From positions 20,512-84,511 of IMG/VR virus record IMGVR_UViG_3300010151_000009: 64,000 nt of DNA. One strand, written 5' to 3'. This DNA is from a virus. The notes beneath the pieces are model-generated. The model did not search any database, was not told the origin of the DNA, and saw only the letters and a list, made by a program, of their open reading frames with translations. The first letter of the stretch is position 1, and each line of letters starts with the position of its first letter. Made by a program: the position numbers and the translations under genes. Positions 1 to 64,000 of this stretch are shown here, piece after piece.

Positions 1-885
1 AGCTCCTCCTCCTATAGGTTGTGCCACTCCTCCATCTAATTTAGTACCACCAGTATCATATTCAGTATATTGAGGTTTTACTTGTCCTTGTTCTCCTGTT
101 TGTTGTGGTGCTCCTGCTTGATAATTAGTCATTTTAGGTAATAAACTTCCTTCTCCAGGTATAGTAGGTTTACCTTGAGGAACACTCATATATCCTCCCA
201 TTTGTTGTTTCAAAGGAGGTCTTTTAAATCCTTTATATTTATCTGTTACATCATCATCTTGGAATTGATCATAGATATATTTAGATGCCGCGCCTCCTGC
301 TAACCAAGGCCAAAACTTTTTTAATTTAGTAGTTGTAGGAGCATTAGGTCCAGTTTTAGCTGTACTTCTTTTACCACTTTTTAATTTTTTACCTTTAGTT
401 ACTTTAATCTCTTTATTACCAATATTTTTTACTTTTTCAGGTATTTTTTTAGCTTTATCTTTAGCTGATTTAGCAGTTTCTTTTATAACTTTCTTACTCT
501 TATCATATGTTTTTTTAGCTGCTTTACCTTTTGTTGCAAACCATCCTAATTTAGCTAAAGCTATTCCTTGTCCTGTTCCTGCAGGAACCATTGTACCGGC
601 ATTCATTCCTGTTCTTATAGCATGTTCTTGGGTAGCTTCATCATCTCCTATTAACCAATTATATCCTGTTCTTACAGCAGAAATACCTGTATTTAGTGCA
701 TCAGGAATTATACCTACTACTGGAGTCATTCCTCCTACAGTTAAACCCGTTTGTATATTATCCCAAGTTTCAGTAGTTGATTGCTTTGAACCAGGATTTG
801 ATGCTTGATGCTCTCTCATTGCTCTATAGTTAGGATCGATTAAAAAATCTTTCCCTCCCATTTGATATTTTTTTATTTTTTTCAT
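1..885 (-). CDS. Gly-rich cargo-like virion protein (3' end outside window)
   Basis: This is an open frame of 295 codons from an ATG at 885 that runs off the left edge without a stop, so the C-terminus is missing. The N-terminus reads MKKIKKYQMGGKDF, carrying a Tyr-Gln-x-Gly-Gly signature also found in three other proteins here. Residues about 40-65 are Gly/Pro/Val-rich and hydrophobic, residues 115-165 are strongly basic (Lys-rich), and a short hydrophobic stretch (WPWLAGGA) follows near 185. It is the last minus-strand gene visible and follows another Gly-rich protein. I do not recognise a family. Position at the end of the tail block and the shared signature suggest a protein packaged in, or ejected from, the virion; this is inference. 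Confidence 0.6.
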   Translation of the reverse strand, partial: MKKIKKYQMGGKDFLIDPNYRAMREHQASNPGSKQSTTETWDNIQTGLTVGGMTPVVGIIPDALNTGISAVRTGYNWLIGDDEATQEHAIRTGMNAGTMVPAGTGQGIALAKLGWFATKGKAAKKTYDKSKKVIKETAKSAKDKAKKIPEKVKNIGNKEIKVTKGKKLKSGKRSTAKTGPNAPTTTKLKKFWPWLAGGAASKYIYDQFQDDDVTDKYKGFKRPPLKQQMGGYMSVPQGKPTIPGEGSLLPKMTNYQAGAPQQTGEQGQVKPQYTEYDTGGTKLDGGVAQPIGGGA

Positions 886-887
886 AT

Positions 888-2441
888 TTATATATATCTA
901 GGTAATGCTTTATAACCCCCACGTCTAGCTGTAGTATTCCTTCCTAAATCATAACCAGAGTAAGTTTTTTGTTTTAATTCTCCTGATCTAACTAAAGCGC
1001 TTTGTGTAGTAAAATTCTTTTCAAGATTTTCATTATATTCACCAACTTTCTTTGCATATTCTTGTTCTTGTTGTTTCTTCTCTGCTCTTGCTTTCTTTCT
1101 ACCTGTTAATCCTTTTACTACCGCTGCTCCTGCTCCAACAACACCTCCAATAATTGCACCTGCAGCATTTCCTATACCAGGAACAACAGATCCAATCATA
1201 GCTCCATATCCTGCATACTCTCCTGCAGTTCCTAAAATATCACCTGTAGCTTCACCGGCATTCCATGTAGTAGGGTCATTATCATCAGATCCCATACTAA
1301 TACCTTTCCCTACAATATTAGCTGCCATAGCATATGGACTAGGATTAACAGATGATGCAATTAATCCTTTTGTAGCTTCTTTACCTGCTTCAGTAGCTCC
1401 AGCTTTAACAAGTTCTGTTCCAACTTGTTTTGTTCCTTCTTTTACTACCTCTTTAGTTCCTTCTTTTACTACTTCTTTTCCTGCCTCTTTAACTAATTCT
1501 TTACCACCTTCTTTAACAAGTTCTTTTCCTCCTTCCGTAGCAAGTGTTTTAACTCCTTCTTGTGTTGCCAGTTGTGTACCCTTCTGTAAAGCTAACTCTT
1601 GTGCTTTCTTAGTAGCTAAATCAGTTGCTGCTTTACTAGCTACCTCAGTACCTTTCTGTGTAACTAGTTCTGCACCTTTCTTAGCAGCTAATTCTGAACC
1701 TTCTTCAACAGCTACCTTTGATCCTTCTGTAGCTAAAGTTTGAACTCCTTGTTTACCTATTTCTTGTCCAGCTTGTTGTTGTAGTATTTGTGCAGTTTGA
1801 TCGCCTCCAAAAGAAGTTAATGCATCCATTGTGCTACCTTGTCCTGCCTGAACAACTCCTTCACCTATTAATTGGCCTCCTTCTTGTGTAGCTTGTTGAG
1901 TAACCTGATCAGCCAATAATTTAGAAGTCTCGTCTTTTGCTGCCCCAGCTACACTCTCTTTTAAAGCGTCTCCAGTTACTTGTCCAGCTTTTGGGTCAAT
2001 CCATTTACCAGATGATTTAATAATTTCTTTACCCTGTCTTTTAGCCATTTCTTCCGCCCCTTCTTTTATGACTTTAGATCCACTTCCTACCAGACTAGAT
2101 ATTTGCTGGCTTTTAGCATCACGCTGCTGTTGTGATATTAAGAGTTGTTCTTCATTTTCTTTTTTCTTATCTATAAGTTCTTGTACATTTTCAGATGCAT
2201 CAGCTGTTAACTGGTCTTTCTCCGCATCCCATTTTGCTACTCTAGCCGCTTGAATTTCTGGACCTTGTTCTTCATAAACAGTCATAGAAGTAGAACCTCG
2301 TCCTGCATCAGCAATAGTATTCTCATCATACATACCACCACCTTGACCACCTGTTTGATATCTATTACGTACTCCGCCTTTACGTTTCTTTCTTTTGGGC
2401 GCTCCAAAAGGTATCAGTTTTTTATATGTTGTTGTTTTCAT
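888..2441 (-). CDS. Octad-repeat, glycine-zipper virion protein (putative ejection/cargo protein)
   Basis: This 517-residue protein has a basic N-terminus ending in RYQTGGQGGG. A long helical region follows, in which residues about 232-358 form roughly 15 eight-residue repeats of the type G-[ST]-x-[LV]-[AV]-x-[KE]-[KE] (for example GTEVASKA, GTQLATQE, GGKELVKE). A glycine-zipper stretch at about 405-440 (AGYGAMIGSV, GAIIGGVVGAGAA) comes next, then a basic coiled-coil tail. Glycine zippers commonly insert into or oligomerise in membranes, so a role in forming a conduit during genome ejection is plausible. It lies just downstream of the giant tail protein. Function is inferred from composition and position only. 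Confidence 0.7.
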   Translation of the reverse strand: MKTTTYKKLIPFGAPKRKKRKGGVRNRYQTGGQGGGMYDENTIADAGRGSTSMTVYEEQGPEIQAARVAKWDAEKDQLTADASENVQELIDKKKENEEQLLISQQQRDAKSQQISSLVGSGSKVIKEGAEEMAKRQGKEIIKSSGKWIDPKAGQVTGDALKESVAGAAKDETSKLLADQVTQQATQEGGQLIGEGVVQAGQGSTMDALTSFGGDQTAQILQQQAGQEIGKQGVQTLATEGSKVAVEEGSELAAKKGAELVTQKGTEVASKAATDLATKKAQELALQKGTQLATQEGVKTLATEGGKELVKEGGKELVKEAGKEVVKEGTKEVVKEGTKQVGTELVKAGATEAGKEATKGLIASSVNPSPYAMAANIVGKGISMGSDDNDPTTWNAGEATGDILGTAGEYAGYGAMIGSVVPGIGNAAGAIIGGVVGAGAAVVKGLTGRKKARAEKKQQEQEYAKKVGEYNENLEKNFTTQSALVRSGELKQKTYSGYDLGRNTTARRGGYKALPRYI

Positions 2442-2446
2442 GTTTT

Positions 2447-5400
2447 TTATCTATAAAATTTTCTTTGCTCTACCTTTGTAGAATACAAATTTAGTAAATT
2501 ATTTTCAATATTATCATAAATTAAACGAATTCCTATCCATTTATCTATAAATTTTCTTTGTTGGTCCCAAGTTTTATTAAGATTTAGGTATCCTGCTGTA
2601 ACAGTTTTTGTCATACCCGTCTCAGTAAACATAGATTGTGTATTTGAAGTTGTTAAGGTTCCAGTATTAACTTGCCCTATAACATTAAGATTTGGTGATG
2701 TATAATATGCAGCTGTTTGTGTTGTATCTGCACTTAAGTCTCTAAATCTATTAATCTTCCAATGATTTCCTATACGTCTTATATTAACTAAATATTCTAA
2801 TATATCATTTGGCTGTGTACCATCTCCAGAAACCTGGAATGTATTATATAAAAAGAATGATGTCCATCCGTGCTCTAATACTCTTACTCCAGCTTCATTT
2901 TCTACATCACATGTATAGCCTATATTAGCAGTTAATACATCAAAAGTTGAAGTTTCATTATGAATAAATTCAAAAACACAATCATGAAATATTCTTTGTA
3001 AATCACCTCCATTAAAAGTAGCTATATGTCCATGCGCATCTTCTTGATATAGTACTCCTCTTATAATATCACTATTATGTTTCCATATAGCAGTATTACC
3101 ATATGTTGTACCAAATCCATCATTTACAGTTAAAATAACTGGATATTGATCTGTCATAGAATAAAAATCTGTAGAAGTATTAAAATAAATATAAGGTATA
3201 TAAGTATGGAAACTACTCCAAATATTTAATTCTGGATAATAAGATATTGTCCACCCTCCTTTTGTAAAATAAGCTGGATCATCCCAAGAAATTGGAGTCC
3301 AAGGGTTACATGGAGGTGCAGGTGGAGGCATAGCTATACATGGAAAATAAACTTTAAACACGCATTCATCAGCTATCCACGCCACGGCTCCTGCAGGAGG
3401 CGGAGCAGAAGTAATACTTGTACTATCTATCAAAAGCTGTGTAGGGTCTATTTGTCTCTTTGTTAAAATTATTCTTCTATATTTTGGATCCCAAATTGTA
3501 TGTAATCCGGTTCCTGCTATAGGATTATCTAATCCTCCCATACATGCTTCCTGGACTCCAAATTGAGATAAAGTATCAAATGTAGATAAATTATCTTGAA
3601 ACCATTGTTTCATACCTAAATCACTAAGTTCAACAAGTTTATCTCTCATTAAGAATACTTTTCTAGTAGCAGCATTAACAAAGAAGTATCCATGTCTTGT
3701 TGTAATGGCTGCCCATTGAGATTGAGTTCCACCATATCCTCCATCAGTTGAAATAATCTCTGTTGGTTCTTGTTCAAATAAATCTCCACTTCCTAAATAT
3801 GCATCTGATCCATCTCCCATTTGCATAGTTTGTTTTCCCGTTGCTTTAAATAAAGTTTCTTCCATATGGAAGTATAATAAATTATTAAAAGCAGATAACT
3901 TCCACAAGTCTCCTCTATTCTTAGGAAGATCTTTAAATTGATTAGCTAAGAATACTCTATAATTATCTATAATACTAGATGTATCTGCTTTAGCACTTCT
4001 ATGTACTCGAGTAGGAAATTCATCTTGTGTTGTATCTAAAACTGGTAATGGAAAAGCAGGCCTTAAATCATTGTTCTCAGAGTAATTTGAATTATATTTC
4101 ATATTATCTACATGAGTAAAATCATGGTCATCTACTCCAGCACTTATTAACATATTTTTAGCTACAGATCCAGGAAAGTACATACTTTTACTAGATTCTT
4201 CATGTCTAAAATTTATATTATCAGTTCCTTCGGTTATATAATAATGTAAAGCTTTTCTAGGATTTGAAGGACTACTAGCATCACTTGGTTTTATATGAGA
4301 AGCAAACCCGTATCTGCATATATATGTATCTCCGCCATATATATTTTTATCTATTAAAGGCTTATCCCATACACTACTATCTAAAGTTTTCGTACGATAA
4401 TCAGCAGTATTTCCACTAGATCCATTAGATCTATAATATACATCAGTACTAGCTGATCCGCTCCAACCATTATCTAGAGTAGGCTCATCAAAAACAAAAT
4501 TTTCCATGTCATCTCCTAAGCATTCCCATCCTGTCCAAATTAAATTCTGAGTATCAACTGATTTATACAGATCTGTTTTAAAAGCTACAAGATTACCTAT
4601 GTTATAAGCTGATCTAGCTCCAGGGACACCACTAGCATTTATCTCATTAATTGCTAATGAAGGAAATAGTCCAGTATTATGCATATAATCTCCCCATTCA
4701 TTTGGTTGAGGACATCCAGGAGCAGATATTGGTAAGGTTAAATTTTGATTCCATCCTGGTCTGTTATAAGTAGAATCAGCATACATTTCATGTTCATCCG
4801 CAAAGCCAAGAGCTATACAACTTTCTCCAAATTCATTGAATAATTTACCTCCAAACCCTAAAGCTGTACCATTAAATATAGAATCTCCTAATAAATATGT
4901 TTTTGCTTTTTGCCCTAACATTCTAGGATATCTATAAAATCCATTACTACTTCCACCATTTTGTGATCTATAACCGGACTGATATAGAACTCCCGCAAAT
5001 ATAGCTGTATGCATTCGTTGGGGGTAACAATTAAATTGTGCATCCCATCCCCATTCTTCTTTAGGCACTTTCATTTTTGGATCAGTAGACTCATCCTCAA
5101 CTAACTTAGTTTGCATTCTTTTCTCTTGATCTAATCCTGGACCATTAAATGCTATATTCTTAACTCTATAACAATTCTTATAATGTGTTGCTGGAGTAAT
5201 ACTTTCTTTACTTCTTAATAAATAAAAATCATGAAAAGAAAATATCTCATAAGCATAATCACAAGTATTAGGTGGACCTTCACATCCAAATGTATTTGTA
5301 TACCATGTTCCATCCGAATCATCTATGAATTGCAAAGGAGTTGAATACGCCCAAGGAGAAACTGCAGTTGGATCTTTAATCCAAAACTGTTCTGGCAAAT

Positions 5401-8221
5401 CTTGTAAAGTACTATTAATCTGTATTGCATCTGAATTACCTACACCTTCTTGACATATACCTAATTGTTCAAATTTTTGAATCATAGGAATTATAGCACT
5501 TTGTCCTAAAATAGTTCTATTATTATGAGTTCTATCTGCATGATAAATTCTAAATCCTTGAACTTTATCGGCTATACTTCGTGGTATTTTAATATCTCTT
5601 AAAGAGAATCCCAATCGTCTAACTTTATGTGATAATTTTAAATCAGTAAAACAAGCAGCAGGAACTGTAGCAGCTGAAGATAATACACAAAATCGTACTC
5701 TAGTTTCAGGACAATCATTATCTACATCGGCTTCTCCCCAATTTGCTTGTCTAACATCTGAATCAGTATTACCATCACAATGCGCTTCTACCCAAATAGA
5801 TTCTCCTGGTTGTAAATGAAAAGTTCTTCCTGTACATCCTGTATCTCCATTCCATGAATGGCACCCGCTATTATTTGAACTATCCCAATCTAACCAACCA
5901 CTTCCATTTCCTCCAGTACATGATGGAGGTCCCCATGTTACTGTTCCACCTCCGCAATCAGGCCACCTAAAATCATCAGATCCAATACAATCTGTACATT
6001 CTGCTCCTAATACACCTGTACTATTAAATCTGGCACAGCATGGAGAACTAGGATCATTAGTTGTTTTTTGTCTAAGTACAAGAAAATAATCACAAGTTAC
6101 ATCCATTTCTTGATCTGCAGTAAATCTACTTGTACCTCCACCTACCCATAATGCTGCTTGCATTGCTGGATCATTAGCACCATCTGACTGTTCAAAACGC
6201 ATACGCGTCCAATTACCACCATTTGATAATGTATTACAATAGCAACAATTACGATGATAAAATATTAAAACTCCAGTCCAAGCTGGTGTATTTGCTGCCC
6301 CAATACCTTCACTTAATTCTTGTTCACAATAATGATCTGCTTCAATTGCTTTAAAAGCTGAATTCTCATTTGATGGAAAATGATGATGCCTTACCTTTTG
6401 TCCTTGTATAGTGCCTACTGGTAGCATAGTGGTACCAGTAAATGGATTAGTAAAAGAATTTTCATCCCATATTTCATAGTCAGGAGTACTAGGATATCTT
6501 TCCGTAGCATTTTCCCAATAATTCATACCGTTACAATTAGGCCATAATCCTGTAAAACTATATTCAAAAAAGTGAAAGTTTCTAGAGTGTATACTTAAAT
6601 CTCTAAAAGCTTTTGCTGTATTAAAATTATCCGGTTGATCTAATTCTTTCATAGTTGGAGATGCTCCTCCTAAATTATCAATAATATCTCTTCCTGGAAT
6701 ATGATATGCATAAGTCATACTACCATCGGTCAAAATAAAAGCTATATAAAAAGCATATATTTCATCTCTCATATATCCTCTATACTTTTCTGCATTTGGA
6801 ACATATCTATAAGATAATTGATGATCAACAACTTGATTTACACCATTAAATCTATCAACAGTTCTTGATAAAAATCCAGTTTCTAAATTATCAACGGTTA
6901 AATATACTTCATCAAACCCTCGTAAATTTCCACCTCCTGGAGGATCACTTTCCATTAAATAAGTTTCTGGTGCTAATTTTATATTATTAGCATACTTTTG
7001 ATATCCTACATCTTTAGTACCTGTTGTATTTCCTAGATATAATATTCCATCTAATTGCTGTAGTGTTTTAGCTGTATCATAAGCTGTAGTATCTACAATT
7101 ACTTCTTCTACTGCAGCAGACTCAAAAGTTTCATTACCACTAAATATAACTTCCATATAAGGAAGACTATCAGGATATAGAAGACCTCCAGGTGGAGGTA
7201 GAGTTGAAATTTCCATATCTTTTAATTTAAAAGCTTCTACAGCATCTCCCATCTTACGAATAACAACAGGTCTAATATATTTATAATCCTCATTTAAATT
7301 AGTAACTCTCCATACACATGCCTTAGATGTTTGACTTCCCTCTTTCATTCCATCTTTCTTAGTTGTAGGTCTAGTATGATCATACTCATCAACAAGTGAA
7401 ACTGGATTAGAAATGGTTACATAATTTGTAGCATTTAAATCTACATCCACATATGCTAAAGCTAAATGATATACACCTGTTTTAAGGCCACCCCCTTCAA
7501 CAACAGCTGTTTGTCTTCCTGTATATATCCCACTAATAGCATCTTGGTAGTCCCATCTATTAAACGTATGAATATGTGGGATAGGGCCTGAATTAGGAAA
7601 TAAATTAAGTAAATCTATATGTTTATTGTGAGTACTCCATGGTAAAATACCATATATATGCTTTACATTTCCACCAAATGAATTATTTGCTCTTAATTGC
7701 CTATCTATATTTAATGTTCTTGGCGCATTAGTATTATCTGTCCAATAAATAATTAAATCTCCTTTAGCATCTATCTTATAAGTTCCTTCAATTGGGGAGT
7801 CTGTAGTAAATAAAAAATCTCTTCCAGGATAATAAGTTCCAGACACAGTATGTTGAGGATTTAAGACTACAGTATAAGCTTCAGTTGAACTATCCCATAT
7901 ACCTATTTCTGAATCAGGATGAAAAGGAATAAGTAAATCCGTAGGACGTGTATCTACAACAAATAAAATAACTCGTTCAGACGTAACTTCTATAGCTCCA
8001 ATAACTTTATTATTTTGAGATCCAAATATTTGAGCTGGAACAGCAGCTAAATTCGTTGGTGTACCTATATGCCCTGCATAATCAGTTCCTCCTTCATTAC
8101 TAATAGAACCTTCTTTTTCATTTATGATTATATTCTTAGCATGTCTCCAAGTTCCTTGAGGCTGATCTATCTCTCCAGTATCTTTGAAGAGACCTTTTAT
8201 AAATTTTTTATCATCAGCCAT
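2447..8221 (-). CDS. Giant tail protein, crAss-like muzzle / tail-stabilisation type
   Basis: This 1924-residue protein starts at an ATG that overlaps the upstream stop (TAATG). Its N-terminal region (about residues 5-50: KGLFKDTG, QPQGTWRHAKN, GSISNEGGTDYAGHI) resembles the N-terminus of the large tail proteins of crAss-like phages that cap the short tail. The rest is long, aromatic and beta-rich, as expected of a propeller-like tail protein. Residues about 660-830 are a Cys-rich insertion with many CxxC, CC and GC pairs. It follows a ring-like protein (294 aa), which fits a tail-nozzle assignment. I am fairly sure it is a tail structural protein; the exact equivalence to the crAss001 muzzle is inferred from recalled sequence and gene order. 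Confidence 0.78.
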   Translation of the reverse strand: MADDKKFIKGLFKDTGEIDQPQGTWRHAKNIIINEKEGSISNEGGTDYAGHIGTPTNLAAVPAQIFGSQNNKVIGAIEVTSERVILFVVDTRPTDLLIPFHPDSEIGIWDSSTEAYTVVLNPQHTVSGTYYPGRDFLFTTDSPIEGTYKIDAKGDLIIYWTDNTNAPRTLNIDRQLRANNSFGGNVKHIYGILPWSTHNKHIDLLNLFPNSGPIPHIHTFNRWDYQDAISGIYTGRQTAVVEGGGLKTGVYHLALAYVDVDLNATNYVTISNPVSLVDEYDHTRPTTKKDGMKEGSQTSKACVWRVTNLNEDYKYIRPVVIRKMGDAVEAFKLKDMEISTLPPPGGLLYPDSLPYMEVIFSGNETFESAAVEEVIVDTTAYDTAKTLQQLDGILYLGNTTGTKDVGYQKYANNIKLAPETYLMESDPPGGGNLRGFDEVYLTVDNLETGFLSRTVDRFNGVNQVVDHQLSYRYVPNAEKYRGYMRDEIYAFYIAFILTDGSMTYAYHIPGRDIIDNLGGASPTMKELDQPDNFNTAKAFRDLSIHSRNFHFFEYSFTGLWPNCNGMNYWENATERYPSTPDYEIWDENSFTNPFTGTTMLPVGTIQGQKVRHHHFPSNENSAFKAIEADHYCEQELSEGIGAANTPAWTGVLIFYHRNCCYCNTLSNGGNWTRMRFEQSDGANDPAMQAALWVGGGTSRFTADQEMDVTCDYFLVLRQKTTNDPSSPCCARFNSTGVLGAECTDCIGSDDFRWPDCGGGTVTWGPPSCTGGNGSGWLDWDSSNNSGCHSWNGDTGCTGRTFHLQPGESIWVEAHCDGNTDSDVRQANWGEADVDNDCPETRVRFCVLSSAATVPAACFTDLKLSHKVRRLGFSLRDIKIPRSIADKVQGFRIYHADRTHNNRTILGQSAIIPMIQKFEQLGICQEGVGNSDAIQINSTLQDLPEQFWIKDPTAVSPWAYSTPLQFIDDSDGTWYTNTFGCEGPPNTCDYAYEIFSFHDFYLLRSKESITPATHYKNCYRVKNIAFNGPGLDQEKRMQTKLVEDESTDPKMKVPKEEWGWDAQFNCYPQRMHTAIFAGVLYQSGYRSQNGGSSNGFYRYPRMLGQKAKTYLLGDSIFNGTALGFGGKLFNEFGESCIALGFADEHEMYADSTYNRPGWNQNLTLPISAPGCPQPNEWGDYMHNTGLFPSLAINEINASGVPGARSAYNIGNLVAFKTDLYKSVDTQNLIWTGWECLGDDMENFVFDEPTLDNGWSGSASTDVYYRSNGSSGNTADYRTKTLDSSVWDKPLIDKNIYGGDTYICRYGFASHIKPSDASSPSNPRKALHYYITEGTDNINFRHEESSKSMYFPGSVAKNMLISAGVDDHDFTHVDNMKYNSNYSENNDLRPAFPLPVLDTTQDEFPTRVHRSAKADTSSIIDNYRVFLANQFKDLPKNRGDLWKLSAFNNLLYFHMEETLFKATGKQTMQMGDGSDAYLGSGDLFEQEPTEIISTDGGYGGTQSQWAAITTRHGYFFVNAATRKVFLMRDKLVELSDLGMKQWFQDNLSTFDTLSQFGVQEACMGGLDNPIAGTGLHTIWDPKYRRIILTKRQIDPTQLLIDSTSITSAPPPAGAVAWIADECVFKVYFPCIAMPPPAPPCNPWTPISWDDPAYFTKGGWTISYYPELNIWSSFHTYIPYIYFNTSTDFYSMTDQYPVILTVNDGFGTTYGNTAIWKHNSDIIRGVLYQEDAHGHIATFNGGDLQRIFHDCVFEFIHNETSTFDVLTANIGYTCDVENEAGVRVLEHGWTSFFLYNTFQVSGDGTQPNDILEYLVNIRRIGNHWKINRFRDLSADTTQTAAYYTSPNLNVIGQVNTGTLTTSNTQSMFTETGMTKTVTAGYLNLNKTWDQQRKFIDKWIGIRLIYDNIENNLLNLYSTKVEQRKFYR

Positions 8222-9105
8222 TATTCTCTATATAAATTTTCTCGTGTATTTAACTGTTCAAAAGCTGTATCATGAGCACTTATATTTGGTACTAATCTAA
8301 CCCATTGATTCATGAATGATTCCATACGATCAATATCTGGATAATTAGCTGCATTTCTAGCCTGAGTACAATAATATTTCCATTGAGTTTCAGCAATCTC
8401 ATAAGTTATACCATTTTTCTTTATATCTGGTTTAGATAATAAAAGTTTTTTGTATATATACCAAAACATAGCCTCTCTGAAACTTATATCATCTGGAACT
8501 AATGGATAACATTCCTCATCTGTAGGAAACGCCATATAACTTAAACAAATTTTTCCTGATTTAAAAGATGTTTTAATATAATCACAGTCTATTATATACG
8601 TATCTTCATACATAGTAGTCTCATTTACACATCCTTCACAATGCATACTTTTATGAAAATTGCTTGCTCCGTATTGCAATGGCTGTAATACGTTAGTACT
8701 ATTAAAATAAATATTTTCTAGTACTACTATTCTCGCATTGATTTCATGTAGTATGGAAGCAGTAGCTGTGTAATCTTGTCCTGCTGCTGTAGCATCTAAA
8801 ATAGCCTGTTGAAGTTCTTTTACTTTAGCAGTAAGAGTATCTAACTCCGTTGAAGTTATAGGAGCTACAGAATCATTAATAGCTACCTGGTTAATATAAT
8901 ATAAATCCTCCGGTAATACCACTTTATGATCTACAACAGTAAGAACACATTGTTTTCTACATAATTGAGTACTAGCCCCAATATGTTCTAACGCCTCACC
9001 TATCCATTCTATTGCATCATAAACCCAGTTATCATCTTCAGGTTTAATATCTCTAAAGACTTTTCTTATTACAGTTTTACACGATGTTGTTTTATATGTA
9101 GCCAT
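8221..9105 (-). CDS. Tail tubular / ring-like protein
   Basis: This 294-residue protein opens with TTSCKTVIRKVFRDIKPEDDNWVYDAIEWIGEALEHIG, a helical start typical of neck or tail-tube ring proteins of crAss-like and P22-like podoviruses. A beta segment (VLPEDLYYINQVAI), a predicted helix pair around 105-140 and a C-terminal helical region (FREAMFWYIYKKLL) follow. It directly precedes the giant tail protein, the usual neighbour of such rings. Cysteines at several sites (CRKQC, CEGC) recall the Cys-rich style of other virion proteins here. The ring assignment is inferred from sequence style and neighbours. Confidence 0.6.
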   Translation of the reverse strand: MATYKTTSCKTVIRKVFRDIKPEDDNWVYDAIEWIGEALEHIGASTQLCRKQCVLTVVDHKVVLPEDLYYINQVAINDSVAPITSTELDTLTAKVKELQQAILDATAAGQDYTATASILHEINARIVVLENIYFNSTNVLQPLQYGASNFHKSMHCEGCVNETTMYEDTYIIDCDYIKTSFKSGKICLSYMAFPTDEECYPLVPDDISFREAMFWYIYKKLLLSKPDIKKNGITYEIAETQWKYYCTQARNAANYPDIDRMESFMNQWVRLVPNISAHDTAFEQLNTRENLYRE

Positions 9106-9106
9106 T

Positions 9107-9580
9107 TTAATGTTTTTTAAATTTCAAATATGCTAATTCATCTGTTTTCAAAAGATTAATTAATTTTTCTTTATTACCTTTAATTCCTCTTGTAGCATCA
9201 AATCTATATGCAGATTTATTTGGTATTTTACACTTTCCTTTATTCCAATAATATTTACAATAAAACTCATCAGTATAATAAATATGCCATTTAATTCCTG
9301 ACTTAGTAGTCTTACTATAAAGCTCCTTACCTTGATCTAATAATTCCTGCTTATACCTATTACTCTCTCCCCAATCAATTCTAGGAGACCTAGGATCTCT
9401 TTCTCTTCTAGAAATAGATAAAGCAGATAAATTATTTCCCATATAAAAGATTTTTCCTTCTAATATCTGATCTATAATCCATAGATTAAACTCTTGGCAT
9501 AAATCCGTAAATAATCGTTTATCTATAGGTTCATGCTCATCTTGATAAGCTAAATATATTTCAGATAAGTTATGAGTCAT
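9107..9580 (-). CDS. HU/IHF-like DNA-binding protein
   Basis: This 157-residue protein has an HU-like core at about 21-67: a helical start (KRLFTDLCQEFNLWIIDQIL), a short GK turn, then a strand-turn-strand (LSALSISRRERDPRSP) matching the beta-arm layout of HU/IHF (hydrophobic strand, basic strand, Pro at the tip). A conserved-looking second half contains WNKGKC and TRGIKGNK. Crassvirales genomes are known to carry IHF-like genes near the tail and ring genes, which matches this position. Likely roles are DNA bending or packing in the virion or at replication sites. The similarity is structural in character rather than close, so an unrelated small structural protein remains possible. Confidence 0.5.
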   Translation of the reverse strand: MTHNLSEIYLAYQDEHEPIDKRLFTDLCQEFNLWIIDQILEGKIFYMGNNLSALSISRRERDPRSPRIDWGESNRYKQELLDQGKELYSKTTKSGIKWHIYYTDEFYCKYYWNKGKCKIPNKSAYRFDATRGIKGNKEKLINLLKTDELAYLKFKKH

Positions 9581-10441
9581 CTATTCAAATAAAAGAGGTG
9601 TACCAGGTTCTATAAATCCTCCAGTTCTATATTTGGGCCCATACTTAACACTGTCTGCCCTTTTCTTCGCCTTTTTCGTTTTATCTGATTGCGTTTCTTG
9701 ATTTTTCTTCTTATTATTTTTATTTTTATTTTTAGTTATACTAGTTGGCTTTTTCTCTTTAGGCCTTTGAATACTATCAGGAATTCCATTTTTATCTTTA
9801 TCCCAATCATCATTCTTAGTGGTGTTATCCTTCTTTGTTAATGTATCAGGATAAGACTTCTTCACATCCCATTTACCAGTTTTCTTATAGACTTCATTCT
9901 GTCTTTTAGCTTCTTTGGTATACTCTGCCTCACTCATATTTTTATACGTCTTACTTCTATTTTTATAAGCTTGACTATAAGACTTCTTCTTCGTAGTAGT
10001 TTTCTTAGTATTGTTATCTGTTTTTACAGTATTGTTTGTTGGAGTAGTATCTGTTTTAACAGTTGTATTTGTTGTAGTAGTAGTACTCTTATTATCTTTC
10101 TTATTCTGTAATTCAGTAGTTTTATCTGATGTATACCCTCTCTTATCTGCTTTTATCTTTTTACGTAGAGTTCTTCTTTCTTGTCTATCTTCTTTTTTCA
10201 TTGCTCTCCTACCCTTTCTCCATTCTTTTCTTTTAGTTCGGATAGCCTTTCTACTAGATTTTCTATCTGCCTTTCTTTCATCTTTAGGCATTCTAGATTC
10301 TTCTCCAGCATCATTTATTTTATCCTTTCTTTTTAATCTCCATTCTTTTCTTTTTGAACGGATTGCAGTTCGAGAAGCTTTTCTATCTGCTCTTCTTTCT
10401 TCTCGTTGTGCTTTTCTTAATGTTCTAACTTGATTTGCCAT
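9581..10441 (-). CDS. Highly basic virion cargo-like protein with duplicated Arg/Lys block
   Basis: In this 286-residue protein, residues 1-105 are extremely rich in Arg and Lys. They contain a direct repeat of about 25 residues: one copy near 15-40 (RRADRKASRTAIRSKRKEWR) and one near 55-80 (RKADRKSSRKAIRTKRKEWR). A Thr/Asn-rich linker follows, then more Lys-rich sequence and a DKDKNGIPDSI stretch that looks like a thrombospondin type 3 calcium loop. The C-terminus is KYRTGGFIEPGTPLLFE, a variant of the GG signature of the other cargo-like proteins. The charge suggests binding to packaged DNA. It lies between a neck protein and the HU-like protein. No family recognised. Confidence 0.65.
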   Translation of the reverse strand: MANQVRTLRKAQREERRADRKASRTAIRSKRKEWRLKRKDKINDAGEESRMPKDERKADRKSSRKAIRTKRKEWRKGRRAMKKEDRQERRTLRKKIKADKRGYTSDKTTELQNKKDNKSTTTTTNTTVKTDTTPTNNTVKTDNNTKKTTTKKKSYSQAYKNRSKTYKNMSEAEYTKEAKRQNEVYKKTGKWDVKKSYPDTLTKKDNTTKNDDWDKDKNGIPDSIQRPKEKKPTSITKNKNKNNKKKNQETQSDKTKKAKKRADSVKYGPKYRTGGFIEPGTPLLFE

Positions 10442-10460
10442 TGCTTTTTATTTTAAATTA

Positions 10461-11222
10461 TTATTGTTCAGTTTGTTGTTGTGAAGACTTAGGTGTTCCT
10501 CCCACAGTTCTAAGATCTTGAGTTCTATCAGTTAAGATATCACTAAAAGTTCCCGTTAATAAGGCTAATTCACCGCCTACTAATCCTTGATTAATTAAAT
10601 TTACCATATCCCAAGGAATAGGATAATCCGTTATATCATCATCATAACAGATTGATCCATCAACACAATCTGTAAACTCTGATATCTCTTGGGGATTTTG
10701 AAAGACTCCTCTAACATTAATATACTTAAGTCCTTGTGCTCCCCATATAAACATACGATCTCCTAACATATAAGCTTTCATCATATCACTTGTATATTTA
10801 TCAAACCCTAAGAAAGGAATCATATTTGCATTAATAAAAGGAATCTTACCGGTTCCTGATACATCCCCTACATATGTTATAGCTTCCTCAAAATTATAAC
10901 GTACAGTTTTAGGAATTGTTAATTTTGTTCTATAGACACTACATCCAGTTTTAAGAGAGGGCTCATGACAATGCACTGCTACTCCTTTCTGAATATGTTG
11001 TATACAATTATTTGCATCTACTTTCTCTAGTTCTAAACAGCCTAAATTTTGTTCTACATGTCTACTAGTAAATCCATTTCGAGCATGATCTCTTCTAATA
11101 AACATTGCTCTATAATGCTGTATATTAAACTTAATTTGAGGAATAGATATATGTTCATCATGATTAGATCTACCTCCTCGTAAGAGATTTAATAAATTAT
11201 ATGCTAGTTCATTTAATGTCAT
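10461..11222 (-). CDS. Neck/ring adaptor-like structural protein
   Basis: This 253-residue protein has a helical N-terminus (TLNELAYNLLNLLRGG, then IPQIKFNIQHYRAMFIRRD) of the type seen in head-to-tail adaptor and tail tubular proteins of podoviruses. A beta-rich centre with several cysteines (CLELEKV, NCIQH, HCHEP) and a C-terminal helix (IPWDMVNLINQGLV) follow, ending in a Gln/Ser tail. Its arrangement (N-terminal helices, beta domain, C-terminal helix) and neighbours support a ring or adaptor role. Exact position in the tail cannot be read from sequence. Confidence 0.55.
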   Translation of the reverse strand: MTLNELAYNLLNLLRGGRSNHDEHISIPQIKFNIQHYRAMFIRRDHARNGFTSRHVEQNLGCLELEKVDANNCIQHIQKGVAVHCHEPSLKTGCSVYRTKLTIPKTVRYNFEEAITYVGDVSGTGKIPFINANMIPFLGFDKYTSDMMKAYMLGDRMFIWGAQGLKYINVRGVFQNPQEISEFTDCVDGSICYDDDITDYPIPWDMVNLINQGLVGGELALLTGTFSDILTDRTQDLRTVGGTPKSSQQQTEQ

Positions 11223-11614
11223 TATTTTTTAACCTTTTCGAACGATCTACCTCCAAAATACGCTCCGATTACAGTTATGAGTACTAGTTGAAGGAGGTCT
11301 GTCCATTTTTCTTCAACGTTAAATGCTATTTCTCCAGCATCAATAAAAATCATTAACACTGTAGAAACAACTAAAAATACAAGAACTGCTGGTCTAACAT
11401 TCTTAGCTAACCAAGAATCAGAATTCATATCAGATTTCCAACGATCTGTTATTGTTTTCTCCATCTCTACTTCATAGTTAGAGATTAGTTCTTTTACTTT
11501 TTGTTCAGCTGCAAGCTTTTCTTCTTTTGATGTAGTTAAATCATCAATAACACCCCCAACTCCTTTAACTAACTCAGTAGCTCCACCTGAAAATATTGTA
11601 CTTAATATACTCAT
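11222..11614 (-). CDS. Holin-like membrane protein (3TM holin type)
   Basis: This 130-residue protein has a short Gly-rich N-terminus (FSGGATELVKGVGGVID) and a charged helix (about 28-65). It then has two clear membrane segments, VRPAVLVFLVVSTVLMIFID (about 73-92) and LLQLVLITVIGAYFGGRSF (about 106-124), and ends in FEKVKK. This layout (amphipathic start, charged helix, RP before a membrane helix, GAYFGGR at the end) is that of the 'holin of 3TMs' family common in marine phages and gene transfer agents. It sits next to a DUF5675-like protein, and a thioredoxin-like protein and a one-TM coiled-coil protein are nearby, so a lysis role in the inner membrane is likely. Confidence 0.65.
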   Translation of the reverse strand: MSILSTIFSGGATELVKGVGGVIDDLTTSKEEKLAAEQKVKELISNYEVEMEKTITDRWKSDMNSDSWLAKNVRPAVLVFLVVSTVLMIFIDAGEIAFNVEEKWTDLLQLVLITVIGAYFGGRSFEKVKK

Positions 11615-11618
11615 AATT

Positions 11619-12089
11619 TTATTTTTTATCTAAATCTATATAGGTTATTGTTACTTCTTCTCCATCTTCTAAAGCTTTAGCAATTGGCGGATATACTCTC
11701 GCATACGCTTGAGTAGAACTACCAATGAATCCATCCTTTTTAATAATATTACTCGTTTGACTATCACCCAAGAGTAAACAACCTGCAGTATGGTCATCAG
11801 TATTACCACAATGAATGAGAATATACTTAAAATTAGGTACATTACGCACATGAAGAGTGCCCCTATGTACACCAGGAAATCTTTTAACGTATTTTTCATG
11901 TAATCTTCCAACTGTTCTTAAAGTTATTTTATAAGTTCCTTGCGGAATTCTTGTTTCTGTTCTAATTTTCTCTTCTCTATACTCATCTTCTAGAGTATAA
12001 CAAAGAAATTCTATACCATTCGTTACATCAAATAGCAGTCCGCTCGTAGAGTCTTTTTGACTACTAAATCTTAATACTTGTAACTTCAT
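11619..12089 (-). CDS. DUF5675-like protein, possible lysis enzyme
   Basis: This protein has about 156 residues when started at the ATG at 12089, which overlaps the upstream stop as TAATG; an in-frame start 15 bases upstream lies inside the previous gene. It contains the features I associate with DUF5675: an N-terminal LQVLRF strand, FLCYTLEDEYR, ETRIPQGTYKI, LHVRNVPNFKYILIHCGNT, then AGCLLLG. The IHxGNT and GCLL pair (His and Cys) recalls L,D-transpeptidase-like active sites, but this is not proof of catalysis. Position directly upstream of the holin-like gene suggests cell-wall processing or lysis. Confidence 0.6.
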   Translation of the reverse strand: MKLQVLRFSSQKDSTSGLLFDVTNGIEFLCYTLEDEYREEKIRTETRIPQGTYKITLRTVGRLHEKYVKRFPGVHRGTLHVRNVPNFKYILIHCGNTDDHTAGCLLLGDSQTSNIIKKDGFIGSSTQAYARVYPPIAKALEDGEEVTITYIDLDKK

Positions 12090-12460
12090 TATCCTGCTGT
12101 CCAATAGCCAAACTCAATCTCCGGTGTATTTGCAGATGCTTTAGCAATTAGACTCATTTCCTCTTCATTTAAAGCTGTTTTATAAAAACAGATTTCTCCT
12201 GGTCCTAATAGAGCCATGCCAACAGCGCCATGAAGAATTGTAATAGTATCTGTAGTATCTTTATTTTGAGCATAAAGCCAAGTTGGTTTAGTCATTGCTA
12301 TAGTATGTAAAGTCACTCCTGCAACTGACGTTGCTATTATAGAAGTATTTACTAAAGGACTTTCAACCGTTAAAGTATCTGATACATTAAGACCATATGA
12401 TTCTGTAGTCGAAATATTGATGCTAGTAAGTCTTAGGTTTGGTGTTAATGTTCTTGCCAT
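12089..12460 (-). CDS. Small beta-rich virion protein
   Basis: This 123-residue protein is rich in Thr, Ser and Val with alternating hydrophobic residues (SINISTTESYGLNVSDTL, TIAMTKPTWLYAQNKD, TITILHG, GPGEICFYKTAL). It looks like a compact beta-sandwich of the kind used in fibres or head decoration, with a C-terminal GYWTAG. There is no membrane segment or catalytic motif. It sits between the thioredoxin-like gene and the DUF5675-like gene. I do not recognise a family; a structural role is inferred from composition. Confidence 0.55.
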   Translation of the reverse strand: MARTLTPNLRLTSINISTTESYGLNVSDTLTVESPLVNTSIIATSVAGVTLHTIAMTKPTWLYAQNKDTTDTITILHGAVGMALLGPGEICFYKTALNEEEMSLIAKASANTPEIEFGYWTAG

Positions 12461-12492
12461 AATTTCTAATTTATTTATTTATTAATTTATTT

Positions 12493-12870
12493 TTATAAGT
12501 ATTCATTTATAACGGCTTGAACTTCTTTTTTCGTTGCCCCCATCTTAAATCTTAGACAGGCTTCAAATCGTTCAACCTCTTTTCCGTTAAAAACTATTAT
12601 TGTTGGTACATATCGGATATTATATTTAGCTTTTATTTTTGTCAGCATAGCTTCATTAGTTATAAGTATCCTTGTTACTCCACAATTTTGTAAAGAGTCC
12701 AGCCAATTTACACTATTATCTTCGTTCCATCCAGCATTAAATTCTACAACACAAAGGTCTTGTTTACAAAATTTAGTACTCTGTCCAAATGCAGTCCCAC
12801 AAATAACTATAAAAATTATAACTAAAATATATACACAAAATATTCTCCAAGTATCTGTAATTTTATTCAT
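12493..12870 (-). CDS. Membrane-anchored or exported thioredoxin-fold protein lacking the CxxC motif
   Basis: This 125-residue protein has an N-terminal hydrophobic segment at about 9-29 (IFCVYILVIIFIVICGTAFG) that acts as signal peptide or anchor. A thioredoxin-like core follows: CVVEFNAGW (strand plus the position where WCxxC is expected), ILITNEAML, IRYVPTIIVFNGKEVERF (the cis-Pro strand and following hairpin) and a C-terminal helix. The usual CxxC is replaced by WNED, so no standard disulfide exchange is expected; other cysteines (FCKQDLC, NCGV) lie elsewhere. It overlaps the next upstream gene by 8 bases and belongs to the lysis-like cluster. The fold call is fairly good; the role is unknown. 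Confidence 0.6.
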   Translation of the reverse strand: MNKITDTWRIFCVYILVIIFIVICGTAFGQSTKFCKQDLCVVEFNAGWNEDNSVNWLDSLQNCGVTRILITNEAMLTKIKAKYNIRYVPTIIVFNGKEVERFEACLRFKMGATKKEVQAVINEYL

Positions 12871-13132
12871 AAAGTTTTTGTTTTATAAGTTTAATATCTT
12901 CTTTCATTTCTATAATATCGTCTTGAGTATTCATAATAGTTTGACGCACTAATTCATCTTTCATGTCAAACTCTATCCTAGTTACATCTTGTACAGGAAG
13001 TTCCTTTGCTTCTGTAATTTCTGCTTGTAAAGTAAAGTACATTGCTGTAATTGCTACTAAGGTTGTTCCTATTGTTATTAAAGTTTCAACACTCAGTATA
13101 AATTTTGTTTTTTTATTAAGTTCTGTTGTCAT
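12863..13132 (-). CDS. Single-span membrane protein with periplasmic coiled coil (spanin-like?)
   Basis: This 89-residue protein has a basic N-terminus (TTELNKKTK), one membrane helix at about 12-35 (FILSVETLITIGTTLVAITAMYF) and a helical charged C-terminus (about 55-89, DMKDELVRQ to IKLIKQKLYE) with heptad-like spacing. This is the layout of an inner-membrane spanin subunit or of a membrane-bound accessory of the holin. The gene overlaps the thioredoxin-like gene. No lipoprotein partner was seen nearby, so the spanin reading is only a possibility. Confidence 0.45.
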   Translation of the reverse strand: MTTELNKKTKFILSVETLITIGTTLVAITAMYFTLQAEITEAKELPVQDVTRIEFDMKDELVRQTIMNTQDDIIEMKEDIKLIKQKLYE

Positions 13133-13137
13133 GTGTT

Positions 13138-13377
13138 TTATTGTTCTTCTTCTTCAGTCCAGTCTTTACTTTGTAAAATACCAATCATTTCATGATGATT
13201 ATATTCTCTTTTACCATCTAAAAAATTAGGTGTCTCACCGTCAAATTTTACAAAAGTTTCTGAATCATCAAGTGAATATCTTAACGTAGATATTGATGTT
13301 TCATTTACCTGTGTAAAATCAATTGTTCCAACTTCTGAGGAATCTATTATTATATATTTTCTATGTTCGTAATTCAT
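13138..13377 (-). CDS. Small conserved-looking phage protein next to fibre gene
   Basis: This is a 79-residue acidic protein: YIIIDSSEVGTIDFTQVNETS, then STLRYSLDDSETFVKFDGETP and a C-terminal HHEMIGILQSKDWTEEEEQ. Similar short proteins (a 'TIDFSQV...ETSxxTLR...FVKW' pattern) occur beside tail-fibre genes in marine phages as I recall. There is no membrane segment or catalytic motif. It lies 2 bases downstream of the LamG protein, so it may be its assembly partner; function unknown. Confidence 0.55.
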   Translation of the reverse strand: MNYEHRKYIIIDSSEVGTIDFTQVNETSISTLRYSLDDSETFVKFDGETPNFLDGKREYNHHEMIGILQSKDWTEEEEQ

Positions 13378-13379
13378 TT

Positions 13380-15314
13380 TTATGGTCTATCTGTTGATTT
13401 AAGTATGTCTGGATTATTACTATTTCCAACACTAATGTTATTTTCATTTATAGAATCTGTTAAAATATCACTAGATCCATCAAATGTGTCATCATTAATT
13501 TTGTAATATCCAATTAGTTTATCCGATGATCCTTCTAAGCCTGCTAAATTTACACTACTTCCAGGAGTACCAGAAGGATTAATAGCTTCCATTTCTTCGT
13601 CTGATAAAGTATTATTATAAACACCAATATTAGCAATATGTCCCATATCTCTATAGATATTTACTTTTAATCCTGATTCAGCGTTAAATGCAGTTAGAAA
13701 GTTTTCATCTGCTATAGTTCCAAGATCAGTTCCATTAGCAAAACAAGTCATTGAGCCATTTGTCTTGTCTACAGAAAATGTAAGATGATTCCAAGAAGTC
13801 ATTGATATTGAAGGATTTCCTGTTGTAAATCCAGCATAAAACCAAGTACCCTCTATCCTTATTCTAAGAAATGGATACGTTGAATTTCCATGCATTGTAA
13901 TTTGATTATTATCATCCCACTTCAAAATAGTCCACCATGTATTTCCTACTGCTTGTGCTTTAAACCAAAAAGTAAAAGCAAAATTATGATCGTCTATAGT
14001 CCATAATTCATCACTAAATTCCGGACTTAATACATACCCCCATGCAGCATCTGCAAAATAAGAATGTGTTGAGTATCCTGCTGTAGCAATATTATAAGGA
14101 CCAAATGTTTGAGTTTGTATATCTTCTCCATCTACATTTTTTGTATATAATGTAATATCCTCACCTGCTTCCGCAGGAGTCCATGTATATGTTTCACCAG
14201 TATTTATTAATTCTAACATATCTGCATCTGAATACCAAGTTACTACTGCATTAGCACCTGCTTTAGGTTGAAAGAAAGATGTTTCCTCATCTATATAAAC
14301 AGATGAAGGAATAGTTCCACCTACAAATAAAGGTAATTGACTTGTTGTAATACTTGATACAGAAGTAACTGTAGCATTTATTAAAGTCATATTTAAATCG
14401 TTATCAGCTATTTTATTAGTAATGGTTGTATTTGAATCTACTTCTGTATCTAAATACCAATAATTTGTTGGTTGTATACCAGCAGTTCTTGGATCTACAG
14501 CCATTATTTTTGATTGATTAAGAGTTCCACCAGTAGGCGGATCCTCACCTGCTCTTGCTCCTCCATCATATATATCATTTACTTCTGCTAAACTTAATGC
14601 TCTATCTTTATAAAAAGATAATGATCCAAAAGTAAAATCATCTCCAGTTTGATGTTGGATATATCTTAGATTATGTTCAAGAGTTGCTGGATATATTGTA
14701 TAATCAGATGGTCCTCCTGCATATTGTTGAGAATAGTATGTAACTTCTTTTCCATTTACATATAGTTTAATATCAGTTAAAGTAGTAGAAGTTGTTTTTA
14801 CAATTGTAGCTTTATGCCATCCCCCTACATTTTGTACTCCTGTTAAATGATCAGTTTCAGCATTACCATCTCCCTGTATATAAGCCCATCCTCCAGGACT
14901 ATTGTCATCATACCAAGTAGCAGGATAAAACATCCATACACGTAATTTTATTTTTGCAGTACCTGATACATAAGCTTGAAGATTCATATATCCTTCTGAT
15001 GTATTATTAGATCTTACTTCAAATTGAAAAATTTGATTTCCACTTATTAATCCATTATGTACTCTAAATTCCACATCAAAAGTCCATGCTTGAGTAGGAT
15101 CTTCTAACATATTAAGCATTGCCTGTAAATTAGCTGGTGGTTCTCCTGAACTGTCAGATACCTGAAATCTATCATTAGAACCATCAAGATACATAGATTT
15201 AGTATAAACTTGTCCTCCTGTAGGAGCAGACCATTCCCCTCCTCCTCCTCCTTCTACTATGGGGGCTTTTCTAATCCTCTTAACGGATAAGCTATTTCCA
15301 AATGCTAGTCTCAT
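13380..15314 (-). CDS. Double LamG-domain protein, putative receptor-binding/adhesin
   Basis: This 644-residue protein has two concanavalin/LamG-like domains. The first spans about 45-255 (TFDVEFRVHNG, HKATIVKTTS, IKLYVNGKEV, LSLAEVNDIYDGG). The second spans about 430-590 (FAFTFWFKAQ, TILKWDDNNQ, SWNHLTFSVDK, NIGVYNNTLSDEEM). Between them, about 345-410, is an Ig/PKD-like segment (VTWYSDAD, TYTWTPAEAGEDITLYTKN). The paired 'SWNHLTFSVD' and 'LSLAEVNDIYDGG / LSDEEMEAI' elements are standard LamG signatures. Such domains bind glycans, so a role in host-surface recognition is likely. It lies in the fibre part of the operon. Confidence 0.75.
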   Translation of the reverse strand: MRLAFGNSLSVKRIRKAPIVEGGGGGEWSAPTGGQVYTKSMYLDGSNDRFQVSDSSGEPPANLQAMLNMLEDPTQAWTFDVEFRVHNGLISGNQIFQFEVRSNNTSEGYMNLQAYVSGTAKIKLRVWMFYPATWYDDNSPGGWAYIQGDGNAETDHLTGVQNVGGWHKATIVKTTSTTLTDIKLYVNGKEVTYYSQQYAGGPSDYTIYPATLEHNLRYIQHQTGDDFTFGSLSFYKDRALSLAEVNDIYDGGARAGEDPPTGGTLNQSKIMAVDPRTAGIQPTNYWYLDTEVDSNTTITNKIADNDLNMTLINATVTSVSSITTSQLPLFVGGTIPSSVYIDEETSFFQPKAGANAVVTWYSDADMLELINTGETYTWTPAEAGEDITLYTKNVDGEDIQTQTFGPYNIATAGYSTHSYFADAAWGYVLSPEFSDELWTIDDHNFAFTFWFKAQAVGNTWWTILKWDDNNQITMHGNSTYPFLRIRIEGTWFYAGFTTGNPSISMTSWNHLTFSVDKTNGSMTCFANGTDLGTIADENFLTAFNAESGLKVNIYRDMGHIANIGVYNNTLSDEEMEAINPSGTPGSSVNLAGLEGSSDKLIGYYKINDDTFDGSSDILTDSINENNISVGNSNNPDILKSTDRP

Positions 15315-15316
15315 TT

Positions 15317-15808
15317 TTATCCTGCTTTATAAAGAATTACCGGTCCTCCTGAAGCTATCTCCATTTGTGTTACATCTGCATATATAACAGTTCCAGCGGG
15401 ATAAGTTGTTGCCATTGTTCCAGAACAATTAGTAGCTGCAAATGCTCCAAGTTCTGTTTCATTGATAAACTGTGCAGCATAATATGTTCCTGCTTCAGGT
15501 TCAACAGCTCCTGATGTATGTACTAAAAATCCATGTTTCCCAAAAGATAATTTATCTAAGCTATCTGTTCTAGTTGCCACAGTTGCTACAGAACCAGCAG
15601 TATTTGTATTCTGAGTTGCAGAAGTTGCAGCTGAAGTAGCTATAGCTGTATTCTGGGTTGCTGATGTTGCTGTTGATGTTGCTATTGCGGTAGTTTTTGT
15701 TGCTGTTAAAGCTATGTTAGTATCATCCAATGTAACATCCCCAGTCATTGCTACTTGTTTATCTACTAGTTGTTTTAAGAGTATCTCTCTATCTGTTCGT
15801 GGTTTCAT
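15317..15808 (-). CDS. Fibre-like protein with Ala/Thr/Ser repeats
   Basis: This 163-residue protein has a short helical N-terminus (TDREILLKQLVDKQVAM). Residues about 28-80 are low complexity and built on repeats of ATSATQNTAIATSA type, which fit a trimeric fibre shaft. A compact C-terminal domain (about 90-163, FLVHTSGAVEPEAGTYYAAQF, ILYKAG) follows. The arrangement of thin shaft plus small head domain is that of a short tail fibre or head fibre. It sits directly upstream of the LamG protein. No known family recognised. Confidence 0.6.
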   Translation of the reverse strand: MKPRTDREILLKQLVDKQVAMTGDVTLDDTNIALTATKTTAIATSTATSATQNTAIATSAATSATQNTNTAGSVATVATRTDSLDKLSFGKHGFLVHTSGAVEPEAGTYYAAQFINETELGAFAATNCSGTMATTYPAGTVIYADVTQMEIASGGPVILYKAG

Positions 15809-15813
15809 ACTAT

Positions 15814-16230
15814 TTATTCATTTATTAATAATTTAATACCTGTTAATTGTTTACCTGAAATGTCTTCAGGGAGCACCTCGTGAGGTATTTTTTCAAGGTG
15901 AATTTCTATTTCTTCTGTTAACATTCCATCTACTTTTTCTAGTTGTACCTTTCTCTCATCTACTAACGCTTTATTTTCTTTTTCAAGTTCTTTTACCATG
16001 TCTTGTCCATTTTCTGGATTAGCTTGAGCAATTTCTTGAACTCTGTTAGCAAGTTTCATAAATTCTTCAGAAGGTTTTCCTATCTCTTCAACTTCCTTTA
16101 AAGCAGTTTTAATAATTTGGATATTTTTACTTACAAGTAAACCAAAAGATTTTCCTGGCATTTCTTGAACGTTAAATAATCCATTAATTGTTTCTACTAA
16201 TTCTCTTTTTTGTACATTGATCTTTGTCAT
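15814..16230 (-). CDS. Helical, charged protein of unknown function
   Basis: This 138-residue protein is mainly helical and charged: KINVQKRELVETINGLFNVQEMPGKSFGLLV, IIKTALKEVEEIGKPSEEFMKLANRVQEI, then ELEKENKALVDERKVQLEKVDGML with heptad-like spacing. The last 30 residues (IPHEVLPEDISGKQLTGIKLLINE) look like a terminal peptide. A protein of this style is often found among tail genes of marine phages; it could be an assembly chaperone. I do not recognise a family. Confidence 0.5.
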   Translation of the reverse strand: MTKINVQKRELVETINGLFNVQEMPGKSFGLLVSKNIQIIKTALKEVEEIGKPSEEFMKLANRVQEIAQANPENGQDMVKELEKENKALVDERKVQLEKVDGMLTEEIEIHLEKIPHEVLPEDISGKQLTGIKLLINE

Positions 16231-16260
16231 TTTAATTTGATTTTGATTATTAATTATTGT

Positions 16261-16569
16261 CTAAGGTTGGTTTATTGGTAGTGCATTTTCACAATCGTCA
16301 CAGTGCTGATTTACAAAATTAACAAAATAATTATAATATTCGTCCTTTTGTAGCATATTTGTCACTAAATCACATGTATATAAGCACTCTAGGCCATCTT
16401 TAAGTATAAGATACTCAATAAAAAGTATTACCCATGTGTGTAAAGTACTACAATGATCAAGCATGCCTAATTGTATTTTATTTTGATATCGAGTCCCTCT
16501 AACTACTAAACATTGTTTTAGTTTTGCTAGTAAGGCTTGATGTTGTTGTGGTGGTGGTGTCCAAGTCAT
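16261..16569 (-). CDS. Small Cys-containing protein downstream of the giant repeat protein
   Basis: This 102-residue protein is largely helical with an aromatic core (HTWVILFIEYLILKDGLECLYTC, YYNYFVNFVNQHCDDCEN). It has seven cysteines, including CDDC near the C-terminus. It follows the 2838-residue Cys-repeat protein with a 12-base gap. The cysteine content links it to that protein and to the 166-residue protein upstream, suggesting a shared disulfide- or metal-dependent structure. No family recognised. Confidence 0.5.
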   Translation of the reverse strand: MTWTPPPQQHQALLAKLKQCLVVRGTRYQNKIQLGMLDHCSTLHTWVILFIEYLILKDGLECLYTCDLVTNMLQKDEYYNYFVNFVNQHCDDCENALPINQP

Positions 16570-16581
16570 AATTTTAAATTT

Positions 16582-19500
16582 TTAAATTGAATCTGGGTCG
16601 CTTTGACAATGGCTTATATTTAAATAATATCCCATTAATGTCTCAACACAGTTACATGGGCCATCACAACATGGTACCCACGCCATTCTATTACTATCTA
16701 TGTTTCCAGGATCTAAAACGTCTGATATATGTATTGTAGCTATATCAGGTGATCCACTCCAAGGTGATATATTAGCACAAAAAGCTAATCCAGCACCATA
16801 AGTATTCAAAGGATCATCTACATATCCTGCAGTTCCAGATGCTTTTACTAATTTTGCTTTTAAGGCATTTCCTTTAGCAGCACTTAAACTATAAGCATGT
16901 GTAATAGCACCTACAATATAATCTCCCCATGTTATATATGTACCCGGGAAACACGTATTTGAAATAGCTATTATTCTTCTTTTAATTTGGCTAGTTCCTG
17001 AAATAGCATTGTCCTCACAACACTCGTCTGGCCAATTGGTATTACAAGGGTCACAAGTTAATCCTCCGTATGTAGATAAATCTGCCCAAATTCCATGTAA
17101 TGAAACAATTCCATTACATAAGGTTTCTGCATTAGGCCAGCAATTATATGCAGCAAAATCTATTGCATTTTGCAATCCTAAAGTAACCATAGCTCCACAA
17201 TCTTGCCATAATACTAGTGGATTAACTGCACATGTATCTATTGCTGTAGCCGGTACGGGTATACAATCAAATCTAGGACAGTACTCACAACAATCAGGTC
17301 TAAGATCTAAATCTAAATCAGGACATGGAATAGTTGCGGTCGAATCATAGTTTAATGCTTCAGGATCAGTACATCCTTCACCAGGATATATACAACAACA
17401 GTCACATGTAGCTGCCGCGTCATAATTTATTGCTGTTGCATCCATACACCCATAAACACAGTAATCACAACATGGTGGAACTCCTGTAGTGTTTGGAATA
17501 AGTGCTGGTGTAGATCCATCACAATTTGCAGTAGCTGCTGGATTGTAATTAGTAGCTGCTGGATCCATGCAATCACAAAGTGTAAAGTTACTAACTACAA
17601 TTGGAACACAGTGTTCAGCACAAATTGCTTGAGGGAAATTAGCACAAGCATTCCACACTTCATCATGACAAAATTGATATGTATCATTTCCTGTAATAGG
17701 AGCACTATAAGTTGCGGTATATGACCCTGGATTAGGGGGCACAGTATCAACACCACTAGCAATAATAGCTCCGGAACTATTTTCAAATCTCCAAGTTATA
17801 GTTCCTCCACAAGCTGGATTCACGCCATTAGCCATACAATTAAGTCCAGCAAAAATAGTACCATTTGTAACACATCCTCCTGCAATATTTGTCCATGTAG
17901 TTACTCCACATCCACATCCACTTACCGTTGTACAACAAGGATTACAATTCTGATGTAATGACCAATCAGGCGGGTTAGCTGCATTTGTGTTAATAGCAGG
18001 TTGAACTGTATTACACGGTGCAGAATTATAATAATTAGGAGAACTAGAATTACTACAAACATTCACTAGTACATTTTGTTCTCCAGATTCAAAACATTGA
18101 TCTCCTTCAGTATGACCTGTAGAAGGTATTAATTTATAAGCATACCAACCCCAATCTAATCCTGTAAATGTAAATGTTGGAATTGGTAATCCTCCTTGAG
18201 AAGAAATTAATATAGCTCCACCTGAACTCCAATCGTTACCATTTGCAGTAGTAGCATAAAGTTCAATAGTCCATGTTATTGGTGCAAAAGGAATATAATA
18301 AGACGTTACAGCCATTCCAGGAGCATTTCCAACTACTGATAAAGTTCCATCTGCTGGTGCTCCACAATTAGTAGATACCTGAGTGGAAGACGAAGTAGGT
18401 CCACTCGGACCAATTATATGTCCTAAATCATCTGCAGCTCCTACTATTTGAGTATAATCTTCAATCCATCCAGTTGTAGCATCACAATATCTACAATCTA
18501 CAACTGAACTTCCAGTAGCAAATGGATCATAATTTAATGCAAGTGGATCAGTACACCCAGCTGTACATTGACTACATGATAAATCATCACAAACAGCTGC
18601 TGGATCAAAGTTACATACATCATATCCATCTACACAAGGGAATATACATGGATTACCCAAACTATCATTACCATTTATATCTGGATTTGATCCAGGGGTA
18701 GTATCTGTACATCCCATTGGACAACAAGGTCCAGGACATGTGCAAGTTGGACAATACCATGGATTTAATGAATCTTGACATCCTGCAGTACAATTTACAC
18801 AACATGAAATATCTCCATAAGTTCCTGCGAATACATATGCTGTACTACCAGGAGGATTTCCAACGCAGTCACATGTTGCAGTTGCATCATAATTTCCAGG
18901 GAAAGAATAATTAACCCAATCCATACACCCATTCGCACAAGGTTGACAACATGAGTCATATCCAAGATTCATTGGTCCTGAAGTAGCATCTCCAGGTATT
19001 GTTAAAGGATCACCATTACAATCACAGGTTGCTGTTGGATCATAATTTATATATCCAGGAGTTACTGCACATCCTGTATTACAGTACTCACAACAACATC
19101 CATCTGCATTTGTTAAAATAGTTTGACCGCCTACGCATGGGGCTCCAAACGTTCCATCACAAGGACAATCTGCTGTTACATCATAATTAGTTGCTACAGG
19201 ATCCATACATCCATAAGTTGTACAATATAAACAACAATCATTATCATTTACTATATTATAAGGATTAACACTATTACAAGGGCATCCCGCTGAAGCATCA
19301 AAGTTTATAGCAGTTGGGTCAGTACATCCAGGATAAGTACAACATGTAGTTGATGCTCCTCCCATTACTTGATCACAATCCGCGCATGCAGCTGCATCAT
19401 AATTACAAGCTCCAACTAAAGTAGCATGATTCGCATTAACGGTTGTAATATCTGGGCATCCATCTATTAAACAACAAGAACCATCATCACAAGTTGCAGT

Positions 19501-22500
19501 TGGGTCAAAATTAAAAGCTAATGGATCTGTACATCCATAAACACACGGAATACAACAACAATCAGGTCCGGTTTGGCCTAAGACGCATGGAGGCCCGTAT
19601 AAAGCAGCTAATGGATCTGAATCATCACAATGACAAGTAGCAGCAGAGTTATAATTAGAAGCTAATGGATCCATACATCCGTATATACAACAAGCTGGTG
19701 TAGGAGTTCCTACTGTTACTTGCCAAGATGTAGCAAACATTCCTAATGTTCCTGATCCTATAGTTGTAGCTGTATTTACATCTATAAGACTCCAAGCTAA
19801 ATAATTTCCAATAATATCAGGAGGAACTACTAAACAAGTCTCTACAAGATAACAATCATCTTCAGCACAAAATATATCAGCTGAGAATGTAGTAATAGTA
19901 GGATATGCAACACTATTTGAAGTCCAAGTATATGGTCCATATACTGTTCCTGTATTTTGACCTGTAAGAGTAATAGTACAAGTATCCCATGCTAGATCCA
20001 TTCCACTTAAATTATCATCAGATAATACTAATTCAATTTCAGTTTGTCCAGGAGGACACCCACAACAATCATTATCATCTGTCCCATCACATAATGTACA
20101 ACATGGGCAGGTAGCTAGTGGATTATAATTTCCTGCTGTTGGGTCCATACAACCACATACAGGTAAAGTAATAGCTTGTGTATATTCATGATTACATACT
20201 GTTCCGTCTGCATAAGTTACTGTAGCAATCCATTTATATGTACCATCTCCATTAGCAAAGTATGGTGCTCCAGAGTTAAGTAGTGTATTACAATCTTCTA
20301 TAATTGAATGTGTATATGTTGTATTTACCCCACTATCTGTCTGCACATTAGCATTTATAACAGTAAATACAGCAGGAGCAATTTCATATGAAAGTGACCA
20401 TACAACAGTGGTAATAGGAGATGGACCTGGAGTAGGGCAAGTTAACATAACCCACATATCTACTACACATGGACCATTTGTTGCTCCAGTTCCAGAAGTT
20501 AATCCAGTACATTGAGCACAAGGAGTTGGATAAATACAACATCCATCATCATATCCAGGATTAGTAATTGTAAACCCAGCACAATTATCTAATAAGTTTG
20601 TGGCAGGTGTTCCAGGATATAATGATCCAAATCCTCCCATATTATTAATATATGTCATAGGCATAGACCCATCATCTAAACATGCAATACAACTACCATC
20701 ATCTATAGTAGCTCCAGCATTATAATTTGTAGAATTAACATCTGTACACCCATATGTAGCAACACAAACTGAACAATTAGTCGTAGCATGTGTTGCTGCT
20801 ACTGTTGCAGGAACAAGAGCAGGATTAGGTAGTGGTAATCCAGGTCCTGGTAAGGGAAGCATAGAATAATTATATGTATTAGGTAAAACAGGCCATGTAT
20901 CATGACATACCTGTCCCACATATTCCCAGCATGTAAGTGTAGTACCCCATCCACCACCATTAGTATAATATGGCATCATCACTGTTTCTCCCGGAAGAAT
21001 TGAAGCTCCTAATGCAGTTTCGAAAGCATCAAACCAATCTTGATTGTCATCTACAGTTTGAGCTATTGTACTTGCAACAGGAGCAAAGAATTCATTGGAT
21101 CCATTACATGTCTGAAATATATGCCAATAATGACAACAAGAATTCCATCCTACAGCAGTAGTACCTGCAGCTGTACCATCACAGTTATTAGTCCAAACAT
21201 TACTATAATCACCAGCACAAACATCTAAACATCCATTTGTACCATATGTACAAGTTCCATCATCACAATCAGCTGCTGCATTATAGTTAGATGCTAAAGG
21301 GTCTGTACATCCACATACTTCTAAAACTACAGCAGTTATTGGACTACTATAATTACATTTTGTACCGCTAGCACCTCCATAATATAATGAAATATTTACT
21401 TGATAATTTCCGGCTCCATGAATAAACTCATCTATTGAATTAATACAATCATAAGAATATGTTGCACTAATAGGGTCTGTAATAGGGAGTCCTGCAAAAC
21501 TTGTTCCTGCAACTAAAGTATTAGCCCCACCTGGATCAAATCTTAATTCAATATCATAAGTAGCAATTACTCCATTTGTAATTAAATCACATGTAAATAA
21601 AAAGTCATAATCAGTTGGACATGGATTTGATGCATTTGCAGTAAAGGTATTTGTTATAGAAGGAGGATCACAACAAGGATATATACAACAACTTGTATCA
21701 GGACCTCCTAACGTACATAAACAATCAGCATTATAAGATGCACTATAATTAGCTGCAGTTGGATCCATACAGCCTTCATAAAGACAACAAGTATCAACTC
21801 CCCATGTTCCTCCAAGTATATAAGCTGCACTTCCTGGCAGATTATTATTACAATCTGTTGTACAGCCTACACAGGTATTACACGCAGCTGGATCCATACA
21901 TCCTGGTATACACATAAAACAAGAGCCATCATCTATACAAGCCATTGGATCGTAATTACACATCATTGGATCAGTACATCCTAGTGTAGTACAACAAGCA
22001 ATAGTACTATTAAATGAAGATTGATGTAGTACAATTTCAATTAAACTATTTGTACAATTTCCCCAATCAGCAGATCCTATAGTATTACTTATTTGTGCTC
22101 CAGTCGCAGCTCCAGTTATTAATTGATGACAGGTATTTATAAGAGCATCAGTGATAGGTCCAGGTGTAGTAACTGTATGATATACAAACCCTAATGCATT
22201 CGTAGTTCCTATAAGTACATTTCCTCCTCCATTTAGCTCTAGATGTATATCATAACCAGTAACTGGTACACCAAATTGATCTACTACACTTATAGCTAAA
22301 CAATGACAATCTGCACACCCACAAACTCCACTTCCTCCTAATGTATATAAAAAAGGAGTTATAGTATTAACAAAACTAGTTGTTGTTACTCCCACATCAA
22401 AATGTTGTTGAGCTAAATCCCATCCATAATTATCTAAACCACCATATCCTGCATCATGTAGAAGAGCACTTCCACTTCCTCCAGGAACATTATTAACTCC

Positions 22501-25098
22501 TACACAACAAGAGTCAGCATTGTTTTCATCCCAATATGTATTTCTTCTTTGAGGACTTTGAAATGCAGATACTCCACTATATCCTACATTTAAAGCTGTT
22601 CCAAAATTAGTAGGAGAAAACGGTAATTGTGAATAAAAAGCTTGCCATCCCGGATCAACACTTCCTTCAAACCATGTATCTTCAAATATTCTAAATCCAG
22701 GCCCATGCCAAGAACTAAGGTTGGTAGGAAAAGTTAAAAAATCAAAAGGATATAATGCTGAAGCTGTTCCAGGTAGAAAATGACCATCTTTGACAGGTTT
22801 ATTACCACTTCTAATTGCAGCAAATCCATGCATAACTAATGCAGAAAGTAACCATCCATTTCCCATTGGATAGAAAAAACAATTATTTGATTTCCCAGCT
22901 GCATCCCAAGTATTCCAAGCATTTTTATATTTTCTATACATCCCTTGAAATGGTGAATTTGTTGTAAAGTTATTTCTCCATGATGAGAAATTCTCATCTG
23001 AATTATCTTGATTTTTAGGAGTAAGTACAACTGGAGATGCACCTGGATTATTAGTATTAAGCATAAGAGTATCCCAAGCCGGAGCAGTTTTAAAAGCAGC
23101 CGGTCCTACAAACCAAAAAGCACTAAGAATTGTAAAATACCCAAATGCATTATGGACTGCCGCTGGATCCCACACTCTATGCTCATCCATCCAATTAGAA
23201 AGCCATACTGAACTCTCAGCTTCATCAAGAAACATAATAGATACTGGATCATTTACTGCACACATAGTAGTCCAATGTGGCATATTTGCTTCTCCAGCTG
23301 GAGTATTATACCAGCCACGAACAGCAACAGGATATGAAGGAAGAAATCCTCCGGGAGGTGTCCAAGTAGCTGAAATCCAAGAATTAATTTGTTCATAGGG
23401 AACAGTTATAGCTGGTATAACATTATTATACTCATCTCTATCTATACTATGAGTTAATCCATGAGTCCAATTACCACCTGGTGCAGGTGTAGTATCTACC
23501 TCTCTAGACATCTTCATGTACCAATTTTCAATATTATTAGCTACGATCCAAGCTGCTATTTTTATTTCATTATATAAATAACTATTAGTAACATTAGTAT
23601 TTGCTATTCCTGGTAATCCGCTTTGCCAAATAATGCCGGAAGCACCTGCCGATGGACTAGGATCTTCCATTGGATAATTACCTTGTTCTAACCATCTTTC
23701 TCTATTAGTCATTATATGATATTGTTCACCAGCCCATCCAGCAGCTTGTTCAGCGTCTAACCAAGTTTTAACAGTAGAATATGTTTTTATTACTTGAGTT
23801 GTTCCCCAAGATGAAGTATCATACCATATATAAATATCATTACTAGGACCTAATTGTCCTCCCCCACAATTAGGGTTTGCCCAAGGAGGAAATGGAGCAC
23901 CAAATGGATGGTGTGTTCCAGTCACAGTACAGACACCTCTTGTTATAATTTGTACAGATCCAGATTGATTAACATTTGGTACTTGATAAAGAGATACTCC
24001 ATTTGCAGTTATCCAATCATTTACTGAATTACACCACGTCATACCAGGTAAGAATTGCCACCCCTGCCATCCAGCACTATTTAGATTATATTCATAATTT
24101 AATAATGCTGTACCATTACCTAAATGTAATATAATTTCTGGCCATCCGTTCGAAGCATTAGGTTCACAAATTTCATCATAAATGATATCACATTTACCTG
24201 TTTGTGTACACGTATGTTTATACTTATGCTGAACATGCATATGCCATGAAAAGTATCCTTCTCCTACACCATCATTAGCAGGTATCCAATTAAATATTCC
24301 TAATTCATCTTCTAGAACCCTATTATAATCTAACATAGGAGTACTTCCTGCAATAGTTGGAGGTGGTACAGTACTCCACCACATATTACTACCCTGCCCA
24401 TTTACAACTATAGCTTGAAAAGCCTCATGAGTTCCACCGTTTGCAAAAGGATAACCTTTGATAAAAGTATCTAGGTCATCAGTAGTATTTGTAGCAATAT
24501 CAATTAAATTTGTATTTAATGTGCCATTAGGATCCAACATAATATTAAACCATACCATTTTATGTGGTCCTCCATTATCAGCACTATTCCAAAAATGTCC
24601 ACTTTCATAAAAAGAAGATGTTCCATTATTATCACAAGTTTCTTGGCCAGCCCATGCAATAGTTTTTGGATTTGCGCTCCATAAAGCTCCTCCTGCTCCT
24701 ATTTTAGTGTCCCAACTCTCTAGATCATGATAACATCCCCCAATAACCATTTCAACTGGGTAGACAGCAACATGTCCATTTAAAAGATCATCAAACGTTA
24801 ATTCCATGTGCATGATGAATCCAACATCATCTGTGCAATTCAAGCTTTCCATCTTCATTATATAATAACGCTGGTCAGCTAAATTCTGTGCGGAATTTTG
24901 TCTAATATGAGGGCCGTCAAAAGTTACTACTATTGTTGGTTGACTGGCGGGAGCACTCCATGCAATATTAGCATCTGTAGTAAGTATAGACCACGGATCT
25001 AATAATGTAGATGTATCATTAGGTTGGGCTATTATAGCATAAGCAGTGTGATGATCTTGCCTCCATGCGTGTATACTAAATTTAAAAATACCATCCAT
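16582..25098 (-). CDS. Giant virion/adhesin protein with about 20 GCTDP...NY...DDGSC repeats
   Basis: This is a 2838-residue protein. Residues about 1-930 are Trp-, Asn- and Gly-rich with no repeat. Near 945-1030 an Ig or carboxypeptidase-regulatory-like segment appears (AISVVDQFGVPVTGYDIHLEL). From about 1039 to 2590 there are roughly 20 copies of a Cys-rich unit, best seen as GCTDPLAFNFDPTATCDDGSC-like modules, separated by beta-rich inserts. This unit is common in secreted, type IX-exported proteins of marine Bacteroidetes. The C-terminal 250 residues are again non-repetitive. It lies between decoration-like genes and fibre genes in the virion operon, so it is probably a surface appendage or adhesin. 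The fold of the unit and whether it binds metal or forms disulfides cannot be read from sequence. Confidence 0.75.
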   Translation of the reverse strand: MDGIFKFSIHAWRQDHHTAYAIIAQPNDTSTLLDPWSILTTDANIAWSAPASQPTIVVTFDGPHIRQNSAQNLADQRYYIMKMESLNCTDDVGFIMHMELTFDDLLNGHVAVYPVEMVIGGCYHDLESWDTKIGAGGALWSANPKTIAWAGQETCDNNGTSSFYESGHFWNSADNGGPHKMVWFNIMLDPNGTLNTNLIDIATNTTDDLDTFIKGYPFANGGTHEAFQAIVVNGQGSNMWWSTVPPPTIAGSTPMLDYNRVLEDELGIFNWIPANDGVGEGYFSWHMHVQHKYKHTCTQTGKCDIIYDEICEPNASNGWPEIILHLGNGTALLNYEYNLNSAGWQGWQFLPGMTWCNSVNDWITANGVSLYQVPNVNQSGSVQIITRGVCTVTGTHHPFGAPFPPWANPNCGGGQLGPSNDIYIWYDTSSWGTTQVIKTYSTVKTWLDAEQAAGWAGEQYHIMTNRERWLEQGNYPMEDPSPSAGASGIIWQSGLPGIANTNVTNSYLYNEIKIAAWIVANNIENWYMKMSREVDTTPAPGGNWTHGLTHSIDRDEYNNVIPAITVPYEQINSWISATWTPPGGFLPSYPVAVRGWYNTPAGEANMPHWTTMCAVNDPVSIMFLDEAESSVWLSNWMDEHRVWDPAAVHNAFGYFTILSAFWFVGPAAFKTAPAWDTLMLNTNNPGASPVVLTPKNQDNSDENFSSWRNNFTTNSPFQGMYRKYKNAWNTWDAAGKSNNCFFYPMGNGWLLSALVMHGFAAIRSGNKPVKDGHFLPGTASALYPFDFLTFPTNLSSWHGPGFRIFEDTWFEGSVDPGWQAFYSQLPFSPTNFGTALNVGYSGVSAFQSPQRRNTYWDENNADSCCVGVNNVPGGSGSALLHDAGYGGLDNYGWDLAQQHFDVGVTTTSFVNTITPFLYTLGGSGVCGCADCHCLAISVVDQFGVPVTGYDIHLELNGGGNVLIGTTNALGFVYHTVTTPGPITDALINTCHQLITGAATGAQISNTIGSADWGNCTNSLIEIVLHQSSFNSTIACCTTLGCTDPMMCNYDPMACIDDGSCFMCIPGCMDPAACNTCVGCTTDCNNNLPGSAAYILGGTWGVDTCCLYEGCMDPTAANYSASYNADCLCTLGGPDTSCCIYPCCDPPSITNTFTANASNPCPTDYDFLFTCDLITNGVIATYDIELRFDPGGANTLVAGTSFAGLPITDPISATYSYDCINSIDEFIHGAGNYQVNISLYYGGASGTKCNYSSPITAVVLEVCGCTDPLASNYNAAADCDDGTCTYGTNGCLDVCAGDYSNVWTNNCDGTAAGTTAVGWNSCCHYWHIFQTCNGSNEFFAPVASTIAQTVDDNQDWFDAFETALGASILPGETVMMPYYTNGGGWGTTLTCWEYVGQVCHDTWPVLPNTYNYSMLPLPGPGLPLPNPALVPATVAATHATTNCSVCVATYGCTDVNSTNYNAGATIDDGSCIACLDDGSMPMTYINNMGGFGSLYPGTPATNLLDNCAGFTITNPGYDDGCCIYPTPCAQCTGLTSGTGATNGPCVVDMWVMLTCPTPGPSPITTVVWSLSYEIAPAVFTVINANVQTDSGVNTTYTHSIIEDCNTLLNSGAPYFANGDGTYKWIATVTYADGTVCNHEYTQAITLPVCGCMDPTAGNYNPLATCPCCTLCDGTDDNDCCGCPPGQTEIELVLSDDNLSGMDLAWDTCTITLTGQNTGTVYGPYTWTSNSVAYPTITTFSADIFCAEDDCYLVETCLVVPPDIIGNYLAWSLIDVNTATTIGSGTLGMFATSWQVTVGTPTPACCIYGCMDPLASNYNSAATCHCDDSDPLAALYGPPCVLGQTGPDCCCIPCVYGCTDPLAFNFDPTATCDDGSCCLIDGCPDITTVNANHATLVGACNYDAAACADCDQVMGGASTTCCTYPGCTDPTAINFDASAGCPCNSVNPYNIVNDNDCCLYCTTYGCMDPVATNYDVTADCPCDGTFGAPCVGGQTILTNADGCCCEYCNTGCAVTPGYINYDPTATCDCNGDPLTIPGDATSGPMNLGYDSCCQPCANGCMDWVNYSFPGNYDATATCDCVGNPPGSTAYVFAGTYGDISCCVNCTAGCQDSLNPWYCPTCTCPGPCCPMGCTDTTPGSNPDINGNDSLGNPCIFPCVDGYDVCNFDPAAVCDDLSCSQCTAGCTDPLALNYDPFATGSSVVDCRYCDATTGWIEDYTQIVGAADDLGHIIGPSGPTSSSTQVSTNCGAPADGTLSVVGNAPGMAVTSYYIPFAPITWTIELYATTANGNDWSSGGAILISSQGGLPIPTFTFTGLDWGWYAYKLIPSTGHTEGDQCFESGEQNVLVNVCSNSSSPNYYNSAPCNTVQPAINTNAANPPDWSLHQNCNPCCTTVSGCGCGVTTWTNIAGGCVTNGTIFAGLNCMANGVNPACGGTITWRFENSSGAIIASGVDTVPPNPGSYTATYSAPITGNDTYQFCHDEVWNACANFPQAICAEHCVPIVVSNFTLCDCMDPAATNYNPAATANCDGSTPALIPNTTGVPPCCDYCVYGCMDATAINYDAAATCDCCCIYPGEGCTDPEALNYDSTATIPCPDLDLDLRPDCCEYCPRFDCIPVPATAIDTCAVNPLVLWQDCGAMVTLGLQNAIDFAAYNCWPNAETLCNGIVSLHGIWADLSTYGGLTCDPCNTNWPDECCEDNAISGTSQIKRRIIAISNTCFPGTYITWGDYIVGAITHAYSLSAAKGNALKAKLVKASGTAGYVDDPLNTYGAGLAFCANISPWSGSPDIATIHISDVLDPGNIDSNRMAWVPCCDGPCNCVETLMGYYLNISHCQSDPDSI
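17360..21984 (-). repeat. Coding array of GCTDP...NY...DDGSC modules
   Basis: In DNA the start of each module is visible as GGATC[AC]-x-TACATCC on the plus strand (complement of GCTDP/GCMDP codons), recurring irregularly from about 21984 down to 17360. Spacing is uneven, from about 100 bases to more than 600, because some modules abut and others are separated by larger inserts. Units have diverged at the DNA level, so this is an old protein repeat rather than a recent tandem array. Confidence 0.75.
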
Positions 25099-25110
25099 AG
25101 TAGTTAAATT

Positions 25111-25611
25111 TTAACAATCACATCCGCATGATAAGTCACATATATCTTTTGCTGTATTATATTTATCATAAGCATCTTGTAAATATCCTGTATTATAAGA
25201 CGTTATATCTAATAAACTAGCTGCTCTTTGAGCAGAATTTAAAAGAAGAAAAATTTTCTGAGCTTTTGCTAATGCTTTAGAACATTTAGCACAATTACAA
25301 TCGCATTCAACTAGCTCACGAGTTAATGCGGCTAAACAACAATCTATATCACAATGAACAACAAGACCATTAGCATCTGTTAAAACAGCAGCTACATCCC
25401 ACTGTACTTCAAATACTCCATTACCTCCTAAAGTTACAGTACCAGTTGTAGTATCTCCAGGAGCAGCAAATGTTACAGCTGTAGTTATAGTTGGTATTAC
25501 TCCTGCAAAGTCTTTTATTACAAGGTTGCCAGTTGTACCAGCACCACTACCATCTATTATTGCATAATCTAGGTCTTTACAGTCACCACTGACTACTAAT
25601 GAATCAATCAT
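25111..25611 (-). CDS. Virion protein with Cys-rich C-terminus
   Basis: In this 166-residue protein, the first 90 residues are beta-rich and Gly/Thr-rich (IIDGSGAGTTGNLVIKD, TTGTVTLGGNGVFEVQW). The second part has dense cysteines (CDIDCCLAAL, CDCNCAKCSKAL) followed by a helix and a final CDLSCGCDC. It sits 12 bases upstream of the giant Cys-repeat gene and just after a strong terminator. It may anchor the giant protein to the capsid or tail. No family recognised. Confidence 0.6.
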   Translation of the reverse strand: MIDSLVVSGDCKDLDYAIIDGSGAGTTGNLVIKDFAGVIPTITTAVTFAAPGDTTTGTVTLGGNGVFEVQWDVAAVLTDANGLVVHCDIDCCLAALTRELVECDCNCAKCSKALAKAQKIFLLLNSAQRAASLLDITSYNTGYLQDAYDKYNTAKDICDLSCGCDC

Positions 25612-25625
25612 AATGTATAGAATTT

Positions 25626-25667
25626 AAAAAAAAGATTAGTGGGGGTATTTCACCCCCAGTAATCTTT
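25626..25667 (-). terminator. Strong intrinsic terminator after the 333-aa virion gene
   Basis: Arms at 25631-25646 and 25652-25667 pair over 16 positions with one G-G mismatch, including a run of five G-C pairs. On the minus strand the hairpin is followed by an uninterrupted run of T (A at 25626-25633 on the plus strand). It lies between the stop of the 333-aa gene and the start of the 166-aa gene. This fits a highly expressed upstream gene. Confidence 0.85.
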
Positions 25668-25678
25668 ATAAGGTTAAT

Positions 25679-26680
25679 TTATATAGTTAAACAAGCAAAG
25701 TTAAGTGAAGTTGCACCTGAACATGCGTTACAAGTTCCATCTCCAAAATAACAATTAAGAATAGTTGCTAAACATCCCATAGCTGTACCATTAGGTGTTC
25801 CTGCAACAATTTCTCTTTCTGCTACTACTATTTCAATTAAATTATCTACACCATTAATACCAGAAGAAGTACTTCCATCTTTTGTAGCTACAATTACAAT
25901 AGTATCCCATCCGTCTTCAGCTGTTATAGCTGTTGCTCCAGTTGAAATTTCTGCTGCAGGAGTTTTAGGTAAAGTACCTGCTCTACTGTAGTCACCATAA
26001 GTTGTACCTCTGATATCTTCTTCAAATTGTCTGATATGGAAACCAGAACCGTATCCTGCATAAGGTTGAGTTGTATATGCACACGTAACTAATCCTCCAT
26101 TAGACCCATCCAAACCTTCAGATGCAGCTGTCCAATTAGAAAGCTCTTCAGCTACACTACCATCAGCTTTAACAGCACCTTTTCCATGTCCTGTAAAAGT
26201 TAATAATCCAGCACCATTATCTGCTACAGTACTAATCCAATGAGGAAGATCCACACTGATCATGTTAAATAATCCTGTTGCTTGTAATGTTGGTGTTAAA
26301 CCAGCTGCTCCACTAAGAGTATATGATTTAAATTCTGGTTCTCCATTAGTTACATTAACTAACTTTAATGTTATATCTGCTGCTACTGTTAAGTTAGCCC
26401 CACCAGTTGCAAAGTCAGCTGTTGCTACCCCTGCTACTTGTAGTACTGCACTTTGTCCAGTATAGTTGATTACATTTCTACCCCAAATCCATGGAGTTAC
26501 GATTTTACCGTTTGCTGCTGAATACATTGCGAAACGTATTTCAGGTGCTTCAACGATCGTATCGTTTGCTGCTAAAGCTGTTGAGCCACTTGCAGATCTT
26601 TTTTCGATGTAGATATTACCAGCTGTAGACGTGTAATGGTCTCCAGCTTGACAATCTCCGTAAATTAAATGTCTTGCCAT
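25679..26680 (-). CDS. Abundant virion structural protein (decoration or tail)
   Basis: This 333-residue protein is Ala-, Gly- and Thr-rich with many predicted strands (GNIYIEKRSASGSTALAAND, ITLKLVNVTNGEPEFKSYTL, GLLTFTGHGKG, GWDTIVIVATKDG, NLIEIVVAEREI) and a Cys-containing tail (CLATILNCYFGDGTCNACSG). There is no catalytic motif or membrane segment. A strong intrinsic terminator follows and its codons are well mixed, both suggesting high expression. Position after the capsid and neck genes suggests an outer decoration protein or major tail component; I cannot choose between them. Confidence 0.6.
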   Translation of the reverse strand: MARHLIYGDCQAGDHYTSTAGNIYIEKRSASGSTALAANDTIVEAPEIRFAMYSAANGKIVTPWIWGRNVINYTGQSAVLQVAGVATADFATGGANLTVAADITLKLVNVTNGEPEFKSYTLSGAAGLTPTLQATGLFNMISVDLPHWISTVADNGAGLLTFTGHGKGAVKADGSVAEELSNWTAASEGLDGSNGGLVTCAYTTQPYAGYGSGFHIRQFEEDIRGTTYGDYSRAGTLPKTPAAEISTGATAITAEDGWDTIVIVATKDGSTSSGINGVDNLIEIVVAEREIVAGTPNGTAMGCLATILNCYFGDGTCNACSGATSLNFACLTI

Positions 26681-26705
26681 TTTCTTTTGTTTTTAAAATT
26701 AATAA

Positions 26706-27887
26706 TTATTCATTCTTACCCACTTCTAATTCATGGGATTTATATCTAGGGTCACTAAACCCTTCTAACAAACTACTAATTGTCATATCCACAAGTGTTT
26801 GATGCATATGGTTAGGCAATTCGCAGCTTTGCTGCAAAGGTAGTGAAATCTCTGCAGGTTCCTTAATATAAAGTATTTTTACTTCATCTATTAAAAATAT
26901 ATCACTCGTATATATATCTAAATACTCGTCTCTAATAGTGTATATAGGTTTTTTGTGTGTTGTTGTATTAAAAGGATCAGATAATGATGCATATATATCA
27001 TCTTGTTGATTAAATGCATTTGGTGCATCTGTCATTAATATATTAGAAGTAGCTGTTCGTTTTTCATTATATGGAACCTCAACTTCTAATGGTAAAGCTC
27101 TAGAATATACAGATGTAGGAGGGGTAGTTGTATCGGTCCCTAAAATCTCAGTTACTGGTAAAATAGCGTTAGGATCTAGATTAAATGTCCATCCTCCAGC
27201 AAATGTTGCTAAATCTATTACTACTATAAATTCACCTGGAAAATTTAATGATTGTCCTGGTACACCTGTCTCCCAAAATATAGATACACCTGCTGCTCCA
27301 GTTCCATTAGCTAAGATATCAGCTTGAATAGTTGCAGCATCATCTACTCCAAATACTAAACTATTAGGATTCAGCCAAATATCTACTACTCCACTAGTAG
27401 TTAAATCAGACGTATTTTCATACAGACTAATTTCATCTACTAATAGATTTCCTGTATTTGTAATAAATTCAAAATAAGGTAATCTATAATAAATTAATGT
27501 TTGTGGAAAGCCCATAGTCCATACTAAATCATTAGTACATGTTGCACTATACGAGATTGAAGATATAGAATTTATTAAAAACATATATTCATCTGGTAAT
27601 TTTGCTGTATCTACATAAAATTGTTTTCCTTTAAGATTTATAGCTTCTTTATATGTACAAGTAACTATTGTTTCCCTAAGTAAACTTCTAATATCATCAA
27701 TTCGTTTTTGACTCTCTTCAAATCCTTTTTGATATACATTATTTTTACCGTAAGATTTATTAATAAGTTTTCCTTGAACTTTATTAAGTTCTAACTCAAT
27801 TTCTTCAGGTAATAACAAATCGGCTTGGAGTGAATTGATTTTATCCACTCCTTGCCGGATTGCTAAATGCATTTCATTTACATTCAT
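26706..27887 (-). CDS. Neck/ring adaptor-like protein
   Basis: This 393-residue protein has a helical N-terminus (VNEMHLAIRQGVDKINS, LLLPEEIELELNKVQGKLIN) typical of head-to-tail ring proteins in crAss-like phages. A predicted beta domain occupies about 150-260 (LVFGVDDAATIQADIL, GEFIVVIDLATF). The C-terminus has the common adaptor pattern 'P...H..LVDMTISSLLEGFSDPRYKSHELE'. It lies two genes after the capsid protein, where a portal-proximal ring is expected. The adaptor role is inferred from pattern and order, with reasonable confidence. Confidence 0.6.
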   Translation of the reverse strand: MNVNEMHLAIRQGVDKINSLQADLLLPEEIELELNKVQGKLINKSYGKNNVYQKGFEESQKRIDDIRSLLRETIVTCTYKEAINLKGKQFYVDTAKLPDEYMFLINSISSISYSATCTNDLVWTMGFPQTLIYYRLPYFEFITNTGNLLVDEISLYENTSDLTTSGVVDIWLNPNSLVFGVDDAATIQADILANGTGAAGVSIFWETGVPGQSLNFPGEFIVVIDLATFAGGWTFNLDPNAILPVTEILGTDTTTPPTSVYSRALPLEVEVPYNEKRTATSNILMTDAPNAFNQQDDIYASLSDPFNTTTHKKPIYTIRDEYLDIYTSDIFLIDEVKILYIKEPAEISLPLQQSCELPNHMHQTLVDMTISSLLEGFSDPRYKSHELEVGKNE

Positions 27888-27888
27888 G

Positions 27889-28695
27889 TTATAGTGCTAA
27901 TTCTTTAAGTTTAGCTCTTAAAATTGTTAAAGTTCCAGAATTCTTTTTATTTTTTAAATAAACTACAGTATCTTCCATTGTTTCACCTAATACTTCATCA
28001 ATAAAAATTACTTGATTACCAATTTTTCTTAAAACTCCAGCAGTAACCATTTCTTCAACTTCTGCTTTTACTTCTAAATTTTTATCTATAGCTACTCTAA
28101 TAAACTTTTTAGGTTCTTTATCTTTAAGATCATATAAAGCTGTTTCAACCTGATCATCTGTTAAACGATCTGGATTACTCGCAGACATAAGTCTATAAAC
28201 TCGCCTCATATTTTTTATATTTGACGATACTTTAATAAATTCTTTATCTGCATCTTTTTTCAATTTAACTTGATTGTTTTTAACTTTATCTTCTCTTGTA
28301 TTATCCTGAATGTAAAATCTTTTATTAAAATTTTGATCCATTTCCTCCTTTGTAAGTGATACATGAGGATGTTTTAGAGCAAATCGATATTTAATATAAT
28401 CCATTACATTATTAGGATTGCCATCAGCATCTAAACTGATGTCTAACTCTACTCCTGTAAATCCTACAGGAATTGTAAGTTCTGCCCAGAAATTTTTAGA
28501 ATGTTTTGGCCAATCAACATGATCGGGTGAAACATCTAATATTCCCTGCATAAACTTTTTTTCTTCTTCAGGATTAAATCCTTTTAAAGGTTGTCTATTT
28601 ACATAAACACTACTAAGCTTTGATATTGCTTCAGCTCTTACTGCTTTAGGTAGATGATTTAATACATCTTTCCTTCTGATAAATACTTTTTTCAT
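27889..28695 (-). CDS. Basic protein of unknown function next to capsid gene
   Basis: This 268-residue basic protein reads VFIRRKDVLNHLPKAVRAEAISKLSSVYVNRQPLKGFNPEEEKKFMQ, then a segment with WPKHSKNFWAELTIPVGFTGVELDI and DYIKYRFALKHPHVSL. A Lys-rich C-terminal half looks helical, with a hairpin near the end (LRKIGNQVIFIDEVLGETMEDTVVYLKNKKNSGTLTILRAKLKEL). It lies between the capsid protein and the neck protein. It could be a capsid-associated or assembly protein. I do not recognise a family. Confidence 0.5.
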   Translation of the reverse strand: MKKVFIRRKDVLNHLPKAVRAEAISKLSSVYVNRQPLKGFNPEEEKKFMQGILDVSPDHVDWPKHSKNFWAELTIPVGFTGVELDISLDADGNPNNVMDYIKYRFALKHPHVSLTKEEMDQNFNKRFYIQDNTREDKVKNNQVKLKKDADKEFIKVSSNIKNMRRVYRLMSASNPDRLTDDQVETALYDLKDKEPKKFIRVAIDKNLEVKAEVEEMVTAGVLRKIGNQVIFIDEVLGETMEDTVVYLKNKKNSGTLTILRAKLKELAL

Positions 28696-28768
28696 AATAA
28701 TAGTTCTTTTAAAGTTTTAATTAAGTGGATGTAAAGAATAACTCTCCGTATAATTATTAATTAAAGAA

Positions 28769-28790
28769 GCGGGGGGATTGCTCCCCCAGC
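28769..28790 (-). terminator. GC-rich hairpin terminator after the capsid gene
   Basis: On the minus strand the hairpin is GC, one mismatch, then six pairs GGGGGA/TCCCCC closed by a GCAA tetraloop (GNRA type), followed by TTCTTTAATTAAT. It lies 45-66 bases past the capsid stop. The T run is interrupted, so some read-through into the next gene is likely, as expected where capsid transcripts must exceed downstream ones. Confidence 0.7.
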
Positions 28791-28834
28791 AACTCTAATC
28801 AAAAACCAATATATAGACGCAAATTAATGCCAAC

Positions 28835-30283
28835 TTAAGATGCTGTACAAGTGATGTCTAAAGAGGTATCAAAACGTCTTAACGCGATACCTGCAGTTTT
28901 CAACATATGTACAGACGCACCGTCTACATCAGACGCTCTAGTGGAATTACCATCAAAGCCTCTAGGGATCACCGATCCAGCTACACACCATCTCATAGAC
29001 TCACGACCTTTCTTAGAGATCATTTGAAGGTTATTTTGACCATCATAATTTGATTGATCAACAAATACCATTCTATAAGATTCAAGTGAATAACCTGTAG
29101 TAGGGTGTTTTGCACGAGCTTGTGCAACTGCACCATGATCAAACATAGGAATTTTTACTACATTCACACTATGTCCATCAATATGCTCGTACGAAGTGAA
29201 GTATCCAGACATTCCTAAAGATCTTCCTGATCCCGTGATAAATCTGTTTTCTCCACCTACTTTCCAGCCACCAGCAGCTCCACCGAAGTGGTTTTTAAGA
29301 GCTTCGTCAAATTCACGAGCTCCGCCAGTTCCTGTATACAATGTAACTTGTTTTGCAGAAGCGTCAGTCATACTATAAAATAAATCACCAATAATATTTT
29401 TCAACTTAGTTTCTGTCATAACAGAATAAGTATCTTTATTAACGATTTGTGATAATAGTCCAGGACCTATAATTACAGGCTGGCCATTCTCATCTTTCAT
29501 AGAAGTTAAACCATTAGTATCGTAAGTTTTCTCACCATACCAGTAGTAATTTTCACACTCTTCTTTAAAATCAAGCATATGTAAATATTCTTCATAATCC
29601 ATCCAAAGTTTAGTAGTTTTTCCTCCTTTCGTTGGAAGAGAGAATTCTGCTACATAATCTTTAGCGTTTCCAGACATATGGTAAGATTTTCTAACCGTAG
29701 TTAGTTTGTTTCTTACTTTACCTGGAGTTTCCCAGTTTGAAGCGTTACCTCTTGAGAAGTCCGTTCCAACTGGTGCATACATTTGTGCCCATAGTGCACC
29801 TGAGTCACAATCAACTGTTGGTACAGTTGCTGTAAGTGAAGGATTTACTATTTGACATGTGTATGTCCATTCATTTCCGCCCGCTGCCATTTCTGGTTCT
29901 TTCATAATACGTACTTGTACTCCTGATTGGGAGATTAGTACATATGGAAAGATAAACCATTTGTCAGGGAAGGTTAACTCAAAGGATGCTCCTCCAAGTC
30001 CTATGTTTGCTGCTGCATTTGGCGTAGATACAGGTCTAGTCCTCAATCTGTGTGTTGCCACACGATACTCATATTCCAACCTGTCAATAGACTTAGTGTT
30101 ACCAACGCCTTCAGTTAAGAAAGACAATGGAAAACGTTTGTCGTCTTTTCCAGCTAAATGAGTAATTATTGGTGATAGTTCCGTAGGTTTAGCCAAAAGC
30201 GCATTTGCTAGACTGTTCATATCAGTCATTTGCGTATCGTTGTAAAACGATTTTTGTACGCTGATGTTTGTTCCGTTCGGCAT
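28835..30283 (-). CDS. Major capsid protein, HK97-type
   Basis: This 482-residue protein directly follows the acidic scaffold gene and is followed by a GC-rich terminator. Recognisable parts are an N-terminal helix (NDTQMTDMNSLANALLA), a beta segment GASFELTFPDKWFIFPYVLI, a spine-helix-like segment (LWMDYEEYLHMLDFKEECENYYWYGEKTYD) and a C-terminal domain with YTSYEHIDGHSVNVVKIPMFDHG. Length and order match the crAss-like capsid protein (about 490 residues). It forms the icosahedral shell. I am confident in the capsid call from position, length and style, though no short signature motif exists for this fold. Confidence 0.8.
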   Translation of the reverse strand: MPNGTNISVQKSFYNDTQMTDMNSLANALLAKPTELSPIITHLAGKDDKRFPLSFLTEGVGNTKSIDRLEYEYRVATHRLRTRPVSTPNAAANIGLGGASFELTFPDKWFIFPYVLISQSGVQVRIMKEPEMAAGGNEWTYTCQIVNPSLTATVPTVDCDSGALWAQMYAPVGTDFSRGNASNWETPGKVRNKLTTVRKSYHMSGNAKDYVAEFSLPTKGGKTTKLWMDYEEYLHMLDFKEECENYYWYGEKTYDTNGLTSMKDENGQPVIIGPGLLSQIVNKDTYSVMTETKLKNIIGDLFYSMTDASAKQVTLYTGTGGAREFDEALKNHFGGAAGGWKVGGENRFITGSGRSLGMSGYFTSYEHIDGHSVNVVKIPMFDHGAVAQARAKHPTTGYSLESYRMVFVDQSNYDGQNNLQMISKKGRESMRWCVAGSVIPRGFDGNSTRASDVDGASVHMLKTAGIALRRFDTSLDITCTAS

Positions 30284-30330
30284 TTTCTTAATTATTTATA
30301 GGGTACCTATTTCCCTGTTAAGGTATATTT

Positions 30331-31455
30331 TTAAATACTTAAATCTAGATCATCTATATCAAATTTAGTGCTTCGTCGTTGTCCTGCTTTTGAACTTTTA
30401 GTTCTTGATTCATTCCTAGAAATTCTATCTTTTAACGATCGTACACTTTGTGTTTTAGCTTTCGTATTAATAATGGTATCCAGATCAAATCCTTTAAACA
30501 TTAAATAATCTATAGCTAATTTCACATCCATATCTGCTTCTAAATGATCTACATCTCTTTGCGTATATCCTTCCTTATTTATAGGAGTAGATAAATACGC
30601 ATAGAAATCATTTTTATCTTTTTCTGATACTTTTAATCCTGCAAACTCTCTTGAAGTTTCTATAGTATCTGAGATTCCACTCCAAAATGTTTCTTGTTGT
30701 TGAGCGGTTTCTTGTTGTTTTACTTTTTGTTTTTCTATTAATTGTGCTTTTTCTTCATCTTGATACTTAGCTAAAGCTTTACGTGCAGCTTCTGATCTAT
30801 CACGTAATTTACCAGTATCCTCATAATCTTCAAGCATCTCTTTAATAAATTCAGTTTCATGTCCTTTCATTGCTAAATAATCTCCTAAAATAGCTTTCTG
30901 ACTTCTTGAGTCATTATCTGCTATACTTAAGTTATTATAATCCACATTAGGATCATTCGCATTCATAAATTCCTGAGATTGTCCTCCATTTAATACATAT
31001 TCTAAATGTTGTTTTACCAATGGAAATTTATTTAAAACTGTGTCTATTCTTTCATCTGCCATTTGAGAAGCAATATCTTTAGTCATCTCAATTAGTCCTT
31101 CTGAAGTATCATCATAGTTTGCACCATCTACTTCATAACCTAGATTATCTAAAACTTCATTGATTATACTTTCAGAATCTTCTTCTTCATCTTCTTCAAG
31201 TTCATCTATATGATCATCTTTAGTATCCTCTTCTTTTTCTTCCTCCTCTTCTTGTTCCGGAATTTCAGGATCAATTTCGTCAAGTGTAGGAGAATCTGTA
31301 TCTTGTTCGATGTCATCTAAAACCGGAGTCTCCTCAGTTTTTGTGACTTCTGGTTCTACAGCAATTTCTTCTGTAGATTCCATTGCAACACCTTCTCCTG
31401 ATAATACGTCATCAAAAGTGATATCGTCTAGTTGAATTTTTTCATTTGGGTCCAT
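30331..31455 (-). CDS. Scaffold-like acidic protein
   Basis: In this 374-residue protein, residues about 1-100 are extremely acidic (runs of Glu and Asp such as EEEEEKEEDTKDD and ELEEDEEEDSE). The middle and C-terminal parts are helical with coiled-coil character (LIEKQKVKQQETAQQQ), and the last 40 residues are basic (SRNESRTKSSKAGQRRSTK). An acidic, helical protein with a basic C-terminus immediately upstream of the capsid gene is the typical arrangement of a phage scaffold, whose basic end contacts the shell. It lies 48 bases before the capsid gene. Confidence 0.75.
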   Translation of the reverse strand: MDPNEKIQLDDITFDDVLSGEGVAMESTEEIAVEPEVTKTEETPVLDDIEQDTDSPTLDEIDPEIPEQEEEEEKEEDTKDDHIDELEEDEEEDSESIINEVLDNLGYEVDGANYDDTSEGLIEMTKDIASQMADERIDTVLNKFPLVKQHLEYVLNGGQSQEFMNANDPNVDYNNLSIADNDSRSQKAILGDYLAMKGHETEFIKEMLEDYEDTGKLRDRSEAARKALAKYQDEEKAQLIEKQKVKQQETAQQQETFWSGISDTIETSREFAGLKVSEKDKNDFYAYLSTPINKEGYTQRDVDHLEADMDVKLAIDYLMFKGFDLDTIINTKAKTQSVRSLKDRISRNESRTKSSKAGQRRSTKFDIDDLDLSI

Positions 31456-31476
31456 TATATATATTGTTTTAAGTTA

Positions 31477-31484
31477 CAAAATTA
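31477..31484 (-). promoter_or_regulatory. Possible Bacteroidetes-type -7 box before scaffold/capsid genes
   Basis: The minus strand reads TAATTTTG, matching TAnnTTTG, in the 91-base gap upstream of the scaffold start. I see no TTG at 17-23 bases upstream, so this is a -7 box alone in AT-rich DNA and may be chance. Confidence 0.25.
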
Positions 31485-31546
31485 GTTAATTATAGCGTTT
31501 AATTTTTGGTTTTTATTTTTTCTATATGTCTATTATTATATAACAC

Positions 31547-34500
31547 TTACCATGCTAATCTTTGCTTGTATCCACCCGTCTTTTGTATTGATGCAGTTAA
31601 TACAGCATCTTCCTCAGCAGTATAAGGTTGTAGTCGTCTATTAATATAACGATTAATTTGACTAATATATGCTTCTGGATTTTCATCATTACTCAGTTTA
31701 TCACGCGCATGAAGTGCAAACTCTTTACCAAATAATGACTCTAGTCTTCCCCAGTTAGTACCACTAAGATCTGAAGTCTCTCCAAAATAACCTTCACGAA
31801 GTAATTCAAGTTGTGCATCAATACTCATTCCCTCATTCTGTCCAAATTTAAATAATTTACCAGAACCTTGGTTATGAGTTAAAATTGTCATATTACGTAC
31901 ATCTTGTTCTGTTAATCCTAAACTTGGATTATCTGTAGCATATTTACTAAGCACAGCATATCGACGTGCAAATCTATCTATAGTATAAGCTAATGATCTC
32001 GAATCTTGATCATCTATATTAGCATCATTTAAATTATAATAATCAGCTGTACCTTGTGCAGTTCCATCTAATTTTATTTTTAAAATTCCTCTGGATACAG
32101 CTCCTCGGTCACTCTCTTCACCTATAATATTTCTTAGTATTCTTGATTTTGCTATCTTAGTATCAGTTGGTTTATTTAATCCTAAATGTGATTCATGCAT
32201 TGCTGTAGCTAAGACAGCTTCACTTAACCAATTATGATCTATTTCGATTCCTAAATCACTTGTAATTGGAGCAACATTATTTTTTACAAAATTAATATTA
32301 TCATTTAAAATTTCTTTTTCCTTATCTGTATAACCTATTAAAATTTTATTATCTACTTTATTGTTTTTATCACCAATTTCTATAGTATCTACTTTTTCTC
32401 TTTTCTCTGCAAGAAACTCAATGTAAGCATCATTATCATGTTGGATTTCTTCTGACTCATATTGATATTTCCATTGAGGTTTATTTGTTTTTGGAGAGGT
32501 TACCCAAGCAATTCCACCCCCAGTAATATCATTATACGCATCTTCATGCACTATTCCTCCCGCTCCTGTAGCATTAATTTGATGACTAATATAGGGAACT
32601 CCATCTCTAATTTCAGTTACCCATCCTACGTGTGTATTATATGAATCTCCAGTATGTCCATCATAAGCTGCCTCCCATTCTCTTGAATTGTCATATACAA
32701 GGCCAACTACATCTCCAACTTGAAATATTTCTGCTGAAGGTTGATTAGTTTTTCTATGTACTATAGATTTTGTTCTTGCATCATTTGCATTTAAAACATT
32801 ATCAAAATCTGAATGATTATAAATACTAAATTTTTGTACTCCTCCATGATCTATTATATTTTGTTCCATTGTCCAGGCATGTCCACCAACTCCCATTCCC
32901 CAAGCATCGTATCCTTCTCTTTCATATTCATTATTTACATATTCTGCACACCCATCTTCATAACAGAAACTATCTCTGTTTGCAGGATCAAAATATAAGG
33001 ATTGTGTAGTTTGTAATTTATCCATCAATACTTGTTCATAAGCTAATTTTGTCATAGGTCCAAATTTTCCATCTACTCCATCTTTATTTGGTCCATATGA
33101 TCCAAGCATGTCCCCTCGACCAGATGCAATAATTTCTCGTTGTATCTCTTCTACATCTTCTTGATTCATCCTAGTGTATTGTCCAAAATAAGTTTTAACA
33201 ACTTCTGCAGCAGATTCTTTGACTTCTTTTTCTGCACGTATCTGATTGTTCTGTTCGATATTCCTATCATAAGACTCGTACATGTCTTTTACGTTTACAT
33301 CAGTTAAGTTATGATCATAAACTTCAGGTTCTTTTTCATCTTCCACTACTTCTGGTGCATCTTCAGGTTCCTCAACTGTTACTGTAGGTATTATAGGGAC
33401 TTGGGATTGAATTTGATCAGTTGGTAAAGGTTCTATTTGATATAAATCATTATCATAAAATCCTCCATCTTGTTTTTTAGTAGATTTTCTATTATTCCAT
33501 TTCTTCCTTTCTTCATCTTTATATTTTTTAGGTAATTTATCCCAAGAATATTTTACTTTACTCTTATCTTTTAAAGTATAACTAAAAGATTTCTTATGAT
33601 ATTTTCCCCAAAATTCAAATATTTGCTCGTCAGTAGGAGGTTTCTTTCCTTTAACTAATTTATCAAAAGCATCTCGTTGTTGTGTACCATGATAAATTTT
33701 CTCAATTAAAAAGATAGCATCTTGATCTTCTTTATCAAATGTTGAAAAATCTGAAGATGAATTTTGATAATTATCCTTTAATTTATTTACAGAACTATGA
33801 TTTGCTTCTCTAAAATCTATATTACCTTTATTTTCTAAAAACTGTTTAGTAACATTTACTGCAGTATTACCACTTCCGTCTTCAGTATTCTCAAATTGAT
33901 ATGTTCCTCTACCAGGTCCATCAAATGGAACTCTTTTACCATCTACTGTTTTATAAGACACCTGCTTTTGTTCAGGATTATTATATGACTCATGATTACC
34001 AATTGCACTCATAACTGTTCTAACGTAATCCATATTTCGCCCTGTCTTAATTAAGTAATTTTTTGTAATTGTATATAAAGATTCGTGTCCAGCATCGTGA
34101 GTTGCTCTAACTTGAGAAATATATTGATCTGTTTGTGAAGTTGCAGGTTTAATCCCATCTATAACTCCTTGTGGAACTTTAGAATCTCTACCTCCTCCAT
34201 TTTGATACTTTCTTAATCCTCCTTTTTTAAAAGTAGTAAATGGATTTTTACCATCATTTGTAAGTTGTCTTATCTCATCTCCACTTAAGATTCCTTTAGA
34301 TTGTCTTATAGGAATATTTTGTTTCCCTACAATTTGAGTTGTTGTACTAATTCCTGGAGGATGTATAGTATTAGTATTTATCACTCCTCCATGAGGTATC
34401 TTATCAAGACTTTTAATATCCGTGCTTGTATTAAATATCCCCATACTAGGATCATTATGTCCATAATTATCTAACCCACTTATTCTGTCATATATCTGAT

Positions 34501-35770
34501 CATTACTAAGTTTTGAAACATCATCCTCAAATATATTTATTTTTGAAGTATATGCACTTCTGTCAGGGGCTCTACCATATCTAGAATGTGTTTGTCCTGG
34601 AAAATCTCCATAATATACAACATCACTGTTACCACGTACACCACTAAAACCCGCTCGATTTCCTACTCCTCCAGTAGGAGTTGTACCCATAAACTCAGCT
34701 AATTGTTTTGGGTCGCTAGGATCAAATCCATATTTCTCTGCTGCTTTTAGTAATTCCTCATTTCTCATAACGTTACCATTTATATTAACAGTACGATATG
34801 CATTATTTCTTGAAGAATACTCCTTAAGTAAATCTTCTCTAGTAGTTATTTGTTTATATCCAGCATCACTATTTTTAACTATACCTGGTTGGTGTAAATC
34901 AGATAATTGTTTATTTAATTGTGCTTTTTTTCCTCTATCTAGAACATTATAAACTTTTTTACCAACGTTTTTACCCTGTTTAAGAACAGCTCCTCCAGCA
35001 AATGGTACGGCTATACCTGCCATTGAAAGACTTGCGTCACCATAATTACCTCTGTATGTAGATGCCGCAGCACTTAAAAGATCTCCTACTTCTGAAACAA
35101 TTGGAATACCTGTCATACCTATAGCATCTCCCGCTTTAACAGGATCTGTTAAAAACTCTGTTATATCTTCCTTAGCTTGTATCACATGTTTTTTTGTTGC
35201 CTCTTTATCATCAGCTACTTTTACATTTTTTTCCTCGAAAGTCATTGGAGTCCCATCTTTATTATAGTACTTAGAACCTTGAGTTGTACTTACAGTATTA
35301 GAAAGAATTCCTTTATTTTTTGCTGTCTTTGTCGTACCAGTCTTTTCTTCTTCTAAGAATTGGTTAATAAACGCATCCTTATCAAATCCAGCATCTTGAT
35401 ATTTTCTTACACCACCTTTTTGATAGGTACCAGGAGATTCAATAACAGTTCCTTCATCTTCTCCCATAGAAAGATTTTGTATTCCTGGAGGAACAGATTT
35501 ATATGATCTAACTAAATTACCTTGATTGTCAACTTTTTTAATGTCTATAGGTTCAGACATTCCTACAGTATTCATAGGACCTGAAACATTTGGAAATACC
35601 ATACTAGATCCAGGAGGCGCTCCTCTTAAACCTTGCTCTTGCTCTGCTTTAGTTCGAGCAACTTTAGCATTTGCAATCTGCTCTTTTTTAATTAGATCTC
35701 CTATAGATCCTTTATAATCATTAGCAAGAGCTGACTTTAATATCTCAAATTGTTTTTCTAATGCATTCAT
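31547..35770 (-). CDS. Multi-domain virion protein with lysozyme-like, peptidoglycan-binding and CHAP-like modules
   Basis: This 1407-residue protein starts with an ATGA overlap with the portal gene. Order of parts: a Y-Q-x-GG signature near 115-127 (YQKGGVRKYQDAG); a Gly-rich hydrophobic segment near 210-265; a second signature near 515-527; and a lysozyme-like region near 585-720 (SAIGNHESYNN, GRGTYQFEN). A third, weaker signature (QDGGFYDN) is near 766. A peptidoglycan-binding-like motif is near 895-915 (DGVDGKFGPMTKLAYEQVL). A CHAP/NlpC-like domain follows near 930-1090 (CYEDGCAEYVNNEY, GDVVGLVY, HVGWVTEI). A second lysozyme-like domain is near 1180-1300 (LATAMHESHLG, SRGILKIK). It is probably carried inside the particle and digests cell wall at entry. 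Module boundaries are approximate. Confidence 0.7.
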   Translation of the reverse strand: MNALEKQFEILKSALANDYKGSIGDLIKKEQIANAKVARTKAEQEQGLRGAPPGSSMVFPNVSGPMNTVGMSEPIDIKKVDNQGNLVRSYKSVPPGIQNLSMGEDEGTVIESPGTYQKGGVRKYQDAGFDKDAFINQFLEEEKTGTTKTAKNKGILSNTVSTTQGSKYYNKDGTPMTFEEKNVKVADDKEATKKHVIQAKEDITEFLTDPVKAGDAIGMTGIPIVSEVGDLLSAAASTYRGNYGDASLSMAGIAVPFAGGAVLKQGKNVGKKVYNVLDRGKKAQLNKQLSDLHQPGIVKNSDAGYKQITTREDLLKEYSSRNNAYRTVNINGNVMRNEELLKAAEKYGFDPSDPKQLAEFMGTTPTGGVGNRAGFSGVRGNSDVVYYGDFPGQTHSRYGRAPDRSAYTSKINIFEDDVSKLSNDQIYDRISGLDNYGHNDPSMGIFNTSTDIKSLDKIPHGGVINTNTIHPPGISTTTQIVGKQNIPIRQSKGILSGDEIRQLTNDGKNPFTTFKKGGLRKYQNGGGRDSKVPQGVIDGIKPATSQTDQYISQVRATHDAGHESLYTITKNYLIKTGRNMDYVRTVMSAIGNHESYNNPEQKQVSYKTVDGKRVPFDGPGRGTYQFENTEDGSGNTAVNVTKQFLENKGNIDFREANHSSVNKLKDNYQNSSSDFSTFDKEDQDAIFLIEKIYHGTQQRDAFDKLVKGKKPPTDEQIFEFWGKYHKKSFSYTLKDKSKVKYSWDKLPKKYKDEERKKWNNRKSTKKQDGGFYDNDLYQIEPLPTDQIQSQVPIIPTVTVEEPEDAPEVVEDEKEPEVYDHNLTDVNVKDMYESYDRNIEQNNQIRAEKEVKESAAEVVKTYFGQYTRMNQEDVEEIQREIIASGRGDMLGSYGPNKDGVDGKFGPMTKLAYEQVLMDKLQTTQSLYFDPANRDSFCYEDGCAEYVNNEYEREGYDAWGMGVGGHAWTMEQNIIDHGGVQKFSIYNHSDFDNVLNANDARTKSIVHRKTNQPSAEIFQVGDVVGLVYDNSREWEAAYDGHTGDSYNTHVGWVTEIRDGVPYISHQINATGAGGIVHEDAYNDITGGGIAWVTSPKTNKPQWKYQYESEEIQHDNDAYIEFLAEKREKVDTIEIGDKNNKVDNKILIGYTDKEKEILNDNINFVKNNVAPITSDLGIEIDHNWLSEAVLATAMHESHLGLNKPTDTKIAKSRILRNIIGEESDRGAVSRGILKIKLDGTAQGTADYYNLNDANIDDQDSRSLAYTIDRFARRYAVLSKYATDNPSLGLTEQDVRNMTILTHNQGSGKLFKFGQNEGMSIDAQLELLREGYFGETSDLSGTNWGRLESLFGKEFALHARDKLSNDENPEAYISQINRYINRRLQPYTAEEDAVLTASIQKTGGYKQRLAW

Positions 35771-38079
35771 TTCTTAGTAGTTCCTGAACTTGGCTTAGGT
35801 TTTGCTTTTGCAATTTTCTCTTTAGACTTAATTTCTTTACCTTTAAGTTTAAGTTCATCCCTTCTAATACTTTCATCTGCTTTATTAGCTCTTTCTTTTT
35901 CATCTGCTTCTTTTACTTTAGTATCAGAATCTTGCAATTTAACTCCTATCTCTTGATCGCCTTGTACAGAATCTAAACTAATTCTAGCATTATTGTCATC
36001 CGCATGAATCATAGCAACTTTAATTTGAGTTTCTCTATCTTTTTGCTTATTCATGTTATCATTCTCTAGAACATCTTTAGCTTGTTCAAGTTTTTGTTGC
36101 TCAATTTCATTTTTAGATTGTTGTTGTTCTTGTTCTAATTGTTGTAACTGTTTCTCTGCAGCAGCTACTTTTGCTTTAATAGATGAGAAGTTTTCAGATT
36201 CTAACATATGAACTATAGTTGAAGACGGAACTCCATTTTGAATCATTGATTGCGATAATTGTTTTATTAGATCTAACTTTTCTTGCTCTTTACCAGAATC
36301 TTTAACAAAAATACCATAATTTGATTCCATATGAGACATGCTATCAATATCTAGAAATTCTTGAGTTCCATCAGGCATCATAAAAGCAGCTTTCTTTCCG
36401 TCAATCCAAGCTTCTTTAGAATAATCTAACATTGCTTGTAAATCTCTTTGTTCCATTCTATTAAACTTTTTAAATAAATCTTCTGTAATATGGGATGATT
36501 GTACAATTGCTTGTTGAGCAACTGCTTTACCTTCATATGGACCTACTGTACCTTGTCTTTGTCTATTAACTCCAGATAATTTTTCCCATTCAACCATAAT
36601 TGACTCTAATAATGCAATATATTGATCAATAGTTTTAATTGACATATCCATTACAGATTGATGTTGAGGATTTAATTGTATTCCTTCTTTATTATAATCT
36701 ACCCAAGCTATTCCTGTACCTTCAACATAATACATAAACTTATCCATATCCCATTTTTTAGGGATCATATTAATATCAAATTGAGCGATAATGTCTTTAC
36801 TTCTTGCAATAGCAAGTTCTAATCTATATTTATAGATATTATATGTTAATTGAAATGGGATCCCGAGAGCTACTAAAGAAATATTTTGAGCGTTTGTATC
36901 TGAATAATGTCTTCCATTTATAGGAAGTTTACATGTAGATTCATTATCTAAAGATTCTCTTTGATTAGCTATAGGATTAATATTAATATACATTCGTCCA
37001 TCAATTCGTGTACCTTCCCAAACTTCATTTACCCACATCCAAGAAATTTTAGCTCCTTGAGCTTTCATTTCTGCAGGCATTCTGAATCCATCTTCTACCT
37101 CTTGTTCTTCCATAGCTCCAGTCAAAGGATCTAAGTAAGATAAAAACCCTACTCTTTTCCTAGATTTCCAATATACATTTATAACCTCTAATAATCTATT
37201 TCTATAAGCATTAGGATCTTTACCTGATGAACTCGCATACATTAAATAAGAGTCTGCTTCTGAATGAGTAGGATTTTCTAAATTTAAAACTTGTTCTTCA
37301 GTTAACCATTCATAATATTGATCAACAACTGTAGACGCATGCATGTATTTTCTAATTAATGCCCAATCTCCATCTTCAACAAACTCTAAATCTGGGTCTA
37401 AATCATAATCTACATCAATTGGATTTAATACGTCTAAGAATGGTTCTCCATTTCTAACTCCTCTATGAGTATAAGTTTCTCCAGCAACTAAAAAATGAAA
37501 CCATGCCTGACTAAATTTATCTTCAGCTTCTTGCTGAGCCATAACATATGTTAAAGCATGTTGTCCTTTAATAGCTCTGTTATCTACATACGAATTCTCA
37601 AATTGATCTGCTATATGTTGAGGTAACTCTATATCATAATTATCAATGCCTGTATCTACTCCTCGAGCATTCATTTGATTAACAAACATTTCTTGCATAC
37701 CTCTCATAATAGCGTCTTGTTTTGACTCTTCTTTAATTGAGATTGCATCTGCATTTTTAACTACAACGGTGAAATTGAGAGGTCTTTTAGACTTTTCTCC
37801 GAGAAGGAGATCAATTATAGGCTTTATAATAGGATAGTTACGCATTCTAGATGGGAAATTACTTCGACTTTTACCATACGGTTTAAGTACGTGCGTATAG
37901 TCTCCCTCATCAATTACACCATTATAGTAATCATATAATCTTTTCAGATTATCTTTATTAGTGGCATATCCAGTACCTTGATTTGAGAGGTCAATATATG
38001 CCTCTACACAAGCTTCTCTCCACTGTTTAGTTTTTTTATTGACAGCTAACCTCTGCCGTGGTATTTTATCATAGCCCAT
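35767..38079 (-). CDS. Portal protein
   Basis: This 770-residue protein lies between the large terminase/SET genes and the internal virion protein. The N-terminal part (KQWREACVEAYIDLSNQG, LKRLYDYYNGVIDEGDYTHVLKPYG, NYPIIKPIIDLLLGEKSKRP) is the usual start of crAss-like and P22-like portals. A middle wing-like region (DVLNPIDVDYDLDPDLEFVEDGDW) follows, then a long clip/stem helical part. The last 150 residues are a charged coiled coil with many Gln and Lys, ending in a Lys/Pro tail. It forms the dodecameric vertex through which DNA is packaged and released. The length and order match crAss-like portals. Confidence 0.85.
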   Translation of the reverse strand: MGYDKIPRQRLAVNKKTKQWREACVEAYIDLSNQGTGYATNKDNLKRLYDYYNGVIDEGDYTHVLKPYGKSRSNFPSRMRNYPIIKPIIDLLLGEKSKRPLNFTVVVKNADAISIKEESKQDAIMRGMQEMFVNQMNARGVDTGIDNYDIELPQHIADQFENSYVDNRAIKGQHALTYVMAQQEAEDKFSQAWFHFLVAGETYTHRGVRNGEPFLDVLNPIDVDYDLDPDLEFVEDGDWALIRKYMHASTVVDQYYEWLTEEQVLNLENPTHSEADSYLMYASSSGKDPNAYRNRLLEVINVYWKSRKRVGFLSYLDPLTGAMEEQEVEDGFRMPAEMKAQGAKISWMWVNEVWEGTRIDGRMYININPIANQRESLDNESTCKLPINGRHYSDTNAQNISLVALGIPFQLTYNIYKYRLELAIARSKDIIAQFDINMIPKKWDMDKFMYYVEGTGIAWVDYNKEGIQLNPQHQSVMDMSIKTIDQYIALLESIMVEWEKLSGVNRQRQGTVGPYEGKAVAQQAIVQSSHITEDLFKKFNRMEQRDLQAMLDYSKEAWIDGKKAAFMMPDGTQEFLDIDSMSHMESNYGIFVKDSGKEQEKLDLIKQLSQSMIQNGVPSSTIVHMLESENFSSIKAKVAAAEKQLQQLEQEQQQSKNEIEQQKLEQAKDVLENDNMNKQKDRETQIKVAMIHADDNNARISLDSVQGDQEIGVKLQDSDTKVKEADEKERANKADESIRRDELKLKGKEIKSKEKIAKAKPKPSSGTTKK

Positions 38080-38157
38080 AATCTACAAAAGTACTTAAAT
38101 TTTTAGTTATTTTTACTTATTAGTCTTATTTATTATTTTATATTATAATATATCACT

Positions 38158-38487
38158 TTAAAGATAATCACATATACTATATAAACTATATTGTAAAGTC
38201 AATTCTTCTCCTTGTTCTATTTTTCTTAATGTTTTTAATTTTTTGTAATCATCATTTTCATCATCTTCTATAAGTTCACAATTAGGAGTTTCAGAATGAT
38301 TAATAAATCCTCCTAATGGCGTACGTATATAATCATGTTGAAAATTTGGATCATATACATGACTTATACCTATAACTACCTCCCCCGGAATATCTTCTGT
38401 AGCGAGAATCCCAGCTCCATGAATTTGTGACGGACCTATTGCTAAGTACTCCGGTAGAGGGTTATAAGGTAATTTCTTTTTTTTCAT
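38158..38487 (-). CDS. SET-domain protein, putative lysine methyltransferase
   Basis: This 109-residue protein has the standard core elements of a SET domain in order: SQIHGAGILATEDIPGEVVI (about 19-38, the S-adenosylmethionine-site GxG start), GGFINHSETPNCELI (about 59-73, the NHS...PN motif), and LRKIEQGEELTLQYS (about 86-100, GEEL-Y motif). It has no pre- or post-SET zinc region and is close to the minimum size for the fold. It sits between TerL and portal with a one-base overlap to TerL. The substrate could be a virion or host protein; nothing in the sequence says which. Confidence 0.8.
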   Translation of the reverse strand: MKKKKLPYNPLPEYLAIGPSQIHGAGILATEDIPGEVVIGISHVYDPNFQHDYIRTPLGGFINHSETPNCELIEDDENDDYKKLKTLRKIEQGEELTLQYSLYSICDYL

Positions 38488-40451
38488 TAATAATAATTTT
38501 TATTAAACCATTCATTAGAAGCATTATCTTCTAATATATCTTTAACTTCTGCATTATATAATTCTTTAGTATGATACATACCAATCATAAATGCCATTAC
38601 ACGGTCAAAATTGCCTTTATGATTGAATTTAATTAATTCTGTTAAAAATGCAGGATCATAAATCTTATGCAAATTTAGTAATTGTTTTCCATTTTCGTCT
38701 GTTCTTCTTACAGTATTTAACCAGTCTCTAATATAAATCTCTCCTTGACGTTTCCTAGGTTCTGTCATGTGCATACCATATTGACGTTTTACTGTTCTAC
38801 TTCTAAGTTCTTTTTTATCTAACATCTCAAACTCTTCTTGTAATTTATGTAACTTTCTATGTCTTTTAGCGTATGATATAACCTCCCCACGATCATTCTC
38901 AAATCCTATTTTACATCCATAATAATCTGCTAATGTAAATAAATTTCTATTATAATCATCTTGCGTATTAGGTCGTCCTACATAAGATGCTACTATAATA
39001 TCATCAGGCTGAGATAAATTATTAGGTCTTTTTAATACATATGCAGCGCCTAATGATGTGCTATCTGCAGATTGGTTTTGTCCATACGGGTCATGACAAA
39101 TTACATACATATTTAGAGGTACTTGTTGCGCAGAGTTTTTATAAGGAGATTCATATATTACTACAGCTCCTGTAGTATCATCATCTTTCCTATGAGGAAA
39201 TTTTAATACTTGTTTTAAATCTCCATCTGGTTTAAATTTAACATCTCCTTTAGAATTATAATATAAACGTCCAACTGTACCTATAGCCTGTAAATTATTA
39301 GCTTTTATATTATTATATTGTTCTTGTAAAGATGCAACATCAAATAAATTAGCAGTTACTTGTAAAGTAGCCTCTTGAGGTGAAAAAGGGTGCTCCGCTA
39401 TATATTGGTCTAATGATTTTGCATCAGCTGCACCCTTCTTCTTTTCCCTCATTCCTTTCTCATACTCTATAGCTTGTTCTCTTATTGAATTTCCATTCTC
39501 GTCTATAAAGCCATCTAGATTTGTTTGTATAGGAATAAAATATCCACATGTACTCCCCATAGCACCTTCATCCCATATATTCTCATAATTCATACAATCA
39601 TATGCTTCTGGATTATAAAAGATTTCTTCCATTGCCTCAAAATCTGCTCCTTCTGTACCACCTGTTCCAAAAGCTACCATTAATCCTAGTGTTTTAGAAC
39701 CTTGTCTCATTGTTGGCATTGTTACTTCCCATGCTTTTAATAGTCCTGGGAATGAACCCGCTTCTTCAAAGAATACTAACTCCCCTGCTTTACCCCTTAC
39801 TTTATCTGGTGCATCTTTTAATGATACTCCCATTATTTGAGATTTCATCCCCATTTCTATTTCAATTCCATTAACTTTTTTCTTATATCCAGACATCTTA
39901 TTCATTTCCCTATCACGTAATCTTGGTTGAGCCCATGCCGTATGATCATCTATAAAAGATAAAAACTCCCAAGCTTTTGAGAGTAATCCATCACCAATTA
40001 AATATTCTTTTTGGGAGGCAAATACAAAGTTTTTTGAATTCTTTACAAAGAAATAGTTTCTAGCAAGCATGGCTCCAGCTTTATAAGAATATCCTTTACG
40101 CCTTGCTTTAAGAACAATCATATGTTTATTCTCTGCCCTAGCTTTGTCTATCTCATTAAAATATTCCCAATCTCCATCATAAAATCTAGGAAATGTACGT
40201 TCCCGTTTAGATTGAATTGTACCATCTGGAAGTTCTTCATCTACAGCCCTATCAATAGGACAGTAGTTTAAATAAAAATAATGAAAGCCTGTAACATGTA
40301 ATTCATCTACTTTATATCCATACATGCACCGTTCCTTTTCTTCATCCCAATACTCATAATAATCACGAGTTCCAGGAAGAGCATCTGTATAACGACCGGT
40401 CTCTAAAAATCTGACTGCGGCTGGTCTGAGTCTGTCTGTGTCTCTGAGCAT
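38487..40451 (-). CDS. Terminase large subunit (TerL)
   Basis: This 654-residue protein is the DNA-packaging motor. ATPase: a Walker A variant KARRKGYSYKAG near 114-125, then Walker B with catalytic Glu LVFFEEAGSFPG near 222-233. The nuclease domain shows ICHDPYGQNQSAD near 450 and GFENDRGEV near 514, consistent with acidic RNase H-type residues. The N-terminus (LRPAAVRFLETGRYTDALPGTRDYYEYWDEEKERC) resembles that of crAss-like TerL, so the upstream start is kept even though it overlaps the previous gene by 49 bases. It is followed by SET and portal genes. Confidence 0.9.
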   Translation of the reverse strand: MLRDTDRLRPAAVRFLETGRYTDALPGTRDYYEYWDEEKERCMYGYKVDELHVTGFHYFYLNYCPIDRAVDEELPDGTIQSKRERTFPRFYDGDWEYFNEIDKARAENKHMIVLKARRKGYSYKAGAMLARNYFFVKNSKNFVFASQKEYLIGDGLLSKAWEFLSFIDDHTAWAQPRLRDREMNKMSGYKKKVNGIEIEMGMKSQIMGVSLKDAPDKVRGKAGELVFFEEAGSFPGLLKAWEVTMPTMRQGSKTLGLMVAFGTGGTEGADFEAMEEIFYNPEAYDCMNYENIWDEGAMGSTCGYFIPIQTNLDGFIDENGNSIREQAIEYEKGMREKKKGAADAKSLDQYIAEHPFSPQEATLQVTANLFDVASLQEQYNNIKANNLQAIGTVGRLYYNSKGDVKFKPDGDLKQVLKFPHRKDDDTTGAVVIYESPYKNSAQQVPLNMYVICHDPYGQNQSADSTSLGAAYVLKRPNNLSQPDDIIVASYVGRPNTQDDYNRNLFTLADYYGCKIGFENDRGEVISYAKRHRKLHKLQEEFEMLDKKELRSRTVKRQYGMHMTEPRKRQGEIYIRDWLNTVRRTDENGKQLLNLHKIYDPAFLTELIKFNHKGNFDRVMAFMIGMYHTKELYNAEVKDILEDNASNEWFNKNYY

Positions 40452-40702
40452 TTCTTTTTTATTTTAACCAATTCTGCACATTTTTCATATTCTTCGGTAC
40501 TAGTATAATATTCTATTACCATATCTATTATATCTGGAGTTCTCCCATCTTCATGAACAGGATCAAATGGTAAATAAAATTCATCATATTCTTCATCCTC
40601 AAGATCAAAATAGATATCATCTACCGTTTTCTTTCTGGTTATAATATCATAAGCATTGCCCATAGCTTGTTCATATATTTCTAAGTCTTCTAAAAAATCC
40701 AT
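40403..40702 (-). CDS. Acidic protein overlapping TerL start
   Basis: This 99-residue protein is acidic, rich in Asp, Glu and Tyr (DDIYFDLEDEEYDEFYLPFDP, DMVIEYYTSTEEYEKCAEL), with a C-terminal Gln/Ser/Asp tail. Its start overlaps the preceding stop as TAATG and its end overlaps TerL by 49 bases, so it is probably translated in coupling with TerL. It may assist the terminase. No family recognised. Confidence 0.55.
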   Translation of the reverse strand: MDFLEDLEIYEQAMGNAYDIITRKKTVDDIYFDLEDEEYDEFYLPFDPVHEDGRTPDIIDMVIEYYTSTEEYEKCAELVKIKKKCSETQTDSDQPQSDF

Positions 40703-41217
40703 TACATACTATATTTATTTACTTCTATTCCCCCTCTATTTGTATTAGCGGCTTGTTCTTCTTTTTTAACTATTTCTTCTAATCTACTTAATCCATCAAC
40801 TACTTTCCCCATATTAGATAGATTTGCTATTAAGTCTTTTGCATTAAATATAGGTTTACCATTATCATCCATTAGTGTTAAATCTATATCTCTAAAATAT
40901 TTTTCTAACTTTACTATTGATTCTCTAGCAGCTTTTAACAATCTTACCGCTGAGGTTTCAATAAGTTCATCATATTTATCACATGCACCTAATATTTTTG
41001 ATGATGGAGACCATTTTTTTTCTTCTCCAAAGATACTATTTTTTACTTCAATTACACGTTGATCCCATTCATAAACTGCAAACGGACTATTATTATCAAC
41101 CATAAAATATACAAATGCTAATTCTTTTGTATTGAGTTTTTTAAATTCTTTTATTGTTAATGCATATGCACTTGGCACGGCATTATTATCTTTTAAATAT
41201 ATTAAACTATCAGCCAT
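40702..41217 (-). CDS. Putative small terminase subunit
   Basis: This 171-residue helical protein lies immediately before the TerL pair. It reads AYALTIKEFKKLNTKELAFVYFMVDNNSPFAVYEWDQRVIEVKNSIFG, then a helical middle (ETSAVRLLKAARESIVKLEKYF) and a C-terminal helix ending in NRGGIEVNKYSM. In crAss-like phages a protein of this size with a charged helix and a short RGG-type tail precedes TerL as I recall. DNA recognition for packaging would be its role. There is no clear helix-turn-helix, so the call is from position and style. Confidence 0.5.
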   Translation of the reverse strand: MADSLIYLKDNNAVPSAYALTIKEFKKLNTKELAFVYFMVDNNSPFAVYEWDQRVIEVKNSIFGEEKKWSPSSKILGACDKYDELIETSAVRLLKAARESIVKLEKYFRDIDLTLMDDNGKPIFNAKDLIANLSNMGKVVDGLSRLEEIVKKEEQAANTNRGGIEVNKYSM

Positions 41218-41222
41218 TTTTT

Positions 41223-41771
41223 CTAAGATTCTTTTTTAGTTAATCCTCCAGTATAGATATTTTTTAATCTACTATAGTTTTCTTTAAATTCTGTAGTTAT
41301 TATTTTTGCTTTAATTTTATAAGATGGAGCATATAAATATTTTAAAACTGCTAATCTGTGATTTCCATCTTGACATCTCCAAGGGAATTCATCTAGTGAA
41401 GGCGAGCCTTGAGTTACCTTATGTCTTTTTGCAATAAGAAGACTATTAACAATCCCGTCTGTTTCAATACTTTTTTTCATTTTAGTCCAATTATAATTAG
41501 TTACTTTACCCCATTGGTTCCAATCTGTATAGTCTACGACATCATCAAAAGTACCTTTAACGTCTCCAATAGTTACATAGATATAAGGTAATTTAGCATA
41601 TTCTATTTTCACAAAGATATATAATATAGTCTTTAAAATTCCAGAAGGAATAAAAAATTCATGCCAAAATTTTATATAAGCAAACATTCCATATCGTACT
41701 ACATAATTTCGTTGTTCTTTATTATAATGTGTAAAAACAATTCTAAATTTATTTAGGAATTTTCTTATCAT
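41223..41771 (-). CDS. ParB-like nuclease-fold protein (copy A)
   Basis: This 182-residue protein has a hydrophobic N-terminal part (about 30-70), then a ParB/sulfiredoxin-type core: NYNWTKMKKSIETDGIVNSLLIAK (about 92-115), an insert, and DGNHRLAVLKYL (about 135-146). The D-G-x-H-R pattern is the ParB phosphate-binding box. It shares NYNW-K...I...G-V and the box with the protein two genes upstream (copy B), so the two are paralogs. Function could be DNA modification, partition-like CTP use or nuclease activity; the sequence does not decide. Confidence 0.6.
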   Translation of the reverse strand: MIRKFLNKFRIVFTHYNKEQRNYVVRYGMFAYIKFWHEFFIPSGILKTILYIFVKIEYAKLPYIYVTIGDVKGTFDDVVDYTDWNQWGKVTNYNWTKMKKSIETDGIVNSLLIAKRHKVTQGSPSLDEFPWRCQDGNHRLAVLKYLYAPSYKIKAKIITTEFKENYSRLKNIYTGGLTKKES

Positions 41772-41976
41772 TTTTCTTTTTTAAATGTTTTAATCTACCT
41801 GTTTTAACTGAAAACTTACCAAAATATGGAAGTCTAATACCATCAAAATTTCCTTGTTTCATAATATCTGTTATAAATTTAAATTGATAATTTACAACCT
41901 TAGATACTGTTTGTAAAGGTAAATTATACTTATTAGCTAATTTATATATTATAAATTGCTTATCAATCATCGACAC
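41749..41976 (-). CDS. Small HU/IHF-like DNA-binding protein
   Basis: This 75-residue protein has an N-terminal helical half (DKQFIIYKLANKYNLPLQTVSKVVNYQFKFITDIMKQG) and then GIRLPYFGKFSVKTGRLKHLKKK. The latter is the HU strand-turn-strand with its GxF centre and a basic end, without the full DNA-binding arm. This is the second HU-like gene in the window. It overlaps both flanking ParB-like genes, so all three are probably translated together. Confidence 0.6.
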   Translation of the reverse strand: MSMIDKQFIIYKLANKYNLPLQTVSKVVNYQFKFITDIMKQGNFDGIRLPYFGKFSVKTGRLKHLKKKNDKKIPK

Positions 41977-42457
41977 AGATACAATCTTTTCTTACCCACC
42001 ATTGTGTATCTTTTCCATCCACAGAAGGTTTCAATTCTATCTTTGGAAATACAAAACATAATACTTTATAATCAGAGGGTAAAACTTTTTTAGCTGCTGC
42101 TATTCTATGTAATCCATCTATTATTCTTAATCCATCATCACAATAACCTGTAATTGTATGTTTGATATTAGATGATTTACATAAATGAATAGGCATTACT
42201 ACTCCTTGTTTTTTAATATCTTGTTCTAATTTATCCCAATTATAATTACTATGTCTTCTTGTTACTTTAAATGCACTTAATGGTAATTTTTTAATCTTCA
42301 TTGTTTTCCATTTAAGATTAAAATCTAACCATAATATTCTATACCATTTAAACCAAAAGAATCTTTCATCTTGCTCTATATTATAATAATTTTGAGCTTT
42401 TGTTCTATATGGTTTTCTAAATAGCTCTCTAATTATCCTCAGTATTCGCATCATCAA
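41963..42457 (-). CDS. ParB-like nuclease-fold protein (copy B)
   Basis: This 164-residue protein has a basic aromatic N-terminus (WFKWYRILWLDFNLKWKTMKIKKLPL), then NYNWDKLEQDIKKQGVVMPIHLCK (about 71-94) and the box IDGLHRIAAAKKV (about 113-125). It pairs with copy A, from which it is separated by the small HU-like gene. Acidic residues flank the box (CDDGLRIIDG). The family covers plasmid partition proteins, nucleases and enzymes of DNA modification; role here unknown. Confidence 0.6.
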   Translation of the reverse strand: MMMRILRIIRELFRKPYRTKAQNYYNIEQDERFFWFKWYRILWLDFNLKWKTMKIKKLPLSAFKVTRRHSNYNWDKLEQDIKKQGVVMPIHLCKSSNIKHTITGYCDDGLRIIDGLHRIAAAKKVLPSDYKVLCFVFPKIELKPSVDGKDTQWWVRKDCICVDD

Positions 42458-43214
42458 TTCTTTTCCAGTCCTTTGTACTTATATGTTTTGGGAAATTACC
42501 ATACCCATCTGCTCTTCGAGGATCTTTTTCAACCCACTCTTTATACTCTTGACTCTGTTTGTGTATCTCTTTAGCTTTATTTTCTTGGGCTGTCTTTTGT
42601 TGCGCTGCTAACCATTTTTCCCCATCAGGTGTTTTTAACCATTCCGCTCTTTTTACTCTAGCTTCTTCATGCTTTGCTTTTTCTTGTTCTGTTTTTGGGG
42701 TTGGATCTTGTTTTGCCCATCGGGTAGGATCATCTGGACAAGTAGTTGTTCTCCATCTAGCTTTAGTTTCTAACATACACCCACAAAGGCCACATCTCAT
42801 TTTTTCTCTCATTAAATGAGGACAAGCATCACATGCTGCTAAACGAGCTTCATAATCTTCTTGTGATACATTTGGAGCTCCTTCTGCAACATATTTAGCT
42901 ACTTCTTTACTAAAGTTTTTAGCCATTTGCCACACACTTGGGGGTTTAATAACTCCTTTTTCTTCAGGATATTCTCCGTCTTTATAATATTCTTCTCCTA
43001 CTTCTCCATCTGTTGCATATGTTGCACCCCCTATATTAACTCTTGTTATACCATCCTCACCTTTTTGTACATCGGCTAATTTGGATTTATCCATACTTTC
43101 CTTAGTAATAGGTTCAAAATTATGAATAACTTTATTTGTTAAATCATATTTTTTTCCTTTTAATAGTTGATCCATAAAATCATCTCCAGGGTTTTTATCT
43201 TTTTTCTTACTCAT
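42429..43214 (-). CDS. Zinc-ribbon protein of packaging region
   Basis: This 261-residue hydrophilic protein has one clear zinc-binding region at about 126-160: CDACPHL...RCGLCGCMLETKARW...TCPDDPTRW. The CxxC...CxxCGC, Trp and CP-DDP-RW pattern matches a small-zinc-ribbon family common in marine phages. The rest is charged and probably flexible: N-terminal PGDDFMDQLLKG, C-terminal Lys/Glu/Gln-rich helices. It overlaps copy B by 29 bases. Role unknown, perhaps DNA or protein binding. Confidence 0.6.
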   Translation of the reverse strand: MSKKKDKNPGDDFMDQLLKGKKYDLTNKVIHNFEPITKESMDKSKLADVQKGEDGITRVNIGGATYATDGEVGEEYYKDGEYPEEKGVIKPPSVWQMAKNFSKEVAKYVAEGAPNVSQEDYEARLAACDACPHLMREKMRCGLCGCMLETKARWRTTTCPDDPTRWAKQDPTPKTEQEKAKHEEARVKRAEWLKTPDGEKWLAAQQKTAQENKAKEIHKQSQEYKEWVEKDPRRADGYGNFPKHISTKDWKRIDDANTEDN

Positions 43215-43347
43215 AATAATTTGTTTTTATATTTATTAAATTTCCATTTGGATCTTGTATTATTATTATTTCATATTCTTCAACATCAAAAATGGAAATA
43301 ACTAAATGATCAAATATACTACTTTTTATCGATCGTGACTTCGACAT
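43207..43347 (-). CDS. 46-residue overlapping small ORF
   Basis: An ATG at 43347 lies inside the 3' end of the winged-helix gene. The frame runs 46 codons through the otherwise gene-free 104-base gap and stops at 43207 with an ATGA-like overlap onto the zinc-ribbon start. The product reads MSKSRSIKSS, then IFDHLVISIFDVEEYEI, then IIIQDPNGNLINIKTNYYE, which looks like a small beta hairpin (DPNGN turn). The tight fit to both neighbours is the main support. Confidence 0.5.
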   Translation of the reverse strand: MSKSRSIKSSIFDHLVISIFDVEEYEIIIIQDPNGNLINIKTNYYE

Positions 43348-43651
43348 AATCTGTTTCTGGATCTAAAAAAGGATTAAGAATATAATAATTATTTCGTTTT
43401 AATATTACACCTTTATCTTTTAATCTTTTCACATAGTTATTAAGGGTATTATAATCCTTAAGTCCTACTACTGCAGCTACATCTTTTTTATTACCTACAG
43501 AGCAAAAATTAACATCATCTCTTATTGCTTGTATGTCTATGAATGCAGATATTATCTGCAATTCTTTATTAGTTAAATCAAATATCCCATTCCATATCTG
43601 TAGATATTTATAGGTACTATCTATATTAACTGTTATTTTCTTTTTTATCAT
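43319..43651 (-). CDS. Winged-helix DNA-binding-like protein
   Basis: This 110-residue protein reads IWNGIFDLTNKELQIISAFIDIQ, a spacer, then NKKDVAAVVGLKDYNTLNNYVKRLKDKGVILKRNNYYILNPFL. This has the spacing of a winged helix (helix, turn, recognition helix, wing). It is likely a regulator or replication-accessory protein. It overlaps the gene before it by 26 bases. Confidence 0.6.
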   Translation of the reverse strand: MIKKKITVNIDSTYKYLQIWNGIFDLTNKELQIISAFIDIQAIRDDVNFCSVGNKKDVAAVVGLKDYNTLNNYVKRLKDKGVILKRNNYYILNPFLDPETDYVEVTIDKK

Positions 43652-43847
43652 CTTCTAAAATTTTTATCAAAGCATTTTGATTGTGTAAGGGTCTAGCGTT
43701 TTTCCCTTTATGTTTGTTTTCTGCATAATACTCTGATGGTTTATATATTTGCTTTACTTCTCTAATTTTCCCTTTAGGGGTAAATTTAACTATCCATCTT
43801 GTGTCTAACGGTAAAATTGTACGTTTTATATGACTTAAATATCCCAT
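43626..43847 (-). CDS. Small basic protein of unknown function
   Basis: This 73-residue basic protein reads LSHIKRTILPLDTRWIVKFTPKGKIREVKQIYKPSEYY and then a Lys/Asn-rich tail with ALIKILEDDKKENNS. Its end overlaps the winged-helix gene. No domain recognised. Confidence 0.45.
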   Translation of the reverse strand: MGYLSHIKRTILPLDTRWIVKFTPKGKIREVKQIYKPSEYYAENKHKGKNARPLHNQNALIKILEDDKKENNS

Positions 43848-44087
43848 TTAATCTTCTTTAAATTTTATTAAAGCTCTACCATTCTCTATAATTATTTCTG
43901 CTGTTGTAGATTGTCTATTAAACTCATCTATGTAAGCCTTCACATCATCTCTAAGACATATATAAGATAAAAAGACTTGCAGTTCTTTAGCAGCTCTTTT
44001 AGTTCTTTCTACAACATTATCTGCGCGTTCTTTCACATCTAGAAGCGCCTGAAAATCCTCTATAGTAATGGATACTGTTCCTTTCAT
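43848..44087 (-). CDS. Small helical protein of unknown function
   Basis: This 79-residue protein reads VSITIEDFQALLDVKERADNVVERTKRAAKELQVFLSYIC, a helical start, followed by IDEFNRQSTTAEIIIENGRALIKFKED. Start and stop abut the genes on either side. The helical first half and beta hairpin at the end suggest a small dimeric protein. No family recognised. Confidence 0.5.
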   Translation of the reverse strand: MKGTVSITIEDFQALLDVKERADNVVERTKRAAKELQVFLSYICLRDDVKAYIDEFNRQSTTAEIIIENGRALIKFKED

Positions 44088-44088
44088 T

Positions 44089-44625
44089 TTAAGTATATTT
44101 AAAATATTTTATCTCATTTTTATATTTGTCCTTAACTATATTGAATAATTTAGGGGTATAACATTCTTTAATTTTAAGACTACATTCACCAGTAGATCCC
44201 TGTATAGGGAGTATAAATTTAGAAATATCTACCTCTTCACAAAAAGTATTAAAATCTTGTTGTAAATTATCAAAATTAATATACTTATTAACAATAACTT
44301 TATTGTCTATACTGAAATAATCAGTTAAAAGATCTTTGTCCATGCGATCAATATCTGTTCGATTAGTAATAAACTCTTCAAAAGACATTCCTTTATATTC
44401 ACGCTTAAAGAAACACCAATATGATAATAATCTTGACCATGGATTTCTTATAACCCCAAATATTTTATAATTAGAAAATTTTCCCTTCAAATGTTTTTTA
44501 TAAACAGCTATTGAACGATGATTACCTAAATGGTCTGCTAAATACTTATCTAATGCAAGTCTAAGAGTATTAGAAGCAGTTCTAGGAGGAGTTATTAAAA
44601 TAAATTTCTTTTTGTGACTAATCAT
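44089..44625 (-). CDS. Sulfotransferase family protein
   Basis: This 178-residue protein has TPPRTASNT at 12-20, the 5'-phosphosulfate-binding loop in place of a Walker A. It also has VIRNPWSRLLSYW at 58-70, the 3'-phosphate motif (RNP-x-x-R-x-x-S). These are the two hallmarks of PAPS-dependent sulfotransferases of the Sulfotransfer_2 type. Family members are usually 200-300 residues, so this one is short but keeps both sites. It may modify host surface glycans or a small molecule; the acceptor cannot be read. It overlaps the GroES-like gene by one base. Confidence 0.8.
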   Translation of the reverse strand: MISHKKKFILITPPRTASNTLRLALDKYLADHLGNHRSIAVYKKHLKGKFSNYKIFGVIRNPWSRLLSYWCFFKREYKGMSFEEFITNRTDIDRMDKDLLTDYFSIDNKVIVNKYINFDNLQQDFNTFCEEVDISKFILPIQGSTGECSLKIKECYTPKLFNIVKDKYKNEIKYFKYT

Positions 44626-44993
44626 TATCCTCTTTGTTTCATTTGTTTTATCTTCTGACGCATTTTATGGGGCATCTCTGGAGCATTGGGTTTTCCATCT
44701 TCACCACTATGATGTTTTTTCCCTTTCCATTTACCTAGTAATTGATGTTCACCTACTAATAAGTATTTTTTACCATCAATTTCTGTTTTAATAGCCTCTG
44801 TTCTTGGGTCTACCATTACCGTATCTCCAGTCTTAGTGAAAGTACAGTCTTTTCCAATGGCTATTACTTGTAATATATTAGATCGTGCAGCATTTGCTGC
44901 AGCTGTTGTCTCATCTAATATGATCCCTGATTCAGTTTCGTTAATTGTTGGGTCTGGAAGGACAACCCACGATCCATTTGGTTTGAATTTCAT
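44625..44993 (-). CDS. GroES-like co-chaperonin
   Basis: This 122-residue protein has a GroES core. It starts PNGSWVVLPDPTINETESGIILDETT, the usual start (V-x-P...ET-SGIIL) followed by the mobile loop region. Then come ILQVIAIGKDC, GDTVMVDPRTEAIKTEIDGKKYLLVGEHQLLGKW, matching the central barrel. A Lys/His-rich tail of about 30 residues follows. Phage co-chaperonins (such as T4 gp31) serve with host GroEL to fold the capsid protein, which suits its place as first gene of the morphogenesis operon. A strong host-type promoter sits 22-54 bases upstream. Confidence 0.8.
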   Translation of the reverse strand: MKFKPNGSWVVLPDPTINETESGIILDETTAAANAARSNILQVIAIGKDCTFTKTGDTVMVDPRTEAIKTEIDGKKYLLVGEHQLLGKWKGKKHHSGEDGKPNAPEMPHKMRQKIKQMKQRG

Positions 44994-45014
44994 AATCTAT
45001 ATATTTGTTTGGTA

Positions 45015-45047
45015 CAAAGATATAAATTATTTTTTTATAAATCCAAA
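45015..45047 (-). promoter_or_regulatory. Bacteroidetes/Flavobacterium-type promoter of the morphogenesis operon
   Basis: On the minus strand TTTG (45047-45044) is followed after 21 bases by TATCTTTG (45022-45015), matching TTG-N17-23-TAnnTTTG. The start of the GroES-like gene lies 22 bases past the -7 box. No other gene begins between, so this promoter probably drives the packaging and head genes. Confidence 0.7.
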
Positions 45048-45116
45048 TATTATGACGAAAAGTTTATTAACAGTGAGAATTGGATATAACTTTCCCCCTT
45101 GATTTTCTATTTCAAA

Positions 45117-45326
45117 CTTGGATTTCACTCTAACAGTGCTCCTTTTTAAGGGACCCAAGGATAGTAAGACTGATGTTAATTCATCGCACATACCTATGTG
45201 CATTCTACCCTAATTAGAGCTTATACGCTCGTTCTTTTGCAACTACCGGAGAAAACTCTATCTCTATTTGAGACTACAATCCGATGTCTTTTCCCATTTT
45301 TGATTACCGTGGGATGATAATGTTGC
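45117..45326 (-). ncRNA. Structured non-coding RNA candidate, about 210 nt
   Basis: There is no credible reading frame here on either strand. Read on the minus strand, it folds by eye into three domains. Domain I is closed by GCAAC (45326-45322) with GTTGC (45243-45239). A hairpin GAGC/GCTC lies at 45230-45217. Domain II is closed by GGGTAG (45210-45205) with CTATCC (45164-45159) and holds two hairpins (45201-45186 with 6 pairs, 45185-45172 with 4 pairs). Domain III is closed by CTTGG/CCAAG (45159-45155 with 45121-45117) and also holds two hairpins (45152-45141, 45138-45126). A near-ideal promoter lies 5-34 bases upstream. It is not a tRNA and I match it to no known family; this is a manual fold. 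Confidence 0.55.
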
Positions 45327-45330
45327 GGTG

Positions 45331-45360
45331 CAAAAATAATAAAAATACTTTAAAAACAAA
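45331..45360 (-). promoter_or_regulatory. Flavobacterium-type promoter for the non-coding RNA
   Basis: On the minus strand TTTG (45360-45357) is followed after 18 bases by TATTTTTG (45338-45331), an exact match to TTTG-N17-23-TAnnTTTG. Transcription would start near 45326, right at the first paired base of the structured RNA. No gene lies between this site and the GroES promoter. Confidence 0.65.
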
Positions 45361-45380
45361 TTATTTCTAAAGTATTTTTA
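45340..45380 (-). terminator. 13-bp perfect inverted repeat after the small membrane-protein gene
   Basis: TAAAAATACTTTA (45340-45352) and its exact complement (45368-45380) flank a 15-base loop, 19 bases past the stop of the 74-aa gene. It is AT-rich, so as a terminator it is weak in stem strength, though followed on the minus strand by TTATTATTTTTG. It overlaps the promoter of the non-coding RNA, so termination and initiation may be linked. Confidence 0.5.
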
Positions 45381-45398
45381 CTATTTAAGTGTTTATTT

Positions 45399-45623
45399 TT
45401 ATTTCTGATCTACAAATTTAAATAAAATTAACAATGCTACTAAGCCTACAAAGCCGTTCTCGCCAAAGCAGCTAATAACATCCATTACATTAGCTATTAC
45501 ACTAATTCCAAATACTCCTCCCCCAAAAACAATTTCTGCCATTACTCCAAATGATACCATCACAAGAAATAAGTTAGTCATGTTCTTAAAAAAGTCTGTT
45601 GCATAATTAAATACTGTTTCCAT
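45399..45623 (-). CDS. Small two-span membrane protein
   Basis: This 74-residue protein has two membrane segments at about 15-45 (MTNLFLVMVSFGVMAEIVFGGGVFGISVIANV) and 55-70 (GFVGLVALLILFKFV), with a Gly-rich bend between. Similar short proteins with a GGGVFG...VI-N... centre and a GFVGLVAL end are frequent in marine phages, as I recall, without assigned function. A holin or membrane-associated early function is possible. It is the first minus-strand gene at the divergent junction and is separated from the head genes by the RNA candidate. Confidence 0.65.
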   Translation of the reverse strand: METVFNYATDFFKNMTNLFLVMVSFGVMAEIVFGGGVFGISVIANVMDVISCFGENGFVGLVALLILFKFVDQK

Positions 45624-45653
45624 AAATAAAATAATTTTTAAAGGTTAAGTGGG

Positions 45654-45661
45654 CAAAAATA
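45654..45661 (-). promoter_or_regulatory. Possible -7 box before the small membrane-protein gene
   Basis: The minus strand reads TATTTTTG, matching TAnnTTTG, 31 bases upstream of the 74-aa gene. The nearest TTTG is 14 bases further upstream, closer than the usual 17-23, so the promoter is imperfect. Confidence 0.35.
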
Positions 45662-45789
45662 CAAAAAAAATCTGACAAAAAAATTTTTTTAGGGGAAATC
45701 TGTGAACGTACGGGGGTACTAGGAACAACACCCCACCAAGTAATTAGGGTTTCGAGTACTCCACCCTATTTCATATTCAAAGAATATTA

Positions 45790-45799
45790 ACCAATTTTA
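45790..45799 (+). promoter_or_regulatory. ACCAATTAAA-like leader before rightward genes
   Basis: Similar words lie 11-28 bases before six rightward starts: 45790 (ACCAATTTTA), 46445 (ACAATTAAAC), 50060 (ACCAATTAAAC), 57216 (AACAATTAAAA), 60648 (ACCAATTAAA) and 60936 (ACCAATTAAAC). No Shine-Dalgarno sequence is seen at these genes. This may be the translation signal of the arm. Confidence 0.4.
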
Positions 45800-45810
45800 T
45801 ACATACAATC

Positions 45811-46161
45811 ATGAGAAAATCTAGTAAACAAAAAGTAGACTATGTAGCGCTTCGTAAGCCCTACATCAACAAGAGATGTCTTGTTGAATCTTGTACCAAA
45901 CATCGTAATCATTCTGATAACAATGGCTACACCTTAACCCTTAGTGTCGAGGGACACGAAGAGTTGATAGAAAATGTCTTTTCCTTTAGCAAGAAAAAGA
46001 AAGGCGATTTCGTTAAGTTTGATCCTCAAACTGCCTCAATCGTTGGCACAACTTCTATTGCTTCGCAAAAGGCGTTGCACCGTGAAACCAAAGGATTATC
46101 ATCCTGTATGGTTTCTGTCGCAACATTAGCAAATGTTACTCCAAAAGACAACCCTAAATAG
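45811..46161 (+). CDS. First rightward gene, small basic protein
   Basis: This 116-residue protein starts basic (RKSSKQKVDYVALRKPYINKR) and continues with VESCTKHRNHSDNNGYTLTLSVEGHEELIENVFSF, KKKKGDFVKFDPQTASIVGT and a Ser/Ala/Thr-rich tail. The middle looks like a small beta barrel. It uses more G/C-ending codons than its neighbours, suggesting high expression or different origin. A strong intrinsic terminator overlaps its stop codon, so it forms a one-gene unit. Position suggests an early protein acting on the host; no family recognised. Confidence 0.6.
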   Translation: MRKSSKQKVDYVALRKPYINKRCLVESCTKHRNHSDNNGYTLTLSVEGHEELIENVFSFSKKKKGDFVKFDPQTASIVGTTSIASQKALHRETKGLSSCMVSVATLANVTPKDNPK

Positions 46162-46175
46162 GGTTGTTTTTTTTT
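46150..46175 (+). terminator. Strong intrinsic terminator overlapping a stop codon
   Basis: AACCCT and AGGGTT form a tight hairpin (46150-46165) with a 4-base loop, followed by G and nine T. The TAG stop of the preceding gene (46159-46161) lies in the loop and 3' arm. This is the clearest terminator in the window. Confidence 0.9.
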
Positions 46176-46182
46176 ATTATAG

Positions 46183-46303
46183 CACAACACCTTAAACTAA
46201 TATCGGTTTAACATGGTTGTGTGTTGAATAAGCCTGAGAGTTTGTAGTTTGTATTCGTATGAACTACAGCTCTCACGTTTATTTCAGCCTCTAAATGTTA
46301 AAC
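46183..46303 (+). promoter_or_regulatory. Paired alternative RNA hairpins in an early-gene gap
   Basis: Two folds share the bases 46206-46214. Fold 1: CACAAC...TTAAAC (46183-46197) with GTTTAA...GTTGTG (46206-46221). Fold 2: GTTTAACAT (46206-46214) with ATGTTAAAC (46295-46303), continued inward by TGAGAG/CTCTCA and TGTAGTT/AACTACA. They cannot form together. This could be a switch or a processed small RNA. Confidence 0.45.
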
Positions 46304-46334
46304 AAGTAATACGACATATTACATACTATAACAT

Positions 46335-46430
46335 AAATGAGTAGTTTGATGTAAAATCTAGGTCGTAAGAATAACAACTTAGGTATAGGACGCATACTCT
46401 TATTAACCACTGACCTGTTATCGCTCATTT
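46335..46430 (+). promoter_or_regulatory. Long irregular hairpin before the 51-aa gene
   Basis: Nested pairs: AAATGAG (46335-46341) with CTCATTT (46424-46430), AGGTC with GACCT, AATAA with TTATT, and GTAT with ATAC. The result is a roughly 96-base imperfect stem. It follows the alternative-hairpin element and fills the rest of the 303-base gap before 46465. No promoter box of host type is evident in it. Confidence 0.4.
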
Positions 46431-46464
46431 TATTTATATCCAAAACAATTAAACTCAACAAACA

Positions 46465-46620
46465 ATGAATGAATTAACAAAGCATCTCATTAAAGAGATA
46501 AAACAACGTAATAAGGATAAACAATGGATAAAAGACAATTTCATAACCGTTGATGAATTCTTAAAACCATATAAACTAAAAGAGAAAACTAACCAAAAAA
46601 TGAAAAGATATGGCACATAG
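46465..46620 (+). CDS. Small basic protein, 51 aa
   Basis: The frame runs from ATG 46465 to TAG 46618-46620 and reads MNELTKHLIKEIKQRNKDK, then a middle with ITVDEFLKPYKLKEK and a basic end. Its stop overlaps the start of the next gene (ATGGCACATAG), typical of coupled phage genes. An ACAATTAAAC leader (46445-46454) precedes the start. No family recognised. Confidence 0.55.
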   Translation: MNELTKHLIKEIKQRNKDKQWIKDNFITVDEFLKPYKLKEKTNQKMKRYGT

Positions 46621-46825
46621 ATTTAACTTTAGTAATTGGTATCCAAAATCATTTAATTATGATCCAATGTTATTAGGACACAACACTTATCTGTTACATC
46701 TAGGGTATTTAATAGCTGAAAAGGATAGAACTCAATTTAATAAGAATGTACTTATGCAAGGACATAATTATAACAAACGAGAAATCAATTCCTTTTGGCT
46801 AACTGTTGAAACAATGTCAAAATAA
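46610..46825 (+). CDS. Small protein of unknown function, 71 aa
   Basis: This 71-residue basic protein is rich in Asn, Tyr and Leu (FNFSNWYPKSFNYDPMLLGHNTYLLHLGYLIAEKD). A hairpin terminator follows its stop. It is translated from an overlap with the gene before it. No family recognised. Confidence 0.5.
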   Translation: MAHRFNFSNWYPKSFNYDPMLLGHNTYLLHLGYLIAEKDRTQFNKNVLMQGHNYNKREINSFWLTVETMSK

Positions 46826-46878
46826 ACTATTTAAGTGAGCATTATTATCATAACCATCATTTAATGCACACCAATAAA

Positions 46879-46912
46879 AGGACTATCATTTAAATATGAT
46901 AGTTCTTTTTTT
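46879..46912 (+). terminator. Intrinsic terminator before the AAA ATPase gene
   Basis: AAGGACTATCAT and ATGATAGTTCTT pair (one G-T) around a TTAAAT loop, followed by a run of T. It separates the small early genes from the AAA ATPase pair. Confidence 0.8.
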
Positions 46913-46962
46913 CACAACAATCAAACACATTAATCATTTAAAACATTTAATAAAACACAATC

Positions 46963-47898
46963 ATGGAAGAAATTACAGTCAACCTCAACACCAACATTCA
47001 AGATTTAATTGCTGCACAAGTAAATAAAATCTTAAGCAAAAGAGCAGATAAATTAATAGGTCAACCTTTACATAAAATGGTAAAAGATGAACTAAATAAA
47101 ATTAAACCTACTAAAATAGTTGTTCCAGATGTAGGAGTAACTGCAACTATAAAAGATAGATTACATAAATCTTTTAAGTCTACATTATTTATATCTAAAA
47201 TATCTAGACAATGTATGTTAATTGGTCCAGCAGGAACAGGTAAAACTACATTAGCATCACAAGTTGCATATGCATTAAAATTACCATTTGCTGCAATATC
47301 TTGTTCAGCAGGTATGAGTGAAGCACATTTAACAGGTAGAATGTTATTTAATGGAGAGTATGTACAATCAGAATTTGTAGATATCTATGAAAATGGAGGA
47401 GTATTTCTCTTTGATGAAATAGATGCTGCTGATCCTAATACATTACTTGTTATTAATAGTGCATTAGCAAATGGATATATGAATTTAGTTAATCGTCCAA
47501 AGAAACCAAAAGCAATTAGACACAAGAATACAATTATAATTGTTAGTGGTAATACATATGGACAAGGTTCTAATCAATATCATGGTAGAAACTATCTTGA
47601 TGCTGCATTTTTAGACAGATTTGCAGTTACAAAAATAGAAGTAAACTATGATGAAGATTTAGAAAGAGAACTATGTTCTGAAAATGAAGAACAATTTCAA
47701 TTAATGAATGAATTTCACCAAATAAGAAAAAGAGTGAAAAGATATGAATTAAATAGAATTGTATCAACAAGAGTTATCGTTGAATCTGTTAGACAATTAA
47801 AAGCAGGTATGAGTCAATATGAAATCTTAAATAGATTTGTAGCAGGATGGACAGAAGATGAAATCAAGAAAGCTAATGTAAATCTTACACAAATATGA
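46963..47898 (+). CDS. MoxR-type AAA+ ATPase
   Basis: In this 311-residue protein, Walker A GPAGTGKTT lies near 88-96, Walker B FLFDEIDAAD near 148-157, sensor-1-like SGNTYGQG near 200, and an arginine-finger-like AAFLDRFAV near 215. The N-terminal 80 residues are helical and basic. This architecture is that of MoxR/CbbQ ATPases, which act as chaperones for proteins with von Willebrand A domains. The next gene overlaps by 4 bases and encodes a vWA-like partner. Role in the phage is unknown; remodelling of a host or virion complex is likely. Confidence 0.8.
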   Translation: MEEITVNLNTNIQDLIAAQVNKILSKRADKLIGQPLHKMVKDELNKIKPTKIVVPDVGVTATIKDRLHKSFKSTLFISKISRQCMLIGPAGTGKTTLASQVAYALKLPFAAISCSAGMSEAHLTGRMLFNGEYVQSEFVDIYENGGVFLFDEIDAADPNTLLVINSALANGYMNLVNRPKKPKAIRHKNTIIIVSGNTYGQGSNQYHGRNYLDAAFLDRFAVTKIEVNYDEDLERELCSENEEQFQLMNEFHQIRKRVKRYELNRIVSTRVIVESVRQLKAGMSQYEILNRFVAGWTEDEIKKANVNLTQI

Positions 47899-48815
47899 AC
47901 ATACAAGACTTAAGAGAACAACGATATAATACTTGTGATAAACCTGATGGTTTAAAATTTCATAATTATTTATGTAAAAACCAAGAACATGGTAAAAGAT
48001 TAAATGAATTCATCATATTTCAAAGTGTTGAACATTTAATGACTATAGATGATGTAGATCCTGATGGATTGTATTTTAGATATGATAAAGAGAAAAACAA
48101 AAGAGATAATTGGACTTTTGGAAAAACATTAAAATCTCATTATAATACTAAACTTCAATTAGAAAGAGGATTACCATCTAAACATCAAGAAATACTATTA
48201 CAAAATATCAGAACTAAATTAACAGCAATTAAAAATGTTCAAGACAATTTAAGATTATCAACCTTAAAAAGATCAAGAACTAAATTTGATACATCTGGTA
48301 ATGAATTAGATATTAATAGATTGATGTGTGGTTCACCTGAACATTGGTCACAACCAGATAGAAGAAAAGTAGATGATGCAGTTAAATTACATTATCACTT
48401 TGGTCTTGCTTGTGGAAATGATGAAGAAGAATTTGCAAAATTAGCATCATTAACCATAGTTGCAACAGAACTACTACAAAGAATGGGTAAAAGCGTAGAA
48501 ATTATAGCAATACATGCTCTAGAAAGAAGAAATACTTATAGAGAAGGTGTTATATTTACTATTAAAAAAGCTGATGAACCATTAAATGTAACAAAATTAG
48601 CATCTTTAGGATGTCCTGGATTACTAAGACATTACGCATTTAAAGCCATTGCTAATTGTATTGAAGACAATAAAGATGATCAAGGAAATGCCGTTAAACT
48701 ATCAGAATATGATAGAAAACATTTGGGAATCAATTATATGATTGAGAAACAATGGTTAGATGGTAAAGAAAAAACATTCCTTGAAGATTTATTCAAAAAA
48801 GAGACGAGTAAGTAA
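47895..48815 (+). CDS. Degenerate vWA-like partner of the MoxR ATPase
   Basis: This 306-residue protein overlaps the ATPase gene (ATGA). The N-terminal half is charged and helical. The C-terminal half has the alternating strand/helix pattern of a vWA fold (VKLHYHFGLACGNDEEEFAKLASLTIVATELLQRMGKSVEIIAIHALE). The metal-site motif DxSxS is absent: at that place stands HFGLACG. Pairing with a MoxR ATPase supports the call. The gene ends in a hairpin terminator. Confidence 0.55.
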   Translation: MNIQDLREQRYNTCDKPDGLKFHNYLCKNQEHGKRLNEFIIFQSVEHLMTIDDVDPDGLYFRYDKEKNKRDNWTFGKTLKSHYNTKLQLERGLPSKHQEILLQNIRTKLTAIKNVQDNLRLSTLKRSRTKFDTSGNELDINRLMCGSPEHWSQPDRRKVDDAVKLHYHFGLACGNDEEEFAKLASLTIVATELLQRMGKSVEIIAIHALERRNTYREGVIFTIKKADEPLNVTKLASLGCPGLLRHYAFKAIANCIEDNKDDQGNAVKLSEYDRKHLGINYMIEKQWLDGKEKTFLEDLFKKETSK

Positions 48816-48827
48816 TTTACTCGTTTC
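48801..48827 (+). terminator. Hairpin terminator overlapping the vWA-like stop
   Basis: GAGACGAGTA pairs with TACTCGTTTC around a short loop; the TAA stop (48813-48815) lies in it. The following T run is interrupted by A and C, so strength is moderate. Confidence 0.7.
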
Positions 48828-48905
48828 TTTATTTCTATTTTTGGAAACATAATATAAGAAGTATAACTTAAATAACTTACAACACAACAACTAACACACA
48901 CAATT

Positions 48906-49103
48906 ATGATATACACAGTAAAAGGATTACACATAAATGTAACTCCAAACACACCCGAAGATCAATTAATAGTATTTAAAATAGCTTGTGAATTAGCTAT
49001 TAAAGAAGAAACTAGTATAAATAAAAAAGAGTTTCTACAATGGATACTTAGTAAAATACAAGAACAATTAAATCAATCAATAATTTTAAACACAAAATCA
49101 TGA
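48906..49103 (+). CDS. Small protein, 65 aa
   Basis: This 65-residue protein reads MIYTVKGLHINVTPNTPEDQLIVFKIACELAIKEETSINKKEFLQWIL, a small strand followed by helices. It overlaps the next gene by 4 bases. No family recognised. A TATTTTTG box at 48836-48843 lies upstream but has no -33 partner. Confidence 0.5.
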   Translation: MIYTVKGLHINVTPNTPEDQLIVFKIACELAIKEETSINKKEFLQWILSKIQEQLNQSIILNTKS

Positions 49104-49573
49104 CAAAAACAGAAAAACAATTCAAAGAGTTGTACAACCAAGCTTTAGGAGGATTTAAACACGGAGAAGACAGATTAGATAAATGCTGTGGACTTAGTGA
49201 CGATTTTATAATTAAAGCTGAAAAACATTTAAAAAGAGTTCTCAAATCTAAACAAAAGGAAAAAGACGAACCAATTGAAGGAGTCAAATCAGAATTATAC
49301 CAAGAAGTTCTATATGAATTAGAACCTGAAAATATGATGGAAATATTCTTCATTGGTCATATTCTTGGATGTTTTGAAGCCTGGCAATCTAGACACGCAG
49401 GAAAAGATGATGGATTAGCTATAAATCGTCATAAACAAAGACTATTAGGATTAGCTGTTAAAGCACACTACGCAACTCTAGATATTGCTTTAGAAAAAGG
49501 AGACAACAAGAGAGCTGAAGAGCTACACGAAAATTTTAGGAGACTTTTAGAAAATACTCTTATAGAAAACTAA
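49100..49573 (+). CDS. Helical early protein, paralog A
   Basis: This 157-residue protein reads KQFKELYNQALGGFKHGEDRLDKCCGLSDDF, then ELYQEVLYELEPENMMEIFFIGHILGCFEAWQS and a C-terminal helical region. It is wholly helical. It shares the FKELY start, the spacing and the LYE.EP.N..EI...G...G...E pattern with the gene at 49722, so the two are duplicates that have diverged. Function unknown. Confidence 0.6.
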   Translation: MTKTEKQFKELYNQALGGFKHGEDRLDKCCGLSDDFIIKAEKHLKRVLKSKQKEKDEPIEGVKSELYQEVLYELEPENMMEIFFIGHILGCFEAWQSRHAGKDDGLAINRHKQRLLGLAVKAHYATLDIALEKGDNKRAEELHENFRRLLENTLIEN

Positions 49574-49619
49574 ACTAATGAGGTAAGGCATACTCGTAAA
49601 AAACATTACTTGAACAAGA

Positions 49620-49709
49620 AAGAACACCAACTGTAAGCTTGTAAAATATTGTTCTTATTATAAAGTACTAATAACTGATGTGTAACGACCACGGTTATAA
49701 GTACTTTAT
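49620..49709 (+). promoter_or_regulatory. Two consecutive hairpins between the paralogs
   Basis: AAGAACA/TGTTCTT (49620-49656) and ATAAAGTACT/AGTACTTTAT (49660-49709, with inner ATAAC/GTTAT) form two stems in the 148-base gap. The second could act as a terminator but lacks a good T run. No host-type promoter is seen. Confidence 0.5.
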
Positions 49710-49721
49710 TCTTATTAACTT

Positions 49722-50060
49722 ATGAATACTAACTTAAAATTATCACCTATGAAAGATCAATTTAAAGAACTGTATCATAAATCGCTATCAGAATTTGACC
49801 ATGAAAAATCTGATTTACTTGATGTTATGGGCATCAAACAAGAAAGAGCAGAGTATATTAAATCTAAACTTATCGAAATATTAGATAAAGATGTAGAAAG
49901 AGATAACTCTGAACTCTTACAAGAAGCCTTATATGAAGCAGAACCTCAAAATGTTAAAGAGATTCTACTATTAGGATATATGGTAGGAGTATTAGAACAT
50001 ATTGATCAGTACTCCAATGATAATGATAGCAACTATGATTATCGAAATTTTATTTATTAA
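49722..50060 (+). CDS. Helical early protein, paralog B
   Basis: This 112-residue protein reads KDQFKELYHKSLSEFDHEKSDLLDVMGIKQERAEYIKSKLIEIL, then LLQEALYEAEPQNVKEILLLGYMVGVLEHIDQY. It aligns in pattern with paralog A and is shorter by the C-terminal extension. The start may be the internal methionine at codon 10, which matches the start of paralog A (KDQFKELY). Function unknown. Confidence 0.6.
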   Translation: MNTNLKLSPMKDQFKELYHKSLSEFDHEKSDLLDVMGIKQERAEYIKSKLIEILDKDVERDNSELLQEALYEAEPQNVKEILLLGYMVGVLEHIDQYSNDNDSNYDYRNFIY

Positions 50061-50081
50061 CCAATTAAACATTATTAAATT

Positions 50082-50672
50082 ATGGAAACAAATCAGTTAA
50101 ACACAGGGTCTTTAGAAGACCTAAAACCAGGACAAACTTTATTAGTTAATGCAAGAGAAGTAAAAAATGGAAAAATCCATTTAGAATTTGCAGAAGTTAT
50201 TAAAAGTGGATCCCAACCAACAAACGTCTTATCATTATTAAATAAATCTGATGAAAGATTCAGTTCAAATGCAAGACGCGCGTGGGTAACTGCAGAACCA
50301 ATTGATGCAACCGAATACTTTGGTGTAGATTTTGGAGAAAGAGCAGAATGGTATATGTCAGACAAAGGAAATATCCTTGACTTGAATATATTAAATCCTA
50401 CAATGAATGGCGAAAGATGTAGATTATTAATCTCTGAAACTACTGAAGCAACAGAATGGCAAAATGCTAATCTAAAAACTGCAGCTAAAAGAAGAGGTAA
50501 AGAAGGAGATTACATAACACATCAAGGTGCATATGTATTTAGTAATACAAGTATCATACTTAGTAAAGAAGAAGATACTTCTGAATTACATACTTTCCTT
50601 CAATCTGATGTTGAAGCAATTCAAGTAGCTCAACCAATCAAAGAGTTAGCAGATATTGACTCAATGATGTAA
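50082..50672 (+). CDS. Early protein of unknown function, 196 aa
   Basis: This is a 196-residue protein. An N-terminal barrel-like region (LKPGQTLLVNAREVKNGKIHLEFAEVIKSG) is followed by ARRAWVTAEPIDATEYFG, then YMSDKGNILDLNIL and AAKRRGKEGDYITHQGAYVFSN, with an acidic end. It could be an OB-fold nucleic-acid protein, but no signature decides. It precedes the polymerase gene. The leader contains ACCAATTAAAC, also seen before other rightward genes. Confidence 0.5.
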   Translation: METNQLNTGSLEDLKPGQTLLVNAREVKNGKIHLEFAEVIKSGSQPTNVLSLLNKSDERFSSNARRAWVTAEPIDATEYFGVDFGERAEWYMSDKGNILDLNILNPTMNGERCRLLISETTEATEWQNANLKTAAKRRGKEGDYITHQGAYVFSNTSIILSKEEDTSELHTFLQSDVEAIQVAQPIKELADIDSMM

Positions 50673-50675
50673 AAG

Positions 50676-50751
50676 CACACTTACCTGTGTGAATAAATGT
50701 AAGATGTATATATAATAACTAATTTCATAACGGTTAGTTTATTATATATAC
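50676..50751 (+). promoter_or_regulatory. Tandem hairpins before the polymerase gene
   Basis: A small stem CACAC/GTGTG (50676-50691) is followed by a 17-bp AT-rich stem with one bulged T (50706-50722 with 50734-50751) and an 11-base loop containing AACGG. The second may end the preceding transcript. Confidence 0.5.
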
Positions 50752-50764
50752 TCTTATATTTATC

Positions 50765-50772
50765 TAAATTTG
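50765..50772 (+). promoter_or_regulatory. Possible -7 box before the polymerase gene
   Basis: TAAATTTG matches TAnnTTTG, 62 bases before the polymerase start and just after the hairpins. No exact TTG lies at 17-23 bases upstream, so it is a weak candidate. Confidence 0.3.
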
Positions 50773-50833
50773 GGGTCAAGATCTCGATAAAACAGACTCA
50801 GGCGAAGCCGTTAATAAACTAAACTTAATTAAT

Positions 50834-52708
50834 ATGATACATTTTATAGATAAAACTTCAGAATACACAGTAGAAGATGTAGCAGAGTTTTTAGCTAAAA
50901 CCAAACAATCCGTGTTTGGAGTAGATACCGAAACAGAAGGATTAGATTTTACAAAAGATAGACTAATTATGTTTCAAATCGGAAATGAACATGCACAATT
51001 TATAATAGATGCAAGACAAGTCAGTCTAGAGCCTTTAAGAAATATACTTGAAGATAAGAAAGTAATTAAAATATTTCATAATGCTAAATTTGACTATAAA
51101 TTTATCAAACAAAATACTAATATTGTTTGTGAGAATATTTATGATACATATCTTGTAGAATTAATAAATAATTGTGGGAAAGGACTTAAACATAATCTTC
51201 ACGAAGTATGTAAAAGACATTTAAATGTAGAGTTAGATAAAACAAATAGATTAACATTTGTAGATTATGGAGATAAACCATTTACTCAAGGTCAAATAAT
51301 TTATGGAGCTGAAGACATAGAATATTTATGTAAGATCAGAGAAAAACAATTAATTCATACAAAGAAGAATAAACTAGAAGCAGTAGTTGACCTTGAAAAT
51401 GAAGCAACATTAGCCTTTGCAGATATAGAATACAATGGATTAAATTTAAATCAAGACGATTGGATAGAATTAGAAGGAGTAAATACTTTAAAAGCAGAAG
51501 CTTTACTTATTAATTTAGATGAAGAAATAACAGAAGATTCTAGATTAACTAAGTTTATATCTAAATATATACAAGGAGATATATTTACACCTGTAGAAGA
51601 TCTTAGAAAAATAAATGTCAAATGGACATCACCGAAACAAGTGTTAAATGTGTTTCAAACCTTAATACCTAAGTTACAGAATGTTAACAGTAAAGATATG
51701 TATAAATATAGAAACAAGTTTTCAATTATAGATACATATATACAATACAAAGAAGCAATGAAACTATGCACTTCGTATGGTAAATCATTCTTTAATAACT
51801 TAAGTGCAGATAATAAAATTCATACCAATTTTCATCAGATACTCGATACAGGACGGGTAAGCTCTTCCAAACCAAATATGCAGCAGATACCTGCTGACAA
51901 TAAGTTTAGGAATTGCTTTACTGCGCCACAAGGATGGAGTTTTGTCTCAGCTGATTATTCTTCACAAGAATTAAATGTCATAGCTTTTGGCTCGAAAGAT
52001 CCAGTTTGGATAGCAGCTTTGAAGAACGGCGAAGACTTACACTCCACATGTGCTGAATTAGTATACGGTGAGAAATGGTTAACCAGTGCTCAAGATGATT
52101 GCAATTACCTTAAACGTAAAGGTAAGTGCAATTGTCCCGCACATAAAAAACTTAGAACAAATGTTAAAACAATTAATTTTGGTCTTGCTTATGGGATGGG
52201 TCCTAATAAGCTTGCTGATACTCTTAGTATATCATTGGACGAGGCTAAAAAACTTATTAAAAAGTATTTTACTGCGTTCCCTGCGATTCATAGTTTCTTG
52301 GAGAAATTAGGAAACTTTGGTAAAAAGTATGGATATATTAAAACATTTCCTCCTTATAACAGACGCCGGTGGTTTACTACTTGGTATCCAAAAATTTGGA
52401 ATAATAAATCTTCAATGATGGAGCTTGGAAGTATTGAACGTGCATCTAAAAATACACCTATACAAGGTGCATCGGCCGATATGACTAAGCTTGCATTAGT
52501 AATGATGCGTGAACTTATTAAAGATTTAGATTTACCCGTTAAATTAATTATGACTGTACATGATCAAATCGATACAGTATGTAAAAATGATTTTATTGAG
52601 AAATGGTCAGAATTAATGAAGATTACAATGGAACACTCAGCTGAAGTAATTGTTACAAATGGCTTGTTAAAAGCAGAAGTAACAGTAAGTGATTGCTGGG
52701 AAAAATAA
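50834..52708 (+). CDS. Family A DNA polymerase with 3'-5' exonuclease domain
   Basis: This 624-residue protein has a proofreading domain with FGVDTETEG near 28-36 (exo I), FHNAKFDYKF at 81-90 (exo II) and YGAEDIEYL near 156 (exo III). The polymerase shows motif A VSADYSSQELN near 371, motif B RTNVKTINFGLAYG near 441-455 and motif C VHDQID near 575. All catalytic acids are present. There is no 5'-3' exonuclease domain. Between motifs A and B is a short Cys-containing insert (CNYLKRKGKCNCPAH, about 423-437). It is the replicative polymerase of the phage. Confidence 0.92.
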   Translation: MIHFIDKTSEYTVEDVAEFLAKTKQSVFGVDTETEGLDFTKDRLIMFQIGNEHAQFIIDARQVSLEPLRNILEDKKVIKIFHNAKFDYKFIKQNTNIVCENIYDTYLVELINNCGKGLKHNLHEVCKRHLNVELDKTNRLTFVDYGDKPFTQGQIIYGAEDIEYLCKIREKQLIHTKKNKLEAVVDLENEATLAFADIEYNGLNLNQDDWIELEGVNTLKAEALLINLDEEITEDSRLTKFISKYIQGDIFTPVEDLRKINVKWTSPKQVLNVFQTLIPKLQNVNSKDMYKYRNKFSIIDTYIQYKEAMKLCTSYGKSFFNNLSADNKIHTNFHQILDTGRVSSSKPNMQQIPADNKFRNCFTAPQGWSFVSADYSSQELNVIAFGSKDPVWIAALKNGEDLHSTCAELVYGEKWLTSAQDDCNYLKRKGKCNCPAHKKLRTNVKTINFGLAYGMGPNKLADTLSISLDEAKKLIKKYFTAFPAIHSFLEKLGNFGKKYGYIKTFPPYNRRRWFTTWYPKIWNNKSSMMELGSIERASKNTPIQGASADMTKLALVMMRELIKDLDLPVKLIMTVHDQIDTVCKNDFIEKWSELMKITMEHSAEVIVTNGLLKAEVTVSDCWEK

Positions 52709-52727
52709 TAACATTAAAATAAATAAT

Positions 52728-53054
52728 ATGGATAAGAAATTAGTAGAAGCTTTTGTAGCTGAAATAAAACAAATGAAAATGTTAAATGAAATGTATAAAG
52801 CAAATATCATTGAATTTGATAACTATTTTAAATATAGTGGGAAAACAGAACCACCAAAATTAAAAGTAGAAACTGTTAGTACTACCCCAATGATTTATAA
52901 AGTTAGTAAATACGATCATATGGTTATTGACTATTATTTTAAGAATTCTGACACTAAACTAACAACTATTGCAGAAGACTTAGGAATAAATGTTTCACTA
53001 GTACGTAAAATCTTAAATAATTATTTTGATAATTTAAAACATAATAAAAAATGA
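52728..53054 (+). CDS. Small helix-turn-helix-like protein
   Basis: This protein has 108 residues from the ATG at 52728. I prefer this to an upstream ATG at 52689 that lies inside the polymerase gene, because it follows an AT-rich leader and gives MDKKLVEAFVAEIKQ. The C-terminal 50 residues read YDHMVIDYYFKNSDTKLTTIAEDLGINVSLVRKILNNYFDNL, a helix-turn-helix. It overlaps the helicase gene by 4 bases. Probably a DNA-binding early regulator. Confidence 0.55.
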   Translation: MDKKLVEAFVAEIKQMKMLNEMYKANIIEFDNYFKYSGKTEPPKLKVETVSTTPMIYKVSKYDHMVIDYYFKNSDTKLTTIAEDLGINVSLVRKILNNYFDNLKHNKK

Positions 53055-54226
53055 TAATAACTTTAAAAATGAAAAGTAATGAAGCAAAAACAACAGAACA
53101 AAAAAGAGCGCTTAATTCGTGGGCTCGGAATAAGTTCCGGGGTACTATTATTGCTGGCACTGGTTTTGGGAAATCTAAGTGTGGTATTTTGGCCACTGAT
53201 CATGTGCTCAACAATAATCCTAGCGCTAAAATTCTTATACTAGTACCTACCACTCAATTGCAAGATCAGTGGAAAGATGAATTTCATAAATGGAATTTAT
53301 CTGAATGTCTAGATAACGTTGAACTTTTATGTTATCAGAGTGCATATAAATTGCAAGGTGAGAAGTATGATTTAGTAATATGTGATGAGATACATTTAGG
53401 ATTAAGTACAGAATACCGTAAGTTTTTTCAAAACAATGCGTTTGATAAACTTTTATGTATGACAGCTACTTTACCTGAAGAGCCTGAATATCAACAAAAA
53501 TTACATATATTAGCACCAACTGTTTACAAAATCAGTTTAGATCAATGTGTAGCACTTGGTATTGTATCTCCTTATGAAATATATTGTTTTCCAGTAACTT
53601 TAACTACTCAAGAAAGAGCAGATTATCTTACTATTAACAATAGATTTGTAGCTTGTAAATATGCTTTAGGCGCATTTGATGCATTTAATGAGGCTAAAAG
53701 ATTACTAGGAGATGGAAGCGCAGACCCTGCGGATAAAGCAGTAGCAGCTCAATTTTATAAAGCTATACGAGAGCGTAAAGCAATTGTAGACTTTGCAATA
53801 AATAAAGTTGAGATGTTTAAAAAGTTAGTTCTTACTAATACAGATAAAAGAATACTAGCATTTAGTGGAGCAAATGATTTTACAGATCAATTATGTAAAG
53901 CAGTTACTCCTCTTGCTAAATCTTATCACAGTAAAATAAGTAAGAAAGAACGAGAAAAGTCTTTAGAGTCTTTTAGAGATGGTACAATAAATGTACTATG
54001 CTCAACCAAAGCTTTGAATCAAGGATTGGATGTACCCAATGCTAATTTAGGTATTATATGTGGATTAACAAGTAAATCATTATCCATGATTCAAAGAGTT
54101 GGAAGACTTATTAGATTTGAAGAAGGCAAAACTGGACGTGTATACATTCTTTATGTGAAAGATAGTCAAGAAGAAAAATGGCTTAAGAACTCTGTTAAGG
54201 GTTTAAATAACATAAAATGGATGTAA
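53051..54226 (+). CDS. SF2 DNA helicase
   Basis: This 391-residue protein shows Walker A as IIAGTGFGKSKCG near 35-45, motif Ia LILVPTTQLQDQWKDEF, DEIH box near 111, CMTATLP near 137, and motif VI QRVGRLIRFEEGK near 350. The N-terminus has the QxxAL-like stretch TTEQKRALNSWA of the superfamily. Length and motif order match small phage SF2 helicases of the UvsW/type III-Res kind. Likely role: unwinding during replication or recombination. Confidence 0.88.
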   Translation: MIITLKMKSNEAKTTEQKRALNSWARNKFRGTIIAGTGFGKSKCGILATDHVLNNNPSAKILILVPTTQLQDQWKDEFHKWNLSECLDNVELLCYQSAYKLQGEKYDLVICDEIHLGLSTEYRKFFQNNAFDKLLCMTATLPEEPEYQQKLHILAPTVYKISLDQCVALGIVSPYEIYCFPVTLTTQERADYLTINNRFVACKYALGAFDAFNEAKRLLGDGSADPADKAVAAQFYKAIRERKAIVDFAINKVEMFKKLVLTNTDKRILAFSGANDFTDQLCKAVTPLAKSYHSKISKKEREKSLESFRDGTINVLCSTKALNQGLDVPNANLGIICGLTSKSLSMIQRVGRLIRFEEGKTGRVYILYVKDSQEEKWLKNSVKGLNNIKWM

Positions 54227-54245
54227 AAATTAATTAAATAAAAGA

Positions 54246-54275
54246 TTTGTATTATGAAAAAAATTAGTATATTTG
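54246..54275 (+). promoter_or_regulatory. Flavobacterium-type promoter within the replication block
   Basis: TTTG (54246-54249) is followed after 18 bases by TATATTTG (54268-54275), an exact match to the host consensus, 40 bases before the start of the 183-aa gene. It lies in the 89-base gap after the SF2 helicase. Confidence 0.7.
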
Positions 54276-54315
54276 TACAAATGTTCTGTTCGATTATAAA
54301 ATTTTCTTTTATACT

Positions 54316-54867
54316 ATGAAAGTAGAGATAGATTTTCAACTGCTAATAACAACAGGGATGAGCGCTGATGACTATCTCTACTTATACATAGTCCATAGAA
54401 AAGGATTTAATTATTTAGAGCAACTCAATCTTAAACCAGATTTAGACAGATTACAAGAAGAGGGGTACATTAAGCTCGGTCAAACACCTGCTAATCATAC
54501 AATTAGACAAGAATTTATAGATTTATTTTCTTCTAATTTTGATCAGATGTTTGCTGAGCTTGTTGGTACCTACCCTATGAAAGTAACTTCTCCTGGTCGA
54601 GGAGTCAGAGTTTTACATGCTAAAGATCCAGATGCTAAAGCAAATGAAAAATGTAAAAAAAGATATTATAAAATCGTAAATGATAAGCCTCATATACATA
54701 GACATATTATCAATTGTTTAGATAATCAGCTTAAAGTTGAACGAGATAATCTTGGCTTTTTACAAAATTTAGAAACTTGGATTAATAACTATACTTGGGA
54801 AAAGTATGAAAACTTAGACGAAAATGACACAAGAGAAACTACTCACAGAATCACCCGATCCCTTTAA
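54316..54867 (+). CDS. Replication-associated protein of unknown function
   Basis: This 183-residue protein reads VEIDFQLLITTGMSADDYLYLYIVHRKGFNYLEQL, then a helical middle, and TSPGRGVRVLHAKDPDAKANEKCKKRYYKIV with a basic C-terminal region. Proteins of this type lie before DnaB-like helicases in Bacteroidetes phages as I recall. It could act as helicase loader. It overlaps the next gene by 44 bases. Confidence 0.5.
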   Translation: MKVEIDFQLLITTGMSADDYLYLYIVHRKGFNYLEQLNLKPDLDRLQEEGYIKLGQTPANHTIRQEFIDLFSSNFDQMFAELVGTYPMKVTSPGRGVRVLHAKDPDAKANEKCKKRYYKIVNDKPHIHRHIINCLDNQLKVERDNLGFLQNLETWINNYTWEKYENLDENDTRETTHRITRSL

Positions 54868-55771
54868 AGACCGTGGATTTAAAAGCATTAATAAAGCTAT
54901 TAGCGCTTCTTTACACCAGGTTTCTGCTGGAATGCAGGGTAAAAGACTCGTATATCCAACTAGTTGGAAACGATTAAACAAGAATCTTCTTGGCGGATTA
55001 CAGCCAGGCAAGATGTATGTAATAGCTGGTAGACCCGGAGTGGGTAAATCAGCATTTAGTAATCAACTAATCTTTGACTTATTAGATAAGAATCAATTTA
55101 AAAAATTACTTGTTTTATATTGGAGTTTTGAAATGCCAGGATATCAACAGATACTCCGTGCAGGCTCAAAAGGATCAGGAAAACAAGTAAGTGAACTACT
55201 TTCAGTAGAACGCAAGTTAGAAAATGAAGCTTATCAAAAATTTAAAGAAGAAGTTCTTAAATACGCTCATTATCCAATTTTCTTTAATAATGTACCTAGA
55301 AATATGGAATTTATTAAAGAAGCTAATGTAGATGTAACTAACAAAAAACCGGATCATACTATTATTAATGTATTTGATCACTCACGTTTGATATTAAGTA
55401 ATAAAGAACAAGAGTTACAAAAACTTAATGATGTAAGTAAAGGATGTATGTGGTTACAATCTAAAATGGGAGTAATAAACATTTTAATATCACAATTAAA
55501 TAGAAACATAGAACAAGAACACAGAGCTAAGGCACAATATCAACCATTACTAACTGATTTATTTGGTGGTGATAGTATTGGCCAAGATGCTCACGTAGTT
55601 ATGATGATACAACGACCTTATGATTTATATGGAATTACAGATCTATATTGTGATGAGGATCCAATAGGATTATTAGCTATACACATTGAAAAGAATAGAG
55701 ACGGTTTACTTGGGATGATACCATTTGAAGCAGACATGTCAACATTCACTATTAACGAACGTAAAAAATAA
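54824..55771 (+). CDS. DnaB-like replicative helicase (RecA core)
   Basis: In this 315-residue protein, an N-terminal segment (SWKRLNKNLLGGLQPGKMYVIAGRPGVGKSAF) gives the DnaB-type entry and Walker A near 69-76. Further motifs are YWSFEMPG (H1a-like Glu), IINVFDHSRL, ILISQLNR (H3) and DLFGGDSIGQDAHVVMMIQRP (H4 region). The usual N-terminal primase-binding domain of DnaB is absent, so this is a core-only type seen in other phages. It overlaps the preceding gene and is followed by two small ORFs. Confidence 0.8.
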   Translation: MTQEKLLTESPDPFKDRGFKSINKAISASLHQVSAGMQGKRLVYPTSWKRLNKNLLGGLQPGKMYVIAGRPGVGKSAFSNQLIFDLLDKNQFKKLLVLYWSFEMPGYQQILRAGSKGSGKQVSELLSVERKLENEAYQKFKEEVLKYAHYPIFFNNVPRNMEFIKEANVDVTNKKPDHTIINVFDHSRLILSNKEQELQKLNDVSKGCMWLQSKMGVINILISQLNRNIEQEHRAKAQYQPLLTDLFGGDSIGQDAHVVMMIQRPYDLYGITDLYCDEDPIGLLAIHIEKNRDGLLGMIPFEADMSTFTINERKK

Positions 55772-55776
55772 AAATT

Positions 55777-55986
55777 ATGTCAAAAGAAAGAGCAATAGAA
55801 ATTTGTAAAAATTTAACAGGAACAATTGATAAAATGCCAGATAAGAGAAGTATACTTAGACACAATGAACTCTTAAATCCTAATTCGATTTTTGATAGAG
55901 CGTCAGTAAAGAAATCAACTCTGGTAAATATGAAAAAAAAATTAATAACAAAATATAAATTAACTAAAAAAGAACTAAATGAGTAA
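55777..55986 (+). CDS. Small basic protein, 69 aa
   Basis: This 69-residue helical basic protein reads KERAIEICKNLTGTIDKMPDKRSILRHNELLNPNS, then a Lys-rich end. It overlaps the next small gene by 8 bases. No family recognised. Confidence 0.5.
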   Translation: MSKERAIEICKNLTGTIDKMPDKRSILRHNELLNPNSIFDRASVKKSTLVNMKKKLITKYKLTKKELNE

Positions 55987-56137
55987 AAAGAAAGGTAAAA
56001 CAAATATGAAACTATCACTTTTAAATGAATTAAATACTATAGATAAACGAGTAAAAAGATTTAAAAATGATGAAGAGAAGATATCTCAATTAATGTCTAG
56101 AAGAGACACAATACGAACCAAATTAAAAACCAAATAA
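55979..56137 (+). CDS. Small basic coiled protein, 52 aa
   Basis: The frame runs from ATG 55979 to TAA 56135-56137, immediately before the ATG of the Sak4-like gene. The product is Lys-rich and helical (LNELNTIDKRVKRFKNDEEK, ISQLMSRRDTIR). Tight coupling on both sides supports translation. Confidence 0.55.
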   Translation: MSKKKGKTNMKLSLLNELNTIDKRVKRFKNDEEKISQLMSRRDTIRTKLKTK

Positions 56138-56836
56138 ATGGAATTACCAACAATAAAGGTAAAGGCTAGCCGTAAATCGCCTAAGAACATGATATTATAT
56201 GGAGCTCCTAAAATTGGGAAAACTACAGTATTATCACAATTAGATGATTGTTTAATTATTGACTTAGAAGAAGGTTCTGATATGGTTGATGCTTTAAAGG
56301 TTAAAGTAACAAACTTAAAAGAACTTGAAGAAGTTGGTAGAATGATTATTAAGAAGGGAAAACCATATAAATATGTAGCTATTGATACTATATCTAAATT
56401 AGAAGAATGGTGTGAATCATTAGGTAAAGAAATTTATATGAAAACTCCTATGGGTAAAAACTTTGATACTAAGAACCCAGGTATGTCAATTTTATCACTG
56501 CCAAATGGCGCAGGCTATCTTTATTTAAGAATGGCCTATAAAAAATGGATAGACAGATTGAATTTACTAGCGGATCATATTATCTTAGTTGGACACTTAA
56601 AGGATAAGATGCTTGAAAAGAAAGGAAAAGAGGTTGCTGTTAAAGACCTTGATTTAACTGGTAAAATTAAGCAAATTACTTGTGCCAATTCTGATGCTGT
56701 TGGTTATATATATAGAGATGGAGATGAAACTATGGTTTCGTTTGATTCTTTAGATGATATAACTGCTGGTAGTAGATGTGCGCACTTAAAAGGTAAGACC
56801 ATGCCTTTAGAATGGTCAGAAATATTTATTGATTAA
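56138..56836 (+). CDS. Sak4-like RecA-fold ATPase
   Basis: This 232-residue protein opens PKNMILYGAPKIGKTTVLSQL (Walker A near 22-30), then LIIDLEEGSDM, YVAIDTISKLEEW (Walker B-like) and HIILVGHLKDK. Length and the 'GAPKIGKTT...D.E.G' layout fit the AAA_24/Sak4 single-strand annealing ATPases of phages. It neighbours the putative SSB, its usual partner, and probably helps recombination-dependent replication. Confidence 0.78.
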   Translation: MELPTIKVKASRKSPKNMILYGAPKIGKTTVLSQLDDCLIIDLEEGSDMVDALKVKVTNLKELEEVGRMIIKKGKPYKYVAIDTISKLEEWCESLGKEIYMKTPMGKNFDTKNPGMSILSLPNGAGYLYLRMAYKKWIDRLNLLADHIILVGHLKDKMLEKKGKEVAVKDLDLTGKIKQITCANSDAVGYIYRDGDETMVSFDSLDDITAGSRCAHLKGKTMPLEWSEIFID

Positions 56837-56854
56837 CTACTTAAAACTTAAAAA

Positions 56855-57217
56855 ATGATTGAAGTTAGAGAACAAACAAATGGAGAGGCAGTTCCACAAA
56901 CAACGCCACAAAGAATTACTACTACTATGATTTTAGATGATTTAAATAATGGTATTGGTAGAGATGGTATTAAAACAAAATATGGATTAGAAACTTGGGA
57001 AGTAACTCAAATGTTTCAACATCCTACTTTAAAAGGTAAGAAAGCTAAGAAAATTAGAAAATTATCTTTCGAATTTGTAGATGATACAGAAACTGATGCA
57101 TTTGATGAAAATGCTGTAGATCCAAATCAAACTAGTATTCCAGTACCTGAAGAACTAGAAAGTTTTGATGACGATGAAGAAGATGATGATGAAAACGAAT
57201 TTAGTAACCAGTATTAA
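56855..57217 (+). CDS. Acidic-tailed protein, 120 aa
   Basis: This 120-residue protein reads RITTTMILDDLNNGIGRDGIKTKYGLETWEVTQMFQHPTLKGKKAKKIRKLSFEFVDD, then a strongly acidic tail (SFDDDEEDDDENEF). The middle suggests a helix-turn-helix (IKTKYGLETWEVTQMF). It lies between the Sak4-like and SSB-like genes and may bind one of them. No family recognised. Confidence 0.5.
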   Translation: MIEVREQTNGEAVPQTTPQRITTTMILDDLNNGIGRDGIKTKYGLETWEVTQMFQHPTLKGKKAKKIRKLSFEFVDDTETDAFDENAVDPNQTSIPVPEELESFDDDEEDDDENEFSNQY

Positions 57218-57235
57218 CAATTAAAAACAATAAAA

Positions 57236-58024
57236 ATGGCAATACAAAGTAATGCAAGTACCGAAGAGGTAATGGGATCAGGATTAACTTTATTTTCTGG
57301 TCTAACAAATGCGTCTGTAATAGCAGTGAATCCAACGATGGCTGAATTACATGCGTTAGAAATTAATGTAAAACAGGAACCAAATTATAGTGTAACTATT
57401 GGAAGTGAAGATTATAATAAAGTTGTATTTTGGTTAAAGACTGAAGATACTGCTGTAAGATTAGAAGTATTAATGCAGAATAAAACAAGACTTTCTCAAA
57501 ATGGTAAACATCAATGGATAAATAACATTGGTCAAGCTACTTGGTCAGAAGACTCACCAACATATGATTGGTGGAGAGCTGAAGGACAAAGAAAAGGTTA
57601 TGTAGGTGAAGAAACACTTATTAACTTTACTAAAGCTTGGGCTAATGTAGCTTCTGGAGATGAAGTATCTTTTGAGACTATAGCTAAAATTGCTGCAGGA
57701 GATATAGCAGAAGTTAAAGCATTAGTTTCAGTCTTAAAAGATAACTGTGTTAGAGTACTAGTAGGTGTTAAAGATGATAAATACCAACAAGTATATACTA
57801 AGCATTTTGGTAGAATTAAACCACAAAGAGATGATCTATTTATAAAAGCTTTAAATGATGATTATGGTTCATTTAATGCTGATTTTAATGCTGATCTAGT
57901 GTGGGGTACACATAAACCAACTGCTGAATTAATTACTCCTGATACTATTGGAGAGGATGATGACTGGACAATGCCTGATACTCCTCAAAATGAAAGCAAG
58001 AAAACTGAAGAAGCTCCATTTTAA
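57236..58024 (+). CDS. Putative single-stranded DNA-binding protein
   Basis: This 262-residue protein has a first part with beta structure and aromatic residues (VVFWLKTEDTAVRLEVLMQNKTRLSQNGKHQWINN, TYDWWRAEGQRKGY). A region resembling phage SSB C-terminal parts follows (KAWANVASGDEVSFETIAKIAAGD, VRVLVGVKDDKYQQVY). It ends in an acidic tail with DDDW and a final EEAPF. Acidic tail, aromatics and placement among Sak4, primase and helicase favour SSB. The fold itself cannot be confirmed by eye. Confidence 0.6.
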   Translation: MAIQSNASTEEVMGSGLTLFSGLTNASVIAVNPTMAELHALEINVKQEPNYSVTIGSEDYNKVVFWLKTEDTAVRLEVLMQNKTRLSQNGKHQWINNIGQATWSEDSPTYDWWRAEGQRKGYVGEETLINFTKAWANVASGDEVSFETIAKIAAGDIAEVKALVSVLKDNCVRVLVGVKDDKYQQVYTKHFGRIKPQRDDLFIKALNDDYGSFNADFNADLVWGTHKPTAELITPDTIGEDDDWTMPDTPQNESKKTEEAPF

Positions 58025-59025
58025 TGGCTATTAAGAGCAGGAGCAGTGAAGATCACTTACATACAGATGTCATACTTGGTAAAATTACCGAGTATGACAT
58101 TTTTAAGTATTATTGTCCAAACTTTAAAGAACTAAAGAAACTATTTAAAAGTGATTTACGTGTAGATAAAAAACCTACAGTAACTATTACTCCTTATAAT
58201 GGTCGGTTATTATATAAAGATTTCGCAAATAGTGATCATAGTTTTCATTGTTTTGATTATATAATGATGAAATATTCATGTTCTTTTTTTGATGCTATGC
58301 GAATTATTGATTGTGATTTTAATTTAGGTTTAGGTTCTTCCAAAGACGGAATTAAATTTACTATGGGATATATGGCATATAGACAAAACAAAGTTCCTAA
58401 ATATGAAGAAGCTCCTGCAATAATTAAAAAGAAAGCACGACAATGGTCGAACCAAGATGCGAAATTTTGGGGGAAATATTTGGTTAGTAAGAAAATACTC
58501 ACTAAATTTGCAGTCGAACCAATAAGTCATTTCTGGGTTAATAACAACAGATTTACGTGTAAATCAATTACTTATGCCTTTAAATTCAAAAATCGATATA
58601 AAATCTATTCTCCTTATGATGAGAAAATCAAATGGTTAAGCAATACAAAAAAAACAGATGTACAAGGCTATAACCAATTACCTAAAGTGGGTAAAAAGCT
58701 TATTATCACCTCATCTCTTAAAGATGTTATGTGTTTATATGCCGCTGGCTATAATGCTATTGCATTACAAAGCGAAATGCAAATACCTGATAAGAAGCTA
58801 ATAAGTGAGCTAACAGAACGATTCAATACAATAAACATTTTATACGATAATGATTTTGAGAAGACAAATAACCCGGGTCAAACAATGGCCAAGAAAATTT
58901 GTGACTTATACGGTTTCAAAAACGTCTGCTTGCCTGACAAATTCAAATCTAAGGACCCTTCTGATTTGGTTAGCAAGGTAGGTAGTTTTAATGAACTTAA
59001 AATTATATTAAATGACACGAGATGA
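58024..59025 (+). CDS. DnaG-like primase with variant Toprim motif
   Basis: This 333-residue protein has an N-terminal part resembling the primase CHC2 region but without its zinc cysteines (RLLYKDFANSDHSFHCFDYIMMKY). The Toprim part is LIITSSLKDVMCLYAAGYNAIALQSE near 227-252, then INILYDNDFEKTNNPG near 270 and KSKDPSDLV. The DxD-type acids are kept, but the usual Glu of the EGxxD element is Ser. It makes RNA primers in the replication fork. One base overlaps the SSB gene. Confidence 0.75.
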   Translation: MAIKSRSSEDHLHTDVILGKITEYDIFKYYCPNFKELKKLFKSDLRVDKKPTVTITPYNGRLLYKDFANSDHSFHCFDYIMMKYSCSFFDAMRIIDCDFNLGLGSSKDGIKFTMGYMAYRQNKVPKYEEAPAIIKKKARQWSNQDAKFWGKYLVSKKILTKFAVEPISHFWVNNNRFTCKSITYAFKFKNRYKIYSPYDEKIKWLSNTKKTDVQGYNQLPKVGKKLIITSSLKDVMCLYAAGYNAIALQSEMQIPDKKLISELTERFNTINILYDNDFEKTNNPGQTMAKKICDLYGFKNVCLPDKFKSKDPSDLVSKVGSFNELKIILNDTR

Positions 59026-60157
59026 AATTATTGAAAAACTAAGAACACGTAAAGGATTTTTAAAAAAGGGAGCACAATGGTTAGCTGATAAATGGGAAGT
59101 AGATATAGCTGTTATCAAAGAATGTAAAAGAATGGTAACATCAGAAGAATGGGTACAAGAGAGAATGAATAATGACAATGGTCACGAGTTGAGCGAAAGT
59201 CAAGCATTTACTAAACATTTATTAGATAATGGTTTAACTATGGCAGATGTAAAGTCTGTTAAGTTCTGGCAAAATTTTAACGGAGAGCAACGATATAGTA
59301 TAGTAACTCATAATCAATGGCATGAACAGCCGCAGGTTAAAGAAGAGTTACTAAACTATATTAAAACTAACTCTCACAAAGTAAATAAAATTGCTTATAA
59401 AAAATCTAAAGATCCTATTTGTTATGAGATTTCTTTACCAGATATTCATTATGGAAAGATTACTGATGATTCTACAAACGCTGTAGAAGAACATTATATG
59501 AGAGCTATTATGGATTTACATAGAAAAGCAGATGGAGTAAATATAGATAGATTTTTATTACCTGTTGGTAATGATGGTCTTAATTCAGAAGGATATTCAA
59601 GAGCTACAACTAAAGGCACACCTCAACAAGATCATCTTTTATGGAGACAATCTTTTAGAGGATATTGGAATTTAGTTATGAAAGCAATTGATTATTTAGC
59701 ACAATTCGCACCAGTAGATGTTGTAGTAGTACAAGGTAATCATGATTTTGAACGCATGTTTTATGTGGGAGAAGTTTTAGATGCTATGTATTATAAAAAT
59801 AAGAATGTACATATAGATAATAGTTTAGACACACGTAAATATTATGAATATGGAGTTAATATGATTATGTTTACTCACGGCGATAAAGAAAAACCTCAAG
59901 AACTACCTTTATTAATTGCTACAGAACAACCAGAAATGTGGAGTAGATCTAAAGTTAGAGAAGTACATTGTGGACATAAGCATAAAGAACAGCTTAATGA
60001 ATACATGGGAACTAAAGTTAGATTTATACCATCAATATGTGGTAATGATGCTTGGCATAAAACCCAAGGCTATATAGGTACCTTAAGATGTGGACAAGCT
60101 TTTATTTGGAATAAGAGCAGAGGACTAGAAGGTTATTTACAAACTAATATGTTATGA
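59012..60157 (+). CDS. Calcineurin-like metallophosphoesterase
   Basis: In this 381-residue protein, the N-terminal about 90 residues include a helix-turn-helix-like stretch (GAQWLADKWEVDIAVIKECKRM). The catalytic part has DIHYGK, PVGNDGLN, VVVVQGNHDFER, MFTHGDKEKP and VHCGHKHKE, the five metal-binding blocks (D-x-H, GND, GNHD, H, GHxH). This family includes SbcD/Mre11 nucleases; the phage enzyme probably cuts DNA ends or junctions. It overlaps the primase by 14 bases. Confidence 0.85.
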   Translation: MTRDEIIEKLRTRKGFLKKGAQWLADKWEVDIAVIKECKRMVTSEEWVQERMNNDNGHELSESQAFTKHLLDNGLTMADVKSVKFWQNFNGEQRYSIVTHNQWHEQPQVKEELLNYIKTNSHKVNKIAYKKSKDPICYEISLPDIHYGKITDDSTNAVEEHYMRAIMDLHRKADGVNIDRFLLPVGNDGLNSEGYSRATTKGTPQQDHLLWRQSFRGYWNLVMKAIDYLAQFAPVDVVVVQGNHDFERMFYVGEVLDAMYYKNKNVHIDNSLDTRKYYEYGVNMIMFTHGDKEKPQELPLLIATEQPEMWSRSKVREVHCGHKHKEQLNEYMGTKVRFIPSICGNDAWHKTQGYIGTLRCGQAFIWNKSRGLEGYLQTNML

Positions 60158-60585
60158 GAAGAAAGTATTCACGCTCAAAAGTAAAGAATGCTAAAAAATC
60201 TACATATAAAGGACATGAGTTTAAATCTAATTTAGAATTACATTGTTATAAAAAATTAGAAGAGGCTAAAGTATCTGTTGAATATGAAAAGACTACTTTT
60301 ACAATATTTGATGGTTTAGTTTATCCGCAAGCATGTTATGAAGGCACAACTAAGAAACTTTACAATAAAGGGTCTAAAATTAGACCTATAACATACACAC
60401 CAGATTTTGTAGATCCTAAAGGTAAATTTATTATCGAAACAAAAGGATATGCAAATGAATCTTTTCCTTTAAGGTGGAAGTTATTTAAAAAACATCTTAA
60501 AGAAAACAATCATCACTATGTGCTATTTATGCCAAGAAATAAAAAGCAAGTAGATGAGGTTGTAGATCTTATCAAACAATTATAG
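60154..60585 (+). CDS. PD-(D/E)xK endonuclease, junction-resolving type
   Basis: This 143-residue protein has the order YKGHEFKSNLELHCYKKLEEAK (first acid on the helix), then ITYTPDFVDPKGKFIIETKGY with the PD and ExK elements, then a basic C-terminal region. This is the layout of T7-endonuclease-I-like and DUF1064-like phage nucleases. It probably resolves branched DNA before packaging. It follows the metallophosphoesterase with a 4-base overlap. Confidence 0.8.
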   Translation: MRRKYSRSKVKNAKKSTYKGHEFKSNLELHCYKKLEEAKVSVEYEKTTFTIFDGLVYPQACYEGTTKKLYNKGSKIRPITYTPDFVDPKGKFIIETKGYANESFPLRWKLFKKHLKENNHHYVLFMPRNKKQVDEVVDLIKQL

Positions 60586-60588
60586 GTT

Positions 60589-60638
60589 GAGGGGGGAACT
60601 TAAAAGGTACCTAGCAGTAAATGCTCTGCACCCCCTTC
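60589..60638 (+). terminator. Hairpin terminator after the nuclease gene
   Basis: A G-rich arm (60589-60596) pairs with a C-rich arm (60631-60638), with an inner hairpin GCAG/CTGC at about 60614-60629. A pyrimidine-rich run TTCTTCCTTTTT follows. It separates the nuclease gene from the zinc-ribbon gene. Confidence 0.65.
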
Positions 60639-60668
60639 TTCCTTTTTACCAATTAAATACTTAAACAA

Positions 60669-60932
60669 ATGGCAGAATTAGTTAGCCCTTGCTGTGGGGC
60701 AGAATACAGTGATGATCATATACCAGTAAGTACTTGTTGTACAGCAGTGCCTGCAGTATCAGAAACCGATTTATGTTCAAATTGCTTAGAACATACAGAT
60801 TTTTATGAATATGCATGTAATAACTGTGATGAATTCTTCGAAGAACCAGAAGAAGACTATGAATATGATGAAAGAATGAAAGAATCTATTGCGGAAGACC
60901 GTATGGATGAAGCCCGAGATATGGGAGAATAA
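60669..60932 (+). CDS. Zinc-ribbon protein with acidic tail
   Basis: In this 87-residue protein, cysteines lie at SPCCGAEY, STCCTAV, DLCSNCLEH and YACNNCDEFF, enough for two zinc sites. The C-terminal 30 residues are acidic. An ACCAATTAAA leader precedes it. Such proteins may act in transcription or in redirecting host enzymes. No specific family named. Confidence 0.6.
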   Translation: MAELVSPCCGAEYSDDHIPVSTCCTAVPAVSETDLCSNCLEHTDFYEYACNNCDEFFEEPEEDYEYDERMKESIAEDRMDEARDMGE

Positions 60933-60951
60933 TAAACCAATTAAACAAATT

Positions 60952-63711
60952 ATGAGTATAAAAACAATTGACAAGCCAATCCAGGGCTCAGCCGGGGTTG
61001 CTAAGCGCATCAATAAAGGCGCAGAGAAGATGGTCTTTGACATTCTTCAGTCCACACAATATTCTATGCCAATTCAATCTACTGTAAGAGAACTTGTAAC
61101 AAATGCATGTGACTCTCAGCGGGAGAAAGAAATAGCAATAGAAATAATGAGTGGTAGAAAGAAAGTTGAAGACTATTATATTGAACGTCACGGCGCTCAG
61201 TATGAAGATAGTAATTTTGATAAAAACTATTATAATATAAAATATTTACAAGCTGCAAAGCATACTATAAAATTAGTATATGAGCAAAATGAAGGTGTAG
61301 GATATTGTGATAAATTTTCAGTTACTGACTATGGTGTAGGCATAGGGGGACGAAGATTAGAAGGTATATTGGAACTAGGATATTCTACGAAAAGAAATAC
61401 TAGTGAAAATTTTGGAGCCTTTGGTCTTGGTGCTAAAGCTGCGCTATCAACAGGAGTAGATTTTTATACAATTGAAACTGTATATAATGGGATGAGATTT
61501 AAATGTAATTGTTATAATTACAAAACTGATTTCATTATACCAGCATTTAATGTACAAACTGGAAAGCAAAATCCATTTATTACATTTAGTGATGGATCTA
61601 AAGTTCATTATGAACAATTAGGCGCTGATACAGAATTAAATCAAACTACTATTTCATTTGGTGTTAAACGTCACAATAGAAATAAGTTTGAAGAAGCTGT
61701 AGAAGAACAATTATTATATTTTGATAATGTAAATTTCATAATTATAGATAATGAAGATGAAGATCATCCGGACAGAGAAGTTAAATTTCAAGCCGAAGTA
61801 TTATATAATTCTAAGAATCTTATAGTTGCAGATAGCTATATATATAATAAACCACATATTGTACTTGTTAAAGATGAAAATGCTGTAACAGGTATTAATT
61901 ATGGTTATATTGATTTCCGTGAGTTAGAAATGGAATCTATGTATGGATCCGTAGCATTCAAATGTCCTGCCCGCCAAGTTATAACTAACGAGGATGGGAC
62001 AGAAACTGTATTACAAGAAGGTGTAGATGTTACTCCATCTCGTGAGAAAGTTATTTGGAATGAGTCTACTAAGAAGTACATTAAGAGTGTTATCATGGCA
62101 GCTGCACAAGAAGCTAGTGATATGGTTCAAGAAGAATTAGAAGAAACTGATTTCTTAAAATGGGTAGATGCTTGTAGATCTGTTATTACAGGAAATAGTA
62201 GTGAAAATAGAGTTCTTAATAAATTATCTCGAATAATTAATAAAGATGATATTAAACCTAAATATGGTCCTGATAAAAGAATCAAATATGGTCCAGCTAA
62301 TAAACTCTTTGATGGTCTTACTATTATGAAACCTTATGAAGATAGATATTCAGACGACAAAATAAAAAGAGAAGCAATTAAAGACTGGCAAGGATTTGAT
62401 GCTAAACATTTTTATAAAAGAGATGAGGCTTTTTCTAGAGTTAAAGATGTATATTTAATGGAAAAAGATCGAGAAAATGATTATCATAAAAACCATGTTA
62501 CTACTTATACTATTCAAGATTTAGACAGTATATTTAATTCTAAAATAGCGGCAGCTGGAGGTGATGCAAAAGTTAAACTTATTCAAAGAAAAGCTAAACT
62601 TAAAGCTAAACGTGATGCTATACTTAAACTTATTGAAGCATCAGAATGGTATAAATCTTATGATGAAGTTGAGATTCCTGACGAATGGTTGAAAAACTAT
62701 AAAGAGGAAGCAGCTATGGCAGAAGAAAAGTCTAAATTTTCTAATTTAACTGCTGCAGAACGCCGTGATATAGAAAAGAGGATGGTAGCGTACACTGTTA
62801 GATTTGACGATAAAAAAGATGATTATTTTACTATGGATAAGATTGAGCCAAAAGCTAAAGATCTTATGAATAGCAAAAATCGTATTTATTATTGTACTAA
62901 AGCAGATGAAGGCAAAATGAAGCAAGCTGCTTTACTCCTTAAGGAAGTAATGCCTAAACATAATGAAGTTTATACTGATTCTAATGTTTATGTTTATGAT
63001 AAAGAGCATAAAGAGCCTGTTTATTGGTATGAACATCCTCCAGTCAGATTTATGAAATGGGGCAACGAAGAGTATGAAGATTGGGCTAAACCTGTTCAAG
63101 GATGGGATACACCTCAGCTTATACGTGTTAGTCAAAATAAGGTTAAGCATATTACACAAAACCCTAATGTCAAACACATCGATGAATTATTTTTACAATT
63201 AACAACTAATAATGAATACACTATGGATAAATCACTAGTAAAATACTATACAGCATATAAATTAAAAAAGATAAATCAATTTAAATTTATGCAAGGATTA
63301 GGATGTATACACGATGAACTACAAAAAGATTATTGTAAGTTACAAGATATGAGGAATGATAATTATTCTGAATTTAATCATAGACGTGTACAAGATGTAG
63401 CACCAGCTATAACTGACCACATGGAGAAATTATATGAATTTCAGAAATTTTGTAATGAATGTGATGATCCAGACTTAATTCAGGATAAATCTAGAGAATT
63501 ATTTGTATTGTCTGATGTAAGTGACGCGCGTGCTGCAGATTTAGATATATTAGCTAAATATGATAATATAGTTGAATTTGCAGAAGAAGTTAAACCACTT
63601 TTAGATGAACTTGAGGTTCTTAATGACAGGGAATGTAGTATGTCCCCTGAACTTGAGAAAGAAGTTAGAGTTTATTTAAGAGCTAAATCCCGTGAGATAT
63701 GGGACAGTTAA
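60952..63711 (+). CDS. GHKL (HSP90-type) ATPase resembling rIIA
   Basis: I start this at the ATG at 60952, after an ACCAATTAAAC leader, rather than at an upstream ATG inside the previous gene; this gives 919 residues. GHKL motifs: ELVTNACDSQ near 47-56 (N-box), DYGVGIGG near 126-133 (G1) and FGAFGLGAKAALS near 154-166 (G2). The remaining 750 residues are mostly helical and not recognised. T4 rIIA has this ATPase domain at its N-terminus and is of similar large size. Its role may be protection against host defence or prophages, but only the ATPase domain is seen. Confidence 0.7.
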   Translation: MSIKTIDKPIQGSAGVAKRINKGAEKMVFDILQSTQYSMPIQSTVRELVTNACDSQREKEIAIEIMSGRKKVEDYYIERHGAQYEDSNFDKNYYNIKYLQAAKHTIKLVYEQNEGVGYCDKFSVTDYGVGIGGRRLEGILELGYSTKRNTSENFGAFGLGAKAALSTGVDFYTIETVYNGMRFKCNCYNYKTDFIIPAFNVQTGKQNPFITFSDGSKVHYEQLGADTELNQTTISFGVKRHNRNKFEEAVEEQLLYFDNVNFIIIDNEDEDHPDREVKFQAEVLYNSKNLIVADSYIYNKPHIVLVKDENAVTGINYGYIDFRELEMESMYGSVAFKCPARQVITNEDGTETVLQEGVDVTPSREKVIWNESTKKYIKSVIMAAAQEASDMVQEELEETDFLKWVDACRSVITGNSSENRVLNKLSRIINKDDIKPKYGPDKRIKYGPANKLFDGLTIMKPYEDRYSDDKIKREAIKDWQGFDAKHFYKRDEAFSRVKDVYLMEKDRENDYHKNHVTTYTIQDLDSIFNSKIAAAGGDAKVKLIQRKAKLKAKRDAILKLIEASEWYKSYDEVEIPDEWLKNYKEEAAMAEEKSKFSNLTAAERRDIEKRMVAYTVRFDDKKDDYFTMDKIEPKAKDLMNSKNRIYYCTKADEGKMKQAALLLKEVMPKHNEVYTDSNVYVYDKEHKEPVYWYEHPPVRFMKWGNEEYEDWAKPVQGWDTPQLIRVSQNKVKHITQNPNVKHIDELFLQLTTNNEYTMDKSLVKYYTAYKLKKINQFKFMQGLGCIHDELQKDYCKLQDMRNDNYSEFNHRRVQDVAPAITDHMEKLYEFQKFCNECDDPDLIQDKSRELFVLSDVSDARAADLDILAKYDNIVEFAEEVKPLLDELEVLNDRECSMSPELEKEVRVYLRAKSREIWDS

Positions 63712-63986
63712 CAACAAAGTCTATAAGCCCACAACAAACGTGGGCTCGTAGACGTAACTGGGAAAAAAGAACCTTAAGAGGTTTAACAGAAGAGTTGGAA
63801 TTTAGATTATATGCTAGATGGAAAGGGTGCTCTGATGAAAAAGGCAATATTCGAACGCAAACGGCTACTGATCTTGAAATACAACAATTAGAGAAAGCTG
63901 TAAAACTACTTAGTTCTATACTAGAACGATGGTCACATAACTACAGACCAATGAAACAAAATATTAACTTTAAAAAATTCAAATAA
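63699..63986 (+). CDS. Small basic protein, 95 aa
   Basis: This 95-residue protein starts 13 bases inside the end of the GHKL gene. It reads SPQQTWARRRNWEKRTLRGLTEELEFRLYARWKGC, then a helical segment (TDLEIQQLEKAVKLLSSILERW) and a basic end. No family recognised. Confidence 0.5.
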   Translation: MGQLTTKSISPQQTWARRRNWEKRTLRGLTEELEFRLYARWKGCSDEKGNIRTQTATDLEIQQLEKAVKLLSSILERWSHNYRPMKQNINFKKFK

Positions 63987-64000
63987 ATGATTACAATAAA
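63987..64000 (+). CDS. Start of the next gene (cut by window end)
   Basis: ATG directly follows the TAA of the previous gene, as elsewhere in this arm. Only four codons (MITI) are visible, so the call rests on spacing alone. Confidence 0.3.

What the first reader, a model, noticed from the sequence alone, without database searches (positions are those of the whole stretch)
45117..45326. Uncharacterised multi-domain structured RNA at the divergent junction
About 210 gene-free bases fold by hand into a closed domain, a hairpin and two three-way junctions with seven supporting helices. A near-exact host promoter (TTTG-N18-TATTTTTG) ends 5 bases upstream of the first helix. It lies between the divergent control region and the GroES-led morphogenesis operon, a place where a regulator of the early-late switch could act. 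It does not look like tRNA, and I recognise no family.
Basis: partly seen in the sequence, partly recalled or inferred. Interest (0 to 1): 0.8.

Follow-up and report, generated by a model that had tools for sequence, protein, structure and literature searches.

The report
New structured RNA heading phage operons
A roughly 245-base folded RNA that is in no RNA database sits, right after a promoter, at the head of the virion-building gene block of this crAss-like phage, and the same RNA turns up in a human-gut crAss phage and in several phages with unrelated packaging proteins, so it looks like a widely shared but unknown phage regulator.

Summary
A structured RNA is encoded on the MINUS strand, about 45326 (5') to 45082 (3'). 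In 52 relatives, 45 pairs in 9 helices are 98.1% kept, 20 pairs change on both sides, and 0 of 500 shuffles match. A TAnnTTTG promoter element ends 4-5 nt before helix P1 in 73 of 74 relatives. Two covariance models find the RNA in over 140 viral loci, none in cellular control loci, and nothing in Rfam. The 5' domain also occurs in human-gut crAss phage cr118_1 (E 1e-6), upstream of GroES, and in phages with other terminase families, where sigma70-type promoters end just before P1. It is almost always the first element of an operon, usually the terminase/morphogenesis operon, with no conserved terminator and genes starting 10-40 nt after it. Best mechanism: a cis-acting leader that modifies the transcribing RNA polymerase (put-like antitermination), inferred, not shown. 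Rivals: trans-acting RNA, translational or stability leader, packaging RNA. The RNA family appears new.

The parts
45357..45360 (-). -33 TTTG box of the RNA promoter; lies in the loop of an AT-rich hairpin that probably ends the upstream transcript
   Evidence: sequence
45331..45338 (-). -7 box TATTTTTG (Bacteroidetes TAnnTTTG type), 4 nt before P1
   Evidence: TAnnTTTG 4-5 nt before P1 in 73/74 relatives, shuffled 0/74
45082..45326 (-). conserved structured RNA, about 245 nt (3' end approximate)
   Evidence: R1 hit corresponds to about 45232-45074 (own-genome coordinates 65594-65752), R2 hit 45328-45236
45239..45326 (-). 5' domain closed by P1 (45326-45322 with 45243-45239); inside: P3 UCCC/GGGA (45314-45311 with 45295-45292), P4 AUCGG/CCGGU (45285-45281 with 45249-45245), P5 GUCUC/GAGAU with AAAUA loop (45274-45270 with 45264-45260)
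   Evidence: P1 100% kept with all 5 pairs double-changed; P5 99.6% with 4 of 5 pairs double-changed; P4 invariant in type A
45114..45234 (-). Px, long-range helix GAAC (45234-45231) with GUUU (45117-45114), closing the 3' domain
   Evidence: of 85 scorable relatives 51 have GU/CA, 23 AC/UG, 2 GC/CG, 1 AU/UA, 8 unpaired; 85.8% of cells
45129..45218 (-). P7 UCUAAU (45218-45213) with GUUAGA (45134-45129)
   Evidence: 98.4% kept, 3 pairs double-changed
45158..45211 (-). P8 AGGGUAG/CUAUCCU (45211-45205 with 45164-45158) bearing P9 GCAC/GUGC (45201-45198 with 45189-45186) and P10 GAUG/CAUC (45185-45182 with 45175-45172)
   Evidence: 99.7%, 99.0% and 100% kept
45140..45153 (-). P11 variable hairpin UCC/GGA
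   Evidence: alignment A1; length varies, register not fixed
45082..45100 (-). 3' motif AAGGGGGAAAGUUAUAUCC; AGGG(G) kept across lineages; function unknown
45015..45047 (-). separate conserved promoter of GroES: TTTG (45047-45044) N21 TATCTTTG (45022-45015)
   Evidence: sequence and alignment
44625..44993 (-). GroES-like gene, start of the morphogenesis operon (then terminase, portal, capsid)
   Evidence: phrog_3188 E 1e-11, Cpn10
45341..45379 (.). AT-rich palindrome AAAATACTTTA...TAAAGTATTTT overlapping the RNA promoter; probable terminator of the upstream 74-aa gene
   Evidence: sequence; second inverted BLAST match in the own genome

Best explanation
It is the first ~245 nt of a transcript that starts at helix P1: a compact two-domain RNA that stays attached, as a 5' leader, to the mRNA of the phage's morphogenesis operon and acts in cis. 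The mechanism I think most likely is that the nascent RNA binds the host RNA polymerase that made it and keeps it resistant to pausing and termination along the very long operon, as HK022 put RNA does, with a quite different structure. Shown: the structure; the tight link of promoter and P1; its place as first element of an operon, usually the terminase/morphogenesis operon; no conserved intrinsic terminator; genes starting 10-40 nt after it in many relatives. Inferred: that it is expressed, stays on the mRNA, acts in cis, and acts on polymerase. Layered confidence: real functional RNA 0.97; 5' end at the transcription start 0.9; cis-acting leader 0.6; acts on polymerase 0.35-0.4.
For: Covariation. 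Promoter box 4-5 nt before P1 in 73/74 crAss-type RNAs; sigma70-type TTGnnn-N17/18-TATATT ending about 5-8 nt before P1 in 8/8 podovirus-type RNAs: two promoter types, same start. In 129 non-redundant contigs the GroES family is found only downstream, co-directional, in 111. In phages with other terminases (phrog_38, phrog_2) it is again upstream of and co-directional with the terminase genes. Genes begin 10-40 nt after the RNA model in about a quarter of contigs, between the RNA and the GroES promoter. T-runs of 5 or more follow in only 23 of 106. Terminator-like hairpins lie inside the operon on the same strand (28788-28770, 25658-25640; 12 found against 5.5 +- 2.2 in shuffles, both strands).
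Against: GroES has its own conserved promoter downstream of the RNA, so transcripts without the RNA probably exist. In L332 the RNA points away from the terminase genes, and in L434 and L437 the downstream genes are not morphogenesis genes. Gene order is conserved in these phages anyway, so synteny alone does not prove action in cis. No expression data. No resemblance to put beyond position.
Confidence: 0.38

Rival explanations
1. A trans-acting small RNA or RNP (for example one that binds a host or phage protein such as RNA polymerase, a nuclease or the ribosome). It has its own promoter and is trimmed or terminated near the AGGGG...UAUAUC motif.
For: Own promoter exactly at P1; GroES has a separate promoter; T-rich tract after a small hairpin in some relatives; a compact fold with invariant loops looks like a protein- or RNA-binding scaffold; in L332 it points away from the terminase genes.
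Against: No conserved terminator (23/106); genes start 10-40 nt after it in many contigs; the strand relation to the downstream operon is almost always kept.
Confidence: 0.3
2. A translational or stability leader or riboswitch that controls the first gene(s): it shields the mRNA 5' end, or opens and closes AAGGGGG as a ribosome-binding site.
For: Directly upstream of start codons in many contigs; AAGGGGG can pair with the 16S anti-Shine-Dalgarno with one G-U (inference); invariant loops could be a ligand pocket.
Against: The next gene varies (GroES, TerS, zinc-ribbon, LamG and others); in the window the GroES start is about 89 nt past the RNA and has its own promoter; no alternative terminator or sequestering helix is conserved.
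Confidence: 0.17
3. A packaging RNA (pRNA-like part of the terminase motor) or part of a packaging signal.
For: Near terminase genes in four terminase families (phrog_6681, 38, 9, 2).
Against: About 5 kb from TerL in the window; in the L329/L429/L431/L433 group and in L434 no terminase was seen nearby; the known pRNA is phi29-specific (own knowledge).
Confidence: 0.08
4. A DNA element (replication origin, early-promoter or pac cruciform) that only looks like an RNA.
For: It lies in the divergent intergenic region.
Against: G-U pairs are common and in places invariant (GU 39 of 52 at the base of P5, UG 52 of 52 in P4); a promoter points into it; strand-specific placement.
Confidence: 0.02

Closest known systems
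HK022 put RNA (PMC9378689)
   Same: Phage leader RNA at or near the 5' end of a long operon; putL lies just downstream of PL. Works in cis without phage protein.
   Different: put is ~70 nt with two stem-loops on early operons; this is ~245-300 nt, two domains, nine or more helices, mostly on late operons. Polymerase binding untested.
GOLLD and ROOL RNAs (PMC12286853)
   Same: Elaborate structured RNAs of phages and prophages, function unknown, recognised by covariation.
   Different: Those are much larger, lie near tRNA islands and have Rfam models; no Rfam model hits this RNA, and no tRNA is in the window.
phi29 pRNA
   Same: Phage RNA of comparable size, encoded near packaging functions in several lineages.
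   Different: No family match; no evidence for motor binding; terminases here are not phi29-like (own knowledge for phi29).
EAR and other long antitermination leaders
   Same: Multi-helix leader RNA in cis on a long operon (own knowledge).
   Different: Host operons; no Rfam match found here.
HMP2 candidate structured RNAs of human microbiomes (PMC8040213)
   Same: Catalogue of candidates found by comparison, some near phage domains in Bacteroidetes.
   Different: Main text has no crAss entry; supplements not available to compare, so an unnoticed overlap is possible.

Membership tests
Any Rfam 15 family | Covariance-model score at the gathering threshold | tested here: not met
   0 hits at gathering in the window; best E 2.4 in permissive mode for the window RNA; nothing at E<=1 for L041, cr118_1, L313 and L434
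tRNA / tmRNA | ARAGORN model | tested here: not met
   0 genes in the window
HK022 put RNA | About 70 nt, two stem-loops | tested here: not met
   Nine-helix structure; put description in PMC9378689
HK022 put RNA | At or near the start of an operon transcript, co-directional | tested here: met
   Promoter next to P1, 73/74; GroES operon downstream
HK022 put RNA | Binds RNA polymerase and suppresses termination | not testable with these tools
   Needs transcription assays
GOLLD/ROOL | Rfam model match; large size | tested here: not met
   No Rfam hit; ~245 nt
phi29-type pRNA | Part of the packaging motor | not testable with these tools
   Only adjacency to terminase genes seen
The family defined here | Match to independently built 5'-domain model R2 | tested here: met
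   Window RNA E 3.5e-15; R2 was built without the window or other type A members

The most novel reading that the evidence does not exclude
A new RNA class shared across unrelated tailed phages of at least two host promoter types, including a human-gut crAss phage, that acts in cis on host RNA polymerase to drive the virion-building operon: a third architecture for RNA-only antitermination after put and EAR.
Probability: 0.3. Interest if true: 0.93.

Novelty: categorically new. Interest (0 to 1): 0.85.

Why it matters
Late transcription of crAss-like phages, among the most abundant human-gut phages, is poorly understood, and few phage RNAs of this complexity are known. A covariation-proven RNA that recurs in phages with four different terminase families and two promoter types, beginning at the transcription start in each, points to a common, unrecognised step in phage gene expression or assembly. 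It gives a defined 245-nt object and two covariance models with which this can be tested directly.

Tried and rejected
Plus-strand RNA: z -1.55, no promoter at its 5' end; rejected. Known family: Rfam on five members, nothing. Cultured phages or plasmids by nucleotide similarity: none apart from cr118_1 matching itself and one chance 26-base match. Presence throughout Crassvirales: phi14:2, Fpv3, DAC15 and 16 gut genomes gave no hit, so it is not universal. Cellular occurrence: 27 cellular contigs matched a short pattern but none matched R1; 395 Bacteroidota genomes no R2 hit, a weak test because few candidates were scored. Direct pattern from cr118_1: 7 chance hits. Resemblance of P11 to the SRP RNA tip: dropped because AGCAC is not conserved (AGUAC, AGAAC in L018, L120). 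A pseudoknot between GUAUA and the 3' URURU motif is possible but the sequence is too simple to test. AAGGGGG as Shine-Dalgarno: start codon not at fixed spacing.

Full report
What was checked. The stretch 45117-45326 is free of genes on both strands apart from short chance ORFs. Rfam finds nothing at the gathering threshold in the window or at relaxed thresholds for this region and there is no tRNA.

Relatives and covariation. The downstream GroES gene led to 29 IMG/VR contigs. Their upstream regions align and show one conserved RNA. Pattern scans added more than a hundred contigs. Alignment A1 (52 sequences) folds into a consensus with 18 of 47 pairs changed on both sides. With a long-range helix that I added by eye (Px), 45 pairs in nine helices are kept in 98.1% of cells, 20 pairs have double changes, no shuffle of 500 equals this, and sliding the partner strand by one to three columns drops pairing to 33-48%. 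Px was checked separately: of 85 relatives that could be scored, 77 are complementary in four different combinations (51 GU/CA, 23 AC/UG, 2 GC/CG, 1 AU/UA), 8 are not. Px was derived by looking at the same sequences, so its count is not independent; a matching helix at the same place in the podovirus group (CCUUGU/ACAAGG and variants, just before UAUAA) supports it.

Architecture. The 5' domain is closed by P1 and holds P3, P4 and the P5 hairpin with loop AAAUA. In relatives of type B there is a further hairpin P2 and, inside P3, a small stem closed by a GNRA-type loop; in type C the P5 hairpin is replaced by a larger element. On type B alignment A3 24 pairs are kept at 98.2% with 11 double-changed pairs, and the minimum-energy fold of single members L140 and L433 gives the same helices without comparative information. 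The 3' domain is closed by Px and contains P7, from which P8 (with P9 and P10) and the variable hairpin P11 branch. The RNA ends near a conserved AAGGGGG...UAUAUC motif.

Start of the RNA. TAnnTTTG, the -7 element of Bacteroidetes promoters (own knowledge), ends 4 or 5 nt before P1 in 73 of 74 type A RNAs, against none in shuffled sequence. In the podovirus-like group the promoter is of another type, TTGnnn-N17 or 18-TATATT, and again ends about 5-8 nt before P1 in all eight inspected. Two different promoter types set to the same point is good evidence that transcription begins at P1. Expression itself was not tested.

Distribution. Covariance model R1 (3' domain) hits 141 viral loci and a further 15. 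None of 27 cellular contigs that carry a short pattern match R1. Model R2 (5' domain, built from type B only) recovers the window RNA at E 3.5e-15 and human-gut crAss phage cr118_1 at E 1e-6, at the homologous place upstream of the chaperonin gene; the cr118_1 region also folds unusually well (z -4.39). Nineteen other reference crAss-like genomes gave nothing. R2 also finds RNAs in phages that are not crAss-like: a podovirus-like group with TerL phrog_38, portal phrog_156 and TerS phrog_51, one with TerL phrog_2, one with TerL phrog_9 and portal phrog_12 (L332), and a group in which it leads structural and lysis-like genes (L329, L429, L431, L433). P1 differs completely among these lineages yet always pairs: ACUGGU/ACCAGU, GACAAU/AUUGUC, GGCAAU/AUUGCC, GAUGAU/AUCAUC, GUAUCC/GGAUAC. 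Hosts were not determined; that the sigma70-type promoters mean non-Bacteroidetes hosts is inference. The weakest of these R2 hits (L434, L436, L379; E about 1e-4 to 1e-3) rest partly on their conserved core and on the pattern that fetched them.

Context. In 129 non-redundant contigs of the crAss-type group the GroES family lies only downstream and co-directional (111 contigs), followed by the same small genes and the terminase. In about a quarter, one or more extra genes start 10-40 nt after the RNA model and sit between the RNA and the GroES promoter. A T-run of five or more follows the RNA in only 23 of 106, so there is no conserved intrinsic terminator. In the podovirus-like and phrog_2 groups the RNA again precedes the terminase genes on the same strand. 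The exceptions are L332, where it points away from the terminase genes, and L434 and L437, where the neighbours are a recombinase, a methyltransferase-like gene and a helix-turn-helix gene.

Mechanism. The features fit a leader RNA that starts at the first nucleotide, folds as it is made and stays on the transcript. HK022 put RNA is the best studied phage example of such an RNA acting on polymerase without protein (PMC9378689). Terminator-like hairpins inside the window's late operon give such an RNA something to act on. This step is inference. A trans-acting RNA is nearly as likely, because the GroES operon has its own promoter and L332 breaks the strand rule. A translational or stability leader and a packaging RNA are less likely.

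Novelty. No Rfam family, and no paper in the searches made, describes it. The supplements of the large candidate catalogues could not be read, so an unnamed entry there cannot be excluded. I rate the RNA family as categorically new; if the put-like mechanism is right, the mechanism would be a known kind in a new architecture.

Noticed in passing
window 45690-45760 (+): On the other side of the divergent junction there is a GC-rich element beside AAATTTTTTT (CTGTGAACGTACGGGGGTAC...CACCCC). Similar CACACGTTCACAGATT/CCCC elements occur at the same place in marine relatives, and CACGCACAACCCCTC elements in gut crAss phages.
   Followed up: no
L021, L024, L026, L130, L113, L122 and others: Type C relatives carry a different, larger element in place of the P5 hairpin of the 5' domain while the 3' domain stays the same, as if RNA modules had been exchanged.
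   Followed up: partly
window 45399-45623 (-): A 74-aa membrane-protein-like gene lies between the junction and the RNA, on the same strand; in most relatives the upstream neighbour is divergent instead.
   Followed up: partly
window 28788-28770 and 25658-25640 (-): Strong terminator-like hairpins lie inside the late operon, one just after the major capsid gene.
   Followed up: partly
window 44089-44625 (-): Gene with weak sulfotransferase similarity (Sulfotransfer_2, E 6e-4, below the curated cut-off) inserted between GroES and the next conserved gene.
   Followed up: no
L236 7591-8066 (NC_055891.1 12092-12567): Record cr60_1 annotates a tmRNA overlapping a tRNA-Leu; this looks doubtful.
   Followed up: no
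L434 (IMGVR_UViG_3300008110_010250): A member of the RNA family (R2 E 2.4e-4) lies near a tyrosine recombinase gene and a methyltransferase-like gene, so the RNA may also occur in integrative elements.
   Followed up: partly
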